Part shown: positions 1 to 64,000 of the stretch, one piece after another
Position numbering within the stretch: position 1 is the stretch's first letter
Layout: each line of letters opens with the position of its first letter
DNA from: Formosa agariphila KMM 3901
GTDB lineage: Bacteria; Bacteroidota; Bacteroidia; Flavobacteriales; Flavobacteriaceae
Assembly: GCF_000723205.1 (NCBI RefSeq)
Contig: NZ_HG315671.1
Coordinates: forward strand, 1,523,351 to 1,587,350
Reading direction: 5' to 3'
DNA length: 64,000 nucleotides
Program-made: the position numbers and the translations under genes
The notes under the pieces: generated by a model
Databases searched by the model: none
Told to the model about the DNA's origin: nothing
The model's input: only the letters and a program-made list of their open reading frames with translations

Positions 1-1
1 T

Positions 2-328
2 TTCGGAATTCAAGTACGTGGTGGTTGGTCTTGTGCTAGTACGTATGGACATTATTTATTCGATTATGATGAGAATAAATCTTTAGAAATGGTTGAAGAT
101 TTAAACTCTAAAAATTTAACAAATAAACCGGGTTGGGTTCGTTTATCATTGCATCCTATTACGTCTAATAAAGAGTTAGAATTTATTTGTGATGCCATAG
201 AACAAGTCGCAGAAAACCATGAAGCTTGGAGTAAAGATTATATTTATAATAAAATGAATAATGAATTTGAAGATTCTAGTAAAGATGTAGAAATTATTCA
301 AAAAGTTCAAGATTGGTTTAAAATATAA
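2..328 (+). CDS. Class V aminotransferase / cysteine desulfurase-like protein, C-terminal part
   Basis: The frame is open from base 2 without a start, so this is the last 108 codons of a gene entering from the left. The visible part begins FGIQVRGGWSCASTYGHYL, a Cys- and Gly-rich stretch typical of the small domain of class V PLP enzymes of the selenocysteine lyase/cysteine desulfurase group. The catalytic lysine lies upstream of the window. A later segment (PGWVRLSLHPITSNKELEFI) fits the final beta-strand and helix of that fold. The exact substrate cannot be read from this fragment. A strong terminator follows at 372-407. Confidence 0.75.
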   Translation, partial: FGIQVRGGWSCASTYGHYLFDYDENKSLEMVEDLNSKNLTNKPGWVRLSLHPITSNKELEFICDAIEQVAENHEAWSKDYIYNKMNNEFEDSSKDVEIIQKVQDWFKI

Positions 329-371
329 TCAGAACATATAACTTCAATTTAAAATTGAAGAACATAATACT

Positions 372-407
372 AAAACTTCATCTCTATCATCTAGATGAAG
401 TTTTTTT
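372..407 (+). terminator. Intrinsic terminator after the aminotransferase gene
   Basis: A perfect 12-bp stem (AAAACTTCATCT with AGATGAAGTTTT) and a 9-nt loop are followed by seven T. It lies 44 bases past the stop codon of the upstream gene and ends its transcript before the transporter gene. Confidence 0.85.
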
Positions 408-500
408 ATTTAGAATAAAATGGAAACCTTAAAATAAAAGTTGATTAGAGCGAATTAAAAAACTTTAGTTGATATAAATTTGTATTCAAAATTATAATGT

Positions 501-1478
501 ATGAAATTTAAAATAGATCGCTTTATTCTTGCGATTATAGCAACTATAATATTTGCGTATTTTTTCCCACAATGGGGAATAGAAGGGAGCCCTTTTCCTA
601 TTTCAACAGTAAGTTCTATAGGATTCTTTTTAATTTTTTTCTTCTACGGATTAAAACTGAGTCCGAAACAAATTAAGTCTGGATTATACAATTGGAAACT
701 ACACGTTCTGGTGCAGTTGTCTACATTTTTATTGTTTCCGCTATTAATTTTAATGTTTTATCCTTTTGTCCAAACAGAGGAACAACATAGTTTTTGGTTA
801 GCACTCTTGTTTATGGCTGCTTTACCGTCTACAGTTTCGTCGTCTGTTGTTATGGTATCTGTAGCTCGAGGAAATGTACCTGCGGCTATTTTTAATGCAA
901 GTATATCTGGAATTATTGGTATTTTAATTACGCCACTTTGGGTTGGTTTATTTATAGAAAAAGCAGGAGCAGATTTCGATTATGGTTCTATATACATGAA
1001 TTTGATTCTCGGAATTATTTTACCTGTAATTTTAGGACTTATGCTACAGAAGTACGGTCATGAACTAGCCATGAAATACAGTAAACAACTAACGCTTTTC
1101 GATAAATCTGTAATTCTGCTTATCATTTATAAAAGCTTCTCTGACTCCTTTTATAATAATATTTTTATTGATATTAATTGGTTTGATTTGGCACTGCTTT
1201 TTGGTATTGTAATTCTTATCTTTTTTATTGTTTTCTATATCATCGGACTTATTGCAACCAAATTAAAATTTAGTGTAGAAGATAAAATTACAGCACAATT
1301 TTGTGGAACTAAAAAGTCGTTAGTTCATGGAACAATATTTTATAAAATCTTATTCAAAAATGTCGCAGCATCGAGCGTAATTTTATTGCCTTTAATGGTT
1401 TTTCATGCTTCACAAATATTTATTATCAGCATTATAGCTTCAAAATTAGCAAGACGTGAAGAACATATAATTCAATAA
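501..1478 (+). CDS. Bile acid:sodium symporter family (SBF-like) transporter
   Basis: A 325-residue integral membrane protein with about ten hydrophobic segments. The sequence around residues 110-135 (AALPSTVSSSVVMVSVARGN) is the Ser/Thr-rich crossover typical of the SBF-like group (YfeH/PF13593 type), which belongs to the bile acid:sodium symporter superfamily. Substrates of this subgroup are mostly unknown, so sodium-coupled uptake of an organic anion is only a family-level statement. A -7 box TAAATTTG lies at 475-482 without a clear -33 element. The gene stands alone; a weak AT-rich hairpin (1522-1552) follows it. Confidence 0.8.
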   Translation: MKFKIDRFILAIIATIIFAYFFPQWGIEGSPFPISTVSSIGFFLIFFFYGLKLSPKQIKSGLYNWKLHVLVQLSTFLLFPLLILMFYPFVQTEEQHSFWLALLFMAALPSTVSSSVVMVSVARGNVPAAIFNASISGIIGILITPLWVGLFIEKAGADFDYGSIYMNLILGIILPVILGLMLQKYGHELAMKYSKQLTLFDKSVILLIIYKSFSDSFYNNIFIDINWFDLALLFGIVILIFFIVFYIIGLIATKLKFSVEDKITAQFCGTKKSLVHGTIFYKILFKNVAASSVILLPLMVFHASQIFIISIIASKLARREEHIIQ

Positions 1479-1583
1479 AATTTAACTGATTTTAAGACCT
1501 GTTTTGTTGTTGAACAATTTAACTTTTTGCATCTTTATAAATAACAAAAAGTCTGTTTTTATTAATGTTTAAATAAGAAGATC

Positions 1584-2474
1584 ATGTATACATTTCAGCA
1601 ACAATTACAACACATACAAGACGGAAAAGGTTTTATAGCAGCCTTAGATCAAAGCGGAGGAAGTACACCTAAGGCACTTTTGGGATATGGTATAGACGAG
1701 AGTCAATATAAAGACGAAACCGAAATGTTTCAATTAATTCATGAGATGCGTACCAGAGTCATTTCAAATAAAAATTTCACCGAAGATAAAATTCTAGGAG
1801 TGATTCTTTTTGAGAATACTATGAAAGGTACAATCGATACAAAACCGGTTCCAACGTATTTGTTAGAAAAAAACATTGTACCTTTTTTAAAGGTCGATAA
1901 AGGCTTAGAAGATTTAAACCATGGTGTTAAATTGATGAAGCCAATACCAAATCTTGAAGCTAGATTATTAGAAGCTAAAAAACTTGGTGTTTTTGGTACT
2001 AAAATGCGTTCTGTTATTTATGAAAATAATCCGAAAGGCATTGCTGAAATTGTTAAACAACAGTTTGCTGTAGGATTAGAGATTCTTGCTTGTGGTTTAA
2101 TTCCAATTTTAGAGCCAGAAGTAGATATTCACGCTAAGGAAAAATCTGAAATTGAAGCGGTATTAAAGAAAAATATCCGATTAGAATTGGATAAATTAAA
2201 AGGGAATCAATCTATAATTTTAAAACTTACATTACCATCGGTACCAGATTTTTATAAAGATTTGGTAAATCATTCAAAAGTAATTCGAGTATTTGCGCTT
2301 TCTGGAGGTTACGATATTGAAACTGCAAATAGCTTATTGGCTAAAAATAAAGGTGTGGTAGCAAGTTTTTCTAGAGCTCTTTTAAATAATTTAAAAGAAC
2401 AACAAAGCGATGATGAATTTTCTTCAACACTAGAAGACGCTATAGACAGCATATACAATGCTTCTATAACATAG
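1584..2474 (+). CDS. Fructose-bisphosphate aldolase, class I
   Basis: 296 residues, the same length as the class I enzyme of staphylococci. The N-terminus (GKGFIAALDQSGGSTPKAL, residues 14-32) is the diagnostic phosphate-binding segment. Lys214 in IILKLTLP fits the Schiff-base lysine, and no zinc-site histidine cluster of class II enzymes is seen. It splits fructose 1,6-bisphosphate into dihydroxyacetone phosphate and glyceraldehyde 3-phosphate in the cytoplasm. Its partners pfkA, gap and mgsA are in this window at 58.5-61.9 kb, so this is one of the linked glycolytic steps encoded apart from that operon. Confidence 0.9.
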   Translation: MYTFQQQLQHIQDGKGFIAALDQSGGSTPKALLGYGIDESQYKDETEMFQLIHEMRTRVISNKNFTEDKILGVILFENTMKGTIDTKPVPTYLLEKNIVPFLKVDKGLEDLNHGVKLMKPIPNLEARLLEAKKLGVFGTKMRSVIYENNPKGIAEIVKQQFAVGLEILACGLIPILEPEVDIHAKEKSEIEAVLKKNIRLELDKLKGNQSIILKLTLPSVPDFYKDLVNHSKVIRVFALSGGYDIETANSLLAKNKGVVASFSRALLNNLKEQQSDDEFSSTLEDAIDSIYNASIT

Positions 2475-2501
2475 AGAAGAAAAGTAATTTATTAATATAA
2501 T

Positions 2502-2547
2502 AGACTCCAAAATAGGCATTGAGATTAAAGAGCTTATTTTGGAGTCT
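2502..2547. terminator. Bidirectional hairpin between convergent genes
   Basis: A perfect 13-bp stem (AGACTCCAAAATA with TATTTTGGAGTCT) and a 20-nt loop lie between the convergent aldolase and EcsC genes. The T-rich tails are imperfect on both sides, so termination is inferred from position and stem strength. Confidence 0.6.
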
Positions 2548-2560
2548 GTAATGTGTATCA

Positions 2561-3373
2561 CTAATCTGCGTTTTCTAGATTGAGTTCTAAAATTGCGTTA
2601 TACCATGTTTTAATTTCTTCAGGGCTATAAATACGTTCCAATCTTCTCACTATAAAATGGCCTTGTGCCATATTTTGAAAGTGATCCATAAATAAAGTAT
2701 TAATAATTCCTCCTCCCACAGCTCCAATTGCGGGGATAGCTTGTGCAGCAGCTTTTTCTGTAACTAAAACATTAAATCGAGCAGCAACATTCACTATAAA
2801 TCGAACTAGGGCAGGAGCACTTTCTTCAGATATTTTTTTGGTAGCTACAAATCTAGAGGCTTCAGTAATAGAATTTGCTAGTGCAGCCCGAACTACAAAA
2901 TAACCACTTTCTGCATCGTCATCTGCCGTGCTTTCACCTCCTAAAGCAAAGACTTCCATACATGCTAATTTGGTTTCGTTATCACTTAACAGTTCACCTT
3001 CAGAACGCGCAATATCTGCAATAGAGCGTAACATAATAGTGGTCGATAATGGTAATTCGACAGCCAAACCTGGCAAACCAAAAAAACCACCAACACCTCC
3101 AGAAACCGCGGCTCCTAATTTATGCCACGCATTAGAGGGTCGGTCAACTTTTATGTCTTCTAAAGACCAAATGGCGGCTTCCGTAGCTTTAATAAGAGAT
3201 TTTTGTGTTATTTTTCCAATACTAGATTGCCAATTGTCTGGCAGAAAGTCGATTGCCTTTTCAATAGGCATACCTATAACGTTCGTTATTTTGGCAGCTA
3301 TGCTAGGATTTTCAAGTAGGCTAACAGCTTTAGTTAACTCTTGAATATGTAAATCGCTTAAGGATGTTTCCAT
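2561..3373 (-). CDS. EcsC family protein
   Basis: 270 residues. The glycine-rich central part (AAVSGGVGGFFGLPGLAVELPLSTT broken into GGVGG, GLPG and PLSTT blocks, residues about 87-112) and the following IADIARSEGE helix are the hallmarks of EcsC-domain proteins (named after the third gene of the Bacillus ecs locus). Here the gene is not next to EcsA/EcsB-type ABC transporter genes. There is no signal peptide; several hydrophobic helices could associate with the membrane. Function is unknown in this phylum. The gene is divergent from the outer membrane protein gene at 3545. Confidence 0.75.
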   Translation of the reverse strand: METSLSDLHIQELTKAVSLLENPSIAAKITNVIGMPIEKAIDFLPDNWQSSIGKITQKSLIKATEAAIWSLEDIKVDRPSNAWHKLGAAVSGGVGGFFGLPGLAVELPLSTTIMLRSIADIARSEGELLSDNETKLACMEVFALGGESTADDDAESGYFVVRAALANSITEASRFVATKKISEESAPALVRFIVNVAARFNVLVTEKAAAQAIPAIGAVGGGIINTLFMDHFQNMAQGHFIVRRLERIYSPEEIKTWYNAILELNLENAD

Positions 3374-3468
3374 AAGTAAGTTTGTTTTGATTAAAATTAC
3401 AAAAACTAAACCAGAGAACTTTTAAAGTTTTCTTAATATGTTCAAAATGATAATTCTTTTATTTGATT

Positions 3469-3497
3469 AAAAAATACCTTAAAGTGGGTATTTTTTT
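3469..3497. terminator. Terminator-like hairpin between divergent genes
   Basis: A perfect 10-bp stem AAAAAATACC / GGTATTTTTT with an 8-nt loop and T tracts in both directions. Its form is that of an intrinsic terminator, but it lies between two divergent genes where none is expected. Confidence 0.6.
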
Positions 3498-3513
3498 GCA
3501 GTATCTGTTTATC

Positions 3514-3521
3514 TACCTTTG
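3514..3521 (+). promoter_or_regulatory. Bacteroidetes -7 promoter box
   Basis: TACCTTTG matches the TAnnTTTG -7 consensus and lies 23 bases before the ATG at 3545. A TTTG occurs only 15 bases upstream (3495-3498), which is short for a -33 element. Confidence 0.5.
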
Positions 3522-3544
3522 ATTTAAACCTAACCTTCTAGATA

Positions 3545-4132
3545 ATGAAACATACAATTTTCTTTTTATTAGTCTGTCTACCATTTTTAAGCTTTTCTCA
3601 GGTAAATGAAGACATAAACCCTTTTCGCATTGGAATTAAGGGTGGAGTTCCTGTTGGTATTGGTGCCGAAATAGAATATGTTACGCCTTTGTTAGGCAAC
3701 CGTATTGCGCCATTTGCTAGTTATGGAATGGTTCCTTTTGGTGATTTAGATTTTAAATATTTTGAGATAGGTTCAAACATCTATTTTGGAAGTCGTGGTA
3801 AAGGTGGATATGTTTCTGCATCTTACGGTAATTTAGACGGAGAAGTAAGTAACATCAGCAGTAGTAATGTCGATGGCAATGAATTTACAAACGGTGTTGC
3901 AAAAGAAGAACTTGCATCCTTTAATTTGAAATTAGGATGGAAGTATGGTAAATCACTTTACTTTAGGTGGGAACTCGGTTATGCTTTTGGAAAATTACCC
4001 GATGAAATAACTGCAACAGGCGATGTTAATGGGCAAAGAGAAACTTTTCAAGTAAGTACAGAAGATGTATTAGAATATGTATCTGGTAAGGGGTATCCTA
4101 TTCTAAACATAGGTATCGGCTATGCTTTTTAA
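3545..4132 (+). CDS. Secreted outer membrane beta-barrel-like protein
   Basis: 195 residues with an N-terminal signal peptide (MKHTIFFLLVCLPFLSFSQ) that ends in the SFSQ cleavage context usual in flavobacteria. The mature part has alternating hydrophobic/polar strands rich in Gly, Tyr and Phe and ends in an aromatic residue (IGIGYAF), which fits a small porin-like barrel inserted by the Bam machinery. I cannot name a subfamily. It is the first of three same-strand genes for exported proteins (next at 4170 and 4982), with gaps of 37 and 125 bases. Confidence 0.65.
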   Translation: MKHTIFFLLVCLPFLSFSQVNEDINPFRIGIKGGVPVGIGAEIEYVTPLLGNRIAPFASYGMVPFGDLDFKYFEIGSNIYFGSRGKGGYVSASYGNLDGEVSNISSSNVDGNEFTNGVAKEELASFNLKLGWKYGKSLYFRWELGYAFGKLPDEITATGDVNGQRETFQVSTEDVLEYVSGKGYPILNIGIGYAF

Positions 4133-4169
4133 ATTTCACTCTACGAATACATAACTAAACCAACCAAAT

Positions 4170-4856
4170 ATGAAAAAAAGATTACTAATTACGTTATTGT
4201 TTTTTGTTTCCATTACAATGTTCTCCAATCCGGTGATAACTAAAGATATTCCAGGTAGCAAAAAAATTAAATTGAGTTGTACAGAAACAGATGCCGATAT
4301 TTATATTAATGGTAAACTGTTAGGTAAAGGCGCCATAGATATAAAAGTTCCAGACAAAGGGTGTACTTTGGTAGAAGTTAAAAAGACAGGATATTTAACC
4401 GAAAAGATAGAGTTCTGTAATAAAAAAGAGATGCCAAAACCTCCAAGTAAATATCAATTTATTTTACTGAAAGATGAAGCTTACGGTGTTACTATACATT
4501 CAGATTTGGCTAACTCAGATGTCGCTATTAAAGCGACTAAGGGCAAAGACGATTCTTGGAAATTAATCAACCAAATTGTATTATCTCATTTCGATGTCAT
4601 AGAAATGAGTGATAAAGAAACAGGTTATGTACGAACGGCTTGGGTTATCGAAACTTTTGATAAAAGTGCTATTAGAACTCGATTTATTGTAAAAGAATCG
4701 TCTAGTAACCCTTTAATTTATAAAGTGAAACTAGTTACAGAGCATACCGATCAACACGATGCTGGAGTAGTAGACGATAGACATTTTAAGGAATGGAACA
4801 GAATTTTAAAAAAGTATGAATCGTTAGTTAACGAAATTCAAGCTCGAGTAAAATAA
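4170..4856 (+). CDS. Secreted protein with a PEGA-like domain
   Basis: 228 residues with a signal peptide (MKKRLLITLLFFVSITMFS). Residues about 35-75 read IYINGKLLGKG and VEVKKTGYLTEKIEF, the pattern of a PEGA surface domain (a short beta-sandwich found in exported proteins). The C-terminal 130 residues (DLANSDVAIKATKG, YVRTAWVIETFDKSAIRTRF) are unknown to me. It lies 37 bases after the barrel-like gene, so the two may form one transcript. Cell-surface or periplasmic location is inferred; no function is assigned. Confidence 0.55.
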   Translation: MKKRLLITLLFFVSITMFSNPVITKDIPGSKKIKLSCTETDADIYINGKLLGKGAIDIKVPDKGCTLVEVKKTGYLTEKIEFCNKKEMPKPPSKYQFILLKDEAYGVTIHSDLANSDVAIKATKGKDDSWKLINQIVLSHFDVIEMSDKETGYVRTAWVIETFDKSAIRTRFIVKESSSNPLIYKVKLVTEHTDQHDAGVVDDRHFKEWNRILKKYESLVNEIQARVK

Positions 4857-4981
4857 ATGATATCGTATATTAGTAGCATTCATTAAATAAACAACTTAAG
4901 TTCTGAAGAAGGCTGCTAAGGAATTTAAATTTCAGGTTAAATGATTAATAGCGTAAAATTAATCAACCTAAACCAAAACAT

Positions 4982-5260
4982 ATGAATACATTAAGAAAAA
5001 TAGCATCAATTTTATTGTTGGTTGTTGTTTGTACATCTTGTGATGTTGAAGAATTAGTCGAAAAGATTACTGGCGAAACCTGTGAAGTTTTAATAATCAA
5101 GTTGTACGACGAATATGATGAATACATTAATGAAGTTATTAATAATGATAATTTATCTCAAGAAGAAAAAGATAAATTGATTGCAGAATATGAAGATTTA
5201 CGTGACGAAAAAGTTCAAGAAGTACAAGACACTTGCGAAGATGAATTAGATATTTTTTAA
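4982..5260 (+). CDS. Small acidic lipoprotein
   Basis: 92 residues. The N-terminus MNTLRKIASILLLVVVCTSC has a lipobox ending at Cys20, so the mature protein would be a lipid-anchored, strongly acidic, mostly helical peptide of about 73 residues rich in Glu and Asp. It contains two further cysteines (GETCEVL and DTCEDEL) that could form a disulfide. No family is recognised. A possible weak terminator (ACTTCC with GGAGGT, then eight T) follows at about 5286-5324. Confidence 0.6.
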   Translation: MNTLRKIASILLLVVVCTSCDVEELVEKITGETCEVLIIKLYDEYDEYINEVINNDNLSQEEKDKLIAEYEDLRDEKVQEVQDTCEDELDIF

Positions 5261-5332
5261 ATAAGGTTACTTTATCAGACTAAACACTTCCAAATTTTTA
5301 ATAGAATTAGGAGGTTTTTTTTGTTTAATTCA

Positions 5333-5365
5333 TTTGTTAGCATGTAGCTTTAAAACTTATCTTTG
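5333..5365 (+). promoter_or_regulatory. Promoter of the ABC-F gene
   Basis: TTTG (5333-5336), a 21-nt spacer and TATCTTTG (5358-5365) match the Bacteroidetes -33/-7 consensus. The start codon follows 22 bases later at 5388. Confidence 0.7.
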
Positions 5366-5387
5366 CCGACTTAAAACATACATTTAA

Positions 5388-7028
5388 ATGATTTCAATAG
5401 ATGCGATTGCAGTAGAATTTGGAGGAACAGCCCTGTTTAGCGATGTTTCTTTTTCCATTAATGAAAATGATAAAATTGCCCTAATGGGAAAAAATGGTGC
5501 TGGTAAATCCACATTATTAAAAATTATTGCTGGAGCAAGTAAACCTAGTAGAGGGAAAGTGTCTTCTCCAAAAAACTATGTTATTTCATATTTACCACAA
5601 CATTTACTTACCGAAGATGATTGTACGGTTATGGAAGAAGCTTCAAAAGCATTTGCTTCTATTTTTAAAATGAAATCAGAAATTGAAGCCATAAACGAAG
5701 AGCTTACCGTACGTACCGATTACGAGAGTGATGCGTATATGAAATTAATTGAAAAAGTTTCGGAGTTAAGTGAGAAATTTTATTCTATTGAAGAAATTAA
5801 TTACGAAGCAGAAGTCGAAAAAATATTAATGGGACTTGGTTTTGTACGTTCAGATTTTAGTAGACCTACATCAGAATTTAGTGGAGGATGGCGTATGCGT
5901 ATCGAACTGGCAAAAATTTTATTACAAAAACCAGATTTAATTCTTCTCGATGAGCCTACAAACCATATGGATATTGAAAGTATTCAATGGTTAGAAGAAT
6001 TTTTAATTAGTCAGGCAAAAGCCGTTGTGGTTATTTCTCACGATAGAGCTTTTGTAGATAATATTACTACGCGTACTATAGAAGTTACTATGGGACGTAT
6101 TTACGATTATAAAGCTAAATATTCGCACTATTTAGAATTGCGTAAAGACCGTCGTGCACATCAGCAAAAGGCTTACGATGAGCAACAAAAAATGATAGCA
6201 GACAATCAAGAGTTTATCGATCGTTTTAAAGGGACGTATTCTAAAACGTTACAAGTGCAATCGCGCGTCAAAATGCTTGAAAAATTAGTGCCTATTGAAG
6301 TAGACGAGGTAGATACTGCAGCATTAAAATTAAAATTTCCACCATCGCCAAGATCTGGGCAATACCCTGTAATCGTGAACGAATTATCTAAGTCTTACGG
6401 AGATCATGTGGTATTTAATAACGCGAATTTAGTTATAGAACGCGGACAAAAAGTAGCATTTGTAGGGAAGAATGGTGAAGGAAAATCGACTATGGTAAAA
6501 GCCATAATGAACGAGATCGATTTTGAAGGAAGCATGGAATTAGGACACAATGCACAAATTGGATATTTTGCTCAAAATCAAGCGTCGTTGTTAGATGGCG
6601 ATTTAACTATTTTTGAAACTATAGACCGCATTGCAGTTGGAGATATTAGAAATAGAATTAAAGATTTATTAGGTGCGTTTATGTTTGGTGGAGATATTTC
6701 AACTAAGAAAGTAAAAGTGCTTTCTGGAGGAGAAAAGACGCGTTTAGCCATGATTAAATTACTGTTAGAACCTGTGAATGTTTTAATTCTGGATGAGCCT
6801 ACAAACCATTTAGATATGAAAACTAAAGACATTATTAAAGATGCTTTAAAAGATTTTGATGGTACGTTAATATTGGTGTCGCACGATAGAGATTTCTTAG
6901 ATGGTTTAGCAACTAAAGTATTTGAATTTGGTGAGAAACGTGTAAAAGAACATTTCGAAGATATTAGTGGTTTCCTTAAAATGAAAAAAATGGAAAGTAT
7001 GCGAGATCTAGAAAATGCTAAATCTTAA
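5388..7028 (+). CDS. ABC-F family ATPase
   Basis: 546 residues with two ATP-binding cassettes and no membrane segment, the layout of ABC-F ribosome-associated ATPases. Cassette 1 has a Walker A GKNGAGKST (residues 34-42) and a signature FSGGWRMR. Cassette 2 has GKNGEGKST and LSGGEKTR. Both have Walker B ending LILLDEPTNH or LILDEPTNH. The charged inter-cassette arm (RKDRRAHQQKAYDEQQKMI) fits the P-site tRNA interaction motif. Family members adjust translation or, in some cases, give antibiotic resistance; which applies cannot be read here. It is a single-gene unit with its own promoter and terminator. Confidence 0.9.
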   Translation: MISIDAIAVEFGGTALFSDVSFSINENDKIALMGKNGAGKSTLLKIIAGASKPSRGKVSSPKNYVISYLPQHLLTEDDCTVMEEASKAFASIFKMKSEIEAINEELTVRTDYESDAYMKLIEKVSELSEKFYSIEEINYEAEVEKILMGLGFVRSDFSRPTSEFSGGWRMRIELAKILLQKPDLILLDEPTNHMDIESIQWLEEFLISQAKAVVVISHDRAFVDNITTRTIEVTMGRIYDYKAKYSHYLELRKDRRAHQQKAYDEQQKMIADNQEFIDRFKGTYSKTLQVQSRVKMLEKLVPIEVDEVDTAALKLKFPPSPRSGQYPVIVNELSKSYGDHVVFNNANLVIERGQKVAFVGKNGEGKSTMVKAIMNEIDFEGSMELGHNAQIGYFAQNQASLLDGDLTIFETIDRIAVGDIRNRIKDLLGAFMFGGDISTKKVKVLSGGEKTRLAMIKLLLEPVNVLILDEPTNHLDMKTKDIIKDALKDFDGTLILVSHDRDFLDGLATKVFEFGEKRVKEHFEDISGFLKMKKMESMRDLENAKS

Positions 7029-7050
7029 TATCTTTTTTTATTAATAAGTA

Positions 7051-7085
7051 AAACGCCAAACATATAATTGTTTGGCGTTTTTGTT
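7051..7085 (+). terminator. Intrinsic terminator after ABC-F gene
   Basis: A perfect 12-bp stem (AAACGCCAAACA with TGTTTGGCGTTT), a TATAAT loop and a T run. Confidence 0.9.
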
Positions 7086-7211
7086 TAAATGATTATAGAA
7101 ATTAAGATTATCAATTTTTTAACTTAAAGCAGTTTAAAACGATTAAAAATCATTGTAACTTTAAAAGAAATGAAAATCAAGATTATTAATCACTCTTAAT
7201 TTTAGAAACCT

Positions 7212-7787
7212 ATGAAAAAAATATTGTTGCTTACCGGTGATTTTACAGAAGATTATGAAACTATGGTGCCGTTTCAAATGTTACAAATGGTAGGGTACGA
7301 AGTGCATGCCGTGTGTCCCGATAAAAAGAAAGGAGAAACTATTAAGACTGCTATTCATGATTTTGAAGGGGACCAATCTTATACCGAAAAACCAGGACAT
7401 AATTTTGTGTTGAATTATTCCTTCAGTAAAGTACATATTAAAGATTATGATGGTTTAGTAATTGCTGGAGGAAGAGCTCCAGAATATTTACGATTGAACA
7501 AAAAAGTGATTGAAATGGTTAAGCACTTTTTTACCGAAGACAAGCCCGTTGCAGCCGTATGCCACGGAATTCAAATTTTAACGGCAGCAGACGTTGTTAG
7601 AGGACGAAAATTAACAGCATATCCTGCTGTTGCTCCAGAAGTTACAATGGCTGGTGGAGAATTCCAAGATATTCCAGCCGATAAAGCTTTTGTTGATGGT
7701 AATTTAGTAACATCACCTGCTTGGCCAGGACACCCAGAATGGATTGCCGCTTTTTTAAAAGTTATGGGAGCAACCATTACATTGTAA
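7212..7787 (+). CDS. DJ-1/PfpI family protein
   Basis: 191 residues of the DJ-1/PfpI (class I glutamine amidotransferase-like) fold. The nucleophile elbow VAAVCHGIQ places the reactive cysteine at residue 117. The N-terminal GDFTEDYE supplies the conserved acidic residue near it, and [12 protein letters not shown] is the oxyanion-region loop. Members act as glyoxalases/deglycases, chaperones or proteases, so the reaction is not fixed by sequence alone. Cytoplasmic, single-gene unit ended by the hairpin at 7803. Confidence 0.85.
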
Positions 7788-7802
7788 ATAAATTTACATC
7801 AT

Positions 7803-7838
7803 AAAAAAGCTGAAATACATTAGTGTTTCAGCTTTTTT
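7803..7838. terminator. Bidirectional terminator between convergent genes
   Basis: A stem of 16 pairs with one G-U (AAAAAAGCTGAAATAC with GTGTTTCAGCTTTTTT), a 4-nt ATTA loop, and A and T tracts on the two sides. It serves the DJ-1 gene on + and the M15 peptidase gene on -. Confidence 0.85.
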
Positions 7839-7857
7839 ACGTTTAATAACAGTTATA

Positions 7858-8613
7858 TTAATTTAAGAAACGAAGTGATTCGGGAGATATTCCATTAACA
7901 TAATTACAAATCATATCTAAACTTGAAGCAAACTCAAAACCTTCAAAGCCAATAATATCTGTATTAGTAATAGTCTCATTGTAAAATGTTAAATATTGAC
8001 TAGCTAAAGGCAGATAAGACCAATGCCATTTTTCTTCGTTATATCCTGTACGGCCACCGTCTTTAGATGTGTACACTTGATAAAACCCAAAAGTATTCGC
8101 ATGTTTTTGTAACCAGTTATACGCTTTTAAGCCTTGTCCGCTTTCAAAATAAGAATTTGTTAAATGATTTAAATCGAAGTCTGTTCCCCAATGATGTCTG
8201 GATGTACTTGGCATAGAACTGTATTTTAATATCTTTTTGGCTCGTTCTATTGGGGTAAGATTTTCATATTTTTTCCATTTACGATCCCAAATTGATTTTT
8301 GATATGTGAAATTTCGAGTTCCTGAAATCAGTTTAAATTGAATGCCTTGTGCTTCAGCAGCTGTTCTCATTTTTAAAAATGCTTCATAAACTTCTTTTTG
8401 CAAGTAAATACTTTTATTGGAGTATTTTGAATCTACTTTAACAAAACAAGAGTCAGTTTTAAAATCGAATTTACCAAGAACAAAATCTTTAGTAATTACT
8501 TTACACGGATAGTGTGATTCCTTAGTTGTATTTGCTACAGACTCAAAACGATTAGATTTAATAGATAGTAAAACGGTACAAAACAATGAAATGATTAAAA
8601 TTGAAACTTTCAT
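7858..8613 (-). CDS. M15 family D-Ala-D-Ala carboxypeptidase-like protein
   Basis: 251 residues with an N-terminal signal or anchor segment (MKVSILIISLFCTVLLSI). Zinc-site motifs of the VanY/M15B peptidases are present: SRHHWGTDFDLN (His, six residues, Asp) and EEKWHWSYLP for the second His, with a substrate-site SGTRNFTYQ earlier. It is expected to trim peptidoglycan stem peptides in the periplasm. The gene is alone on its strand between the terminator at 7803 and the CbpM gene, 73 bases from the latter. Confidence 0.85.
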   Translation of the reverse strand: MKVSILIISLFCTVLLSIKSNRFESVANTTKESHYPCKVITKDFVLGKFDFKTDSCFVKVDSKYSNKSIYLQKEVYEAFLKMRTAAEAQGIQFKLISGTRNFTYQKSIWDRKWKKYENLTPIERAKKILKYSSMPSTSRHHWGTDFDLNHLTNSYFESGQGLKAYNWLQKHANTFGFYQVYTSKDGGRTGYNEEKWHWSYLPLASQYLTFYNETITNTDIIGFEGFEFASSLDMICNYVNGISPESLRFLN

Positions 8614-8686
8614 AAAGGGGTATAAAAACTTGAAATTAGATACAATGATAACTACATTTACTAGAGATTATTTCCCTAAACTATAA

Positions 8687-8983
8687 TTATTGATTCTCGT
8701 AAAATAGTAACTTGTTTTTTGTAACCGATAACTCTTGTTGTAACGTATTCACCTTTTTTAATAAATTAAAAACAACATCTATACCTTCTAAGTTTACATT
8801 CAGTTCGTTATGTAAACGAATCATTTTTTCTAAATCGGCTAAGGTGTCTTGATGTAAAAATTTATCATTTTCAATAGTGATAATATCTACCAAGCCTATG
8901 CCTTGTAAATCTTCAAGAAATACGGGTTCAATTTTATATTGTACACAAATGGTTCTGACTAATATATAATGATTTTCTGCCAT
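8687..8983 (-). CDS. Chaperone modulator CbpM-like (MerR-type fold)
   Basis: 98 residues. An N-terminal helical part (VRTICVQYKIEPVFLEDLQGIGLV) resembles the MerR-like domain of CbpM and is followed by a leucine-rich coiled coil to the C-terminus. CbpM proteins bind the J domain of CbpA and block its action on DnaK. The gene begins 1 base after the CbpA gene stops, which supports this partner directly. Confidence 0.8.
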   Translation of the reverse strand: MAENHYILVRTICVQYKIEPVFLEDLQGIGLVDIITIENDKFLHQDTLADLEKMIRLHNELNVNLEGIDVVFNLLKKVNTLQQELSVTKNKLLFYENQ

Positions 8984-8984
8984 C

Positions 8985-9890
8985 TTATCTTAGTTTTTTT
9001 AATTCTAAAAACAACGCTTTTTCTTTCTCTGTAAGGTTTTTTGGTGTTTTAATATGGTACGTAATTATAAAATCGCCATACTCACCATCTTTTTTATATA
9101 CGGGAAATCCTTTGCCTTTAAGTTTTACTTTGGTTTCGTTCTCAGTTTCTGGAGCCACCTTTAATTTTACTTTTCCTGAAAACGTATCTACCATTATATC
9201 TCCACCTAATAGGGCAGTGTATAAATCTAAATCAACATCGGCATGAAGGTTATTACTGTATCTTTTAAATTTTGTATTGTTTACAATATTAAATTTGATG
9301 TATAAATCTCCATTTGGACCACCGTTTACACCAGGAGCACCTTTTCCTGGAATTTTTATAACCTGTTCATTTTCTATTCCTGCAGGAATAGTTAACCTTA
9401 TTTTTTTTCCGTTTACGGTAAGGATTTGAGATTCGGTTGTATAAACATCAGTTAGATTTAACTGAAGTTCTGCATTAAAATCCTGTCCCTTAAATTGCGT
9501 ATGAGTTCTGCTCTGTCTAGATCCAGAAGTACGTTGACCACCAAACATAGATTCGAAGAAATCTGAGTAATCTTCTTCAAAATGTCCTCCTTGACCTGAA
9601 AAATCTTGATAGTTTTGCTGTTGTCTTGAACCTTGTGCTTTTTGAGCACGTTCTATATCATCGGCATGTTTCCATTGTTCTCCATGTTTATCGTATTTTT
9701 TACGATTTTCTGGATTAGAAAGGACTTCATTAGCTTCATTTATATTCTTAAACTTTTTTTCAGCTTCTGTATCATTCGGGTTTAAATCGGGATGATATTT
9801 TCTAGCTAACTTACGGTAAGCCTTCTTAATGTCGGCTTCTGTGGCATTTTTGTCAATTCCTAAAATTTTATAATAATCAATAAAATCCAT
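8985..9890 (-). CDS. cbpA: CbpA-type J-domain co-chaperone
   Basis: 301 residues. The J domain (residues 1-70) carries the HPD motif in [10 protein letters not shown], then a Gly/Gln/Ser-rich linker, then two DnaJ C-terminal beta domains (residues about 135-300). The zinc-finger CxxCxGxG repeats of DnaJ are absent, which defines the CbpA/DnaJ type II class. It stimulates DnaK ATPase activity on unfolded clients. It forms a two-gene operon with the CbpM-like modulator downstream. Confidence 0.9.
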
Positions 9891-9971
9891 AACTTAAATG
9901 TGTTCTTAAGGGTGAATAGGTGAGTGTTTGACTTCTATAAATATCGGAAAATAATAAGTGATTTCAAAAGA

Positions 9972-11006
9972 TTAATCTTGTTCAAATTTTAAATGTTCAG
10001 AAAAAAACGGCAACGTTTTAGTTGTAATACGATCTGCAATTTTATTGGTGTGGTCACCTTTATAGCTCTCATAAGTGTGCTCTACCTGATGATTAGACAG
10101 TAGCGTGTGAAGTTTATTTGAGGCTTCAAAAATTGCTGTGTCGTCTGTTCCTGCATCAATGGCAATGGCTTTGTATGTTTTTAAATTATCTATATACTGA
10201 TCTACGGTATACAAAATTTGATTGTTTTTAAATTTTTCTAGTATCTCAGGTCTGGGTTTACCATCTTTATAGGCTAAGTCTATGTACAATGGGAATTTCT
10301 TAGGGTTGGAAGCCCAAGCTGCAGAAAAAGCCATATTTATACTTTCTACAAAAGAAACATCTGCAACACCTGATTTAGAATTTACAGCCTCCATGTTTTT
10401 TATGTTTTCTGCACTCGGAATAAAACTTTCTTCCATACAACACGGACTTAAAGCATACATTGCCGAATAAACTTCAGGGTATTTCATACCCAAACGCAGG
10501 GTTCCGTAACCACCCATAGAATGACCTGCCAAACCGCGACTTTCTGCATTGGGTAATGTTCTGTATTTTAAATCAATAAAATTTACTAGTTCTTTAGTAA
10601 TAAAGGTTTCCCAATCGCCCATAGTTTCAGACTTACCATAAAAGCTTCCCTTAAAAGTAGTGTATGCATTTGGCATAACGACAATCATCTCTTTTACTGT
10701 ACCATTAGTCATGTTCTTATTTAGTAACTCGTATAAATTAATCCAATGATGTTCCCAACCAAACCATTTACTGTCACTATCTGTAAATCCATGTAGGAAA
10801 TATAACACCGGATATTTTTTATCTAAATTAGTCTGATAAGAAGGTGGTAGGTAAACCGTAATATCTCTGTTAGAAGGATTGTTTATTAAATTGTTTTTTA
10901 AAGCTTCGCTTGGTACTTTTAAGCGTACTCTAAAACCTTGTGCGTGAGATATAGCAGCACTAAATACGATTAGTGTTAAGGTTAATAAAAATGATTTCAG
11001 TTTCAT
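9972..11006 (-). CDS. Secreted esterase of the esterase D / feruloyl esterase fold
   Basis: 344 residues with signal peptide MKLKSFLLTLTLIVFSAAISHA. Alpha/beta-hydrolase signatures are an oxyanion-region LYFLHGFTDSD, the nucleophile elbow GLAGHSMGGYG with its Ser, and a late acid/His region (GTDDTAIFEA and YKGDHTNKI). This is the putative esterase family (PF00756) that includes S-formylglutathione, feruloyl and acetylxylan esterases; being exported, it more likely acts on carbohydrate or other esters. It starts 4 bases after the MtfA-like gene ends, so the two are one operon. Confidence 0.8.
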   Translation of the reverse strand: MKLKSFLLTLTLIVFSAAISHAQGFRVRLKVPSEALKNNLINNPSNRDITVYLPPSYQTNLDKKYPVLYFLHGFTDSDSKWFGWEHHWINLYELLNKNMTNGTVKEMIVVMPNAYTTFKGSFYGKSETMGDWETFITKELVNFIDLKYRTLPNAESRGLAGHSMGGYGTLRLGMKYPEVYSAMYALSPCCMEESFIPSAENIKNMEAVNSKSGVADVSFVESINMAFSAAWASNPKKFPLYIDLAYKDGKPRPEILEKFKNNQILYTVDQYIDNLKTYKAIAIDAGTDDTAIFEASNKLHTLLSNHQVEHTYESYKGDHTNKIADRITTKTLPFFSEHLKFEQD

Positions 11007-11010
11007 TGGG

Positions 11011-11796
11011 TTATGTTCTTAGGGTGTTTGGAGTCAGTTGAAAACTTTTCTGAAGCATATTAAATAATTCAGGATGTTTTCTTTTCATCAGTTTTGGGTT
11101 TTCAAAAAAATATTCTGAAGCTACAGCAAAAAATTCAGCTTGATTAGTTCCTCCGTAACTTCTAATATCCGATTTATTATTATGAATAGCTTCTATTTCT
11201 TTATGAATTAATTTTAACCATGGAATGGTGTATGCGTGTTTCATAATGTATTCGGGAACACCATCTGTTTCTCCATCCATTTTATCTATAAGATGAACAA
11301 ATTCGTGAATTGCGGTATTACTTTTATCATGAGCATTCGAAAATCCGTGATATAATGCTTTTTTAGAAAGTATCATTTGTTTTTCTAAACGCCCAGTGCC
11401 AACCATTCCGGCAATAATCCGATTCTCTTTTTTAGAGCCAAATTCATAATCTGAATTAAAATTATCCGGATATAAAAGAACGCCACTTAAATTTGTATAA
11501 TGCCACTCTGGGAATCCAAATACAGGAATTACCGCACTTGCCGCAATTAATACGGAATCTAATTCTTGTAATTCTAATTGAATGCCTTCTATGTTTACTT
11601 CACTTAAAAACAACATCATACGTTTTTGAAATTGGTTTTGCTGTTTTGATGATAAATTGGTGTAAAAATCGACATGCTTAAGTAATAAATCATGCCAATG
11701 TTTAGGACATTTATCAGCTTTTTTTGTCTTTAATTTACGTAATGCAAAGATTGCGAACCCAATTAGAATAACGAAGGCTATACCTACAAAAATCAT
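11011..11796 (-). CDS. MtfA-like zinc peptidase (M90)
   Basis: 261 residues. The zinc-binding HEFVH (HExxH) lies in AIHEFVHLIDKMDGETDGVP, matching the long motif of MtfA peptidases. An N-terminal membrane segment (FVGIAFVILIGFAIFAL) precedes the catalytic part, which is common in Bacteroidetes members, whereas the E. coli protein is soluble. E. coli MtfA links to the Mlc regulator and glucose uptake; no Mlc homologue is visible here, so the substrate is unknown. First gene of an operon with the esterase. Confidence 0.8.
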   Translation of the reverse strand: MIFVGIAFVILIGFAIFALRKLKTKKADKCPKHWHDLLLKHVDFYTNLSSKQQNQFQKRMMLFLSEVNIEGIQLELQELDSVLIAASAVIPVFGFPEWHYTNLSGVLLYPDNFNSDYEFGSKKENRIIAGMVGTGRLEKQMILSKKALYHGFSNAHDKSNTAIHEFVHLIDKMDGETDGVPEYIMKHAYTIPWLKLIHKEIEAIHNNKSDIRSYGGTNQAEFFAVASEYFFENPKLMKRKHPELFNMLQKSFQLTPNTLRT

Positions 11797-11872
11797 ATGT
11801 TTAGTTTAGATAATAATTTACAAGTTAAGTTAAAAAAAAGTGAGATGTATTACAATTTATGTTAACATGAAA

Positions 11873-11904
11873 ATGAGTTTCTGAATCGAAATTCAAAAAC
11901 TCAT
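11873..11904 (-). terminator. Possible terminator after the DUF4412 gene
   Basis: A hairpin with 8-bp and 5-bp stems separated by one mismatch (ATGAGTTT with AAACTCAT outside) and a CGAA loop. On the minus strand it is followed by only four T, so it is a weak call. Confidence 0.4.
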
Positions 11905-11988
11905 TATTTTACGGCTTATCTAATATGGGCTGGCTATTTTAAAAAAGCTATACTTGGCATTTCTTTCGCTTTAAACATTAATCTTGAA

Positions 11989-12855
11989 TTATTGCCCAAA
12001 AGCCGTAAATTCATAATCATTTTTTCTAATTTCTAGATGTTGTTCTACGAGTTCTAAACATCGCATTGTTGTAGATTCGTTGTTCGATTTATTTGTATAA
12101 TTAATTTCCATGACCATACTGTTTTCTACTTTATTTAACCATTTTGGATTAAATCCTTTAGGTGCATTTTTAGTATTTATACCAAATATGCTAACAAAAC
12201 TTACAGGAGCGTTCATGTCGTTATACATAGTCATTACAGCGTCTTTATTTTCCATTCTAAATCCTTTACATGTTTTCCCGTTAATAACTTTGTCTTCTAT
12301 TTCTGTAAAGGTATAATCGTTTTCTAGAGACTCGTCGGTGTTTAGATTATCTAAAGTATTGTTGGTTTTCATGACCATTCCAGTTTTAGTTTTTTTATTG
12401 GTCATGAATATGGCATTCAAGTTGTTTTCTACATCCATTACCATAAACATATCTTGATTCTTTTTTATCTCTTCAAGTTGTGGTTGCATTCCAAAATACT
12501 TTTCATCGGGTTTTAAATAGTAAATGATTTCCATCGGGTCGGAGCTACTCCCTTCAATAAGTAACCTATATTTCCATTCAAAAGTATATGAATCGGGTAA
12601 TAGTGCTGGGTCACCTACAGATATACTACCAAACGAGATATCACCAATATTTCCATCGTAAGATGCGCCGTCTAATCCTAAAATATTGTCTAAAGTTTTA
12701 TCTAGACTTTGGCCTGCTTTTTCTGATGTTTTATTTATTACCACATCTTCGGTAACTTGTTCTAATTTGTTTTTTAATTTCCTTAAAAACTGGCTATGCA
12801 TAGATGTGGTACACATTAACAATGCTAATACAAATAATAAATTTTTTGTTTTCAT
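11989..12855 (-). CDS. DUF4412 domain secreted protein
   Basis: 288 residues with signal peptide MKTKNLLFVLALLMCTTSMHSQ. The central part (YYLKPDEKYFGMQ, MVMDVENNLNAIFM, KTCKGFRMENKD) is the DUF4412 pattern, a periplasmic beta-rich domain of unknown role related in style to LolA/LppX-like folds. It follows the REC-AraC regulator on the same strand after a 58-base gap, so it may be co-transcribed or a target of it. No function is assigned. Confidence 0.7.
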   Translation of the reverse strand: MKTKNLLFVLALLMCTTSMHSQFLRKLKNKLEQVTEDVVINKTSEKAGQSLDKTLDNILGLDGASYDGNIGDISFGSISVGDPALLPDSYTFEWKYRLLIEGSSSDPMEIIYYLKPDEKYFGMQPQLEEIKKNQDMFMVMDVENNLNAIFMTNKKTKTGMVMKTNNTLDNLNTDESLENDYTFTEIEDKVINGKTCKGFRMENKDAVMTMYNDMNAPVSFVSIFGINTKNAPKGFNPKWLNKVENSMVMEINYTNKSNNESTTMRCLELVEQHLEIRKNDYEFTAFGQ

Positions 12856-12913
12856 AATATTTTTTTTAAGATTATTGACATTTTTTTATTGAATGACACT
12901 ACAATACATCATA

Positions 12914-14080
12914 CTATTTTATAGACATTAACTCTAGTTCACGATATTCTGTGGGTGTTATTTTATATTCTTTTTTAAAGCATTTTATAAAATATGATGG
13001 TGTATTAAATCCTGCTTCATAGGCAACTTCATTCACTAAAAGGTTTTGCTTATTTTTAAGTATTTTCTTAGCTTTATATAAGCGTTGTTTTCTAATAAAT
13101 GCAGACGTGCTTAAATTAGTACATTGGTATATTTTACGATGCAATTGCATACGACTCATACCTATTTCTTTACTAAATGTTTTAACGTTAAAATCAGGAT
13201 TGTCTAGGTGTTTGTTTAAAGTGTTTTTAACGTTCTCTAAAAAGATGCTATTTGAGTCTTGTATTGGAACTTCGCTATTTGCTAAGGCTATGTTAGGAGT
13301 CACAATTTTATTAGAATTGATTAAATTTATTATACGTCTTTTTAATACATCTACACTAAAAGGTTTGTAGACAAAATCGTTTGCTCCACATTTTAAACCT
13401 TCAAGCTCAATATCATCATCAATACTAGCAGTTAAAACAAGTATAGGAATGTGGGCTGTATTCTCATCTGCTTTTAAAACGCTACAAAGTTTTAAACCAT
13501 CAATTACCGGCATTCTTAAATCACTTACTATAACATCGGGTAAAATAGATTTAGCTTTTTTTATACCTTCTTTACCATCTGTAGCGGTATATATATCGTA
13601 ATGTTCTTCTAAGGATTTAGTAATAAATTTTAGCATTTTATCATGGTCTTCAACAATTAAAACCTTTGCTTTAAATTTGGCGTCTTGTGTAATGCTTAAA
13701 GTGTAATCTTCTGGAATTGCTTGATTAATAATTGGAAAACTGTCGTTTAATGCGGTGTGTTTAAACGACTTTAAATAGTGGTCTTGTTGATTTACTTCGT
13801 TTGCAATTTCAATTAAAAATGAATTCGATTTTACCTGGTGTTTTAATATCAACGTTATTACAATAGAACAGATAATTAGAACAATAAAGAATATGAATAT
13901 GACAAAATCAGTTTCTAGAAGTATAGACGGAACGGTTATATTTATAAAAGTTAATGCCCAAAATAATGGAGGTTTAGAACTAAACAAAAAGGTGTTTTCT
14001 TGTAGTAAGAATACAAAAGGCGTTAGTATACTTAAAAAAAGTAGTGGGAATAAAAAGATATTTTGAGTGAAAATTTTCAC
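12914..14080 (-). CDS. Membrane-anchored response regulator with AraC-type DNA-binding domain
   Basis: 388 residues. Two clear hydrophobic segments (about residues 8-26 and 58-80) are followed by a receiver domain (KVLIVEDHDKM, phosphoacceptor Asp in DVIVSDLRMP, conserved Lys in VYKPFS) and a C-terminal AraC/XylS pair of helix-turn-helix motifs (FSKEIGMSRMQLHRKI; VNEVAYEAGFNTPSYFIKCF). The REC-AraC part is what ends hybrid two-component regulators of Bacteroidetes, but the sensor and histidine kinase domains are missing, so it must be phosphorylated by another protein or sense through its membrane part. No kinase gene is adjacent. Confidence 0.85.
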   Translation of the reverse strand: MKIFTQNIFLFPLLFLSILTPFVFLLQENTFLFSSKPPLFWALTFINITVPSILLETDFVIFIFFIVLIICSIVITLILKHQVKSNSFLIEIANEVNQQDHYLKSFKHTALNDSFPIINQAIPEDYTLSITQDAKFKAKVLIVEDHDKMLKFITKSLEEHYDIYTATDGKEGIKKAKSILPDVIVSDLRMPVIDGLKLCSVLKADENTAHIPILVLTASIDDDIELEGLKCGANDFVYKPFSVDVLKRRIINLINSNKIVTPNIALANSEVPIQDSNSIFLENVKNTLNKHLDNPDFNVKTFSKEIGMSRMQLHRKIYQCTNLSTSAFIRKQRLYKAKKILKNKQNLLVNEVAYEAGFNTPSYFIKCFKKEYKITPTEYRELELMSIK

Positions 14081-14264
14081 GTAACTATAAGTTTAGATTA
14101 ATAAATTAACCTATTAATTACGTTTCTGAGGGAGGTGTGTTAGAATAACAATTTATTCGTAAACACTTGAAATATAGTAAAATATAATTAATTAAACAGT
14201 TTTGTAAGCCTTTTTTTTTGAGATTTATTTTGAAAGTATATTGTTTTATTATGTAATTTAAGTT

Positions 14265-14295
14265 TTTGTTAACTATTACAAGGTATGGACCTTTG
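14265..14295 (+). promoter_or_regulatory. Promoter of the DUF2911 gene with overlapping dyad
   Basis: TTTG (14265-14268), an exact 19-nt spacer and GACCTTTG (14288-14295), one base off the TAnnTTTG consensus. A near-perfect dyad (14275-14299, ATTACAAGGT with ACCTTTGTAAT) overlaps the -7 box, a typical operator position. Confidence 0.6.
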
Positions 14296-14325
14296 TAATT
14301 TTACTTCAAACTAAAAATAAACAAG

Positions 14326-15177
14326 ATGAAGAAATACCTAATGTTAGGTCTTATGGCTTTAGCTATGACCTTTAGCGTTCAAGCGCAATTAAAGACACCG
14401 CAACCAAGTCCGTTAAGTAAAATAGAACAAGTTGTAGGATTAACAGATGTAAGCATAGAATATTCAAGACCAAATATGCGAGGGCGCGAAGTTTTTGGAA
14501 ACCTTGTGCCATATGGAAAAACATGGAGAACAGGAGCAAATGCCAATACTAAAGTTACTTTTTCTGATGATGTTGTTATTGATGGAAAAACATTGAAGTC
14601 TGGAACATATGCTATTTATACTGTTCCGAATAAATCTTCTTGGGATGTGATGTTCTACACAGATTCGAATAATAGTGGTTTACCTAAAACTTGGGACGAT
14701 AGTAAAGTTGCTTTAAAAGCTAAAGCTCAAGTTTATCCAATGCCAGTAGATATTGAAACATTTACCATAACATTAGATGATTTAACAAGCGATTCTGCTG
14801 TTATAGGTATGCTATGGGGGAAAGTATATGCAGGTGTGAAGTTTGTAGTGCCTACAGATAAAACTGTAATGAAAAATATCGATGCAACGATGAAAGGAAA
14901 CCCAACAGCTAACGATTATTATGCGTCTGCGGTGTACTACTATGAGTCTGGAAAAGATATTAAGCAAGCGCAAACTTGGATTGATAAGTCTATTGAAATG
15001 ACAGAAACTCCAGCATTTTGGCAGTTACGTAAACAAGCCTTAATTCACGCTAAAACGGGTGATAAAGCAGGCGCTATAGAAACAGCTAAAAAATCTTTAG
15101 CAGGTGCAGAGGCTGCTGGAAATGCAGATTATATTAAAATGAATACCGATTCTTTAAAAGAATGGGGAGCACTATAA
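14326..15177 (+). CDS. DUF2911 domain secreted protein
   Basis: 283 residues with signal peptide MKKYLMLGLMALAMTFSVQA. The N-terminal half carries the DUF2911 signature (VEYSRPNMRGREVFG-like block and WRTGANANTKVTFS). The C-terminal 90 residues form a TPR-like helical tail (YYASAVYYYESGKDIKQAQTW). Such proteins are common in flavobacteria and have no known role. Single-gene unit between a promoter with a dyad operator and the hairpin at 15197. Confidence 0.8.
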   Translation: MKKYLMLGLMALAMTFSVQAQLKTPQPSPLSKIEQVVGLTDVSIEYSRPNMRGREVFGNLVPYGKTWRTGANANTKVTFSDDVVIDGKTLKSGTYAIYTVPNKSSWDVMFYTDSNNSGLPKTWDDSKVALKAKAQVYPMPVDIETFTITLDDLTSDSAVIGMLWGKVYAGVKFVVPTDKTVMKNIDATMKGNPTANDYYASAVYYYESGKDIKQAQTWIDKSIEMTETPAFWQLRKQALIHAKTGDKAGAIETAKKSLAGAEAAGNADYIKMNTDSLKEWGAL

Positions 15178-15196
15178 ATTAATACAAGTGTTTTTT

Positions 15197-15242
15197 AAAA
15201 AAGCCGCTATCAATATAATATCTATTGATGGCGGCTTTTTTT
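15197..15242. terminator. Bidirectional terminator between convergent genes
   Basis: A long stem AAAAAAGCCGC-T-ATCAATA with TATTGAT-G-GCGGCTTTTTT (one T-G wobble) and a 7-nt loop. It reaches the stop codon of the oxidoreductase gene on the minus strand. Confidence 0.85.
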
Positions 15243-16224
15243 AATATTGAAGATTAATACGTTCACGTATTTTGTCTAATGTGTTAATGAGTTTTAGACT
15301 AAAATCGTAAGTCATAATATTACTTTCTATTTTACCATCTCTTAACAATTGGTTGAAATGTTCTGTTTCAAAATTATAGCCAATGGTAGTTCCTGTATAA
15401 TCTAAAATTTCTTCTTTACCGTTTTTTGCAATCGTAACGGTTGTAGGTGCATGAAACTGGGTGTTTAAAGTGATTGTTGCATCTTCACAGGTAAATTTAC
15501 AGATTGTAGGCGTATCGGCAATTAGAGTGCTTTTTAATAGGGCTTCAGTACCATTAGAATATTTAAAAATCATATCGCAAGACGAGTCAGCTCCATTTTT
15601 AAACAATGTACACGAAGCTTCAATATCGTCTGGTTCACCTAAAGTTGATAGCGTTGCGAAAATAGGGTAGATACCAATGTCTAATAAACTTCCGCCACCC
15701 ACACTTTTGTCGAATAATCTAGAAGACTCGTTAAAAGGTCGTGTAAATCCAAAATCGGCTTCAATTTTTAATAGTTTGCCGTAGGTTTCATTTTTTATGT
15801 AGTTTAATGCAAACTGATAATGAGGCAGAAAATACGTCCAAAGCGCTTCCATTAAAAGCACATTATTAGCTTTGGCTACCGAAATCATTTCTTTAACCTC
15901 TTCTGTATTCATCGCGAAAGGTTTCTCGCATAACACCGCTTTGCCGTGTTTTAAACACAATATAGCATGTGATTTATGAAAGCTGTGTGGTGTCGCAATA
16001 TATATGGCATCAACATCGGGGTCTTGTGCTAAAGCTTCGTAAGAGTCGTATGCTTTTGTAGCCTTAAATGTCTTTGCAAAAGCATTGGCATTTTCTATAG
16101 ATCTAGAAGCGACAGCTTGTAATTGAGCATCCTCTATGGTTAATAAATCTGTGGCAAATTTACGAGCAATTTTACCCAATCCAATAATTCCCCATCTTAT
16201 GGTTTTATTCTGTTGTAATGACAT
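15241..16224 (-). CDS. Gfo/Idh/MocA family oxidoreductase
   Basis: 327 residues from the chosen ATG. The N-terminal dinucleotide fold starts IRWGIIGLGKIARKF, and the catalytic lysine region LCEKPFAMN follows, with a C-terminal alpha/beta sugar-binding domain. It oxidises a sugar or cyclitol with NAD(P). An upstream TTG at 16263 is in frame, but the ATG at 16224 puts the Rossmann strand at the usual place. The start overlaps the symporter gene by 20 bases, so it is the last gene of the PIG-L/symporter operon and likely acts on the imported compound. Confidence 0.85.
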   Translation of the reverse strand: MSLQQNKTIRWGIIGLGKIARKFATDLLTIEDAQLQAVASRSIENANAFAKTFKATKAYDSYEALAQDPDVDAIYIATPHSFHKSHAILCLKHGKAVLCEKPFAMNTEEVKEMISVAKANNVLLMEALWTYFLPHYQFALNYIKNETYGKLLKIEADFGFTRPFNESSRLFDKSVGGGSLLDIGIYPIFATLSTLGEPDDIEASCTLFKNGADSSCDMIFKYSNGTEALLKSTLIADTPTICKFTCEDATITLNTQFHAPTTVTIAKNGKEEILDYTGTTIGYNFETEHFNQLLRDGKIESNIMTYDFSLKLINTLDKIRERINLQY

Positions 16225-17899
16225 CTTGTTTTGGTATAAAAAGTTGAATACATAATGCGACAATAATGACTAATGTACACCCAAAAAGGTTAAGCCATAA
16301 ATATGGCATCCAATCTTGCCACCAGCCAAGTATAACAACCGATTGAGTGATGATAGCTGCTATGAAAACAGCATTTGCTTTCACGTGTTTAAAGAAGAAT
16401 GCAAGTAAAAATATTCCTAGCACATTACCGTAAAATATAGATCCAATAATGTTTACCAATTGGATTAAATTATCGGCTAAATATGCAATGCAAGCAATAC
16501 AAATGGCTAATATTCCCCAACCAAAAGTAAACCACTTCGTAGCCTTCACGTAATGCATATCGTCTTTATCTGGCGCTAAACTACGTTTGTAAATATCGAT
16601 AGTTGTTGTAGATGCCAATGCATTTAATTCACTGGCTGTACTAGACATGGCAGCGCTTAAAATAACAGCGAGCAAAAGTCCGATTAACCCTCGTGGTAGA
16701 TTATTTAAAATAAAATGAATAAAAACGTAATCTTTATCGTTGGTTTCAATCTTTGTTTGATGTTCATCCGCAGCCTTTTCTAGGACCAATTTGGCTTCAT
16801 TTCGATTGGTTTTTTCTGCTGAATTAATAGTTGTTATTTCTGATTTCAATGATTCATTTGGTGCTAAAACATAAGCGTCTAATAGTGTTTTTTTCTTTTC
16901 GAATAATTGATGTTGTTCAGATTCTAAGGCTTTAAATTCATCTGAATATGAGGATGCAGCAACGACCTCTTGGGCATGCGGATTAAAATGAATAGGGGAT
17001 TCGTTAAACTGATAAAACACAAAAACCATTACACCTACAAATAGAATGAAAAACTGCATGGGTACTTTTAAAAGGCCATTAAAAATTAAACCCAACTGCA
17101 TTTCTCTAAGCGATTTCCCTGAAAGATAGCGTTGTACCTGACTTTGGTCTGTTCCAAAATAAGAGAGCATTAAAAACGTTCCACCAATAATTCCACTCCA
17201 AAAGGTATATCTGTTCTCGAAATCGAAAGAGAAATCTAAGATGTTCATTTTATCGTTTACAGTTGCAATTTCTAAAGCGTTCGAGAAATTAATATTGTCG
17301 GGCAGATAACTTAAAATTAAAAAGAAAGCGATAAACATTCCTGTGAATATTACTGCCATTTGATGCTTTTGAGTTACACTCACAGCCTTAGTCCCTCCAG
17401 AAACGGTGTATATAATTACGAGTACACCAATAATAATGTTTAATTGGTTTAAAGACCAACCTAACACGGCCGATAAAATAATAGCAGGAGCATAGATGGT
17501 AATTCCTGCAGCCAATCCGCGTTGTACTAAGAACAATCCAGCAGTTAAACTTCTGGTTTTTAAATCGAACCTGTTTTCTAAAAACTCGTATGCTGTATAT
17601 ACTTTAAGTCGATGATATAAAGGGATAAATACCATACAAATAATAATCATGGCTATTGGTAACCCAAAGTAAAATTGCACAAATCCCATACCGTCGTTAA
17701 AGGCTTGTCCGGGTGTCGATAAAAAGGTTATGGCGCTGGCTTGTGTTGCCATTACCGATAATCCAATGGTCCACCATTGTGCTTGGTTTCCGCCACGAAT
17801 ATAATCTTGAACATTTTGGCTTCCGCGTGTTTTCCAGGTGCCGTAGCCAACAATTGCCAATAGTGTTCCTATTAATATTATCCAGTCTAAACTCTCCAT
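16205..17899 (-). CDS. Sodium/solute symporter (SSS family)
   Basis: 564 residues with about 13 membrane segments and the SSS core (SVMATQASAITFLSTPGQAF near residue 50-70, GGTKAVSVTQKHQM, SYFGTDQSQVQRYLSGKS). A charged, coiled insertion of about 75 residues (roughly 310-385, LESEQHQLFEKKKTLLDAY) separates late helices, as in a flavobacterial subgroup. It imports an organic solute with sodium. It starts 1 base after the stop of a 36-residue membrane peptide gene and overlaps the oxidoreductase gene downstream. Confidence 0.9.
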   Translation of the reverse strand: MESLDWIILIGTLLAIVGYGTWKTRGSQNVQDYIRGGNQAQWWTIGLSVMATQASAITFLSTPGQAFNDGMGFVQFYFGLPIAMIIICMVFIPLYHRLKVYTAYEFLENRFDLKTRSLTAGLFLVQRGLAAGITIYAPAIILSAVLGWSLNQLNIIIGVLVIIYTVSGGTKAVSVTQKHQMAVIFTGMFIAFFLILSYLPDNINFSNALEIATVNDKMNILDFSFDFENRYTFWSGIIGGTFLMLSYFGTDQSQVQRYLSGKSLREMQLGLIFNGLLKVPMQFFILFVGVMVFVFYQFNESPIHFNPHAQEVVAASSYSDEFKALESEQHQLFEKKKTLLDAYVLAPNESLKSEITTINSAEKTNRNEAKLVLEKAADEHQTKIETNDKDYVFIHFILNNLPRGLIGLLLAVILSAAMSSTASELNALASTTTIDIYKRSLAPDKDDMHYVKATKWFTFGWGILAICIACIAYLADNLIQLVNIIGSIFYGNVLGIFLLAFFFKHVKANAVFIAAIITQSVVILGWWQDWMPYLWLNLFGCTLVIIVALCIQLFIPKQDVITTE

Positions 17900-17900
17900 T

Positions 17901-18011
17901 TTAAAAGGCTTTCATAATTAAATAAAATATTATTATATAGACTGCATTGGCGATTAACACCCAAGTATACGAGCGTTTCCAATGTTGTTTAATAGGTTCA
18001 TTCTCTTGCAT
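17901..18011 (-). CDS. 36-residue single-span membrane peptide, possible symporter small subunit
   Basis: An ATG frame of 36 codons fills the space between the PIG-L stop and the symporter start, with a single base on each side. It has a charged N-terminus (MQENEPIKQHWKRSYTW) and then one hydrophobic helix ending LIMKAF. Small membrane subunits precede other SSS symporters (DUF4212 next to acetate-type carriers, YhdT next to PanF), and the Trp/Arg-rich lead into the helix is similar in style, but this one is much shorter. The tight coupling is direct evidence for translation; the partner role is inference. Confidence 0.65.
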   Translation of the reverse strand: MQENEPIKQHWKRSYTWVLIANAVYIIIFYLIMKAF

Positions 18012-18012
18012 A

Positions 18013-20538
18013 TTAATCGACTAGTTTAGATTCTGTATTTATATTTTCTTTTCCAATAGATAGCATGTTTGCAAACAATCTGTAAGCACCAGAAACTCCT
18101 GCAGGAAACTCTCTAAAGAAACTTAGTCCGGTATAGATGTAATGGCCTTTACCATATTTCGCGACTAATAAACTTCCACTTTTTTCAGATTCATTTTTAT
18201 CATGCATGCCTAAAACAGGCGTAAACTCATCTCCCCAAACATTAGGGAAGTATAAGCCACGTTCTTGAGTCCATCCTTCAAAATCTTTTTGAGTTATTTT
18301 ATTTGGGACGTTTAACAATTCATTTGTTGGGTCTAAAAAAGTAACTTTGGCCTCTTCATCGGTAACACGGTCTCTAGATAATTCTAATTTGTAAGGTGCT
18401 AAAGTGTCCACTTTTAAACCACGACTGGTATTATACTGCACAATTAAATTACCTCCTCCTTTAATATAATCGAATAAAGTTTGTTGTTTGTATGCTAAAT
18501 CATCTACTGTGTTATATGCTCTAATACCAACAACAATAGCATCGAAATGCGTTAAGTTTGAAGGTGTAATAGCTTCAGGATTTATAATGGCTACATTGTA
18601 ACCAATCTGTCTTAAACTTTCAGGAACGACATCTCCAGCACCTTGAATATATCCAATGTTTTGACCTTTCTTTATTATGTCTAAACGAACAAATTTACTC
18701 GGCTGTGGCATTACAACCGTTTGAAAAGGAATATGGTCGTAATCAATTTCTATAATCGATTTTTTATATGATGTTCCCTTAACGGTTACAGAAGATGTAA
18801 TCTTAACTTCACTTTGTGTTTTAGGTGGTGTAACGGTGAAAAATACCGTTTTAGTTTCTCCGCGATGCGCAATAGAAATAGGTAATGATTTTGGAGAGAT
18901 GGTCCAATCTGTTGGTGTATTAAGACTAACCGAACCTTCTACATTATCCTTTCCAGCAGTTACAATAACAGCTACTTGTTTTGGTATTTCGTTTTCAAAA
19001 ATAAGTACAGGCTCTGATAGTTGAGAAGCCACTACAGGGACAATATCGAAAGGTTTATACACTTCGCCTTTTACAGGGTCGTTTGTCTTGTAAACAATGG
19101 GTTTGGTAAATGGGATAGTAATATTTTCGATGCTAAGATTAAAAGTGATGTTCTGACTTCTGGGTGTTTCAGGTTGTCCTATTAACGATTTATCTTCTAC
19201 ATAGTACATGCCCAAACTACCTTGCTCGGTTAACCAATATGGAGTTGTAATTTTAGTATTTGAATTTACCTTATAATGCTCATCAAAATTATATTTAATA
19301 TTGTTTTCAAGTTTAATGTTTTTAGATATAGAAACGGTATTTGGGTTTACAATACTTTGTAAAGTGATAGGCTCTCCACTACGGTTTATAACTTCAATAT
19401 TTAAATCGACATCCTCGTTTGCAGTTGCCCAGTTATGAGTTGCTGCAGCTTCTAAATACAGTCCGGCACAGGCAGCGATAACACTTTTTAAATCTTCAGT
19501 TTTTAAGGTTTTCCAATGGGTTTCATCTAATTTCTGAATCATTGTATACGCCTTTACCAATTTAGGAATACTTGCCGAAGGGTTTTTAAAATCGTATTCT
19601 TGTTCTACTTCAGCTAAAAGTGTTCCAATAGGTTCTCCGCCTTTAACACGGTTCCAAGTGGTATCTATACCTTCAAAAATATTAGATTTATCGGTAGGCA
19701 TATCTCCTTTTATAAGTTCTATATATTCCATACTAGAACCTCGAGTTCCGGTGTTTCCAAACCCTTGAGATTTATGCTGACTTCTACTTAAAGATGAAAT
19801 TTCTGTGTTCGATAATCCGCTTGACGGAAAATAAACCCCTGTATCTATGGCTAGTAAATTTGATTTGTCTGCGGCATCAAATTTTTCTTGAGAGCCATAA
19901 AACCAGTACGATGTATTAAAAAACATACGTTTTGGTTGCCACGTAGAGGTACTATATAATTGTTCTGGATATTTTGAGGCATTGTTTGTTAAGTCGAACG
20001 CTTCTACACTTAACATGGCAGAACTGGTATGGTGTCCATGCGTTGTTCCTGGCGAGCGGTGGTCGAATCGATTAATAATTACATCGGGTTGAAATTTTCT
20101 TATGGCTAGAACCACATCGCTTAATACTTCGTCTTTATTCCAAATCGATAAGGTTTCATCTGGGTGTTTAGAATACCCGAAATCGTTAGCACGTGTAAAA
20201 AATTGTTCGCCGCCATCGGTGCGTCTTGCCGCTAATAATTCTTCGGTACGAATAACACCTAAAAGTTCTCTAATTTCTGGTCCGATTAAATTTTGTCCGC
20301 CATCACCTCGGGTTAACGATAAGTATGCTGTTCTGGCTTTTACATGATTCGCCATATACGAAATCATATTGGTGTTTTCATCGTCTGGATGTGCAGCTAA
20401 ATATAAAACGGAACCTAAAAAGTTCAGTTTTTTAATTGATTCGTGAATTTCAGCCGCGTTTGGCTTTTTTGGCTGTTGCGCGAAACTTACAGATAAAGAT
20501 AACAGGATTGTAAGCGCTGCTAGAACTTGGTTTTTCAT
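18013..20538 (-). CDS. Secreted PIG-L family deacetylase, large form
   Basis: 841 residues with signal peptide MKNQVLAALTILLSLSVSFA. The PIG-L zinc motif AAHPDDENT (about residue 50) and the later THGHHTSSAM histidines mark an N-deacetylase related to LmbE/BshB. After about residue 380 come beta-sandwich regions and a C-terminal glutamine-amidotransferase-like domain (VVGIRAYNTVDDLAY, YIKGGGNLIVQYNT). The substrate is unknown; export suggests an N-acylated sugar derivative outside the inner membrane. First gene of the operon that continues with the membrane peptide, symporter and oxidoreductase. Confidence 0.85.
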   Translation of the reverse strand: MKNQVLAALTILLSLSVSFAQQPKKPNAAEIHESIKKLNFLGSVLYLAAHPDDENTNMISYMANHVKARTAYLSLTRGDGGQNLIGPEIRELLGVIRTEELLAARRTDGGEQFFTRANDFGYSKHPDETLSIWNKDEVLSDVVLAIRKFQPDVIINRFDHRSPGTTHGHHTSSAMLSVEAFDLTNNASKYPEQLYSTSTWQPKRMFFNTSYWFYGSQEKFDAADKSNLLAIDTGVYFPSSGLSNTEISSLSRSQHKSQGFGNTGTRGSSMEYIELIKGDMPTDKSNIFEGIDTTWNRVKGGEPIGTLLAEVEQEYDFKNPSASIPKLVKAYTMIQKLDETHWKTLKTEDLKSVIAACAGLYLEAAATHNWATANEDVDLNIEVINRSGEPITLQSIVNPNTVSISKNIKLENNIKYNFDEHYKVNSNTKITTPYWLTEQGSLGMYYVEDKSLIGQPETPRSQNITFNLSIENITIPFTKPIVYKTNDPVKGEVYKPFDIVPVVASQLSEPVLIFENEIPKQVAVIVTAGKDNVEGSVSLNTPTDWTISPKSLPISIAHRGETKTVFFTVTPPKTQSEVKITSSVTVKGTSYKKSIIEIDYDHIPFQTVVMPQPSKFVRLDIIKKGQNIGYIQGAGDVVPESLRQIGYNVAIINPEAITPSNLTHFDAIVVGIRAYNTVDDLAYKQQTLFDYIKGGGNLIVQYNTSRGLKVDTLAPYKLELSRDRVTDEEAKVTFLDPTNELLNVPNKITQKDFEGWTQERGLYFPNVWGDEFTPVLGMHDKNESEKSGSLLVAKYGKGHYIYTGLSFFREFPAGVSGAYRLFANMLSIGKENINTESKLVD

Positions 20539-20569
20539 TAATATGAATTTGAATTTTGGGCTTTCACTT

Positions 20570-20577
20570 CAAATATA
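20570..20577 (-). promoter_or_regulatory. -7 box of the PIG-L operon
   Basis: TATATTTG on the minus strand, 31 bases before the ATG at 20538. No clear -33 TTTG is seen at the right distance. Confidence 0.45.
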
Positions 20578-20691
20578 AAAAGTCGCCTTGGGTTTTAGAG
20601 TGTTTTAAGGTTTCTTTAACTTAAACACTAATATAGACGTAACCCAATTCAAATAATTTCAGAAAAAAATTAAAATTTTAGAGTTAAAATA

Positions 20692-21768
20692 TTAAAGCCA
20701 TTTTTTACGTTTGAAGTAAATAAGCATTAAAATAAACATGAAAAGCATGACAACTAGTAGAATAGGGTAGCCGTTTTTATGATGTAACTCGGGCATATTT
20801 TCGAAGTTCATACCATAAATTCCTGCGATAAATGTAAGTGGTATAAAAATGGAAGACATAATGGTTAAAACCTTCATTACTTCGTTCATTTTATTGCTAA
20901 TACTTGTCATATACATATCCATTAAACCCCAAACCATTTCACGGTATATTTCTATGTTTTCGTTAACCTGAACTGTATGGTCGTAAACATCTTGAAAGTA
21001 GGGGATGGTACGTTCGCTTATTAGTTTATGCTCGCTTTTTTCGATTCGATTTATAATATCACGAAGTGGAAAAACAGCACGACGGATTCTTAAAATTTCT
21101 CGTTTTAAATCCTGAATTTGGTTAGTAACTTGTTCTTTTGCAGAGCCATTAAATAAGTCGTCTTCTAAATCTTCAATTTTTTCACCAATAGATTCAATTA
21201 CTATATAATAATGATCGACCACACTATCTATTAAAGCATATAATAAATAATCGGAACCTAAAGATTTTATCCGGCCCTTACCATGGCGAAGACGTTCGCG
21301 TAATCCATCGAAAACATCGCCTTCGGCTTCTTGAAATGTTAAGACATAATTATGACCCAAAATAAAGCTCACTTGTTCTGAAGTTAAACCATTACTAGCA
21401 TCGTAATACAGCATTTTCATACTAATGGCTAGATAGTTTTCAAATTCATCGATTTTTGGACGTTGCGAAATATTAGCAATATCTTCTAAAATAAGCGCAT
21501 GAATGTTATAATGATTTCCGACCTTTTCAATGGCATCGGTGTGATTTAATCCGTTTATGTTAATCCACGTCACTTCGTTGGAAGATTCCGATTTATAAGT
21601 TAGTGCTTCATCGATAGAAGTGAGTTCTTTTTCGGTGATATGATTTGCACTGTAATTAAAAATCTCGATATATAAAGACTGCGAAGATTTCTGTCCGGTA
21701 TATACAATGGTTCCTGGCGCTAATCCTGGTTTTTGTTTATGCTTTTTAATCCGTGGTTTTTTAGCCAT
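20692..21768 (-). CDS. corA: CorA family magnesium/cobalt transporter
   Basis: 358 residues. The soluble alpha/beta domain with a long stalk helix occupies about 290 residues, followed by two C-terminal membrane helices. The first helix ends in the ion-selectivity motif GMN (GIYGMNFENMPEL). It forms a pentameric channel for magnesium in the inner membrane. It follows the small MscS gene by 19 bases on the same strand, so the two are likely co-transcribed. Confidence 0.93.
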   Translation of the reverse strand: MAKKPRIKKHKQKPGLAPGTIVYTGQKSSQSLYIEIFNYSANHITEKELTSIDEALTYKSESSNEVTWININGLNHTDAIEKVGNHYNIHALILEDIANISQRPKIDEFENYLAISMKMLYYDASNGLTSEQVSFILGHNYVLTFQEAEGDVFDGLRERLRHGKGRIKSLGSDYLLYALIDSVVDHYYIVIESIGEKIEDLEDDLFNGSAKEQVTNQIQDLKREILRIRRAVFPLRDIINRIEKSEHKLISERTIPYFQDVYDHTVQVNENIEIYREMVWGLMDMYMTSISNKMNEVMKVLTIMSSIFIPLTFIAGIYGMNFENMPELHHKNGYPILLVVMLFMFILMLIYFKRKKWL

Positions 21769-21787
21769 ATTTTAAAATGTTTACGAC

Positions 21788-22318
21788 TTAAATAGCGTCG
21801 TGTCCATCGTCTATTGCGTCTTTCTGAACTAAAGTTACAGCTTTTTGAAGTATTAAATTATTCGGATAGGTTACCAAGTTACCGTTATCCAATCTTAAGT
21901 GGAGTTGAAATGCACGAATATCTTCAATAACCGCTTCTATAGGGAAATCTTTATCGTGAATGCTTATTTTATCTCCTACCTTATATGGGAATGAAAAAAA
22001 CATAATAACTCCAGACGTAATATTGCTTAAAATAGACCAAATGGCGAATAAAGCAATACCAATTACGGCAAAAACCGAAGAGAAAACTAAAGCTAAATCC
22101 TGAGGTTTAGCCCCCAGAATTACAGAAAGGAATAGTAGCCCGATTAGAAATAATGTAACTGTAGAATACCTTTGAATCAGGTGAATACGTGCTTCATTAA
22201 TTCCGCTTTTTCGTCCAATTTTTTTTACTAAAATTAATACGATGTAACGAATGATAAGCAGTACAACAAGTAATATTACACAGGAAATGATGACTTTAAA
22301 ATGAGTTTCAAAAAACAT
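21788..22318 (-). CDS. Small mechanosensitive channel (MscS family)
   Basis: 176 residues, shorter than E. coli MscS (286). Three hydrophobic helices are followed by the pore helix-like stretch GIALFAIWSILSNITSGVIM and the beta domain (PYKVGDKISIHDKDFPIEAVIEDIRAFQLHLRLDNGNLVTYPNN). The large C-terminal alpha/beta cage of MscS is cut short. It should open on membrane tension. First gene of a pair with corA. Confidence 0.85.
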   Translation of the reverse strand: MFFETHFKVIISCVILLVVLLIIRYIVLILVKKIGRKSGINEARIHLIQRYSTVTLFLIGLLFLSVILGAKPQDLALVFSSVFAVIGIALFAIWSILSNITSGVIMFFSFPYKVGDKISIHDKDFPIEAVIEDIRAFQLHLRLDNGNLVTYPNNLILQKAVTLVQKDAIDDGHDAI

Positions 22319-22403
22319 AAAATATACATGAATTTAGTGCCACAAATATAGATTAAGGAAACTACAATTTATATATCTATTTACGAAGTTTAAATAGTTT
22401 TTT

Positions 22404-22991
22404 TTAAGAGACTATGTCGTTTAAAATACGATAAACAACATCTGTAGGAAGTCCCATAACATTAAAATAAGACCCTTCTAATTTGGTTACTCCAATATAA
22501 CCAATCCATTCTTGAATGCCATATCCTCCAGCTTTATCGAAAGGTTTATAGGTGTTTATGTAGTAATTAATTTCGTCGTCTGTAAGTGCTTTAAAAGTAA
22601 CTTTGGTTACCGAACTTACAGTCTTTTCAAACTGAGACGATGTAAAACAAACCGAGGTAATTACTTCGTGCGTTGTGTTGCTTAACGATTTTAACATTTG
22701 GAAAGCTTCAGCAGCTGTCTTTGGTTTTCCTAATGCTGTTTTATTATGCCATACAATGGTGTCGCTAGTAATTAAAATATCATTAGGTTTTAAATTAGCT
22801 TTAAAAGGCAGGGCTTTAAGTTGAGCGAGGTAATCACTGATTTCGAAATGACGTAAACGTGGTGGATAAACCTCGTCGACAGGCTTTAATTCAATTGAAA
22901 AGTTTAGTCCTAAATCTTTAAAAAACTGTTGGCGTCTAGGAGAGCCTGATGCTAAAATGATATTATATTGACTTATATTTTCGTGTAACAT
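22404..22991 (-). CDS. Maf-like nucleoside triphosphate pyrophosphatase
   Basis: 195 residues from the ATG at 22991 (a GTG extension to 23033 is in frame but adds no family sequence). The N-terminus NIILASGSPRRQQFFKDLGL is the Maf signature, and SDTIVWHNKTALGKP holds the catalytic Asp. KAGGYGIQEW is the third conserved block. Maf proteins hydrolyse non-canonical or canonical nucleotides (dTTP/UTP type for YhdE-like members). It starts 10 bases after the UbiA-family gene ends. Confidence 0.92.
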   Translation of the reverse strand: MLHENISQYNIILASGSPRRQQFFKDLGLNFSIELKPVDEVYPPRLRHFEISDYLAQLKALPFKANLKPNDILITSDTIVWHNKTALGKPKTAAEAFQMLKSLSNTTHEVITSVCFTSSQFEKTVSSVTKVTFKALTDDEINYYINTYKPFDKAGGYGIQEWIGYIGVTKLEGSYFNVMGLPTDVVYRILNDIVS

Positions 22992-23001
22992 GTTTACCGC
23001 G

Positions 23002-23904
23002 TTATATGGAATATAAAAGTAATGATAATACACCTGTTAACATAACTAATTTGAGGGCATTGCTTATTCTGCGGTGGTCTTTTTTTGTTTTAGCTCCAAA
23101 AAGTTCAAAGACAATAAAAATTAAGGGACCGATAATTAAAAACGTAAAATAACCGACTTCTAGAGGTTTACTATATAAATAGGTAATCACATAATAAATA
23201 ACAATTCCAAGTGGGAAACATGCGAATACAAATGCGACTTTTGTAGCTCGACTTCTGCCAATTAATATAGGTAGCGTATGCATTCCAGAAGCATAATCGC
23301 CGTCTATGTCTTCAATATCTTTTACAATTTCTCTGATAAAATTGAGTAAAAATGCCATGCCTGCATATCCTAAAATCAGTTTAAAAACCATACGCTGACT
23401 GTATTGATTCTCGAAAGTAATAGCTGGAATTAAATCGAATAACCCAATTATAACAAGACTTAAAGCTACCAAAATAGAGATAATAATATTACCTATTAAA
23501 CACATGCGCTTTAAATAACTTGCATATAAATAGAGTAGGGCAGAAATAATTACAAAAAGAGCAAAGAAACTGTTTTGACCAACAGCTTGAGATAAATAGA
23601 ACCCCAAACCTACACCGATAACGTTAAATATGATAAAAAGTATATAGGCCGTTTGTTCTGAAATTGATTTGCCTATAATTACTCGGTTTGGCTTATTTAT
23701 CTGGTCGGTTTCAACATCATAAATATCATTAATAATATTTCCTGCCGATGCTAAGCATAAGGTAATTAATACTAAAATAGCAAATTGCCAATCTTGTAAA
23801 GCAGTGTCCACATGAAATACTGGGAATAAAGCAAATTTAATTAGTGTTTGAACAAGAATAATAAGTAAAAGATTTTTCCAACGTATTAGGTTTAACACCT
23901 TCAT
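23002..23904 (-). CDS. UbiA family prenyltransferase (geranylgeranylglycerol-phosphate type)
   Basis: 300 residues from the ATG at 23904, 1 base after the KdsC stop; longer in-frame starts (ATG 23922, TTG 23925) would overlap kdsC. About eight membrane helices carry two Asp-rich prenyl-diphosphate motifs: NDIYDVETDQINKPNR and KDIEDIDGDYASG. The closest style is the digeranylgeranylglyceryl-phosphate synthase-like branch found in many Bacteroidetes, but a quinone or other acceptor cannot be excluded. Confidence 0.85.
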   Translation of the reverse strand: MKVLNLIRWKNLLLIILVQTLIKFALFPVFHVDTALQDWQFAILVLITLCLASAGNIINDIYDVETDQINKPNRVIIGKSISEQTAYILFIIFNVIGVGLGFYLSQAVGQNSFFALFVIISALLYLYASYLKRMCLIGNIIISILVALSLVIIGLFDLIPAITFENQYSQRMVFKLILGYAGMAFLLNFIREIVKDIEDIDGDYASGMHTLPILIGRSRATKVAFVFACFPLGIVIYYVITYLYSKPLEVGYFTFLIIGPLIFIVFELFGAKTKKDHRRISNALKLVMLTGVLSLLLYSI

Positions 23905-23905
23905 G

Positions 23906-24436
23906 CTAATCGTATTGCGCATCAAAATTACCGCTCCATTTTTCTTGTACTTTTAGAACTTGTTCGATAACATCTCTTACAGCACCAGCTCCACCATTTT
24001 TATGAGACACATATTTAGATATGTTTTTAATCTCAGGTACAGCATCTTGCGGACAAGTTGGTAAACCTACAATAAGCATTACTGGGAAATCAGGGATATC
24101 GTCGCCCATGTATAGTATATTCTCTGTTTTAATATTATGCTTTTGTACGTATTCGTCGAGTTGGTCAATTTTATTATGAGCGCCCAAATAAATATCGGTT
24201 ACGCCTAAACCTTCTAAACGTTTTCTAACACCTTCGTTAGATCCACCAGAAATAATACAAATTTTATAACCCGCATCTATTGCCGTTTTTACGGCATAAC
24301 CATCTTTTATGCTCATAACTCTTAACATTTCTCCTTCGGTGGTTACAGTTACAGTACCATCTGTTAAAACGCCATCCACATCAAAAATAAAAGTGGTAAT
24401 ATGTTCTAGGTATTCTTTATAGCTTTTTTCTTCCAT
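23906..24436 (-). CDS. kdsC: KdsC-like 3-deoxy-D-manno-octulosonate 8-phosphate phosphatase
   Basis: 176 residues of the compact, cap-less HAD group. FIFDVDGVLTDGTV gives the nucleophile and acid (DxD), CIISGGSNEGVRKR the Ser/Lys region, and MGDDIPDFPVM the metal Asp pair. KdsC removes the phosphate from Kdo-8-P in lipopolysaccharide inner-core synthesis in the cytoplasm. It overlaps the upstream DUF2520 gene by 20 bases. Other Kdo genes are not in the window, so the Kdo assignment rests on family length and motifs. Confidence 0.88.
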   Translation of the reverse strand: MEEKSYKEYLEHITTFIFDVDGVLTDGTVTVTTEGEMLRVMSIKDGYAVKTAIDAGYKICIISGGSNEGVRKRLEGLGVTDIYLGAHNKIDQLDEYVQKHNIKTENILYMGDDIPDFPVMLIVGLPTCPQDAVPEIKNISKYVSHKNGGAGAVRDVIEQVLKVQEKWSGNFDAQYD

Positions 24437-25184
24437 GTGTGTCGTTTATTGATTCTGTTAATAGCTTGTAAATTGCTTTATGTTGCGGATTTTCTATTAA
24501 ATTTAAATGTTGTTTGGCGGTCTTTTTATCGCCGCGAACAGCCGGTCCAGTTTGTGCCATATATGGAGACATGGTCTGAATTTTTTTAGCTGTTTCTAGA
24601 ATTAGGGGTTTTAAAATCTCGAATTCTATCTGATTAGCTTCTGTAATTTCATGTGCAATACGATACATCTGATTCGTAAAGTTGTTGGCAAAAACAGCTG
24701 CGATATGTAAACGTTTACGTTGCTCTGTAGAGACTTTGTAATCTTTACTACCAATACCTTCAGCTAAACGTTTTAGAAGTTTAAAATCTGATTTTTTTAG
24801 ACCTTCAATACATAATGGGATATTACTAAAGTCTACTTCTGCACCTTTAGTAAAGGTTTGTAACGGATAAAATACACCACGTCTGTGTTTTGCATCAATA
24901 TCGTAAAGGCTAGCGGTACCCGAAGTATGAACCACGAAACGGTCTTGAAAGGGTAGTGCTTCAGACACCGTAGCAATCGCATCGTCGCTTACTGCAATAA
25001 TGTAAATATCGGCACGTTTTAGAGCGGATAAATCGTCTGTGATTTCAACTTCATTCTTAAACGTTGAAATTTTATCAATATGTCTATTGTACCATTGTGT
25101 TACCGTAATTGTATCCGAATTATGAAACACTTTATATAAATGAGAGGCCACATTTCCTGCCCCAAGTAATATTACTGAAATCAT
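24417..25184 (-). CDS. Rossmann-like and DUF2520 domain protein
   Basis: 255 residues from the ATG at 25184, which places MISVILLGAGNVASHL at the N-terminus (an in-frame TTG at 25244 adds 20 residues without family sequence). The N-terminal half is a dinucleotide fold with GAGNVA; the C-terminal half (LHIAAVFANNFTNQMYRIA and the PAVRGDKKT block) is the helical DUF2520 dimer domain, as in pyrroline-carboxylate or ketopantoate reductase-like proteins. The substrate is unknown. First gene of the four-gene operon that continues kdsC, UbiA, Maf. Confidence 0.85.
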   Translation of the reverse strand: MISVILLGAGNVASHLYKVFHNSDTITVTQWYNRHIDKISTFKNEVEITDDLSALKRADIYIIAVSDDAIATVSEALPFQDRFVVHTSGTASLYDIDAKHRRGVFYPLQTFTKGAEVDFSNIPLCIEGLKKSDFKLLKRLAEGIGSKDYKVSTEQRKRLHIAAVFANNFTNQMYRIAHEITEANQIEFEILKPLILETAKKIQTMSPYMAQTGPAVRGDKKTAKQHLNLIENPQHKAIYKLLTESINDTHGRKKL

Positions 25185-25241
25185 CCTGCTAAAATACATT
25201 TTTAAAAATAATTTTTCAGTATCGCAAAAGAATTTCAGTGA

Positions 25242-25272
25242 CAAAGGTGAATGCCTTTAAGTTTAAACCAAA
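25242..25272 (-). promoter_or_regulatory. Promoter of the DUF2520-kdsC-UbiA-maf operon
   Basis: On the minus strand TTTG, an exact 19-nt spacer and CACCTTTG (one base off TAnnTTTG). The inferred transcript would start about 50 bases before the ATG at 25184. Confidence 0.6.
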
Positions 25273-25274
25273 TA

Positions 25275-25307
25275 TTGGGTGCTTTAATTTTAGGTAAACT
25301 ATATTTG
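25275..25307 (+). promoter_or_regulatory. Promoter of the truncated haemoglobin gene
   Basis: TTG (25275-25277), a 22-nt spacer and a perfect TATATTTG (25300-25307). It is back to back with the minus-strand promoter at 25242-25272. The inferred transcript start is only about 8 bases before the first ATG at 25321. Confidence 0.55.
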
Positions 25308-25320
25308 TAATGCACTTTAA

Positions 25321-25737
25321 ATGAATCAAATTCTGAAAAATATGGATACGGTTAAACATGATATTAAAGACCGAAACGATGTAAATAAACTTGTTTCAAT
25401 ATTTTATGATAAAATTAGAGCAGACGATTTTCTAGGTCCTTTTTTTAATACTGTTATTACAGATTGGCCAGCACATATAGAGCGATTAACCACGTTTTGG
25501 GAATCGAGTTTATTTTTAAAAACAAAATATTACGGGAATCCTTTAGATGTACATATTAAGGTAGATCAGGAAAATAACAATACTATATCCGAAAAGCATT
25601 TTGGCGCGTGGTTAAATTATTGGGTACAAACCGTAGATGAACTTTTTGAAGGCGACACCGCAGATAATGCCAAACAACGTGCGCGTAAAATGAGTACCTT
25701 TTTGTATTTAAATATATTTCAAGCCCGTAAAAATTAA
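25321..25737 (+). CDS. Group III truncated haemoglobin
   Basis: 138 residues. The start helix region (DVNKLVSIFYDKIRADDFLGPFF) and the KHFGAWLNYWVQTVDELF segment with the proximal His followed by Trp are the group III (P-type) pattern. It binds haem and probably O2 or NO in the cytoplasm. A second ATG at 25342 may be the real start, because the promoter leaves only a very short leader before 25321. It precedes the cytochrome c biogenesis gene on the same strand but with a 120-base gap. Confidence 0.88.
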   Translation: MNQILKNMDTVKHDIKDRNDVNKLVSIFYDKIRADDFLGPFFNTVITDWPAHIERLTTFWESSLFLKTKYYGNPLDVHIKVDQENNNTISEKHFGAWLNYWVQTVDELFEGDTADNAKQRARKMSTFLYLNIFQARKN

Positions 25738-25823
25738 CACGACACAATTTTGCACTCTTAAAATTAGGTTAATTTTAACAATCTTTGCGTTTAATACGTA
25801 CCAACCAACCGAACAAAAAAGGC

Positions 25824-25831
25824 TAAATTTG
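25824..25831 (+). promoter_or_regulatory. -7 box before the CcsBA gene
   Basis: TAAATTTG matches the TAnnTTTG consensus and lies 27 bases before the ATG at 25858. No -33 TTTG is found at the usual distance. Confidence 0.4.
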
Positions 25832-25857
25832 CGCACTTAAAATCTAGAGAAACCATC

Positions 25858-28800
25858 ATGCAAAATAAACTTGCCAAAATTCTTTTTTCTACCCGGTTAA
25901 CATCAATCTTATTTATCGTTTTTGCTGCAGCTATGGCTATCGGTACGTTTATGGATGCGGGACAAGACACATCTCCAACACCATACTCAAGAAATTTAAT
26001 CTATAATACCTGGTGGTTTGAAGCCATTATGGTAGTTTTTGTGATTAATTTTATTGGAAACATTAAACGTTACAGATTATATAAAAAAGAGAAATGGGCA
26101 TCTTTAGTACTTCACTTATCTTTTATACTTATTTTATTAGGTGCATTTATAACTAGATATATAGGTTTTGAAGGTATGATGGCCATTCGTGAAGGCGCTA
26201 CAGAAAATACGTTTCTATCTCAGAAAACATATATTACAGCTTTTATAGATGGTGATTATATGATTGACGGTGTACCACAGCGTTTGCCTTTAGAGCGTGA
26301 AGTAGATTTTTCACCACGTTTAGAAAATGAGTTTAGTATACACACAGCATACGACCAGCAAGACATTAGTATTGAGTTGGAATCGTTTATTGGTGGTGCT
26401 GAAGAAGATATTATTCCAGATGAATCTGGAGAAGAATATTTAAAATTAGTTGAAGCAGGAAACGGTCAGCCACATAATCACTTTTTAAAAGCAGGAGAAG
26501 TTCAGAGCATTCATAGTCTGTTAATTTCTTTAAATAAACCTACAGAAGGTGCTATAAATATTACATCTAACGAAGATGGTATTTTTATTGATTCGCCATT
26601 CGAAGGTGAATATTTAACCATGGCCACTATGGCATCAGGAACTTTAGTAAAAGATAGTTTACAGCCGTTAGTATTGCGCTCGCGCTATATTATTGGAGAT
26701 ATGCAAATTGTTTTTCCTAAGCCTGTGGTTAAAGGTAAATTCGATATCGTTAAAAAAGCAGAATTTCTTAAAAATAGCGAAGATGGTGTTGTTTTAAAAG
26801 TAACCACTAATGGAGAAACAAAACGAGTTGGTTTATTAGGCGGGAAAGGTACTAATGGAGATTTTAAACAAATACAAGTAGGCGGATTAGATTTCGCATT
26901 TAAATATGGTTCTAAAGTAATGGAACTTCCATTTAGTGTAAAATTAAATGATTTTGAAGCCGAGCGTTACCCAGGAACAGAGAATAGTTATTCTGCATTT
27001 TCTAGCCAAGTTACCGTGATAGATGAAGAAGAAGGCGATTTTGATTATAAGATTTTTATGAACCACATTTTAGACCATCGTGGTTACCGTTTCTTTCAAT
27101 CGGGTTTTGATCCTGATGAAAAAGGAACTATTCTTTCTGTAAATCACGATTATTATGGAACATTATTTACCTACATCGGTTACTTCTTATTGTATTTCGG
27201 AATGTTAGCAACCCTTGTTGTAAAAGGTACACGTTTTGGAGATTTACGTAGAAAATTAGATAAAATTAAATCGAAGAAAGCAAAATTATTACCAGTTGTA
27301 TTATTGTGTTTTGCTCTTAACGGATTTGCGCAAGGACACTCAGAAAACGATGGACATGCTCATGGCCCTAAGCCTACCAAAGCTCAAATAGACTCTGTTT
27401 TAATTGCAAATAAAGTGCCGTTAGAGCATGCCGATAAATTCGGACATATGGTTATTCAGGATGTTGGAGGACGAATGATGCCTGTTAATACCTACGCATC
27501 AGAGTTGTTACGTAAGTTAACAAAGACCGATACATATGCAGGACTAGATGCAGATCAGGTGTTTTTATCTATGCACGAAAGTCCGTTGCTCTGGTACAAT
27601 GTACCTATTGTTTATTTAAAATATAAGAAAGCAGATTCTATTCGTTCTTTAATTGGTATTCCTAAAGATCAGAAATTTGCAACACTAGCCGATTTCTTTA
27701 CAGATCGTGGTGCTTATAAGTTAGGCCCATATTTAGAGGAAGCTTATAAGGCGCCAATTCCTAATGGTTTTCAAAAAGAATTTAAGGAAACTGATCAACG
27801 TGTAAATTTATTATATAATACTATTGAAGGGCGTTCATTACGTATTTTTCCGCTTCCAGACGATGAAAACAACAAATGGATATCTTCTATAGAATATAAA
27901 AATGGTGTAACTAAAGTTGAAGATACTCTATACGCAAACTTTATAAATAGTGGTTTTTCAGCTTATTTAATGACGCTAAATCAAGCCAAGAAAACTAACG
28001 ATTTTACCGATGCTAATAAGTTGTTAGAAGCATTTCATAAAACACAATTACAGTACGGTGGAAGTGTCATGCTATCTGATGAAAAAGTAAAAACTGAAAT
28101 ACTTTATAACCATTACGATATTTTTAAAAATCTTTTTAGTTGGTATTTGTACGCAGGCGCTTTAATGTTTATTGTTTTAATAGTTCAAATATTTAAGAGT
28201 AAAAGTAAAGCAATAGATGTAAGTGTAACTGTTTTTAAATGGGTTATTGTAGGCTTGTTTTTGTTACATACTTTAGGGTTAATTGCACGTTGGTATATTT
28301 CAGGACACGCACCTTGGAGTGATGCTTATGAATCGATGATTTATGTAGCCTGGGCGACCATGTTATTTGGATTACTTTTTGGAAGAAAAAGTGATTTAAC
28401 CATTGCTTCAACAGCATTAGTAACATCAATGATTTTAATGGTTGCACATTGGAATTGGATGGATCCTGCAATTGCAAACCTTCAGCCTGTATTAGATAGT
28501 TATTGGTTAATGATTCACGTTGCAATTATTGTGGGTAGTTATGGACCATTTACTATAGGGATGGTTTTAGGCTTAACGGTACTGTTCCTTATGATTTTTA
28601 CAAATAAAAACAATAAGCAGAGAATGCTTGTTAATATAGAAGAGTTAACTGTAATTAACGAAATGGCGCTAACTGTTGGTTTAGTTCTGTTAACTATAGG
28701 TAACTTTTTAGGAGGAATGTGGGCTAACGAAAGTTGGGGACGTTACTGGGGGTGGGACCCTAAAGAAACTTGGGCTTTAATTAGTATTATGGTGTATGCA

Positions 28801-29052
28801 TTTGTTATCCATATGCGTTTAGTGCCAGGTTTAAGAGGGCGTTTCGGCTTTAACTTAGCATCTGTTCTAGCATTTTCTAGTATTATGATGACTTATTTTG
28901 GTGTGAATTTCTACTTAGCTGGATTACACTCGTATGCTAGTGGAGATCAAATTGTAAGTGTAAAATTCATTCTTATCACCTTAGGAATTATAGCTGTTAT
29001 AGCAGGATTTGCTTATGCCAAATATGCTAAGTTTTATAAAAAAGGAAAATAA
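25858..29052 (+). CDS. Fused cytochrome c synthetase CcsBA (ResB-ResC)
   Basis: 1064 residues. The N-terminal half is ResB/CcsB-like: early membrane helices, a long periplasmic beta-rich part, and a fourth helix near residue 440. The C-terminal half is CcsA/ResC-like with many helices and the haem-handling WWD domain (WGRYWGWDPKETWAL, about residue 970). This is a natural fusion of the two System II parts, which export haem and attach it to apocytochromes c outside the inner membrane. Single-gene unit, converging on the DUF3307 gene with 4 bases between stops. Confidence 0.93.
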   Translation: MQNKLAKILFSTRLTSILFIVFAAAMAIGTFMDAGQDTSPTPYSRNLIYNTWWFEAIMVVFVINFIGNIKRYRLYKKEKWASLVLHLSFILILLGAFITRYIGFEGMMAIREGATENTFLSQKTYITAFIDGDYMIDGVPQRLPLEREVDFSPRLENEFSIHTAYDQQDISIELESFIGGAEEDIIPDESGEEYLKLVEAGNGQPHNHFLKAGEVQSIHSLLISLNKPTEGAINITSNEDGIFIDSPFEGEYLTMATMASGTLVKDSLQPLVLRSRYIIGDMQIVFPKPVVKGKFDIVKKAEFLKNSEDGVVLKVTTNGETKRVGLLGGKGTNGDFKQIQVGGLDFAFKYGSKVMELPFSVKLNDFEAERYPGTENSYSAFSSQVTVIDEEEGDFDYKIFMNHILDHRGYRFFQSGFDPDEKGTILSVNHDYYGTLFTYIGYFLLYFGMLATLVVKGTRFGDLRRKLDKIKSKKAKLLPVVLLCFALNGFAQGHSENDGHAHGPKPTKAQIDSVLIANKVPLEHADKFGHMVIQDVGGRMMPVNTYASELLRKLTKTDTYAGLDADQVFLSMHESPLLWYNVPIVYLKYKKADSIRSLIGIPKDQKFATLADFFTDRGAYKLGPYLEEAYKAPIPNGFQKEFKETDQRVNLLYNTIEGRSLRIFPLPDDENNKWISSIEYKNGVTKVEDTLYANFINSGFSAYLMTLNQAKKTNDFTDANKLLEAFHKTQLQYGGSVMLSDEKVKTEILYNHYDIFKNLFSWYLYAGALMFIVLIVQIFKSKSKAIDVSVTVFKWVIVGLFLLHTLGLIARWYISGHAPWSDAYESMIYVAWATMLFGLLFGRKSDLTIASTALVTSMILMVAHWNWMDPAIANLQPVLDSYWLMIHVAIIVGSYGPFTIGMVLGLTVLFLMIFTNKNNKQRMLVNIEELTVINEMALTVGLVLLTIGNFLGGMWANESWGRYWGWDPKETWALISIMVYAFVIHMRLVPGLRGRFGFNLASVLAFSSIMMTYFGVNFYLAGLHSYASGDQIVSVKFILITLGIIAVIAGFAYAKYAKFYKKGK

Positions 29053-29056
29053 AGAT

Positions 29057-29770
29057 TTATAGAAGCGGAAGTATGTAATTAAATAGTAATCCGCAACCAA
29101 TAGCTAGACCGAAACTTAGTAGGGTACCAATTAAAATGTATTCTGTTAACTTTCGGTCTTTTGCTTTAGATAAATCTCCAAACCTAAATACCGATTTTGC
29201 TGTAATTAAAAACCCAATACCGGCCCAATAATTTAAAACGATAAAAGTAAACACAAACAATCGCTCTAACATGCCTATGTAAGCACCTGCATCTTTAAGT
29301 GAAGCTTCATTGGTTTCCTCCAATTGCCATTTAGAAATTATAATTTTCATAATTATAGAAGAGACTACAGTAACAAAAATAATACAGCATATGGCGAGTA
29401 ATATTTTAGGATCGTATATGGTGTCTATAGTTATGGTAAATGGTTCGTAAATACGAACAACTATAGCTATTAAAGTAAGATGTGCCAATTGATCTAAGCA
29501 AAATAACCAACGCGAATTTACAACACCGTTTAGGTGTAGTTTTATGGCATCAATTATAAAATGCGATACAGTAAGAATTACAATGCCCCAGATGTATTTA
29601 AAGCTAAATTGAAGGACAAATAAAAGCGCTATAAAATGAATTGCTATATGTGCATATAGGTACTTCGATTTTATTTTGTGTTTTTCTTTATCTGCCACCC
29701 ATTTACTAGGTTGTAATAAAAAGTCACCAACTAAGTGGGCAAGAAGTAGTTTTATAAAAAGTACAATCAT
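29057..29770 (-). CDS. DUF3307 domain membrane protein
   Basis: 237 residues with six or seven hydrophobic helices. The N-terminus LAHLVGDFLLQPSKWVADKE and the helix-2 HIAIHF histidines are the DUF3307 signature. Function is unknown. It overlaps the end of the SatD-like gene by 4 bases (ATGA), so translation is coupled; pairs of DUF3307 with SatD-like proteins are a recurring arrangement as far as I know. Confidence 0.82.
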   Translation of the reverse strand: MIVLFIKLLLAHLVGDFLLQPSKWVADKEKHKIKSKYLYAHIAIHFIALLFVLQFSFKYIWGIVILTVSHFIIDAIKLHLNGVVNSRWLFCLDQLAHLTLIAIVVRIYEPFTITIDTIYDPKILLAICCIIFVTVVSSIIMKIIISKWQLEETNEASLKDAGAYIGMLERLFVFTFIVLNYWAGIGFLITAKSVFRFGDLSKAKDRKLTEYILIGTLLSFGLAIGCGLLFNYILPLL

Positions 29771-30363
29771 GGTTGAACGTTTTTAGTGTAATACTGAATC
29801 ATTTTTAATATTTCGTCGTAACCCGCACGTTTTAGTCCTTGGCTAATATTACCCTGAGTACTTTGTGTTAGTTCTGCCAATTCTATTTGGTTTGCTTCAG
29901 GTTTTGTAAGTGCTAGTTTTACTAAAGACGCTGTAGTTGGTGTCCATGTATTCATGGTTATTAAAGCCAATTCGAGCATGATGTTTATTGGAATATCAAA
30001 TTCTGTACGTCCAGATTTTACTGCTAAATTTGTTTTCTTTAATTGTTCAAAGCATTCGCCAGAATTAATAAAAGCACTCCCATTGGATTCGGTTATATGG
30101 TCTGCATCGTATGTTTTTTCTCCAATTCCAATGGCCAATCTAACATCTATAGTTTTAAATTGTTTTAAACTTGCTTTTATTAAAATTGCCGCTTTTAAAG
30201 CATCTTTAAGAGGAAGTTCTATTTGAAAACTATCACCTCTATATACTTCCCATTGTTTTGGAGTTTCTCCATAAAGAGCGAGTTGCGATTTTAATTCTGT
30301 TAACCAATCGTTAGCATCTTGTCCTCTAGAATTTATAATATCTCCTGTAATTATACTCGTCAT
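29767..30363 (-). CDS. SatD-like regulator
   Basis: 198 residues from the ATG at 30363 (an upstream in-frame TTG at 30384 lies inside the -7 box and is rejected). The N-terminus MTSIITGDIINSRG and the middle (WEVYRGDSFQIEL; DVRLAIGIGEK) match the SatD family, named from the acid-tolerance sat locus of Streptococcus mutans. The C-terminal 60 residues (LAELTQSTQGNISQGLKRAGY) look like a winged helix-turn-helix, so a DNA-binding role is likely. Its promoter region carries three palindromes at 30415-30490, good candidates for its own sites. Confidence 0.75.
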   Translation of the reverse strand: MTSIITGDIINSRGQDANDWLTELKSQLALYGETPKQWEVYRGDSFQIELPLKDALKAAILIKASLKQFKTIDVRLAIGIGEKTYDADHITESNGSAFINSGECFEQLKKTNLAVKSGRTEFDIPINIMLELALITMNTWTPTTASLVKLALTKPEANQIELAELTQSTQGNISQGLKRAGYDEILKMIQYYTKNVQP

Positions 30364-30381
30364 TCGTAAATAGCTTTGTTT

Positions 30382-30412
30382 CAAATATATTCGATTTCAT
30401 ATGGAATTCAAA
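30382..30412 (-). promoter_or_regulatory. Promoter of the satD-like/DUF3307 operon
   Basis: On the minus strand a perfect TTTG, 19-nt spacer and TATATTTG. Its -33 element ends 2 bases from the first palindrome of the 30415-30490 array. Confidence 0.8.
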
Positions 30413-30414
30413 AT

Positions 30415-30490
30415 TATTAGCTAAAAAACTAATAATATAAATTATAAGCTTAAAAGCTAATATTTTAGTTTATTAGTTTTAAGTCTAATA
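30415..30490. repeat. Three regularly spaced 20-bp palindromes (operator array)
   Basis: Sites at 30415-30434, 30443-30462 and 30471-30490 share TATTAG-N8-CTAATA (the middle one has TATAAG in its left arm). Their starts are exactly 28 bases apart, with 8-base gaps. They lie between the divergent satD-like and mscL promoters. The form fits dimeric regulator binding sites; the nearby SatD-like protein is the best candidate regulator. Confidence 0.75.
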
Positions 30491-30507
30491 TTAAGAGAGT
30501 AATTCTT

Positions 30508-30538
30508 TTTGAGAAACTAGAGATTAAAAATATATTTG
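30508..30538 (+). promoter_or_regulatory. Promoter of mscL
   Basis: A perfect TTTG (30508-30511), 19-nt spacer, TATATTTG (30531-30538). A Shine-Dalgarno-like AGGAG follows at 30548-30552, only 2 bases before the ATG. Confidence 0.8.
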
Positions 30539-30554
30539 CTCAAAAAAAGGAGTT

Positions 30555-31001
30555 ATGAAATTAATACAAGAATTTAAAGAGTTTGCGATTAAAGGGAATA
30601 TGATCGATATGGCTGTTGGTATTATAATTGGAGCGTCGTTTAATAAAGTTATCGATGTTATGGTGAAACAAGTTTTTATGCCACCATTATCTTTACTATC
30701 AGAAGGGATTCATTTTCAAGATAAAGTTTGGGTGCTTAGAGATGCTATAAAGGATGCGAGCGGAACAGTAATAGTAGAAAAAGTTGTTATAGGTTATGGT
30801 GCGTTAATAGAGGCTTTAATAGATTTTTTAATTATTGGATTTACTGTATTTATCGTTGTAAAGTTTATGAACAGACTGCGTAACAAATCGCAAGATCCAA
30901 AAGATAAAACCGTTGTAACTCCAAAAGATATTCAATTGTTGTCTGGGATAACTGAATTGCTAGAAGAACAAAACACGTTATTAAAAACTAAATCGAAATA
31001 A
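30555..31001 (+). CDS. mscL: Large-conductance mechanosensitive channel MscL
   Basis: 148 residues. The first helix carries the family signature (KGNMIDMAVGIIIGASFNKVI), then MPPLSLL, a periplasmic loop, the second helix (LIEALIDFLIIGFTVFIVVKFMN) and a C-terminal cytoplasmic helix. It is a pentameric valve that opens on hypo-osmotic shock. It is divergent from the satD-like gene, shares the palindrome array with it, and is ended by the hairpin at 31006. Confidence 0.96.
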   Translation: MKLIQEFKEFAIKGNMIDMAVGIIIGASFNKVIDVMVKQVFMPPLSLLSEGIHFQDKVWVLRDAIKDASGTVIVEKVVIGYGALIEALIDFLIIGFTVFIVVKFMNRLRNKSQDPKDKTVVTPKDIQLLSGITELLEEQNTLLKTKSK

Positions 31002-31005
31002 TAAT

Positions 31006-31041
31006 AAAACCACCATAACAAAATCTGGTTATAGTGGTTTT
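31006..31041 (+). terminator. Intrinsic terminator after mscL
   Basis: Stem AAAACCAC-C-ATAAC with GTTAT-A-GTGGTTTT (one C-A mismatch) and an 8-nt loop ending in T. It lies 4 bases past the stop. Confidence 0.75.
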
Positions 31042-31145
31042 CCAAAAGGAATTAATAGCATTTTTATATGGTAAATCTTCAGCTTCAGAGCTAAAAGATA
31101 TCATAGTTGAATTGTATATTCAAATGTAGCTTTAACTTTTAAAAT

Positions 31146-31173
31146 AAAAAATACCCTAAATTGGGTATTTTTT
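31146..31173. terminator. Second, symmetric terminator between mscL and the peroxidase gene
   Basis: A perfect 11-bp stem AAAAAATACCC / GGGTATTTTTT with a 6-nt loop and T tracts on both strands. Very similar in core to the hairpin at 3469-3497. Confidence 0.75.
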
Positions 31174-31232
31174 GCTTTATATGGTAATCTAAGATTAATA
31201 GTTAGGACTGAATTATTTTATACCTTTATGTC

Positions 31233-31838
31233 ATGAAAAATACATTAATAATAGTGCTAGCAATTATAATGTGTAGTTGTAAGCAAAACTCAAAAGAAAC
31301 GTCAGTTTTAGCAAGTAACAATAATAAGGTCACTGTAGAAGAAAATAATGTTATGGAGAAAGAAACTATTTATCAATTTAAAGTAAACGATTTATATGGT
31401 AATCCTTTCGATTTTTCAAGCTTAAAAGGGCATAAAATCATGATTGTTAATACAGCGAGTAAATGCGGTTTAACACCTCAATACGAACAATTAGAGGAGA
31501 TTTATAAAACCTATAAAGACGATAGTTTTGTAATTATTGGCTTCCCTGCTAATAATTTTAAAGGACAGGAACCTGGTACTAACACAGAGATTGCTGCATT
31601 TTGCGAAGCAAATTATGGCGTGTCTTTTCCAATGATGAGTAAAATTTCTGTAAAAGGAGATGATATGGATGCTGTTTACAAATTCTTAACTCAAAAAAAT
31701 AAAAACGGATTTGAAGATTCTGAAGTAGAATGGAATTTTCAGAAATATTTAATAGATGAAAACGGGTATGTTGTTCGTGTAGTTTCACCTAAAACATTAC
31801 CGACAGACGAATCAATAATTTCTTGGATAAAAAACTAA
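31233..31838 (+). CDS. Glutathione peroxidase-family protein with lipoprotein signal
   Basis: 201 residues. The N-terminus LIIVLAIIMCSCKQN has a lipobox (CSC), so it is likely lipid-anchored outside the inner membrane. The catalytic set is visible: Cys in NTASKCGLTPQ (Cys replaces selenocysteine), the Gln in FPANNFKGQEPG, and the Trp-Asn of EVEWNFQKYL. Bacterial Cys-type members mostly use thioredoxin-like reductants. It is 4 bases ahead of a PLP sulfur enzyme gene and upstream of bshB1, a thiol-themed cluster. Confidence 0.9.
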   Translation: MKNTLIIVLAIIMCSCKQNSKETSVLASNNNKVTVEENNVMEKETIYQFKVNDLYGNPFDFSSLKGHKIMIVNTASKCGLTPQYEQLEEIYKTYKDDSFVIIGFPANNFKGQEPGTNTEIAAFCEANYGVSFPMMSKISVKGDDMDAVYKFLTQKNKNGFEDSEVEWNFQKYLIDENGYVVRVVSPKTLPTDESIISWIKN

Positions 31839-31842
31839 TGTC

Positions 31843-33012
31843 ATGACTAAAAAACTAGGATTACAAACAATATGCACCCATGTTGGGGAAGTTAAAGACG
31901 AACAGTTTAAAGGTGCTGTATCTCCAATTTATATATCTACATCGTATCAGTTCGAAGATGTAGATGTAAAACGGTACCCGCGTTATTTTAATACGCCAAA
32001 TCAAGAAATGTTATCTAAAAAAATAGCAGCTTTAGAACATGCCGAAGCTGGAATGATTTTTGGTTCAGGGATGGCAGCTATTAGTACAACTTTGCTAGCT
32101 TTCTTGAAAACAGGCGACCACATTATTGTGCAAAACACATTGTATGGTGGAACAAGTAACTTTATTCGTGAAGAATTTCCTAAATATGGTATCGAATTTA
32201 GTTTTACAGACGGTTACGAAGTCTCAGATTTTGAAGCAGCTATACAAGACAATACAAAGGTAATCTATATTGAAACGCCTTCAAATCCATTATTAACTAT
32301 TACCGATATAAAAGGAGTGGCCGCTTTAGCAAAAGATAAAGGATTATTATCTATTATAGACAATACATTTGCCAGTCCCGTAAACCAAAACCCAATAGAT
32401 TTTGGTATCGACATCGTATTGCATTCAGCAACTAAATATCTAGGTGGGCATAGCGATATTTTGGCCGGAGCTGTAGCATGTTCTAACGAGCACATGAACA
32501 TTATCTGGAATGTCGCCAAAAATTTAGGCGGTAGTTTAAGCGATTTTATGGTCTGGATGTTAGAGCGTAGTATTAAAACATTAGTCCTTCGTGTAAAAGC
32601 TCAGAATAGAAATGCGAAGAAATTGGCAAAGTATCTAAATACACATTCCGATATTAAAAACGTGTATTATCCAGGGTTAAAAAGTCATCCACAATACAAA
32701 CTAGCAAAATCTCAAATGAAAGGATTTGGTGGAATGTTGTCGTTCGAATTGAATGATGAATTAGATGCTACGGCATTTCAAAAAGAACTGAAATTAATAA
32801 AACCATCTATGAGTTTGGCTGGTGTAGAAAGTACGATGTTATCGCCTTACAAAACGTCTCATGGATTATTAAGTCAGGAAGAACGCGATAGTATTGGTGT
32901 TACAAATGGTTTGATACGTTTTTCAGTTGGAATAGAAACTAAAGACGATTTAATTCAAGATATAGAACAGGCTATTAAAGCAGTTAAAAAACAAGCTCAA
33001 GTAGAAGCTTAA
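31843..33012 (+). CDS. PLP-dependent trans-sulfuration enzyme (methionine gamma-lyase / cystathionine type)
   Basis: 389 residues of the Cys/Met metabolism PLP family. The cofactor lysine is Lys198 in HSATKYLGGHSDI; GSGMAAISTTLLAFLKTGDH and NTLYGGT are the phosphate-binding and Tyr regions, and SLAGVESTMLSPYKTSH is the C-terminal signature. Members release or transfer sulfur from cystathionine, methionine or O-acyl-homoserine, and sequence does not decide between them. It sits between a peroxidase gene and bshB1, which favours a role in cysteine or thiol supply. Confidence 0.88.
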   Translation: MTKKLGLQTICTHVGEVKDEQFKGAVSPIYISTSYQFEDVDVKRYPRYFNTPNQEMLSKKIAALEHAEAGMIFGSGMAAISTTLLAFLKTGDHIIVQNTLYGGTSNFIREEFPKYGIEFSFTDGYEVSDFEAAIQDNTKVIYIETPSNPLLTITDIKGVAALAKDKGLLSIIDNTFASPVNQNPIDFGIDIVLHSATKYLGGHSDILAGAVACSNEHMNIIWNVAKNLGGSLSDFMVWMLERSIKTLVLRVKAQNRNAKKLAKYLNTHSDIKNVYYPGLKSHPQYKLAKSQMKGFGGMLSFELNDELDATAFQKELKLIKPSMSLAGVESTMLSPYKTSHGLLSQEERDSIGVTNGLIRFSVGIETKDDLIQDIEQAIKAVKKQAQVEA

Positions 33013-33053
33013 TATATAAAGATAGCAGGTGTCTTTAAGCAAAATTTAAATAA

Positions 33054-33770
33054 ATGAAATTAGATATACTTGCAATAGGCGCACACCCAGACGATGTAGA
33101 ATTGGGATGCGGAGCAACCATTGCAAAAGAAATAGCCAACGGAAAAACGGTTGGGATAATAGATTTAACACGTGGTGAATTAGGAACACGAGGAACAGCA
33201 GAAACACGAAAAGCAGAAGCCAAAGCAGCAGCAGAGCTATTAGGTGTGTCGGTACGTGAAAACCTAGGTTTTGATGATGCCTTTTTTGTAAATGATAAAG
33301 CACATCAATTAGAGGTTATTAAAATGATACGTAAATATCAGCCAGAAATTGTGCTTTGTAACGCTATAGATGATAGGCATATCGACCATGGAAAAGGGAG
33401 TAAGCTAGTGAGCGATGCTTGTTTTTTAAGTGGATTAAAAAAGATAGAAACAGAACTAGGAGGAGAGGAGCAAGTACAATGGCGACCAAAGCATGTGTAC
33501 CATTATATACAATGGAAAACTATTGAACCAGATTTTGTTGTAGATGTTACAGGATATATAGAAATTAAAGAACAGGCAGTTTTAGCGTATAAAACACAGT
33601 TTTTTGATCCGAATAGTAAAGAACCACAAACTCCAATTTCGAGTAAGAATTTTACCGATAGTGTAAATTATCGCGCAAAAGATTTAGGACGTCTAATTGG
33701 AGTGGAATACGCAGAGGGCTTTACATCAGAGCGTTATGTGGCGGTCGAAAATTTATTTAAATTAAAATGA
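33054..33770 (+). CDS. bshB1: Bacillithiol biosynthesis deacetylase BshB1
   Basis: 238 residues of the LmbE/PIG-L fold. The zinc motif GAHPDDVELGCG lies at residues 8-19, followed by TRGELGTRGTAETRKAEA, the long conserved block of the BshB1 group, and DDRHIDHGKGSKL with the further His ligands. It removes the acetyl group from GlcNAc-malate in bacillithiol synthesis. It follows the sulfur enzyme by 41 bases. Note the distant, secreted paralogue of the same fold at 18013. Confidence 0.93.
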   Translation: MKLDILAIGAHPDDVELGCGATIAKEIANGKTVGIIDLTRGELGTRGTAETRKAEAKAAAELLGVSVRENLGFDDAFFVNDKAHQLEVIKMIRKYQPEIVLCNAIDDRHIDHGKGSKLVSDACFLSGLKKIETELGGEEQVQWRPKHVYHYIQWKTIEPDFVVDVTGYIEIKEQAVLAYKTQFFDPNSKEPQTPISSKNFTDSVNYRAKDLGRLIGVEYAEGFTSERYVAVENLFKLK

Positions 33771-33788
33771 AAATTTTTTTAAAAAACA

Positions 33789-33819
33789 TTTGGAATATCT
33801 ATAAAATCGCTTAAATTTG
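33789..33819 (+). promoter_or_regulatory. Promoter of tRNA-His
   Basis: A perfect TTTG (33789-33792), 19-nt spacer and TAAATTTG (33812-33819), with the tRNA starting about 29 bases further on. Confidence 0.8.
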
Positions 33820-33848
33820 CACACGCATTACAAAAATGCAGTTACATG

Positions 33849-33922
33849 GTGGTTGTAGCTCAGTTGGTTAGAGCATTGGTTTGTGGTACCAAGGGTCGCC
33901 GGTTCGAATCCGGTCTTCCACC
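33849..33922 (+). tRNA. tRNA-His (GTG)
   Basis: Cloverleaf: D stem GCTC/GAGC, anticodon stem TTGGT/ACCAA with loop TTGTGGT (anticodon GTG at 33883-33885), T arm GCCGG-TTCGAAT-CCGGT. The extra G(-1) of histidine tRNAs is at 33848, facing discriminator C at 33922; a full CCA is not encoded. The acceptor stem GTGGTTG/CTTCCAC has two adjacent T-T mismatches at pairs 5-68 and 6-67 (33853/33917 and 33854/33916), which is unusual. Confidence 0.93.
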
Positions 33923-33930
33923 CAAAAAGT

Positions 33931-33963
33931 AAAAGCCTTTCGATTTTTCGAAAGGCTTTTTTT
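33931..33963 (+). terminator. Intrinsic terminator after tRNA-His
   Basis: A perfect 12-bp stem AAAAGCCTTTCG / CGAAAGGCTTTT, ATTTTT loop and T run. It also faces the convergent phosphodiesterase gene, whose stop is 23 bases away. Confidence 0.9.
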
Positions 33964-33986
33964 GTGGATATAACTCTGCTGTCTTT

Positions 33987-34934
33987 TTAAAATTCTAACT
34001 TTACACCTTGTTCTGGAAAGATTAAATCTAAGCCTAAATTATTCTGTTTTTCTAATTGCGCTTTAATTTTAACCATATTTTCTTTTGGCGGTTTCTGGTG
34101 CGTAATTATTGTTTTAAAACCTGTTAAGGCTTTGTCTCCTGTTAATTTCTGTAATACGCTTAATTCTTTATAAAACCAATTTGGAGTTAAATGTCCAAAC
34201 AATGCAGTGTCTGCTTGCTCGTTAGGAAAGGAAACTTCAATAAACATAGCGCGTAGTTGATTCCTTTTAATTAAAGGTGCAATCGTAGTCCATAAGTGTT
34301 TTAAATCCTGACTGTTTTCAATAGCATCTGGACCTGTATCTCCTAAATAAAGGATATAATCGTTGTGATGCCTTACAAGGAATGCTGTACTTTCAAACGG
34401 ATTTACATGACTTAAAGGAAACGCTGTGACATGCATATCTGTATTTGAAATTGGTATTTCTTGCTTGACATTTAAAGTTTCAAAGTGATATCGTTTTATT
34501 TGAAATCCTGGACCTTCATCACCGAAATTCGCCCATGTTTGTCCGTTAAAATAATGATTTTGCATCATCGTCATACACTTCTGTGTGGCATACACAGTTT
34601 TAGAAGAATCTGCAGGCGAATTTATTATTAAGCCAGAGACGTGATCTAAATGGGCATGCGAAATAAAATAACCTTTTATATAACGTTTTAAGACTTCGCT
34701 TGCAGATACGTTAAAGATGTTGTTTTCAATAGACTTTTCTATTCCTGCATGAATGGTTCCAGCATCTAAAGCTACAAAATCATTGGTGTGAATAGGAGCA
34801 ACTAAGTATGATGATAAATTAGTTTCATCAACGCCGCCTTTAACCCCTAGTGGAACGACTTGAAAAGCTGGCGCTTGTTGTCCGTAAAACATATTAGATA
34901 TTAGAAATAATAATAAGTAAAGAGTAGATTTCAT
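33987..34934 (-). CDS. Periplasmic class II 3',5'-cyclic-nucleotide phosphodiesterase
   Basis: 315 residues with a signal peptide (MKSTLYLLLFLISNMFYG). The metal motif ISHAHLDHVSGL (HxHxDH) marks the metallo-beta-lactamase fold, and the start (VPLGVKGGVDETNLSSYLV), LYLGDTGPDAIE, FIEVSFPNE and HLTP blocks are those of the class II cyclic-nucleotide phosphodiesterases (yeast PDE1, Vibrio CpdP group, PF02112). Export suggests degradation of extracellular cAMP or cGMP. A -7 box CAAATTTA (minus-strand TAAATTTG) lies at 34955-34962. Confidence 0.88.
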   Translation of the reverse strand: MKSTLYLLLFLISNMFYGQQAPAFQVVPLGVKGGVDETNLSSYLVAPIHTNDFVALDAGTIHAGIEKSIENNIFNVSASEVLKRYIKGYFISHAHLDHVSGLIINSPADSSKTVYATQKCMTMMQNHYFNGQTWANFGDEGPGFQIKRYHFETLNVKQEIPISNTDMHVTAFPLSHVNPFESTAFLVRHHNDYILYLGDTGPDAIENSQDLKHLWTTIAPLIKRNQLRAMFIEVSFPNEQADTALFGHLTPNWFYKELSVLQKLTGDKALTGFKTIITHQKPPKENMVKIKAQLEKQNNLGLDLIFPEQGVKLEF

Positions 34935-35285
34935 ACTTCATTTGTTTTAAGATTCAAATTTAAAGGCTTCAGACTAATAATCAGTTGTTTTTATGTTGAA
35001 ACTTAAATTGGGAGTCTAGTTTTAAATTGAAATAAAAAAAGATTAAATTATGGAGTGAATTATAGATTCTAGGCTCAATTCAAGAGATATAGAGTACGAT
35101 TTTTTTAATCAAAATGTTTTATATTAGATAAATAAGAGCGAATTCTTAACTAAAAGCTGTTAAAAAATAAAGATTAAACATTAACAGTTTAATAAATTGT
35201 AAAATGTATAAATAAAGAACTTTCTCTTTTATAGCGAAACCATTAGATATTTAAGTTTTATATTTATAATCCTAAATAAGTAAAA
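34935..35285. other. 351-bp intergenic region, divergent
   Basis: AT-rich space between the phosphodiesterase gene (minus) and the T9SS protein gene (plus). It holds a minus-strand -7 box at 34955-34962. I see no coding frame, no strong hairpin and no clear plus-strand promoter. Confidence 0.5.
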
Positions 35286-38078
35286 TTGATAGCAAAATTA
35301 AACCTCCTCCTCAAACAGTGTCTGTTTGTTATATGCTTAATTGTAGTAACTCAGGCCCACTCCCAGCAAGAATCTGCAAATTGGTTTTTTGGCGAAAAAG
35401 CAGCATTAAGTTTTAATAGCAATTCGCCTGTTTCTATTGCAAATAGTAGTTTAGAAACTCATGAAGGAAGTGCAACAATTTCCGACGAACAAGGTAATTT
35501 ATTGTTTTATACAGATGGTGTAACCATTTGGGATAAGCGAAATAGAGCGATGCCAAATGGTTATAATTTATTTGGAAATAAATCAAGTACAATGTCTGCT
35601 TTAATTATTCCTAAACCAGGAACTATTAATAGGTATTATGTATTTACTATTGATGAACCAGGAAAATCTAAAGAGAATTTTGATGATGGTAAAATTAATG
35701 GTGTAAATTATTCTGAAGTTGATATGACTTTAAATAGTGGCTATGGCGATGTTATTTTAAAAAATCAACCTTTAATTACGTATGATGTAAATAATGAAAC
35801 AGAACGTTATTTTAAGTCATCTGAAAAAATTACAGCAGTTACCCATGATGATGAAATTTCAATTTGGGTAATTACACATTTAGGAAATACTTTTTATTCA
35901 TTTTTAATTGACGAACTAGGTGTCAATGAAAATCCTGTAACATCAACAGTTTCAACAAATATTATTCCTAGAGTTAATTCAGATAGTATAAATGTAACAG
36001 CCATTGGGTATTTAAAAGTATCTCCTAACGGAAAAAATATAGCTATAGCACATAGTTCTACAGCATTAGGAAGCCCTAGAACGGGAACTAAAAGAAATGG
36101 AAAAGTATTCTTGTACGATTTCAATACTATTACAGGGACAGTTACAAGTGAATTATTATTAAGTGATGGGCTTTATCCTTACGGTTTAGAATTTTCACCC
36201 AATTCAAAACTTTTATATACAACGGTTGGACATTATAATACTGATGATTCATTTCGTGAAGGTTATTTGTATCAATATGATGTGAAAAGTAGTGATATAC
36301 CTGGGTCAGAAGTTTTAATTAATACATCTAATTATTATGCAGGTGCTTTGCAGTTGGCCATAGATGGTAAAATTTATCGTACCGGATACACGGGTACAGC
36401 AGGTTTAAATACATTATCTCTTATAGATAACCCGAATACAATTGGAACAGATTGTAACTATAGACATGGTAGAATACATTTAGACTACGGTCGTGCTAAA
36501 TTAGGCTTGCCACCCTTTGTACAGTCTATATTTAAGTACAGATTTAATTATACGTATACCTGTGCAGGTTCTGGATTTGAAGCTACGTTTAATATTCTGC
36601 CTGATCCAAGCGAAGAAGATCCAGATTATAAAATGTCTTGGGATTTTGGAGATGGAGAAACGTCTACATCGAGCGCTACTCATTATTATGCTGTTCCTGG
36701 AGACTATGAAGTTAGTATGGAATTAAGTATAAATGGAGAAATACAAACGTATAAAAAAACAATAACTATTGCCGAAGAACCAACTTTAGATACCAACTAT
36801 GAATTAATTGCTTGCGATGCTTTTGATGCAGATGCTAACGATGGTTTAACATACTTTAATTTACAAAACTTAAGTGCGAATAGCACTATTTTTACTACAG
36901 ATTTAGTACAAGTCTATTTTTATGAAACCCTAGTAGAAGCTACAATTGCAAATAAATTAGATGCTATTAATGGTTCGTTTCAAAATTCAGTGGAAAATCA
37001 AATAGTATACGCAAATGTTTATGCAGATCATTCAGATTGTTTTCAAACTGTCGAAGTTAAGTTAACCACAAAAGATCCAGTTTCTGTAGGAGAGTTTACT
37101 CTTAAAGCTTGTCAAACAATAACAGAAGGTATAGCGCTTTTCGATTTGTCTGAAACGTTTATAAATAGTATTAGAACCGCGTCTGGTTTTTCAAATGATG
37201 TAGCAATTTCTTTTCATTCAAGTCGAGTAGATGCTCAAAACGGAGCAAATCCTTTGCCTCCTAATTATGAATCGGCAGATACAACAATTTATATAAAGGC
37301 AGAGAGTAGCAGTGCGTGTTACGATGTTGGAAAGGTAAATTTAAGGGTGAATTATTTTCCGATTTTAGCAGATCGAGTATATAATGTATGTCCATCAGAA
37401 TTTCCTATAACTATAGATTCAGGGATAAGAAGTTCTACTTATAATACTAATTCTTATACCTATAGTTGGGATGGTACAGGTACTAGAATACCCAGTACAA
37501 ATGATGAATTAGAAGTGCATGCAGCAGGAGAATATTATGTAACAATTTATGATACAGCCTTGAATTGTGATGCAACAGTTAGGGTTAGTGTGGTTGAATT
37601 TCCAGCTCCCATGTTAAAAGATTTTAAAGTAGATAATTATAATTTAACCATTAATTTATTAAACCCGGGTAATAATTTTGAATATGCAGTAGACTATTTA
37701 AATGGATTTCAAGACAGTAATGTGTTTAGAAATTTATCTGCAGGCGAACATAAATTTTATGTTCGCGATAAATTTAGATGTAATCTTATAGAAGAAACAT
37801 TCTATGTATTTGGTCTCCCAAAATATTTTACACCAAATGGAGATGGTATACACGATATTTGGAAGGTAGAAGGGTTAGATCCAAGTCTATTTACGCAACC
37901 AATTGATGTTTATGTTTTCGATAGGTATGGCAAAATTATAACAAGGTTCGATGCATTAAATTCCGAAGGTTGGGATGGGACTTTAAATGGTACAAAACTT
38001 CTTCCCGATGATTATTGGTACCACTTAGTTTTACCAAACGGTAGAGAATATCGCGGCCATTTTACATTGAAATATTAA
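35286..38078 (+). CDS. T9SS type B secreted protein with PKD domain (gliding-type CHU_C end)
   Basis: 930 residues. The only usable start is TTG at 35286 (an in-frame stop is at 35277), followed directly by a signal peptide (LLLKQCLFVICLIVVTQAHS). Residues about 30-410 look like a beta-propeller-like repeat domain (SPNGKNIAIAHSS, SPNSKLLYTTVGH). A PKD domain is at about 440-500 (WDFGDGETSTSSATHYY, PGDYEVSMEL), then further beta-sandwich parts. The last 90 residues (KYFTPNGDGIHDIWKVEGL to the end) are the CHU_C type B sorting domain for the type IX system. It is thus exported to the cell surface; ligand unknown. Confidence 0.88.
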   Translation: MIAKLNLLLKQCLFVICLIVVTQAHSQQESANWFFGEKAALSFNSNSPVSIANSSLETHEGSATISDEQGNLLFYTDGVTIWDKRNRAMPNGYNLFGNKSSTMSALIIPKPGTINRYYVFTIDEPGKSKENFDDGKINGVNYSEVDMTLNSGYGDVILKNQPLITYDVNNETERYFKSSEKITAVTHDDEISIWVITHLGNTFYSFLIDELGVNENPVTSTVSTNIIPRVNSDSINVTAIGYLKVSPNGKNIAIAHSSTALGSPRTGTKRNGKVFLYDFNTITGTVTSELLLSDGLYPYGLEFSPNSKLLYTTVGHYNTDDSFREGYLYQYDVKSSDIPGSEVLINTSNYYAGALQLAIDGKIYRTGYTGTAGLNTLSLIDNPNTIGTDCNYRHGRIHLDYGRAKLGLPPFVQSIFKYRFNYTYTCAGSGFEATFNILPDPSEEDPDYKMSWDFGDGETSTSSATHYYAVPGDYEVSMELSINGEIQTYKKTITIAEEPTLDTNYELIACDAFDADANDGLTYFNLQNLSANSTIFTTDLVQVYFYETLVEATIANKLDAINGSFQNSVENQIVYANVYADHSDCFQTVEVKLTTKDPVSVGEFTLKACQTITEGIALFDLSETFINSIRTASGFSNDVAISFHSSRVDAQNGANPLPPNYESADTTIYIKAESSSACYDVGKVNLRVNYFPILADRVYNVCPSEFPITIDSGIRSSTYNTNSYTYSWDGTGTRIPSTNDELEVHAAGEYYVTIYDTALNCDATVRVSVVEFPAPMLKDFKVDNYNLTINLLNPGNNFEYAVDYLNGFQDSNVFRNLSAGEHKFYVRDKFRCNLIEETFYVFGLPKYFTPNGDGIHDIWKVEGLDPSLFTQPIDVYVFDRYGKIITRFDALNSEGWDGTLNGTKLLPDDYWYHLVLPNGREYRGHFTLKY

Positions 38079-38114
38079 ATATAATACCAATAGCTTCAGT
38101 CTTAGAGTCTTGTT

Positions 38115-38984
38115 CTATACTTTTTTAGGCAATATCTTTTTTATTAAAATAACGATAAGTAAAACTATAAAACCAATTACTGTACCTGAAATAAATTCAG
38201 AAATCATACTTGGTAATGCATGAAATAAATCGTGTAAATATGGTATGTTGTGTAAAAAGATACCTCCAGAAACTAGGAGTAAAGCAATAGTACCAACCAC
38301 GCCTAGGCCTTTAATTACCCATGGAAGTGCACGTACTAAAAATCGGCCAAACTTATCCGAGATGCTATTATCTTCTTCGTTTAAGTTAATTAATTTTAAA
38401 CCAATGTCGTCCATTCTTACAATAAGTGCAACAATACCATACACACCTACAGTAGCTAAAAGTGCGACTAAAGAGACTACGATTATTTGAGTAGTTAAGG
38501 GATGACCTACAACAGTTCCTAAAGCCATAATTACAATTTCAACCGAAAGAATAAAGTCTGTAACTATTGCAGCATTTATCTTTTCCTTTTCAAGTTTTAA
38601 TAAATCGGTTTCAGATTTTGCTTCTACTATAGGTGTTATATCATGCTCATGAGGTACAATATATTCGTATATTTTTTCGGCACCTTCGTATGCAAGGTAT
38701 AGTCCTCCTAGTGTTAAAATTATGGGTATCGATACAGGTAATAAAGCACTCAATAAAAAGGCAAAAGGTAAAATTATAGCTTTGTTTTTTAAAGACCCCT
38801 TGGTAATGGCCCATAATACAGGTATTTCTCTAGAGGATAAAAATCCAGAAGCCTTTTCTGCATTTACAGCTAAATCGTCGCCTAATATTCCTGCGGTTTT
38901 TTTAGTTGCTACTTTTCCCATAGTTGCTACATCGTCCATTAAAGCGGCGATATCATCTAATAATGCAAAAAAACCTGAAGCCAT
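38115..38984 (-). CDS. DUF808 (YedI-like) membrane protein
   Basis: 289 residues. The N-terminus ASGFFALLDDIAALMDDVA is the diagnostic DUF808 start, followed by several hydrophobic helices (FAFLLSALLPVSIPIILTLGGLYLAYEG split across residues 75-103, and later ones). Function is unknown across bacteria. It is a single gene, convergent with the T9SS gene (36-base gap, no clear terminator). Confidence 0.88.
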   Translation of the reverse strand: MASGFFALLDDIAALMDDVATMGKVATKKTAGILGDDLAVNAEKASGFLSSREIPVLWAITKGSLKNKAIILPFAFLLSALLPVSIPIILTLGGLYLAYEGAEKIYEYIVPHEHDITPIVEAKSETDLLKLEKEKINAAIVTDFILSVEIVIMALGTVVGHPLTTQIIVVSLVALLATVGVYGIVALIVRMDDIGLKLINLNEEDNSISDKFGRFLVRALPWVIKGLGVVGTIALLLVSGGIFLHNIPYLHDLFHALPSMISEFISGTVIGFIVLLIVILIKKILPKKV

Positions 38985-39410
38985 TGATATGTGTTTTGTG
39001 TGAGTTAAATACTAGTTTTGTTAAATTGTAACGATTTAAAGTTTAAACAAAATTTATAAGCTGTAAACCTATGCTAAAATACTATGTTTATGTTTTAAGT
39101 AAAGTAAAATCAGAAAAAAATATCCAACGTAAAAAGAAGTACTAAAATCTGTGTGTATTGCGTTACTAGTTCACGTAGATTTTAATACTTTTGTAAGTAC
39201 TATTACTTAAAAAACAAGTTTTTTTACTTAGATTTAGTTGGTTTATTACTTAGTTTTTATTGTTAAATTATTTGTTTTATGGGTTTTAGCTGATGTAATT
39301 ATTAGTAAATCGCTAAAAGTGTTCTAAATTTAATAGTAATTAAAGCCGATGTGTTTGGTTAACAGAAAAATAATTACATTTAAACGTTAAAATACTAGAA
39401 ATCAAAAATT
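38985..39410. other. 426-bp intergenic region, divergent
   Basis: Space between the DUF808 (minus) and thioesterase (plus) genes. It contains a 14-bp inverted repeat at 39137-39190 and a candidate promoter TTTG-N17-TACATTTA (39354-39382) before the thioesterase. No open frame of note is visible. Confidence 0.5.
39137..39190. repeat. Inverted repeat in an intergenic region
   Basis: AAGTACTAAAATCT (39137-39150) pairs with AGATTTTAATACTT (39177-39190) with one mismatch; the 26-base loop has a further GTG/CAC complement. A third AAGTACT occurs just after (39195-39201). Confidence 0.5.
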
Positions 39411-39950
39411 ATGAAATTTAAGCATATAGAAGAATCTCAAATTACAATGACTCAATTAATGTTGCCTTCCCACTCTAATTTTAGAGGAAATATTCATGGA
39501 GGATTTATTTTAAATTTGATGGATCAAATTGCGTTTGCTTGTGCTTCAAAACATTCCGAACATTATTCGGTTACAGCTTCTGTAAATAAAGTAGATTTTT
39601 TAAATACCATTGCGGTAGGCGAGTTGGTCACTTTAAAAGCATCCATTAATTATACGGGACGAACTTCTATGGTGGTAGGTTTACGTGTAGAATCTGAAGA
39701 TATACATACAGGAGTTATTAAACACTGTAACTCGTCTTATTTTACTATGGTTGCAAAAGATAAAGATTATAATAGTGTTGAAGTCCCTGGTTTAATTTTA
39801 GATACAGAAGATAGTATAAGACGATTTGCTAGAAGTATAAAAAGGCAAAAACAGGCGCGTAAACGAAGTGAAAATTTTAATTCTACCGATTTTAAAATTG
39901 AAGAATATTTAGAAGAAGTAAGAGAGCATAACGTACAAATTACGTTATAA
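39411..39950 (+). CDS. Acyl-CoA thioesterase (hotdog fold)
   Basis: 179 residues. The hotdog helix NFRGNIHGGFILNLMDQIAF carries the catalytic Asp region, and VTASVNKVDFLNTIAVGELV with RTSMVVGLRVESEDIHTG are the conserved strands of the YciA/BFIT-like acyl-CoA thioesterases. It hydrolyses acyl-CoA to free acid in the cytoplasm. The charged C-terminal 40 residues (RQKQARKRSENF) are a group-specific tail. Ends in a terminator at 39974. Confidence 0.9.
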   Translation: MKFKHIEESQITMTQLMLPSHSNFRGNIHGGFILNLMDQIAFACASKHSEHYSVTASVNKVDFLNTIAVGELVTLKASINYTGRTSMVVGLRVESEDIHTGVIKHCNSSYFTMVAKDKDYNSVEVPGLILDTEDSIRRFARSIKRQKQARKRSENFNSTDFKIEEYLEEVREHNVQITL

Positions 39951-39973
39951 ATCATATATTATAAGTTTAAAGT

Positions 39974-40009
39974 AAGCAGATATCTAAAGTTTAGGTCTCT
40001 GCTTTTTTT
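39974..40009 (+). terminator. Intrinsic terminator after the thioesterase gene
   Basis: Stem AAGCAGA-T-ATCTA with TAGGT-C-TCTGCTT (one bulge pair, one T-G) followed by seven T. Confidence 0.85.
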
Positions 40010-40081
40010 ATGTGTTTTTTCGAATTAAATGAGTTCCTCTAATAATTCAAAATCAAAGCAACAGTAAGTTGTATATACATA

Positions 40082-40133
40082 GTGTGTAAAAAGTGTGTAA
40101 TTTTTTCACAGGAAACACATCTGTTTTACACAC
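40082..40133. promoter_or_regulatory. Candidate enhancer (activator binding region) for a sigma-54 promoter
   Basis: A perfect 10-bp inverted repeat GTGTGTAAAA (40082-40091) / TTTTACACAC (40124-40133) encloses a smaller palindrome TGTG-N9-CACA (40094-40110). It lies about 100-150 bases upstream of the -24/-12-like site, the usual place for NtrC-type activators. Confidence 0.5.
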
Positions 40134-40229
40134 ATTTCCCAAACCTAGAATAAACAATTATATCTTAAATTTTAATAAATCCCTTGTGTGTGCTGCATTT
40201 ACAACGTTTGAATTAAAAAGTTTTGTACA

Positions 40230-40245
40230 TGGCATGCTTATTTCA
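40230..40245 (+). promoter_or_regulatory. Candidate sigma-54 promoter (-24/-12)
   Basis: TGGCATG-N4-TTTCA against consensus TGGCACG-N4-TTGCW: the -24 half has one change, the -12 half reads TTTCA, so the -12 GC is TC. It is 47 bases before the ATG at 40293. An NtrC-type activator gene lies 0.8 kb downstream. Confidence 0.5.
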
Positions 40246-40292
40246 TATTACTAATCAGAACAAATAAACAAACGATTTTAAATCTTAGAAAT

Positions 40293-40592
40293 ATGAAAAA
40301 TATAATAATAGCATCGGCATTAGCTGTAGGAGGAGGAGCCTACGCTACATCTCCACAAACCATATTTTTTCACGACGGAATTATGGATACGATATTTCAA
40401 GAAGATTTTATACCTATGTCATTAACAGATTTGCCAATAGCTGTTATAGATTCTATAACCAAGGATTATGGTATTGATAATGTTGACGCAGTGTATAAAA
40501 ATGATTTAAATGAATATAAACTTGATCTTAATATTAATGATCAAATTGAAACCGTTTATAAAGATGAAAACGGACATTGGATAAAAAAATAA
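40293..40592 (+). CDS. Small secreted PepSY-like protein, copy 1
   Basis: 99 residues. The N-terminus MKNIIIASALAVGGGAYA is a short export signal. The C-terminal half (LPIAVIDSITKDYG, VDAVYKNDLNEYKLDL, IETVYKDENGHWIKK) follows the pattern of PepSY-like/beta-lactamase-inhibitor-like periplasmic domains (PF11396 type). It is a paralogue of the gene at 40649: both end EYKL-L-(10)-ETV----G-WIKK. Its upstream region carries the sigma-54-like elements. Confidence 0.7.
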   Translation: MKNIIIASALAVGGGAYATSPQTIFFHDGIMDTIFQEDFIPMSLTDLPIAVIDSITKDYGIDNVDAVYKNDLNEYKLDLNINDQIETVYKDENGHWIKK

Positions 40593-40596
40593 AATT

Positions 40597-40625
40597 GAGT
40601 AACCAGAATAAATAGAGTAACCAGA
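40597..40625 (+). repeat. Direct repeat between the two PepSY-like genes
   Basis: GAGTAACCAGA occurs twice, at 40597-40607 and 40615-40625, 18 bases apart, just after the first PepSY-like stop codon. Its role is unknown. Confidence 0.5.
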
Positions 40626-40648
40626 TTATTAATTAAAATTTTTAAATT

Positions 40649-40954
40649 ATGAAAAATGTATTTTTAACATTAGTATTTGCAGCAGTAGTTTTAAGTAACA
40701 TGTCATTTTACGCGGCTTCTCCGGTGGTCTTAAAATTTGAAGATGGTGTGTTTGTTTTGCAAGATGAGTATAAAGAAATTAAAGTAACCGAATTACCAAA
40801 AGCAGTAACAGATGCTGTAGCAACAGATTTTTCTAAAGCTACAATCGCCAAAGCTTACGTAAATGAAGCTATGGAATACAAATTAGAACTTACTATGGAT
40901 GGTACTATGGAAACGGTGCATGTAGATGCTAAAGGAAATTGGATAAAAAAATAG
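40649..40954 (+). CDS. Small secreted PepSY-like protein, copy 2
   Basis: 101 residues with signal peptide MKNVFLTLVFAAVVLSNMSFYA. The mature part (VTELPKAVTDAVATDFSKATI, AYVNEAMEYKLELTMDG, ETVHVDAKGNWIKK) matches the same domain as its neighbour 56 bases upstream, so a tandem duplication is likely. Both lie upstream of, and on the same strand as, the sigma-54 response regulator gene. They may be its targets or sensed partners; that is inference. Confidence 0.72.
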   Translation: MKNVFLTLVFAAVVLSNMSFYAASPVVLKFEDGVFVLQDEYKEIKVTELPKAVTDAVATDFSKATIAKAYVNEAMEYKLELTMDGTMETVHVDAKGNWIKK

Positions 40955-40999
40955 TAAACACCAATTAACCATTTTTTTACTATACAATCTAATGAATAA

Positions 41000-41036
41000 C
41001 GCAATTGAAATTAGGAATAATACAATTTCAATTGCG
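41000..41036. repeat. Perfect 13-bp hairpin after the PepSY-like pair
   Basis: CGCAATTGAAATT (41000-41012) pairs fully with AATTTCAATTGCG (41024-41036) around an 11-nt loop. No T run follows, so it is not a classical terminator; it may stabilise the mRNA end or be an operator. Confidence 0.55.
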
Positions 41037-41045
41037 TATCCATAT

Positions 41046-41081
41046 AAAGAGGACGTTTTATTAAAACGCCCTCTTTTTTTT
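41046..41081 (+). terminator. Intrinsic terminator before the response regulator gene
   Basis: AAAGAGG-A-CGTTTT with AAAACG-C-CCTCTTT (one mismatch), ATT loop, and eight T. It separates the PepSY-like pair from the regulator gene at 41124. Confidence 0.85.
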
Positions 41082-41123
41082 GCTTAATTTTATACCTTAA
41101 TACTTATACTTTTTAAACAATAT

Positions 41124-42473
41124 ATGAAGTCAATCCTTTTAATAGAAGATGATGTTGCTTTCTCTAATATGCTAAAACGTTTTTTAGAGAAGCATAACTA
41201 TGGCGTATCAATAAGTTATGGTTTTGAAGATGCCAAAGCCATTATATTAAAAGATGATTTCGATTTAATTTTTACTGATTTAAGATTGCCAGATGGCGAC
41301 GGATTAGAGTTGTTGGAAATAGTAAAACAGCACAAAGAAAAAACACCTGTAATTTTAATGACCGGTTATGCCGAAGTGTCTACAGCTGTAAAAGCAATGA
41401 AGCAAGGCGCTATAGACTATATCTCTAAACCCTTTAATCAGGATGAAGTTTTACACGTTATAAATAACGCTTTAAATTCTGCACCAATTGTAGAGTCTAA
41501 ACCTAAACCTACTGAAAAAAAGGAGAGTCTCTCTAACTCCGAATTTGTTACTGGAATTAGCTCTACTTCAAAAAAATTAAGTGAATACATTCAACTTGTT
41601 GGACCTACAGATATGTCGGTTTTAATTACTGGTGAAAGCGGAACAGGTAAAGAAGTTGTTGCAAAGTCTATTCATAATATAAGTTCAAGAAAAAATAAAC
41701 CTTTTGTGGCTGTAGATTGTGGTGCTATTCCAAATGAAATTGCTGCAAGTGAATTTTTCGGGCATAAAAAAGGGTCTTTTACAGGCGCTATTAGCGATAA
41801 GAAAGGACACTTTGAATCGGCTAACTTCGGAACATTGTTTTTAGATGAAGTTGGAAATTTATCTTACGAAAATCAAATTCAACTGCTTAGAGCATTGCAA
41901 GAGCGTCGTGTAAAACCTATTGGAAGTAGTGAAGAAATAGAAGTAGATATTAGATTGGTTACCGCAACTAACGAAGATTTGTTAAAAGCAGTTGAAGCAG
42001 GAGACTTTCGTGAAGATTTATACCACAGATTGAATGAATTTACAATCAAGATTCCAAATTTAAGCGAGCGTAAAGATGATATTATAATTTTTGCAGATTA
42101 CTTTTTAGATAAAGCTAATGTGCAGCTAAATAAAAATGTTATTGGATTTACAGACGAAGTTTTAAATATATTTCATAATTACTCTTGGCCTGGAAACTTA
42201 AGAGAGTTTGGAAATGTGGTTAAGCGTGCCACCTTATTAACGACAGGCGATTTTATAGAACAAAGTGTTTTGCCTGCTGAGTTAAAATTAGGGTCAAGCC
42301 AGGGTAGTACAGCTGTGCAGTCCAAAAACTTTTCAACAAAAGACAACGAAAAAGATTTAATTATTCGCGCTTTAGAGCAAGCTAATAACAATAAAACTCA
42401 CGCAGCTAAACTTTTAAATGTGACTCGAAAAACACTTTATAACAAAATAAAAGAATACGGTATTAATCTATAA
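41124..42473 (+). CDS. Sigma-54-dependent response regulator (NtrC type)
   Basis: 449 residues in three parts. Receiver domain 1-115 with phosphoacceptor Asp52 (DLIFTDLRLPDGDG) and Lys in YISKPFN. AAA+ domain about 140-370 with Walker A GESGTGKEVV, the sigma-54 contact loop KGSFTGAISDKKGHFE, Walker B LFLDEVGNL and an arginine-finger region. C-terminal Fis-type helix-turn-helix (NNKTHAAKLLNVTRKTLYNKI). It activates RNA polymerase carrying sigma-54. It overlaps tail to tail by 11 bases with the hybrid kinase gene, its likely phosphodonor. Confidence 0.93.
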   Translation: MKSILLIEDDVAFSNMLKRFLEKHNYGVSISYGFEDAKAIILKDDFDLIFTDLRLPDGDGLELLEIVKQHKEKTPVILMTGYAEVSTAVKAMKQGAIDYISKPFNQDEVLHVINNALNSAPIVESKPKPTEKKESLSNSEFVTGISSTSKKLSEYIQLVGPTDMSVLITGESGTGKEVVAKSIHNISSRKNKPFVAVDCGAIPNEIAASEFFGHKKGSFTGAISDKKGHFESANFGTLFLDEVGNLSYENQIQLLRALQERRVKPIGSSEEIEVDIRLVTATNEDLLKAVEAGDFREDLYHRLNEFTIKIPNLSERKDDIIIFADYFLDKANVQLNKNVIGFTDEVLNIFHNYSWPGNLREFGNVVKRATLLTTGDFIEQSVLPAELKLGSSQGSTAVQSKNFSTKDNEKDLIIRALEQANNNKTHAAKLLNVTRKTLYNKIKEYGINL

Positions 42474-44907
42474 ATTTCTCCATTTCCGCTACGGTTAAAG
42501 CGGTGTGTTCTAATAGGTTTTTAAATGTTGAATCCAGTTCAGAATCATTAATATCTTTCAACTTATCTAAATACGTTAACGACGGAATAACCTTTTTAAT
42601 TTCCAATTGCTTGAACATGGTCAGCATTTTATGACTTGTAGCATGAATGGTCTCTAAATCTCTGTTTTCTACACCAGATTTAAGCGTTTCTATATTAATT
42701 TCTGTTTCGTTTAAAAACAGTTGAAGAGTATCTTTTAAAGATTCGATATCGTTATTTAAAAACGAACTAATGGGTGCTAAATTAAAATGCTTAAAATTCT
42801 GAATGTCTACTGCAGCAGGAGGTTCAATTTCTAATTTTAAATCCGCTTTCGGCAACCATTTACTCACAGTTGCAATTAATTCTTTTGCTCCGTAAGGTTT
42901 AAAAATGATATCAGAAAACCCACTTTCCTTGTATATATCACCTTTTAAATCTTTTCGTCCTGTAGATGCAATTATAGGTTGCTGTTTATAAAAACTTGAA
43001 GATTTTAAGATTTCCATAAAATGAAACCCATTCATTTTAGGTAATTGTATGTCGGTAATAACTAAATCGTAAGGTAGGTTTTCCATTGCTTTTAACGCTT
43101 TTTTAGCTGTTTCGAAAGCTGTAACTTTAAGTTTTTTATCTTGAAGAATATCTGTTAACAATTGTCTAAGTGTGGCATCGTCATCAATAACAATAACGTG
43201 AGAATGAGCTGCTATATTTATGTGTTTAGGTTTTAATTTTGCAATAGGTTTAACGCTGTATTCTACAGGAAGTGTCAGTATAAAAGTACTTCCCTTTTTT
43301 TCTTCACTAATAAACGATAATTCGCCATCTAATAAGTTTGCTAGCTTTTTAGAAATGGTTAAACCTAATCCAAAACCATCATATTTCTTTTCATTTTCAC
43401 CTTCAATTTGAGTGAATTCTTGGAAAATAATAGGTTGTTTTTCTAACGGAATCCCGATACCTGTATCCGATACACGAATTTGTAGAAACTGTTTTCTTTC
43501 GGCATTTTTAAAAGATTTTGTTTCAATCTTAATTTCACCAGAGTCTGTGAATTTATATGCATTTCCTACCAGGTTATACAGAATTTGGCGTACGCGAAAA
43601 GGATCTCCAAGAATAGATTTTTCTATGTTAGAGGTGTATTCTACATTTAGTTTAATGTCTTTATCTGGATAAACAGATTTTACACTAACCATGACTTCGT
43701 CTATAATAGGATTTAATAAAAACGGAATCTTCTCTATAGAGATAGTGCCGCGTTCTAGTTTAGAGAATTCTAAAAGGTCATCTACCAAATCTTTCATGTA
43801 TTTAGACGATTTAGAGATTCTATCTATATAGTATTTAGATTTGCTATCGGTAGAAATTTTTGCCAGTAAATCGGTATAACCCGTTACAGTACTTAAAGGC
43901 GTTCGTAAATCGTGACTAACCATAGAGATTAATTGTTCACGACTTTGTAGTAAAGAGTTTGTATAGGCATTGGCCTTTTCTAATTCTTTTCTGTATTTCT
44001 GACTTTTCCAAAAATCGTTTAAAATGATAAAGGAAAATAAAATAATTAGAATTGAACCTACTATAGTAGACAGGATTAAAATTTTAGAACTTTTGTTTAA
44101 AGCAGAATCACGTTCTTTATTTAGTTTTTCTGAATGTAATAGGATCTCGTTTTCTAAATTAAAGAGCAAGTTTCTCAAGCTTTTAGAGACATTTAAATCA
44201 CTTTTTAATAGTGAATTTTCTTTAGCAGATAAGTTGTTTTTCTGAATTAAAGCATCTCTTTTCACCTCCTTTAGCATTTCTCTTGCAGCAATTACAATAG
44301 AATCTAATCGGTTTTCACTTTTTAGTTCGTCTTGTTCTTTCGGTCTGTATTTATTTACAATGGCAATGTATTCTTCAATTGTTTTTTTACGTTCTGGTGT
44401 TAAAGCATCTGGGTCTTCTGCAAAATCATGTATAGTTAAACGGCCTACAGAGCTCTCAATTGTATTTATTTTTTGTAACGCTTTTTCTATAGATTTTTCA
44501 GAAATATCATCTTCTTTAATACGCTTAAGGGCTCCAATATTTTCAAACTTTACAGCAATTAACTGCTTAACACTATCTAATAAGAGGATTTGATGTTCGT
44601 TAACTAGTTTAGTTTTTAAACTATCTATGTCGTCGTTTAATAAATGATTTTTATATATGTAATTATTATACTGCGCTTGGGAACCACTTTGTATTGCTGC
44701 TCTAGCAATACTTTCATTCTCATAGATATTGGCAATTAAATTTCCAACAGCAATAACTTTATTTCGATCACTAATATCTTCACGTTTTAGGTTTAAGAAG
44801 TTCTTAATTTCTGTAAAGACTAAAAAAATGGTTGTAACAGCAACTGTGGCTAAAATGACATAACCAATAATTACTTTTAAAGTTATTTTTCTGTTAGATT
44901 TTTCCAT
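42463..44907 (-). CDS. Hybrid sensor histidine kinase with receiver and HPt domains
   Basis: 814 residues. Membrane segment near residues 9-31, a helical sensor part to about 270, a second membrane segment (ILILSTIVGSILIILFSFII), HisKA with SMVSHDLRTPLSTVTGY, HATPase (LVGNAYKFTDSG, VSDTGIGIPLEKQPI, GFGLGLTISKKL), a receiver domain (VIVIDDDATL, Asp in VITDIQLPKMNG) and a C-terminal HPt domain (IHATSHKMLTMFKQL). This is a complete His-Asp-His phosphorelay in one chain that needs a final response regulator; the NtrC-type gene ending against it is the natural partner. The signal is unknown. Confidence 0.93.
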   Translation of the reverse strand: MEKSNRKITLKVIIGYVILATVAVTTIFLVFTEIKNFLNLKREDISDRNKVIAVGNLIANIYENESIARAAIQSGSQAQYNNYIYKNHLLNDDIDSLKTKLVNEHQILLLDSVKQLIAVKFENIGALKRIKEDDISEKSIEKALQKINTIESSVGRLTIHDFAEDPDALTPERKKTIEEYIAIVNKYRPKEQDELKSENRLDSIVIAAREMLKEVKRDALIQKNNLSAKENSLLKSDLNVSKSLRNLLFNLENEILLHSEKLNKERDSALNKSSKILILSTIVGSILIILFSFIILNDFWKSQKYRKELEKANAYTNSLLQSREQLISMVSHDLRTPLSTVTGYTDLLAKISTDSKSKYYIDRISKSSKYMKDLVDDLLEFSKLERGTISIEKIPFLLNPIIDEVMVSVKSVYPDKDIKLNVEYTSNIEKSILGDPFRVRQILYNLVGNAYKFTDSGEIKIETKSFKNAERKQFLQIRVSDTGIGIPLEKQPIIFQEFTQIEGENEKKYDGFGLGLTISKKLANLLDGELSFISEEKKGSTFILTLPVEYSVKPIAKLKPKHINIAAHSHVIVIDDDATLRQLLTDILQDKKLKVTAFETAKKALKAMENLPYDLVITDIQLPKMNGFHFMEILKSSSFYKQQPIIASTGRKDLKGDIYKESGFSDIIFKPYGAKELIATVSKWLPKADLKLEIEPPAAVDIQNFKHFNLAPISSFLNNDIESLKDTLQLFLNETEINIETLKSGVENRDLETIHATSHKMLTMFKQLEIKKVIPSLTYLDKLKDINDSELDSTFKNLLEHTALTVAEMEKFID

Positions 44908-45265
44908 TTTGTAAAATTAGTGAATAGAAAGGTGATTATAAGGTATACGTGTGATTTTTGAATTAGAAATATCAATTATTTAACTAAATGTGTTTTATCA
45001 ATGTAGGAGTTATTATTTACAAGAAAACTTTTTACTTAAAATTAAAAACAGATCAGGGAGAATTGATAAAAAAAATAATAAAATTATAGATTCTTCATAT
45101 AATTTTTAATGTTATTTCATTAATATGATGTAATAATAGCTCTTATTTTATGTTTTTGATGAATTTCTGAAATTTATTTCAACTCAAACTTTTTGATAAC
45201 CAAAGGGTTGAAAAAAAGAATGAAAATTTACGGGAAAACCGTAAGTCTATTAAATTAGTATAGTT

Positions 45266-45273
45266 TACATTTG
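45266..45273 (+). promoter_or_regulatory. -7 box of a candidate small RNA
   Basis: TACATTTG matches TAnnTTTG. No TTTG is found at -33. It is followed by two hairpins, the second with a T run. Confidence 0.4.
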
Positions 45274-45278
45274 TTACA

Positions 45279-45355
45279 GCTATTAGTTAATTAGGGGGTA
45301 TTACTAAGCGGTAATACAAATTAGGCACATGGTATTTTCCATGTGTCTTTTTTTT
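45279..45355 (+). ncRNA. Candidate small RNA of about 76 nt
   Basis: From the inferred start after the TACATTTG box the transcript would contain a 7-bp hairpin GTATTAC-TAAGCG-GTAATAC (45298-45317) and a 9-pair terminator hairpin GGCACATGG-TATTTT-CCATGTGTC (45324-45347, one G-U) with eight T. There is no open frame. I do not recognise the family. It could instead be a leader attenuator of the GH25 gene, whose own -7-like box at 45371 argues against that. Confidence 0.45.
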
Positions 45356-45383
45356 GCAGATTTAATACATTAGCTTTGTATTC

Positions 45384-46160
45384 ATGATTCCGAAAAAAGT
45401 AATTTTGGCTTTAATTATAGTGTGTAGTTCTGCGCTAATTTTTGCCATTTATTATTTTAGAATAGACTTAAGTATAATGTACCATAGGCTAAGTCAGGAG
45501 TCAAGTACAGCAGATTCAAAAAATGAGTCTATATTTAAACGCTATCCAAGATCTTTATATGGCGTAGACTTATCTCACTACCAAGGAACCATAGATTGGA
45601 AATTAGTTAACTACATTAACGATAGCATACCAATTGCCTTTATTATTATACGAGCAACCATGGGAATCGATGGTTTAGATAGTACGTATATAACACGGTG
45701 GGAGACTATTAAAGAAAAAGGAATTATTCGGGGTGCGTATCATTATTACAGACCAAACCAACACTCTTTAAGCCAGTCCAAACAGTTTAAAGCACACGTA
45801 CGTTTAAGACCTGGAGATTTTCCACCTATTTTAGATATCGAAAATTTATCTACAATTCAATCGGTTGAGAATTTAAAAAAAGGAATCAAAAAATGGTTGG
45901 TCGACGTAGAGCTCCACTATGGTGTAACTCCAATAATCTACACTGGCGACCACTTTTATAGGAAGCATTTAAACACACCAGAATTTGATAAATATCCCAT
46001 TTGGATTGCTAATTACGGTAATTATGCAGAACCATTTACAAAGCCATGGAGCATCTGGCAATTTACCGAGCAAGGACAAATCGAAGGTGTAGAAGGTTTT
46101 ATAGATTTAAACGTTTTTAAAGGAACGTATCCTGATTTAAAAGCATTATTAATCAAGTAA
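45384..46160 (+). CDS. GH25 family lysozyme with N-terminal membrane anchor
   Basis: 258 residues. A membrane segment (VILALIIVCSSALIFAIYYF) is followed by the GH25 barrel: GVDLSHYQGTIDW with the first Asp, FIIIRATMG, GAYHYYRP, and PPILDIENL with the catalytic Asp/Glu pair, then WIANYGNYAEPFT and WSIWQFTEQGQIEGVEGFIDLN. It cleaves the sugar backbone of peptidoglycan and would work in the periplasm. A TAGCTTTG box ends 6 bases before the ATG, so the mRNA may be nearly leaderless. Its stop is 2 bases from the convergent HAD gene. Confidence 0.92.
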   Translation: MIPKKVILALIIVCSSALIFAIYYFRIDLSIMYHRLSQESSTADSKNESIFKRYPRSLYGVDLSHYQGTIDWKLVNYINDSIPIAFIIIRATMGIDGLDSTYITRWETIKEKGIIRGAYHYYRPNQHSLSQSKQFKAHVRLRPGDFPPILDIENLSTIQSVENLKKGIKKWLVDVELHYGVTPIIYTGDHFYRKHLNTPEFDKYPIWIANYGNYAEPFTKPWSIWQFTEQGQIEGVEGFIDLNVFKGTYPDLKALLIK

Positions 46161-46162
46161 TT

Positions 46163-46825
46163 TTAATTTTCGAATTCCGATTTTATACGCTCAAACTTAA
46201 TCTCGTTAAAATCTGAAATCAATTTATTAGCCAAAGTATAATCTTGATTTTTAGAATGCGGACTTTTGTAAGCCACACAGTAAATCCCTGCAGTATGCGA
46301 TGCTTTTATGCCGCTTGTAGAGTCTTCGATAACCATACATTCTGAGGGCGCAAAGCCTGCTATTTCTGCGGCACGTTCAAATATCTCGGGATGTGGTTTA
46401 GACGCTTCTAAATCTGCTCCAGAAATGCGACCTTTAAAATATTGGTCTAATTCAAAACGCGTAAAAACATCATGAATTGTAATTTGCGATGCCGACGATG
46501 CTAAGACCAATGTAATTCCGTTATTATAATAATTCTTAATTAAATCGAGAACACCAGGTAAAAGATCTAAATCGGGGTCGTTTTTAAATAACTTTTGAAA
46601 CGCTTTTCGTTTTAATTGTACTAATTCTTCGGGAGCATTTTGTAAACCAAAATGTTCGCAGATTCCGCGACACGTACTAATTGTAGAACGGCCTGTGTAA
46701 CTTTGGTATAATTCAAGAGGGACTTCAACATTAACAGTTTTAAACATATCGTAATATGCTTTATAATGTAACGGTTCGGTATTTACAATAACACCATCCA
46801 TATCGAATAAAACTGCTTTTAACAT
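46163..46825 (-). CDS. HAD family phosphatase / beta-phosphoglucomutase-like
   Basis: 220 residues with the HAD motifs VLFDMDGVIVNTEPLHYKAY (DxD with cap domain), LVLASSASQ (Ser), KPHPEIFERAAE (Lys) and MVIEDSTSGIKAS (acid pair). The four-helix cap is the beta-phosphoglucomutase/sugar-phosphatase type. The substrate is probably a sugar phosphate but cannot be read from sequence. Single gene, convergent with the lysozyme gene. Confidence 0.87.
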   Translation of the reverse strand: MLKAVLFDMDGVIVNTEPLHYKAYYDMFKTVNVEVPLELYQSYTGRSTISTCRGICEHFGLQNAPEELVQLKRKAFQKLFKNDPDLDLLPGVLDLIKNYYNNGITLVLASSASQITIHDVFTRFELDQYFKGRISGADLEASKPHPEIFERAAEIAGFAPSECMVIEDSTSGIKASHTAGIYCVAYKSPHSKNQDYTLANKLISDFNEIKFERIKSEFEN

Positions 46826-46966
46826 ATCCTTCTTTTTGTTTACGAAGATATAAAAGCATTTTAGGTTAGGTGATAAGAAATCATTAAAATTAATTTGAAT
46901 TAATTATTGAATTTATAGAATCTACGCATTTTTTAAATCGTAATTTTGAAGTGAAATTCTAAAGCA

Positions 46967-47125
46967 ATGGCTAAAAAAGGTAAAGAGAAGAATACTAAGA
47001 ATAAAGCGAAACATTCTAAATTAATGGATCGTAAGAAGAATAAACTGCGTATAGAAAAAGAATTACATAAGGAGCGTTTAAAAGCTATTGTTAAGAAATC
47101 TCAAGAAAATCAATCTAATTCTTAA
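46967..47125 (+). CDS. Small lysine-rich protein (52 residues)
   Basis: An ATG frame of 52 codons, strongly basic (MAKKGKEKNTKNKAKHSKL, then RKKNKLRIEKELHKERLKAIVKK), with no hydrophobic segment. It ends 5 bases before the YchJ-like gene, and TAATTTTG (46941-46948), a -7 match, lies 18 bases before it. The charge pattern suggests a nucleic acid or ribosome binder, but no family is recognised. Confidence 0.6.
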   Translation: MAKKGKEKNTKNKAKHSKLMDRKKNKLRIEKELHKERLKAIVKKSQENQSNS

Positions 47126-47130
47126 GCGTT

Positions 47131-47514
47131 ATGAAATGTCCTTGTTGTAGCGGGAAAATGTATAATAATTGTTGTGAACTTGCACACGATAATATCTTGC
47201 AAGTTAAAACAGCCGAAGCATTAATGCGTTCTAGATATTCTGCTTTTGTATTTGCAAATGGTGAGTATTTAATGGAAAGTCATTATAAAAAAACACGACC
47301 ACTAAAAGAAAAAAAGGCCATAGTAAAATGGGCGAAATCTGTAGATTGGATAAAGTTAGATATTATTAATACAACCAAAGGTTTAGAACCTGACACAGAA
47401 GGTACCGTAGAATTTAAAGCGATTTTTCAAGAAGAAGGCGAATTACAAATGATTCACGAAAACTCTCGATTTATAAAAGAAAATGACTGTTGGTTTTATG
47501 TTGATGCTATATAG
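47131..47514 (+). CDS. YchJ-like protein with SEC-C zinc motif
   Basis: 127 residues. The N-terminus MKCPCCSGKMYNNCCELAHD has the CxC..CC arrangement of the SEC-C motif, followed by the YchJ/UPF0225 body (TAEALMRSRYSAFVFANGEYL, HYKKTRP, FKAIFQEEGELQMIHENSRF), an NTF2-like fold. Function is unknown. It follows the 52-residue basic gene by 5 bases; both may be one operon. Its stop is 7 bases from the convergent lipoprotein gene. Confidence 0.85.
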   Translation: MKCPCCSGKMYNNCCELAHDNILQVKTAEALMRSRYSAFVFANGEYLMESHYKKTRPLKEKKAIVKWAKSVDWIKLDIINTTKGLEPDTEGTVEFKAIFQEEGELQMIHENSRFIKENDCWFYVDAI

Positions 47515-47521
47515 ATTATAA

Positions 47522-47935
47522 CTATTCTAATACGGCATATCCAAAATTCACAGAAAAATCGACACACCAAACAATAACATAGTTATAGGTTTCGATATCT
47601 GTATTATTAGGGATTTGATACGTATAATTACCATCTAATCCTTTTAATACTCCTAAACTAATATAGTCTTCTACTTGTAAATTCGTTGATAAATAGAGTT
47701 CTAGTAATGGGCCACTATCCGATTTAAAATTTGTGAGTGTTAGCGTTTTTCTATCTGCAGAAACTGTAGCTATTCCTGAAGTAGGATGTGCCGAACTTAC
47801 AAAATCACCAACCACTTCTGTGATTTCTTCGTTTTCTTGTTCCATGTCACTGTTGTTGGCAGAAGCATCGTCGTTAGAAGAACAGCTTGCTAAAAACATA
47901 GCTAAAAGTAATAGAATTAAAAATTTAAGTTTCAT
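47522..47935 (-). CDS. DM13 domain lipoprotein
   Basis: 137 residues with lipobox MKLKFLILLLLAMFLASC (lipidated Cys18) and an acidic linker. The rest is a DM13 domain (VGDFVSSAHPTSGIATVSAD, LELYLSTNLQVEDYISLGVLKG, YNYVIVWCVDFSVNFGYAVL) with its conserved near-C-terminal Cys, a fold suggested to bind haem or take part in redox steps. Lipid-anchored outside the inner membrane. Confidence 0.85.
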   Translation of the reverse strand: MKLKFLILLLLAMFLASCSSNDDASANNSDMEQENEEITEVVGDFVSSAHPTSGIATVSADRKTLTLTNFKSDSGPLLELYLSTNLQVEDYISLGVLKGLDGNYTYQIPNNTDIETYNYVIVWCVDFSVNFGYAVLE

Positions 47936-48016
47936 AAAAAAAGGAGTTGATTTATTTAAAAGTCGATAAAGTATTGATATACTTACTCTTGTAATATAAT
48001 ATATTATTTGATATAC

Positions 48017-49195
48017 TTATGCCTTCTTACAAATCAGTACTATTTTATTGGAGTCTAAATCGGTTGTAAAAAACAGATATAGATCGCCGCCATCTTTAAT
48101 TTTTAGTTTTTTTCGTAAATCGGAAACGGAGTCTTGAAAGTTTCGTGTCGTGATGTTTGCTTTCTTAATACCTTCTTTCTGAATTGCTTTTTTGTTAAAT
48201 GGAATGGTTTTTACAATTTGAAATATACGACCTGGAAATGCTGTTTTTCCTTCAGAAGTATATAAATGCGAATGCTTATGAAGTTTAAATAGATTAAGTT
48301 GATCTGCAATAGAATTAAAAGCACCAGCTTTTAAAATCGCAGAGTTAGGCTCATATAGATAGTTTAAAGGTTTACTGTAAGCGACATTTAAATTACCTTC
48401 TAATTCTAGAGGAAAATTGAATGTTTCTACAGTTGTTTTGGTAATGTTTGCCGTGTGAATTGTAAAAGATTCTGTCGCATTTTTATCCAGAACCCATAGT
48501 AATTCTTTAACATCGTTGTTTAATGCAATGACATATACTGATTTTACAAATTTTAATTCTTGAGTACCAATAGCAATATCTAATAGGGGAGACGTTTTTA
48601 CTAGGATTTGCTTTCCGTGTTTAAATAATACATCTAATTGTTCAGGTACATTTGGTAAGCAATCGTTAAGGAAAAATACTTTCCCTTTACTATCATGACG
48701 CCTAGAAGGATCTACGTAAATCCAATCGAAAACCTTTGTTGTGTTTTTTAAATATGTAATTCCGTTTTCGGCAACAGTTTCAATATTATCGATTTGTAAT
48801 TGCTTGTAATTATGAGCAACTATGTTGCTTAAATCGGAATTAATTTCGCAATGCGTTACCTGTTTAAAACGTTTGGAAAATGCAAAACAATCGACTCCAA
48901 ATCCGCCAGTTATATCTAAAATAGAAACTCCAGATAGTAAAGCAGCTTTGTAATTTGCTGTGTGTTCTGAAGATGTTTGTTCTATATTTAATTTATTCGG
49001 ATAGTAAATATTGGGTGTATTATACCAACTTTCTAGCTTAGAAATACAGCGACTTTTGGCTTCAATTTGTTCCACAATTTCTCGCGTTTCTACACCTTCA
49101 AAAGGAGTTCCTTTTAGGAGAATAGAACTAATATTCGATTTTAAATTTTCATTTATAAATCTTTGAATTTCAGTATTTAAAATAGATGTGTTCAA
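48017..49195 (-). CDS. THUMP-like domain class I SAM-dependent methyltransferase
   Basis: 392 residues. The methyltransferase core has VSILDITGGFGVDCFAFSK (SAM loop), CEINSD, and WIYVDPSRRHDSKGKVFFL, where DPSRR is the active-site loop of this group. The C-terminal 150 residues (YEPNSAILKAGAFNSIADQL, FPGRIFQI) form the THUMP-like part. It probably methylates RNA; the target is unknown. Last gene of the RNA-modification operon starting at 52819. Confidence 0.82.
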   Translation of the reverse strand: MNTSILNTEIQRFINENLKSNISSILLKGTPFEGVETREIVEQIEAKSRCISKLESWYNTPNIYYPNKLNIEQTSSEHTANYKAALLSGVSILDITGGFGVDCFAFSKRFKQVTHCEINSDLSNIVAHNYKQLQIDNIETVAENGITYLKNTTKVFDWIYVDPSRRHDSKGKVFFLNDCLPNVPEQLDVLFKHGKQILVKTSPLLDIAIGTQELKFVKSVYVIALNNDVKELLWVLDKNATESFTIHTANITKTTVETFNFPLELEGNLNVAYSKPLNYLYEPNSAILKAGAFNSIADQLNLFKLHKHSHLYTSEGKTAFPGRIFQIVKTIPFNKKAIQKEGIKKANITTRNFQDSVSDLRKKLKIKDGGDLYLFFTTDLDSNKIVLICKKA

Positions 49196-49203
49196 AAAAG
49201 AAA

Positions 49204-50289
49204 TTATAAGTCTTTGGTAAGGAGTTTCACAATTTTGTTTTCAGATAAAAACTCTTTCAAAATAACCTTAATGGCGGTATATGTTGGTACGGCTACCACC
49301 ATCCCAATAATACCAAAAAGAATTCCTGCAATAATAATAACTAGGAAAATTTCTAAAGGATGTGATTTTACACTTCGAGAGAATATAATCGGCTGACTGA
49401 AAAAATTGTCTATAAATTGAGCAAAAACAAATCCTATTAACACATAAACTGTAGTTGAAAGGGCTACACTAAACTCATTTTCTATATTACTAGACAATGT
49501 TAAGGCAATCATTAAAATAGCACTAATTAATGGGCCTATATAAGGTATCAGGTTTAAAAGGGCACATAAAAAGGAGATTACTATGGCATTATCAATTCCG
49601 AAAACTGAAAGCACTACAGCATAGATTACAAATAGAATGAAAATTTGGATGAGCAGTCCTAGGAAGTATCTAGATAATAAATGCTTAATAGTATATAACG
49701 ATTTTTTTACACGGTGTTTTTTGTTTTCTGGAACAACAACCATAAAACTATTTTCTAATAATTTGCGGTCTTTTAAAAAGAAGAAGGATATAAACAGTAC
49801 AGAGAAAAAAGCTACACTAAACGTTCCGAATCCACTTAAAATTGAATTTAGAAAATCGGGGATAGCAGAATAATTAATTTTAGATAATAAATGGTAGTCT
49901 TCTAAAGATTTCTCTAAAACAATATGTTTGCTCTCTAAATAATTCGAGACTTCTAGATATACATTATTAAAGTTACCTTGAAGTTTTTCAATATTTAAGA
50001 GGGATAAGTTATGCCCTTGCTCGATAACTAGTGGAATAAATAATAAAATTAAACCAACAAAAGACCCTACAATTAAAAGCATGGTGATTATAACCGAAAC
50101 TGAATCGTTAAACTTGAAACGATGTCTTAAAAACTGAACAAGAGGTGCTCCGGTTAGAGAAATAACGGCTGCGATTATTATATAAACAATTACCGATTGT
50201 ATTTGATATAATAAGTAAAGAATAATTGCAATAATTATTAGTGTAAAGATGGCTCTTAAAATACCATTTGAAATAGTTTTTGCTTTCAT
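49204..50289 (-). CDS. AI-2E family permease
   Basis: 361 residues from the ATG at 50289 (an in-frame TTG at 50310 is rejected). About eight hydrophobic helices and the family features IIIAAVISLTGAPLVQFLRH, the central soluble helix part and the PYIGPLISAILMIA and IGFVFAQFIDNFFSQPII blocks are of the AI-2E/TqsA/PerM superfamily. Members export autoinducer-2 or act as sodium/proton antiporters; the role here is unknown. It lies between two RNA methyltransferase genes in the same operon. Confidence 0.87.
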   Translation of the reverse strand: MKAKTISNGILRAIFTLIIIAIILYLLYQIQSVIVYIIIAAVISLTGAPLVQFLRHRFKFNDSVSVIITMLLIVGSFVGLILLFIPLVIEQGHNLSLLNIEKLQGNFNNVYLEVSNYLESKHIVLEKSLEDYHLLSKINYSAIPDFLNSILSGFGTFSVAFFSVLFISFFFLKDRKLLENSFMVVVPENKKHRVKKSLYTIKHLLSRYFLGLLIQIFILFVIYAVVLSVFGIDNAIVISFLCALLNLIPYIGPLISAILMIALTLSSNIENEFSVALSTTVYVLIGFVFAQFIDNFFSQPIIFSRSVKSHPLEIFLVIIIAGILFGIIGMVVAVPTYTAIKVILKEFLSENKIVKLLTKDL

Positions 50290-50310
50290 AAAACAAATAT
50301 AATTAAACAA

Positions 50311-50814
50311 TTAAAGACTTTGTTTGGTTAGTTCGTATAAAATTATATTAGTTGCTTGAACTACATTCATGCTGCTATTTTGACCAAACATATCGATATG
50401 TACAATCATGTCGGATGCTTTTAAAAGTGTTTCAGAAACTCCGAAATTTTCGTCGCCAATAAGTAAAGCAATGGGTTGCGATGTTTTAAAATGAGCTTCT
50501 CTAAGTGGAATACTTGAATCTGTAATTTCTAAAGCAATAATTAAGTAGCCTTCCGATTTTAGATTAGAAATTACAGCATCTACATCTGCTTGCATTTCAA
50601 AAGGTACTACTTTTTCTGTAGCACGTGACGTTTTAGTCATTTTTCTGCCTAAAGGTATATATGAGCCACAAAGAATGAGTTTTTCAACTCCAAAAGCATC
50701 AGCGGTTCTAAATAAACTTCCAATGTTTGGCGCGTTGTTTACATTATCGCACACTAAGGTTATTGGAAATTTTTTTTTGCTGAAATTGGTATTGTAATGA
50801 TTGAGTTGAGTCAT
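50311..50814 (-). CDS. RNA 2'-O-methyltransferase, TrmH/SpoU family
   Basis: 167 residues, the minimal SPOUT knot without an extra N-domain. Motifs: PITLVCDNVNNAPNIGSLFRTADAFG (motif 1 with Asn/Arg), then LIALEITDSSIPL, PIALLIGDENFGVSETLL (motif 2) and FGQNSSMNVVQATNIILYEL (motif 3). It transfers a methyl group to a ribose 2'-OH in tRNA or rRNA. Operon member between the DUF4159 gene (7-base gap) and the AI-2E permease gene. Confidence 0.88.
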   Translation of the reverse strand: MTQLNHYNTNFSKKKFPITLVCDNVNNAPNIGSLFRTADAFGVEKLILCGSYIPLGRKMTKTSRATEKVVPFEMQADVDAVISNLKSEGYLIIALEITDSSIPLREAHFKTSQPIALLIGDENFGVSETLLKASDMIVHIDMFGQNSSMNVVQATNIILYELTKQSL

Positions 50815-50821
50815 TTAAATC

Positions 50822-51463
50822 TTAGTGATTAAAAACGTAAAATATAATATTCGCACCCATTTTAAGTGCTTTTTCGCGTACCGATTCGGGGTCGTTATGT
50901 ACTTCGGGGTCTTCCCAGCCATCTCCTAAATCGCTTTCAAACGTAAAAAGCACAATCATTCTGCCTTCGTAAAACAGAGCAAATGCTTGTGGACGTTCTC
51001 CATCATGTTCATGAATTTTTGGTAAACCTTCTGGAAAACGATTTGGTTTTTGAAAGATATCGTGTGTTGTTGGAAGTTCTACAAAATCTTGCTCTGGAAA
51101 GATGTCTTTAAGTGCCTTAGTAATGTACGGTTTTAAGCCGTAATTATCATCGATATGAAGAAATCCGCCAGAAATTAAGTAATTTTTTAAATTGGTTTTA
51201 TCTGTATCGTCAAAAAATACATTTCCATGCCCTGTCATGTGTATAAAGGGAAATTGAAATATATCTGGGCTTGATGTTTCTACGGTTTGAACGTTTGTAT
51301 TTATTCTTGTATTAATATGCGTATTACAGTATTTAACCAAATTAGGGAGAGACGTTGGGTTACTATACCAATCGCCGCCACCTTTATAATGCAATACAGC
51401 AACATCTTGAGCCGAAACAAAAGTGGTTACTAAAAACAAGCCTAGAACCCAAAAACACTTCAT
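50822..51463 (-). CDS. DUF4159 domain secreted protein
   Basis: 213 residues with signal peptide MKCFWVLGLFLVTTFVSA. The DUF4159 pattern is visible: VLHYKGGGDWYSNPTSL, PFIHMTGHGNVFFDD, GGFLHIDDNYG, FYEGRMIVLFTFESDLGDGWED. It resembles a ThuA-like glutamine-amidotransferase fold, but the role is unknown. It sits in the RNA-modification operon with gaps of 6-7 bases on both sides. Confidence 0.85.
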   Translation of the reverse strand: MKCFWVLGLFLVTTFVSAQDVAVLHYKGGGDWYSNPTSLPNLVKYCNTHINTRINTNVQTVETSSPDIFQFPFIHMTGHGNVFFDDTDKTNLKNYLISGGFLHIDDNYGLKPYITKALKDIFPEQDFVELPTTHDIFQKPNRFPEGLPKIHEHDGERPQAFALFYEGRMIVLFTFESDLGDGWEDPEVHNDPESVREKALKMGANIIFYVFNH

Positions 51464-51469
51464 AGGTAA

Positions 51470-52174
51470 TTATTCGTTTATTAATGCGGCAGTATGGCAC
51501 GCTACAATAGCAGCCGTTTCTGTACGCAATCTGGTGTGTCCCAAAGTTACAGGAATGAAGTTGTTTTTTAGTGCTAATTCTATTTCTTTTGTGCTAAAAT
51601 CACCTTCAGGACCAATTAAAATGGTCAATTCTGTTTTAGGTTTTATGCATTGTTTTAAAGATTTTTTGTTGGTTTCTTCACAATGCGCAATAAAACAATC
51701 GCCATGTTGTAGGTCATCAATAAAAGTTTTAAACGGTATTGGAGCGTTTAAAACGGGAAGATAATAGTGTAAAGATTGTTTCATAGCCGCCTGTAATATT
51801 TTTTCGAAGCGCTCCAGTTTTACAACCTTACGTTCACTATGGTCGCAAATAATAGGCGTAATGCTATCTATACCAATTTCGGTAGCTTTCTCTAAAAACC
51901 ATTCGTAACGGTCGTTCATTTTAGTTGGAGCAACCGCAAGATGAATTTTATAATCTCGAGCATCTTGAAATTGTTTATCGACAATAGTCGCTAAACAATT
52001 TTTAATATCAGCTAAATTTAATTCAACTGTAAACAACCACCCTTTACCATTAGTTACAAAAAGTTTATCACCAGTACTTTTTCTTAGTACCTTTACTATG
52101 TGTCTGCTTTCTTCTCTAGAAAATGCGAGTTGCGTGGTGCTTTCTGTAATATCGGGGTTGTAAAATAATTGCAT
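51470..52174 (-). CDS. rsmE: 16S rRNA (uracil-1498-N3)-methyltransferase RsmE
   Basis: 234 residues. N-terminal PUA-like beta domain (FSREESRHIVKVLRKSTGDKL), then the SPOUT part with KMNDRYEWFLEKATEIGID, HSERKVVKLERF, LTILIGPEGDFSTKEIELA and LGHTRLRTETAAIVA, all RsmE signatures. It methylates U1498 of 16S rRNA in the 30S subunit. It starts 3 bases after the prolyl isomerase gene ends. Confidence 0.93.
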   Translation of the reverse strand: MQLFYNPDITESTTQLAFSREESRHIVKVLRKSTGDKLFVTNGKGWLFTVELNLADIKNCLATIVDKQFQDARDYKIHLAVAPTKMNDRYEWFLEKATEIGIDSITPIICDHSERKVVKLERFEKILQAAMKQSLHYYLPVLNAPIPFKTFIDDLQHGDCFIAHCEETNKKSLKQCIKPKTELTILIGPEGDFSTKEIELALKNNFIPVTLGHTRLRTETAAIVACHTAALINE

Positions 52175-52177
52175 AGT

Positions 52178-52819
52178 TTAATAGGCTTCGGTAATTTTTA
52201 TAACCTGAATTTCTTCAATAGGTTTAGGCTCTTCTGTTTTTAAAATAATATAGTGCCAATTTTTTTCAGGAATATCTACTGTAAACAGTTTGTTTAAGTA
52301 ATGATTTTTATTGTTCTTAATTAATTCTTCTTCAACTTCTATTGGCATTTTTCCATTAATAAACCATCCAGTATCGCCACCACGTGATGCATTTTTATCC
52401 ATAGAATAACGTTGAACTAAATCGTTAAAATGCTGACCTTGATTAAATTTAGAATAAATAGTTTGCTTAAGGCGTTTTAAATCTGTTTCATCTAATCCTT
52501 CGCTATCAATAAAAATATAGCTAGCACGGTAGTAGGTAGTTTCGTGTTTGTCTATAATTTTATAGGTAGTCTTGTTAAATTCATTTTCATATACTTTTGA
52601 ACGTCCAACAGGCATTTCAAAAAGTTCTTTTGCTAGGGTAGTATTGTGTTTTTCTTTGTTGAAAACAAAATACTTTCCTTTAAGGTCTTTGTTTTGTTTA
52701 ATAAAAATTTTTGCTTGTTCAGATGTGGCAACATCGTCTATGGTACCATCAAAAGAATCTTGAGCATTACATAATACAGCGCTCAAAATGGCGCTTGTTA
52801 AAAGTAGATTTTTTAACAT
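52178..52819 (-). CDS. PpiC-type peptidyl-prolyl isomerase, secreted
   Basis: 213 residues from the ATG at 52819, which begins a good signal peptide (MLKNLLLTSAILSAVLCNA); a longer in-frame start at 52867 would hide it. The parvulin domain shows FNQGQHFNDLVQRYSMDKNA and GGDTGWFINGKMP in the C-terminal half. It is expected to help outer membrane protein folding in the periplasm. It leads the operon into rsmE and lies 83 bases after tsaD. Confidence 0.83.
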   Translation of the reverse strand: MLKNLLLTSAILSAVLCNAQDSFDGTIDDVATSEQAKIFIKQNKDLKGKYFVFNKEKHNTTLAKELFEMPVGRSKVYENEFNKTTYKIIDKHETTYYRASYIFIDSEGLDETDLKRLKQTIYSKFNQGQHFNDLVQRYSMDKNASRGGDTGWFINGKMPIEVEEELIKNNKNHYLNKLFTVDIPEKNWHYIILKTEEPKPIEEIQVIKITEAY

Positions 52820-52902
52820 AAAGTAGGCTGATTGTGGGGTTAAGTTTAAATTGTATTTGGGATACAATTATACTAATTTTTTAACTAAAAAATAAGGGGT
52901 TT

Positions 52903-53925
52903 CTAGATTTTTAATCGGGCAGAGGCTGTAATGTTTGTTTCAGAAAAATCGTGCTCTAAATATTTTAAATAGCCAACTATTGCAATCATAGCGGCATTGT
53001 CTGTCGTGAATTCAAATTTAGGGACGTAAGTTGTCCATCCAAATTTTTGTTCGCCATCTTTTAAAGCCTTTCTTATGCCTGAATTTGCCGAAACACCACC
53101 ACCAATTGCAATGTGTTTTATACCTGTTTCTTTACTAGCAAGTTTCAGCTTATCGATTAATATACCTATAATAGTATATTGAATTGATGCACAGATATCG
53201 TTTAAGTTTTCTTCTATAAAATTAGGATTGGCTTTAACTTCTTTTTGGATAAAGTATAAAATAGCTGTTTTTAAACCAGAAAAACTGAACTTTAGACCAG
53301 TGACTTTAGGTTTGGTAAATTTAAATGCTTTCGGATTTCCTAATTGTGCGCGTTTGTCTATTTCAGGACCCGCAGGATAGCCTAAACCTAAAATTTTTCC
53401 GCTTTTATCGTAAGCTTCTCCAACAGCATCATCAATAGTTTCTCCAATAACTTCCATGTCGAAGTAATTATTCACCTTAACAATTTGCGTATGTCCGCCA
53501 GAAATTGTCATCGCTAGAAATGGAAATGGCGGTTTGTTAAAGCCGTCCTCATCTATAAAATGAGCTAAAATATGACCTTGCATATGGTTTACATCTATTA
53601 ACGGAATATCTAATCCGTAAGCTAAAGATTTAGCGAAAGACGTCCCAACTAGAAGAGACCCCATTAATCCAGGGCCGCGTGTAAAGGCTACAGCTTGTAA
53701 TTGGTCTTTAGTAATGCCTGCTTTTACCAAGGCCTGATGCACAACAGGAACAATGTTTTGTTGGTGAGCTCTAGAAGCAAGTTCTGGAACGACACCACCA
53801 AATTCTTCATGTATTTTTTGGCTAGCCACAACATTACTTAATATTTTACCGTTCAGCATTACCGAAGCAGCTGTATCGTCGCAAGAGGACTCAATTCCTA
53901 AAATGTAAATATTTTCTGAATGCAT
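52903..53925 (-). CDS. tsaD: tRNA N6-adenosine threonylcarbamoyltransferase TsaD
   Basis: 340 residues. The start ILGIESSCDDTAASV, the metal motif HMQGHILAHF, the ATP loops AVAFTRGPGLMGSLLVG and LAMTISGGHTQIV, and IAIGGGVSANSGIRKAL are the TsaD/Kae1/YgjD signatures. With TsaB/C/E it makes t6A37 in tRNAs reading ANN codons; those partners are not in this window. It is divergent from the TamB-like gene. Confidence 0.96.
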   Translation of the reverse strand: MHSENIYILGIESSCDDTAASVMLNGKILSNVVASQKIHEEFGGVVPELASRAHQQNIVPVVHQALVKAGITKDQLQAVAFTRGPGLMGSLLVGTSFAKSLAYGLDIPLIDVNHMQGHILAHFIDEDGFNKPPFPFLAMTISGGHTQIVKVNNYFDMEVIGETIDDAVGEAYDKSGKILGLGYPAGPEIDKRAQLGNPKAFKFTKPKVTGLKFSFSGLKTAILYFIQKEVKANPNFIEENLNDICASIQYTIIGILIDKLKLASKETGIKHIAIGGGVSANSGIRKALKDGEQKFGWTTYVPKFEFTTDNAAMIAIVGYLKYLEHDFSETNITASARLKI

Positions 53926-54011
53926 TAGAATGTATTAGAAGTATTGTTATTTTTGAGCTCAAAGTTATAACTTTAAACTGTATCAAAAAATTTTTAAAAA
54001 TACTATCCAAA

Positions 54012-57000
54012 TTGGCAGCTATCATTTTGCTGCTCTTTATTATTTTAATTCTGATTTTAGCTATTCCAGGTGTTCAAACACGATTAGGAAAATATGCGAC
54101 TTCTAAATTAAATGAGTCCTTCGATACGCATATAAATATTGGAGCTGTAGGACTTCATTTTAACGGCGATGTTCAGGTAAAGCACGTGTATATTGAAGAT
54201 TATAGACAAGATACTTTAATTAGTGCGAAGCTTTTAGAAACACATATTGTAAATTTTAGAAATTTATACAATGGGAGATTGGTGTTTTCTGAAATTGAAT
54301 TAACCGATTTAGATTTTAATATAAAAACATATAAAGACGAAGAACAAACTAATTTAGATGTGTTTGTGGCACGTTTTGATAACGATAATAACGACGATAC
54401 ACCAAGCAATTTTCTCTTGTCTTCTAGCGATGTATCGATTTATAATGGCCGATTTACGTTTGTAAATGAAAATTTAGACACTCCAGAAGTCATGGTTTTT
54501 AATGACATTACTATTAATGGTTCTAATTTTTTAATTCATGGTCCAAAAGTATCTACACGAATAAATACTTTAGAATTTACAGATAGTCGCGGTCTTCATG
54601 TAGAAAATATGAGTACTAATTTTGCGTACACCTTAAACGATATCACGTTTGCAAACTTAGATTTAAGAACCGAAGAGTCGACTTTAAAAGGCGATGTTAG
54701 GTTTGAATTTAATCGTGAAGACTTAAGTGCTTTTACAGATAAAGTTCAGGTAAATGCCAATATTACTTCTGCAGATGTAGCGTTCAACGATTTAAATTAT
54801 TTTTACAATGAATTTGGAGTCAATCAGAGTGCCGATTTTTCAGTACTATTAACAGGTACTTTAAACGATTTAAATCTTGATGGTTTAAATTTAAAAACGA
54901 ACAGAGGCTCCCGAATTATTGGAGATTTCAATTTTAAAAACCTATTTAATCGTACAGATAATAGTTTTTATATGAACGGGCAATTTTCTAGATTGTCTTC
55001 TAACTATCGCGATTTAATAACGGTATTACCTAAACTTTTAGGACAAACCATTCCATCTAATTTCGAACGGTTTGGTAATTTTAATATCACGGGAACTTCA
55101 GAAATAACAACTTCTAGAATCAATGCCGATTTACGACTTAATACCGCTTTAGGTTTAGTCGAGTCCGATTTGGTGTTAACCAACATAAATAATATAGATC
55201 TTGCTTCTTATAAAGGAAATATACGGGTAACAGATTTCGATTTAGGAACGTTTATAGATCAAGCTCAGTTTGGGAATACTTCATTAGATATCGATGTCGA
55301 TGGTAGTGGTTTTACCAAAGAAAGCGTAGATACCAAAGTAAATGGAGAAGTGTTTTATATGGTATATAATAACTATTCGTATCACGATATTAATGTTTTA
55401 GGGAATTTTAAGAGCAGTATATATAATGGGAATTTAGTGAGTAACGACCCTAATTTTAAACTCGACTTTAACGGTGCAGCCGATTTTTCTAACCGCACCA
55501 AAATGGTAGATTTCGTTGCAGATGTACAATATGCCGATTTAAAAGCGCTTAATTTTGTTAAACGCGATACCTTATCGATGTTTAAAGGTATTGTTGAAAT
55601 TCGTGCCATAGGTACATCTATAAACGATGTAGAAGGATTAATAAGTATTTCTGATGCAAATTATTTAAACGAACACGACAATTACATTTTCGACGATTTT
55701 ACGGTAACGTCTGTTTTTAGAGATTCTATTAGACATGTAACAGTAGATTCTCCAGATATTGTAGAAGGAGAAATGAGTGGTGTGTTTAGGTTTAGAGATA
55801 TAGAAACCATGTTTAGAAATTCTATTGGAACAATTTACAGTAATTTCGATTCTTATCCAGTACAAAAAAATCAATATCTAGATTTTAACTTTACCATTTA
55901 TAATAAGATTGTAGAAGTCTTTTATCCCAATATAGCGCTTGGAAAAAACACATTTATAAGCGGTCATGTACAAAGTAATCAAGAGTCTGTTAACTTTAAG
56001 TTTAAATCGCCAGAGATTAAGCTGTACGATTATTTTGCGAGTGATATAGAAATCGATATTAATAATACCAATCCTTTATTTAATACCTATATAGAGATTG
56101 ATAGTATTTACACTAAGTTTTACGATGTGTCTAGGTTTTCTCTAGTAAACAAAACAATTAACGACACCTTATTTATGCGTACAGAATTTCAAGGAGGAAC
56201 GCGAGATGACGATGTGTTTAACTTAAACTTTTACCATACTATTAATGCCGAAAATAATTCGGTGTTTGGATTTAAAAAATCCGACGTTACATTTAAAAAC
56301 AATACGTGGTTAATTAATGCAGACCGCGATACACTTAATAAAATTGAATTTTCTAGAGATTTACAAAATATAAGCATAGATAAACTGGCAATGTCTCTAG
56401 ATGATGAATTGATTTCTTTAGAAGGTTTTTTAGTAGATTCAACATCGAAAGATTTAAAACTAACGTTCGATAAAGTCGATTTAGAAAAGGTTACGCCTAA
56501 GTTCGACAGTTTAAACTTAGGAGGTATATTAAATGGTAAAGTCGATATTGTTCAGAAAAACGGAAACTATATTCCAAGTTCAGATGTTTCTATAGATTTT
56601 CTTGAAGTAAATGGCTTTAGATTAGGTTCGTTTTCAGGAAACATTACAGGAAACGAAAACTTAACACGATATTTTGTAAATGCGAAAATTAAAAACGATT
56701 CCACAAATTCATTCTCTGCAATTGGTTATATCGATGCTCTAAATAATCAGTCGTATATCGATGTCGATTTACTATTCGATAATTTCGACTTAAAACCATT
56801 TAGTCCGCTAGGAAAAGATGTAATTAGTGATATACGAGGATTTGTATCTGGAAATGCCAAACTAATTGGAGATTTAAATAAACCGGCTTATGAAGGTGTC
56901 CTGAATTTAAATGAAGCAGGACTGTTGGTTCCCTTGTTAAACACAAATTTTAATTTTGATAATGGTTCGCGAGTACTTCTAAAAAATCAAGAGTTTACTT

Positions 57001-58424
57001 TCGATGATATTAAAATTACCGATAATGCTTTTAATACTAAAGGTGTTCTTGGCGGATTTATTAAACATAATAATTTTTCTGAGTGGGTATTAGGGTTAGA
57101 TATTAAAACAGACCGTCTTTTAGTATTAAATACACCCTATGTAGAAGATGCGCTTTATTACGGAACAGGATATATAGGTGGCTCGGCTTCTATTAAAGGA
57201 CCTACAGAAGAACTTTCTATTTCTGTAATTGGTGAAACCAAACCGGGAACTGTTTTTAAAATTCCGATGAATGATTCAGAATCGTTTGGAGACAATACAT
57301 TTATTCATTTTTTAAGCCCAGAAGAAAAACAGGCAAAGTTAGAAGGGAAAGAACTATTTATTAAAGACATAAAAGGTTTAGAATTAGATTTCGACTTAGA
57401 AGTTAATAAGAATGCTGAAATTGAAATTGTTATGGACCGTGATTCTGGAAGTACCATTAAAGGTCGTGGAATTGGAGGTTTACTAATCGAAATTAATACC
57501 AATGGTAAATTTAATATTTACGGAGATTTCTCTGTATTTCAAGGTGTGTATAACTTTATGTATGGTGGAATCGTACAGAAAGAATTTACGGTAGAACCAG
57601 GAGGGACGTTAGCTTGGGATGGAGATCCGTTAGGAGCACGAATAGATCTTAAAGCCATTTATAAAACACAAGCAAATCCTTCTCCTTTATTAGATAACCC
57701 AATTAATAAGAGTATTCCGGTAAATGTTGAAATCGAATTAACCGAACAATTAGAAAAACCTGAAGTGAACTTTGGTTTCGAATTCCCGAATGTAAATTCA
57801 ACGGTGAAATCTGAGTTAACATACAGATTAGAATCTAAAGAGGATCGCGACAACCAAGCCTTATACCTATTAACTACAGGGTCGTTTTCTAGTGGCTTAA
57901 CAAGTTTAAACCCTTACGGAACATTAACCGAACGTTTAAACGGTATTGTAAACGGCTTATTTTCTGAAAGCGATAATAAGTTAAATATAGGGTTAAACTA
58001 CGAATTGGGTGAAAACAATCCAGATTATCAAACAGACGATCGCTTTGGTGTAACGTTACAAACCAAGATTAGCGAACGTGTTATGATTAACGGAAATGTA
58101 GACGTACCTGTTGGAGGTGTAAGCCAAACAGTAATAGCAGGAGATATTGAAGTTAATTTCTTATTGAATGAAGAAGGGACGCTAACAGCAAATGTATTTA
58201 ATAGAGAAAACAGTATACAAGATTTTGGTGATAAGGTAGGATACACTCAAGGAGTAGGAATTTCTTATAATATAGATTTCGATACTTTTAGAGAATTGAT
58301 TCAGAAAATATTCTATGGTGAAATGAACAAATCAGAAGGTGAAAATTCTGAAAATGAAACACCAAAACCCACAGGCACACTTCCTGCATATATTATTATG
58401 AAAACAGATATTTCAGAGGAATAA
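54012..58424 (+). CDS. tamB: TamB-like translocation and assembly protein (DUF490)
   Basis: 1470 residues. An N-terminal membrane anchor (AAIILLLFIILILILAIPGVQ) is followed by a very long repetitive beta-strand region and the C-terminal TamB domain (from about residue 1150, GLELDFDLEVNKNAEIEIVMD; FQGVYNFMYGGIVQKEFTVEPGG split into shorter blocks; VNGLFSESDNKLNIGLNYELG). It spans the periplasm and aids lipid or protein transfer to the outer membrane. The start is TTG at 54012; the frame stays open upstream with family-like basic sequence (IKKFLKILSK), so the true start may be earlier at a rare codon. Confidence 0.9.
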   Translation: MAAIILLLFIILILILAIPGVQTRLGKYATSKLNESFDTHINIGAVGLHFNGDVQVKHVYIEDYRQDTLISAKLLETHIVNFRNLYNGRLVFSEIELTDLDFNIKTYKDEEQTNLDVFVARFDNDNNDDTPSNFLLSSSDVSIYNGRFTFVNENLDTPEVMVFNDITINGSNFLIHGPKVSTRINTLEFTDSRGLHVENMSTNFAYTLNDITFANLDLRTEESTLKGDVRFEFNREDLSAFTDKVQVNANITSADVAFNDLNYFYNEFGVNQSADFSVLLTGTLNDLNLDGLNLKTNRGSRIIGDFNFKNLFNRTDNSFYMNGQFSRLSSNYRDLITVLPKLLGQTIPSNFERFGNFNITGTSEITTSRINADLRLNTALGLVESDLVLTNINNIDLASYKGNIRVTDFDLGTFIDQAQFGNTSLDIDVDGSGFTKESVDTKVNGEVFYMVYNNYSYHDINVLGNFKSSIYNGNLVSNDPNFKLDFNGAADFSNRTKMVDFVADVQYADLKALNFVKRDTLSMFKGIVEIRAIGTSINDVEGLISISDANYLNEHDNYIFDDFTVTSVFRDSIRHVTVDSPDIVEGEMSGVFRFRDIETMFRNSIGTIYSNFDSYPVQKNQYLDFNFTIYNKIVEVFYPNIALGKNTFISGHVQSNQESVNFKFKSPEIKLYDYFASDIEIDINNTNPLFNTYIEIDSIYTKFYDVSRFSLVNKTINDTLFMRTEFQGGTRDDDVFNLNFYHTINAENNSVFGFKKSDVTFKNNTWLINADRDTLNKIEFSRDLQNISIDKLAMSLDDELISLEGFLVDSTSKDLKLTFDKVDLEKVTPKFDSLNLGGILNGKVDIVQKNGNYIPSSDVSIDFLEVNGFRLGSFSGNITGNENLTRYFVNAKIKNDSTNSFSAIGYIDALNNQSYIDVDLLFDNFDLKPFSPLGKDVISDIRGFVSGNAKLIGDLNKPAYEGVLNLNEAGLLVPLLNTNFNFDNGSRVLLKNQEFTFDDIKITDNAFNTKGVLGGFIKHNNFSEWVLGLDIKTDRLLVLNTPYVEDALYYGTGYIGGSASIKGPTEELSISVIGETKPGTVFKIPMNDSESFGDNTFIHFLSPEEKQAKLEGKELFIKDIKGLELDFDLEVNKNAEIEIVMDRDSGSTIKGRGIGGLLIEINTNGKFNIYGDFSVFQGVYNFMYGGIVQKEFTVEPGGTLAWDGDPLGARIDLKAIYKTQANPSPLLDNPINKSIPVNVEIELTEQLEKPEVNFGFEFPNVNSTVKSELTYRLESKEDRDNQALYLLTTGSFSSGLTSLNPYGTLTERLNGIVNGLFSESDNKLNIGLNYELGENNPDYQTDDRFGVTLQTKISERVMINGNVDVPVGGVSQTVIAGDIEVNFLLNEEGTLTANVFNRENSIQDFGDKVGYTQGVGISYNIDFDTFRELIQKIFYGEMNKSEGENSENETPKPTGTLPAYIIMKTDISEE

Positions 58425-58578
58425 TTCCGCAGTTAACGTGCATTTATTCAATTAATAAATAAGTTTTTAACTTTTTTTCAAATTCAAACGTTATAGTTTA
58501 AAACCTCTGTTAAAAAGTCCTCAAAGCTGTTTTATATGTTGATTTTCTTTAGTAGATTTACTAGCAAATCAATAGAAC

Positions 58579-59565
58579 ATGTCAAAAACCATTAAAAAAA
58601 TAGGTGTTTTAACATCAGGAGGAGATTCTCCAGGAATGAATGCCGGGATTCGTGCGGTAGTTAGAACATGTGCTTTTCATAATATTGAATGTGTGGGTAT
58701 TGTTCAAGGCTATCAAGGTATGATTCGTGGTGAATTTATCCCTATGGATGCCCGTAGTGTAAAAGGTATTATTAATAAAGGAGGTACCATTTTAAAAACT
58801 GCGAGATCTAAAGACTTCAGAACGCCAGAAGGTCGCAAGAAAGCTTACGATAATTTAAAAAAAGAAGGTGTCGATGCTTTAGTTGTAATTGGTGGTGACG
58901 GTAGTTTTACTGGGGCTATGGTTTTTAGCTCAGAATTCGATATGCCTGTCATGGGAATACCAGGAACAATAGACAACGATATTTTTGGAACTACACATAC
59001 TTTAGGTTACGATACTGCTTTAAATACAGTAGTAGAAGTAATCGATAAAATTAGAGATACAGCCAGTTCTCATGACCGTTTATTCTTTATAGAAGTTATG
59101 GGGCGAGATGTTGGGCATATTGCGCTTAACGTTGGTGTAGCCGGTGGTGCAGAAGAAATATTAATACCAGAAGAAAATTTAGGATTAGATCGATTATTAG
59201 AATCTTTACATAGAAGTAAAAATTCTGGTAAATCGTCAAGTATAGTAATCGTTGCAGAAGGCGATAAAATTGGTAAAAACGTATTTGAATTAAAGGACTA
59301 TGTCGATGAGCATATGTCGGAATATGAAGTACGTGTATCTGTTTTAGGACATATGCAACGTGGAGGTTCACCATCGTGCTTTGACAGAGTGTTGGCAAGT
59401 CGTATGGGAGTAAAAGCAGTAGAGAGCTTGTTAGAAGGAAAGTCTAATTACATGGTCGGTTTATTAAACGATGTCATGTCTTTAACACCTTTAGATCAAG
59501 CCATAAAAGGTCAATCAAAAATTAACTTAGAATTATTACGTGTGTCAGATATCATGACCACTTAA
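58579..59565 (+). CDS. pfkA: ATP-dependent 6-phosphofructokinase
   Basis: 328 residues. GVLTSGGDSPGMNAGIRAVVR at the N-terminus, GGDGSFTGAM (105-114) with the Gly typical of ATP use rather than pyrophosphate, GIPGTIDNDIFGT with catalytic Asp132, EVMGRDVGH, and LGHMQRGGSPSCFDR match PfkA. It phosphorylates fructose 6-phosphate. First gene of an operon with gap (22 bases later) and the sugar kinase/mgsA pair. Confidence 0.96.
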   Translation: MSKTIKKIGVLTSGGDSPGMNAGIRAVVRTCAFHNIECVGIVQGYQGMIRGEFIPMDARSVKGIINKGGTILKTARSKDFRTPEGRKKAYDNLKKEGVDALVVIGGDGSFTGAMVFSSEFDMPVMGIPGTIDNDIFGTTHTLGYDTALNTVVEVIDKIRDTASSHDRLFFIEVMGRDVGHIALNVGVAGGAEEILIPEENLGLDRLLESLHRSKNSGKSSSIVIVAEGDKIGKNVFELKDYVDEHMSEYEVRVSVLGHMQRGGSPSCFDRVLASRMGVKAVESLLEGKSNYMVGLLNDVMSLTPLDQAIKGQSKINLELLRVSDIMTT

Positions 59566-59578
59566 ACATTAAATTTAG

Positions 59579-60592
<1,014 letters not shown>

Positions 60593-60610
60593 TTTATACA
60601 AATTAATAAT

Positions 60611-60661
60611 AACTCCACAGAGTTATTGTGTATAAAGCACAGTATCCTGTGGAGTTTTTTT
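60611..60661 (+). terminator. Intrinsic terminator after gap
   Basis: AACTCCACAG pairs with CTGTGGAGTT around a 26-nt loop that has its own small hairpin; a T run follows and ends at 60661. Confidence 0.85.
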
Positions 60662-60676
60662 ATCTAAAACTAACAT

Positions 60677-61540
60677 ATGATTTTAATAGTTGATAGTGGG
60701 TCTACAAAATCCGACTGGATTGCGGTAGATAAAAAAGGGAACCAACTTCTCGAAAAAGTTAGAACAAACGGTTTAAATCCGGCAATACTTCCTGAAAAGA
60801 AATTAAGAAAAATTATTAAAGGCAGTAAAGTTTTAAAAAAGCATAAAAAAGAAGTTACTCACGTATTCTTTTATGGTGCAGGTTGTGGAACAGAAAACCC
60901 TAAAAAACTATTAACAACAGTATTAGAAGATTTTTTTGAGAATGCTGAAGTATCAGTAGACGAAGATACAATGGCTGCTGTGTATTCTACAATTAATACG
61001 CCAACAGAAGCTGCTGTAGTTTGTATTTTAGGTACAGGTTCTAACTGTAGTTATTTTGATGGGACACAAATTCACCAACGTGTAAAATCTTTGGGTTGGA
61101 GTCTTATGGACGATGCAAGTGGAAACTACTACGGAAAACAATTAATTAGAGATTACTACTTTAATAATATGCCAGAAACAATTCGAGTTGCCATGGCAGA
61201 TAAGTATAATTTGGAAGCAGATTATATAAAATACAACATTTACAAACAACCTAACCCGAATGCCTTTTTGGCGTCTTTTGCCGAATTTATGTTTTTAAAT
61301 AAAGACTCTGAATACATTCAGAACTTAATTAAAGAAGGTATTAGATTGTTTGCTAAAAACATGATTTTACAGTATAAAGAAGAATTAAAAACAGTGCCAG
61401 TACATTTTGCAGGTTCGATAGCATATTTTGCTAAAGATGAAATTTTAGCTGTTGGAAAAGAATTGAATTTTACTGTAGGTAATTTTGCAAGACGCCCAAT
61501 AGAAGGTTTAGCGAAATTTCATACTCAGGATATAGAATAA
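60677..61540 (+). CDS. BadF/BadG-type ATPase, N-acetylglucosamine kinase-like
   Basis: 287 residues of the ASKHA fold. The phosphate-1 loop ILIVDSGSTKSDWIAVDK, the middle VCILGTGSNCSYFDGTQIHQR and GWSLMDDASGNYYGKQLI, and the adenosine loop VHFAGSIAYFAKDEI are of the BadF/NAGK group (PF01869). It may phosphorylate an amino sugar or related sugar. The stop codon shares a base with the mgsA start (TAATG), so the two are co-translated. Confidence 0.87.
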   Translation: MILIVDSGSTKSDWIAVDKKGNQLLEKVRTNGLNPAILPEKKLRKIIKGSKVLKKHKKEVTHVFFYGAGCGTENPKKLLTTVLEDFFENAEVSVDEDTMAAVYSTINTPTEAAVVCILGTGSNCSYFDGTQIHQRVKSLGWSLMDDASGNYYGKQLIRDYYFNNMPETIRVAMADKYNLEADYIKYNIYKQPNPNAFLASFAEFMFLNKDSEYIQNLIKEGIRLFAKNMILQYKEELKTVPVHFAGSIAYFAKDEILAVGKELNFTVGNFARRPIEGLAKFHTQDIE

Positions 61541-61902
61541 TGGAAATAGCAATTATAGCACACGACGGTAAAAAAGCTGAAATGGTTCAGTTTTTAAACG
61601 AACACCGCGATGTATTAGATCAGAAACAAATCGCGTTAATTTCTACAGGAACCACAGGTACAAAAGTAGAAAAAGCAGGGTTTCAAGTTACACCTTATTT
61701 ATCAGGACCTCTAGGTGGAGATGCTCAAATCGCTGCTCGCGTAGCAGAAGGGTTATGCCATATGGTTTTGTTTTTTAGGGATCCTTTAGAAAAACATCCT
61801 CATGAACCGGATATATTTATGCTAATGCGGATTTGCGACGTGCACGATGTGCCACTAGCAACAAATCCAGCTACAGCGGAGTTGCTTATAAAAGCCATAT
61901 AA
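61540..61902 (+). CDS. mgsA: Methylglyoxal synthase
   Basis: 120 residues, slightly shorter than the E. coli enzyme. IAIIAHDGKKAEMVQFL, the phosphate loop STGTTGTKVEKAG, the GPLGGDAQIAARVAEG block with the catalytic Asp, and HPHEPDIFMLMRICDVHDVPLATNPATAE are the family signatures. It turns dihydroxyacetone phosphate into methylglyoxal, a release route for triose phosphate overload downstream of pfkA and aldolase. Translationally coupled to the sugar kinase gene. Confidence 0.95.
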   Translation: MEIAIIAHDGKKAEMVQFLNEHRDVLDQKQIALISTGTTGTKVEKAGFQVTPYLSGPLGGDAQIAARVAEGLCHMVLFFRDPLEKHPHEPDIFMLMRICDVHDVPLATNPATAELLIKAI

Positions 61903-61907
61903 AAACT

Positions 61908-61935
61908 AAAAAATCTCTTCTAGAGATTTTTTTTT
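61908..61935 (+). terminator. Intrinsic terminator after mgsA
   Basis: An 11-bp stem AAAAAATCTCT / AGAGATTTTTT with a 3-nt loop and nine T. Confidence 0.9.
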
Positions 61936-62201
61936 GATTAAACTAAAAAATTCCTGTTCTCTAAAAGCCGTTTAGATTCCAAATAGGGACTTAACGGTTT
62001 ATCAAATAACTACAAACTAAATGTGTTTGTTTTACTTCATAGATTGTTACTGTTGCCGTAAAAAAAAATATTTGTATCTAATAGCTGTAAATTCTCCATA
62101 TTAAGAAGTTTTAATTCGCTGTAATTTGTAAATATTTCAGAATAACAGAAAAATTATAGCAGACCTAAATTTCTTCTGAGTTAATAAAAAGAAATTTCTG
62201 T

Positions 62202-62225
62202 ATCTAAATTTTACTTAATTTAGAT
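62202..62225. repeat. Palindrome in the region before the SLC13 gene
   Basis: ATCTAAATT (62202-62210), six bases, AATTTAGAT (62217-62225): a perfect 9-bp dyad with no T tail, of operator-like size, 177 bases before the ATG at 62403. Confidence 0.4.
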
Positions 62226-62402
62226 TGTATCAAAACATGTTAAAAATTGAATTTCTTATTTTAAGATGTTATGTAGACTAAATATTCTTGAAATTGAAGA
62301 AAAAAACGATCTACTTTGAACACTTGATTACAGGCTAATTTATTTAGAATGCCTTTTATAAAATTTTGAACGGAGTTTTTTTAATGAAAAACCATTGAGC
62401 TT

Positions 62403-64000
62403 ATGACCATCGAAATTGTTATCATATTTGTTATTTTGGGATTAAGCCTTATTTTTTTTGCGCTCGAGCTGTTCTCTATAGACAAAATTTCCATTTTTGT
62501 ATTGGCCTCTCTATTGCTAGCTGGTTTTCTTTCGCCAGAAGAAGCACTTACTGGATTTAGTAACACAGCCACAATTACCATTCTTATGCTCATGATTATT
62601 GCTATAGCTATGGAGCAAAACGGTGTAATTAATATGCTATCTAAATCCATGACCAAGTTAAAAGGTATGCCTCTATTACTACTTATCCCTGTTATTATGT
62701 TTATTGTAGCGGGTATATCTGCGTTTATTAGTACTACCGCAGTGGTTATTGTATTTGTAAAGCTTACCAACGAATTACATCAACGTTATGGGATTTCTCA
62801 ATCTAAATTACTACTGCCTATTTCTTTTGCAGGAATATTGGGTGGTAGTTGTACCTTAATGGGAACGTCTACCAACTTAATTGTAAATGCCATTGCCGAG
62901 CAAAGCGGTGTGCCAAAATTGTCGTTTTTCGAGTTTACTAATTACGGACTTATTTTTCTAGGAGTAGGCGTGGTGGTGGTAACAGCCTTGTCGTTTGTTT
63001 TACCTTACGATTCTAAAAAGACGAAAGATTTTCAAAAAGAACTTCAAGATTTTATAACAAAGCTATGTATTAATAAGGAGTCTTCGTTAATTGGTAAGAC
63101 TATAGGCGAAACATTCTTATTTACCAATCAAAATGTGCAATTGCTAAAAATGACACGGGATGGCATCACTACAAACGCGCCAGGAAAATACATTACATTA
63201 AAAGAGGGTGATATTTTGCTGGTAAACGCGAGTATGGATAATTTGTTAAAAGCCAAGGAAACAGAAGGTATTACTCTATTTAATGAAGTTGTAGCGGAAG
63301 AACATGAAGATGAAGACAATTCAGAAGAGGTAAAACAGGAAGTAAATAAAGACACTCACATTGTAGAGCTCTTAATACTCCCAAATTCCAATTTATTGGG
63401 GTTGAGACTAGGAGATATTAAACCGGCCATGATTATGGAAGCCAATCCGCTAGCTATTAAAAAACGGATTAATATGCGAAATACCAAGGAACGTCTTATA
63501 AGAAAACGTGAGGATAAAATCAGGCTAAAAGTAAGCGATCGCTTATTAATTCAAATCGACGAAGATGATATAGATAAGTTAGAAGGTATAGAACATGTGG
63601 TGGTTATGCAACAATTGTCGAGTAGCACATTTCCAAATGCCCGTAAAAAGTATATATCGCTAACGATTTTATTAATTACAATCGGGTTGGCAGCGAGTGG
63701 ATTATTTCCTATTGTTAAAAGTACGATTATTGGCGTATTTCTCTTACTTGTATTCAATTGCCTAAAATTAAATACGGTTTATAAAGATATTAATTGGGAA
63801 GTTATTTTTTTATTAGCGTGTTTAATTCCTATTGGTATTGCCATGAAAAATACAGGAGCAGAAACTTGGCTTTCAGAAAATTTAATTGGTATGCTCCAAG
63901 GTCAAAGTCCGATGCTTGTCATTGCTTCGTTGTTCGGAATTACCATGCTTTTTAGTGGTGTTATTTCTAATAACGCAACAGCAATTATAATGACGCCTAT
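62403..64000 (+). CDS. SLC13/DASS family permease with RCK_C (TrkA-C) domains, partial
   Basis: The ATG at 62403 opens a frame with no stop before the window edge, about 532 codons seen. Membrane helices and the hairpin-type Ser-Asn-Thr motif (GILGGSCTLMGTSTNLIVN) mark the divalent anion:sodium symporter superfamily. Two cytoplasmic RCK_C-like parts interrupt the helices (about residues 215-275 and 315-395: LIGKTIGETFL, GDILLVNASMD; LLGLRLGDIKP, VSDRLLIQIDED). Helices resume to the edge (SGVISNNATAIIMTP). This layout is that of the SLT/SAC-type sulfate or other anion carriers. The C-terminus is missing. Confidence 0.88.
   Translation, partial: MTIEIVIIFVILGLSLIFFALELFSIDKISIFVLASLLLAGFLSPEEALTGFSNTATITILMLMIIAIAMEQNGVINMLSKSMTKLKGMPLLLLIPVIMFIVAGISAFISTTAVVIVFVKLTNELHQRYGISQSKLLLPISFAGILGGSCTLMGTSTNLIVNAIAEQSGVPKLSFFEFTNYGLIFLGVGVVVVTALSFVLPYDSKKTKDFQKELQDFITKLCINKESSLIGKTIGETFLFTNQNVQLLKMTRDGITTNAPGKYITLKEGDILLVNASMDNLLKAKETEGITLFNEVVAEEHEDEDNSEEVKQEVNKDTHIVELLILPNSNLLGLRLGDIKPAMIMEANPLAIKKRINMRNTKERLIRKREDKIRLKVSDRLLIQIDEDDIDKLEGIEHVVVMQQLSSSTFPNARKKYISLTILLITIGLAASGLFPIVKSTIIGVFLLLVFNCLKLNTVYKDINWEVIFLLACLIPIGIAMKNTGAETWLSENLIGMLQGQSPMLVIASLFGITMLFSGVISNNATAIIMTP

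Follow-up and report, generated by a model that had tools for sequence, protein, structure and literature searches.

The intergenic region between a satD-like gene and the divergent gene mscL of Formosa agariphila KMM 3901 carries three regularly spaced palindromes, which raises the question of what protein reads them and which of the two neighbouring genes they serve. Both proteins of the satD side, SatD and DUF3307, are known from annotations in bacteria and archaea and have no settled function. The window, as the term is used here, is the whole stretch of 64,000 nucleotides that was analysed, and its features that are relevant to the question are the following (positions are those of the window).

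29057–29770, minus strand: second operon gene, encoding a DUF3307 protein (PF11750, E = 2.8e-28)
29767–30363, minus strand: satD, encoding a SatD-like protein of 198 aa with a predicted palm domain (cyclase/Cas10-type) and a C-terminal helix-turn-helix (HTH)
29827–29856, minus strand: SatD residues 170–179, predicted recognition helix, holding N172, Q175 and G176, which covary with the half-site
30004–30363, minus strand: SatD residues 1–120, predicted palm domain, with Asp8 and Asp44 conserved without exception across 21 diverse SatD proteins
30382–30389, minus strand: −7 box of the satD promoter, TATATTTG (direct read)
30409–30412, minus strand: −33 box of the satD promoter, TTTG (direct read), coinciding with a linker of the 28-bp lattice
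30415–30434, no strand: putative operator palindrome 1, TATTAG-N8-CTAATA (half-sites 30415–30420 and 30429–30434)
30443–30462, no strand: putative operator palindrome 2, TATAAG-N8-CTAATA (half-sites 30443–30448 and 30457–30462)
30471–30490, no strand: putative operator palindrome 3, TATTAG-N8-CTAATA (half-sites 30471–30476 and 30485–30490)
30508–30538, plus strand: mscL promoter, TTTG-N19-TATATTTG (direct read), 17 bp past palindrome 3
30555–31001, plus strand: mscL (PF01741), divergent neighbour, outside the conserved module

Direct reading and a pattern search gave the same three palindromes, TATTAGCTAAAAAACTAATA (30415–30434), TATAAGCTTAAAAGCTAATA (30443–30462) and TATTAGTTTTAAGTCTAATA (30471–30490), and the geometry that the sequence-only reading had described, with 8-bp gaps, a 28-bp period and a single TATAAG arm in the middle copy, was found to be exact to the base. 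The six half-sites form one lattice, in which TATTAG-type and CTAATA-type hexamers alternate at a step of exactly 14 bp, and 35 of their 36 letters agree (mean of 1000 dinucleotide shuffles, 25.0; maximum, 29). Both divergent promoters are of the Bacteroidota consensus type and, again as first read, both have the form TTTG-N19-TATATTTG, with the −33 box of satD 2 bases away from the first palindrome and that of mscL 17 bases past the third (TTTG at 30508–30511, followed by N19 and TATATTTG at 30531–30538). The satD ATG is at 30363 and mscL starts at 30555. On the other side of satD, the satD stop and the DUF3307 start share 4 nt (ATGA, 29767–29770), an overlap that suggests translational coupling of the two genes.

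Lone palindromes are not enriched in the genome (57 matches with up to one mismatch, as compared with 66 in a backwards control), and a regulon made of single palindromes was ruled out because there is no excess over that control. A lattice of three half-sites has two perfect matches genome-wide, both within the window array; with up to three mismatches, 165/164 matches were found genome-wide and 184/225 in the control, that is, no excess. A weaker TATNAG lattice, consisting of two palindromes with mismatches at an exact 28-bp spacing, is present at G000:C1:3432032–3432079 (approximately 5033–5080 of L141), where it precedes a 63-aa open reading frame among other short ones; as a second array of this genome it was set aside as probably due to chance.

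The array might alternatively be an RNA element, a terminator, a cruciform or a mobile repeat, since 30415–30451 and 30454–30490 make up a 37-nt imperfect inverted repeat that is 78% complementary. The array is upstream of both predicted promoters here and is therefore in neither predicted transcript, a position that rules out the RNA element. By taking into account also the lack of a second perfect lattice in the genome, the change of the letters among species while the period and the promoter phase stay, and the covariation with SatD that is described below, all the explanations of this kind become hardly credible.

Conservation of the palindromes upstream of homologous satD/DUF3307 operons had been set as the test of the original proposal. 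A SatD profile built from 18 relatives matched 249 of the 395 Flavobacteriaceae genomes searched, once per listed row. From these genomes, from the genus and from named contigs, 128 satD loci were taken and reduced to 122 by dropping 6 with repeated proteins; these 122 represent the better-scoring matches and are nearly all from Flavobacteriaceae, with one named Brumimicrobium and one metagenome-assembled genome labelled Chlorobiota. The three-palindrome score exceeded the 99% shuffle level in 112 of them, and 117 did so with either two or three palindromes. The same cut-off was passed by 39 of 40 further loci, which are lower in the ranking, are relatives of the first set and were held out. 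Thus, the array is conserved where the test had called for it. Five loci (L019, L105, L117, L124 and L128) fall below both cut-offs, and L124 has no visible array. When offsets from 9 to 19 were scanned against periods from 24 to 33, only the period of 28 gave a peak, at offset 14 (32.16 of 36), with values of 23.8–25.4 for the other periods. DUF3307 directly follows satD in all 122 loci, and the −33 box falls at a linker of the lattice in 75 of the 81 loci with a good promoter match.

The sequence-only reading had also entertained control of mscL by the array. In its strongest form, the array would be a switch common to both genes that connects the tension-gated channel with the SatD signal, as would fit the divergent satD–mscL pair found in 41 of the 122 loci (stretches reaching 0.6–3 kb upstream) and the near-constant distance of 17–20 bp between the array and the mscL −33 box in six Formosa loci. 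However, mscL was not found in the stretches examined, of the same reach, in the other 81 satD loci, and outside Formosa the array and the mscL promoter are anywhere from 6 to 159 bp apart, with no mscL promoter recognized in 19 of the 41 mscL-adjacent loci. When the 30 best-matching mscL loci were inspected, the 8 beside satD were found to carry the array (29–35 of 36 letters), but the 22 away from satD all lack it (20–26 of 36), which rules out arrays at mscL in general for this set of loci. Control of mscL does not hold, therefore, as a general statement, and a shared switch is improbable. The array belongs to satD, as judged from sequence, because it keeps its phase to the satD promoter and, outside Formosa, no fixed distance to mscL; the link to mscL is mostly one of neighbourhood, and in Formosa mscL may be affected locally. 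A second, distant mscL-like match (34% identity) is found in the same genome at G000:C1:48096–48503, with two TAA in the aligned stretch, and similar second matches are present in many relatives.

Information on the protein that reads the array came from the half-site letters, which vary among species (TATTAG, TATCTG, TATCGG, TATTCC and others), while the outer TAT is mostly kept. Mutual information was calculated between 196 SatD positions and the half-site bases in 120 of the 122 loci. Position 175, in the predicted recognition helix, ranked first for bases 4, 5 and 6, position 169 second for bases 4 and 5, and position 172 third for base 5; a separate scan without the near-invariant SatD positions agreed on 175, 169 and 172. 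Of these residues, T169 of the window protein immediately precedes the recognition helix and also covaries with the half-site. Gln at position 175 is paired with A at base 5 (TATTAG, TATAAG), Glu with C at base 4 (TATCTG, TATCGG, TATCGT) and Lys with C at base 6 (TATTCC, TATTAC). A rule was written accordingly, with E175 requiring C at base 4, Q175 requiring A at base 5 and not C at base 6, and K175 or R175 requiring C at base 6. It is right in 102 of 106 testable loci (36/37 for Glu, 50/50 for Gln, 13/14 for Lys and 3/5 for Arg), as compared with a mean of 39.5 and a maximum of 57 in 10,000 shuffles, and it holds both in the loci without Arg at residue 176 (74/77) and in those with it (28/29). 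Fixed beforehand, the rule fits 27 of 29 testable held-out loci, all 18 Gln loci among them being of one HTH type; the exceptions are L249 (Glu with TATTGG) and L250 (Lys with TATAAA). The remaining 11 held-out loci have Ser, Thr, Asn or Met at residue 175, with TATCA(C/T) in 10 and TATTCC in one.

Relatedness of the loci could mislead a covariation analysis, and for this reason a tree was built from SatD residues 1–140 alone. On this tree, residue 175 changes at least 27 times. The strict independent-pair test of Treekit, restricted to starred branches, leaves only 1–2 pairs per trait and has no power; pairs were also counted on all branches, including those without strong support. Under this condition, the association of Glu with C at base 4 is represented by 13 independent pairs, of which on average 11.7 are concordant, 0 opposite and 1.3 ties; all 7 pairs are concordant for the Gln trait, and the 9 pairs for the Lys/Arg trait give 6.2 concordant, 0 opposite and 2.8 ties. 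Two loci that are sisters on the N-terminal tree, L057 and L066, differ in having E175 with TATCTG and K175 with TATTCC, respectively; read from the sequences, this difference is a recent change of specificity.

The lattice was also searched for across 16 genomes, with up to 2 mismatches and with TATTCC (8 genomes) or TATCTG (8 genomes) as the half-site. It was found at satD in 15 of them, with off-site matches amounting to 2 in all the genomes together, each with 2 mismatches, as compared with 3 in the reversed control. The sixteenth genome (G109) had been queried with TATTCC, but its SatD has Asn at position 175 and its own array is TATCATG, which fits the code.

It is in principle conceivable that another DNA-binding protein reads the array and that SatD, an uncharacterized protein, merely travels along with it. 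However, of 196 SatD positions, the one that best predicts three half-site bases is a residue of the recognition helix, and the rule derived from it fits loci that had been held out, so that such a reader is very improbable. That a single regulator serves the three sites and controls the satD/DUF3307 operon, as first proposed, is supported by the conserved array (112/122 and 39/40 loci), by the covariation and by the near-restriction of the lattice to satD. The further suggestion that SatD itself is this regulator gains from the same residue–base covariation and from the finding of the lattice almost only at satD in the 16 genomes. It is thus very likely that SatD binds the array and controls satD–DUF3307. 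Cooperative binding is inferred from the spacing alone.

We consider it highly probable that the array is SatD's own operator, to which SatD dimers would bind cooperatively to repress satD–DUF3307 until a signal read by the palm domain releases them. Each palindrome would bind a SatD dimer through the C-terminal HTH. Neighbouring dimers could touch because half-sites recur every 14 bp, and the contact between them, perhaps through the palm domains, would lead to cooperative, filament-like binding. Palm domains pair up in related cyclases. SatD would in this way repress its own operon, and the palm domain would read a signal, plausibly a nucleotide, that relieves or strengthens the repression; both the sign of the regulation and the nucleotide nature of the signal are inferred.

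Repression is the most likely sign because the lattice and the satD promoter are in phase. The array lies over the −33/−7 region in 64 of the 83 loci with a good promoter match and downstream of it in 1, a count made with a lenient half-site criterion (4 of 6 letters) in AT-rich DNA, where the best promoter match is sometimes far upstream; autorepression is therefore favoured. In Formosa itself, the array is found just upstream of the −33 box, which it leaves uncovered, an arrangement that also fits activation. According to this alternative, SatD would bind the array but activate the operon, since the nearest Formosa palindrome almost touches the −33 box and an activator in that position could contact RNA polymerase. 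Consistent with it, the array ends no more than 10 bp upstream of the −33 box and leaves the promoter free in 18 of the 83 loci, the window included. Also, 35 of the 41 mscL-adjacent loci have a recognizable satD promoter, and in 26 of the 35 the gap between the array and the −33 box is 1–3 bp (of the other 9, 7 are displaced by roughly one period and 2 match neither position). On the other hand, the lattice covers the promoter in the larger part of the loci, by the same lenient count, and reaches to 4–5 bp before the start codon in four of them (L114, L121, L122 and L131); a change of sign within one regulator family is unlikely, and a filament formed cooperatively at upstream sites could extend across the promoter. 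Activation is, on the whole, rather unlikely.

As to the protein, the window SatD matches no Pfam family at E ≤ 1. Of the 18 proteins in its alignment, 14 hit PF16264 (secretion and acid tolerance protein D) at E ≤ 1, with 6e-10 as the best value, and the profile of the Flavobacteriaceae-type SatD aligns with a PF16264 set from other families with an hhalign probability of 98.94 (E 1.1e-17, 146 columns). The motifs GDI..S, GD(E/S)FQ, R..IG.G and G..F and a C-terminal HTH are common to the two, and the satD–DUF3307 pair, a feature of the SatD family, is present here. The AlphaFold model shows a palm domain and an HTH, with helix 170–179 occupying the position of the HTH recognition helix, and the solved folds nearest to SatD in a structure comparison with VIA-align include Cas10/Cmr2. 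SatD is thus predicted, from the model, to join a fold of the palm (cyclase/GGDEF/Cas10) superfamily to an HTH. Residues D8 and D44, invariant in the 21 diverse SatD sequences, are putative metal ligands, a role suggested by a weak colinear alignment with cyclases. The pooled SatD profile is weakly similar to class III nucleotide cyclases and GGDEF domains (E 7.5e-4 and 5.1e-4, reversed controls 0.28 and 0.30), as calculated with alignments of 31 and 35 rows, each drawn from 30 loci, in which a few rows may be of the wrong strand; the PF16264 subset compared with cyclases gave an E value of 0.012, no better than that for reversed cyclases (0.011). The sequence likeness of SatD to GTP cyclohydrolase III is also weak, and a sequence search of the PDB returned HTH regions, 14-3-3 and other unlikely matches, with the class III cyclase 1ybt at E 0.1.

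The array is not limited to the Flavobacteriaceae. In a phylum sample of 392 Bacteroidota genomes, 84 contained a PF16264 match. Among the best 30 of these 84 loci, the scan peaked at period 29 and offset 13 (mean, 29.87), with approximately 23–24 for periods except 28–29; all but L144 and L155, thus 28 of the 30, beat all of 50 shuffles. Period 29 scores best in 25 of the 30 loci, period 28 in 4 and period 21 in 1. Two lattice geometries are thus present within one protein family: the PF16264 set from other Bacteroidota (L144–L173) mostly has period 29 and offset 13, whereas the kin of the window protein, the 122 Flavobacteriaceae-type loci, have period 28 and offset 14. In Alphaproteobacteria, three palindromes at 28 bp precede satD in the named plasmid records of Sphingomonas and Agrobacterium. 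In haloarchaea, two to three palindromes at 29 bp precede satD in a Natronosalvus plasmid, and two palindrome pairs with 29-bp steps are found upstream of satD in plasmids of Halorientalis and Haloplanus, where the sequence was read by eye. The latter two (L204 and L205) have GTTCG-type palindromes, with 29 bp within a pair and approximately 47 bp between pairs, and they count as one because they are nearly identical in the region of the satD array. The two-palindrome score exceeded all of 200 shuffles for the five genera; that of the Fusobacterium vincentii satD locus (L209), which has no array, did not beat all shuffles. DUF3307 is also annotated beside satD in Halorientalis and Haloplanus, and the gene after satD is annotated as a hypothetical protein in Sphingomonas, Agrobacterium and Natronosalvus.

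Autorepressors with tandem operators are known among phage repressors, toxin–antitoxin systems and controller proteins: they are small HTH proteins that bind cooperatively to repeated palindromes at their own promoter, and their specificity diverges among relatives. SatD differs from them in having its HTH joined to a nucleotide-cyclase-type palm, in the regular lattice of half-sites and in its occurrence in both bacteria and haloarchaea. A repressor that binds repeated palindromes of its own is of a known kind; new to us are the palm-HTH protein, the regularity of the lattice, its archaeal spread and the readable code. Among the papers listed by the literature searches, in which subscription journals are mostly not covered, none dealt with an operator of SatD or with the function of DUF3307, and none described the combination of a palm of the cyclase/Cas10 type with a periodic operator array. 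With the present analysis, SatD gains a concrete likely job as transcription factor of its own operon, and a palm of this type is joined to a periodic putative operator array; the putative SatD binding site can be read in many species, and the residue-to-base code can be tested by one amino-acid change.

A broader and rather doubtful reading takes SatD–DUF3307 as a widespread, Panoptes-like nucleotide-signalling module of bacteria and archaea, in which the small palm of the Cas10/cyclase type would make or sense a nucleotide that keeps DUF3307, as a membrane effector, in check, and SatD, polymerized through its HTH on the lattice of 28–29 bp, would couple the signal to expression of the module. 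If so, DUF3307 would be set free or made in excess once the signal or SatD is lost, and the fast-changing half-site code would reflect a pressure for private operators. Panoptes consists of mCpol and 2TM-beta (PMC12657230, PMC12657218), and it resembles the present pair in that a small palm-domain protein is encoded with a membrane protein; it differs in that the partner of SatD is DUF3307 rather than 2TM-beta and in that SatD has an HTH and an array of its own. In Pfam, the partner matches only PF11750 (DUF3307) at E ≤ 1, with no match to 2TM-beta, and the words SatD, DUF3307 and helix-turn-helix do not appear in PMC12657218. No PADLOC family (2023 database) was matched at E ≤ 1 by the window SatD, by DUF3307 or by the SatD of L023, and assignment to a defence system was for this reason ruled out. 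No match of SatD was found in phages at E ≤ 0.01; DUF3307 is similar to a phage family annotated as a membrane protein. According to PMC11323703, satD of Streptococcus pyogenes is accessory (178 of 249 genomes) yet seemingly essential in transposon studies, a pattern that would be expected of a protein restraining a harmful partner. That SatD restrains DUF3307 is a guess, based on the constant pairing of the two genes and on this report, and the array makes the question testable.

The arrangement of the genes is different in one plasmid record, that of Aerococcus tenax (L210), where the SatD-like gene is not the first of its row and is found after genes annotated as ribonuclease-domain and barstar-family proteins and before a DUF975 gene.
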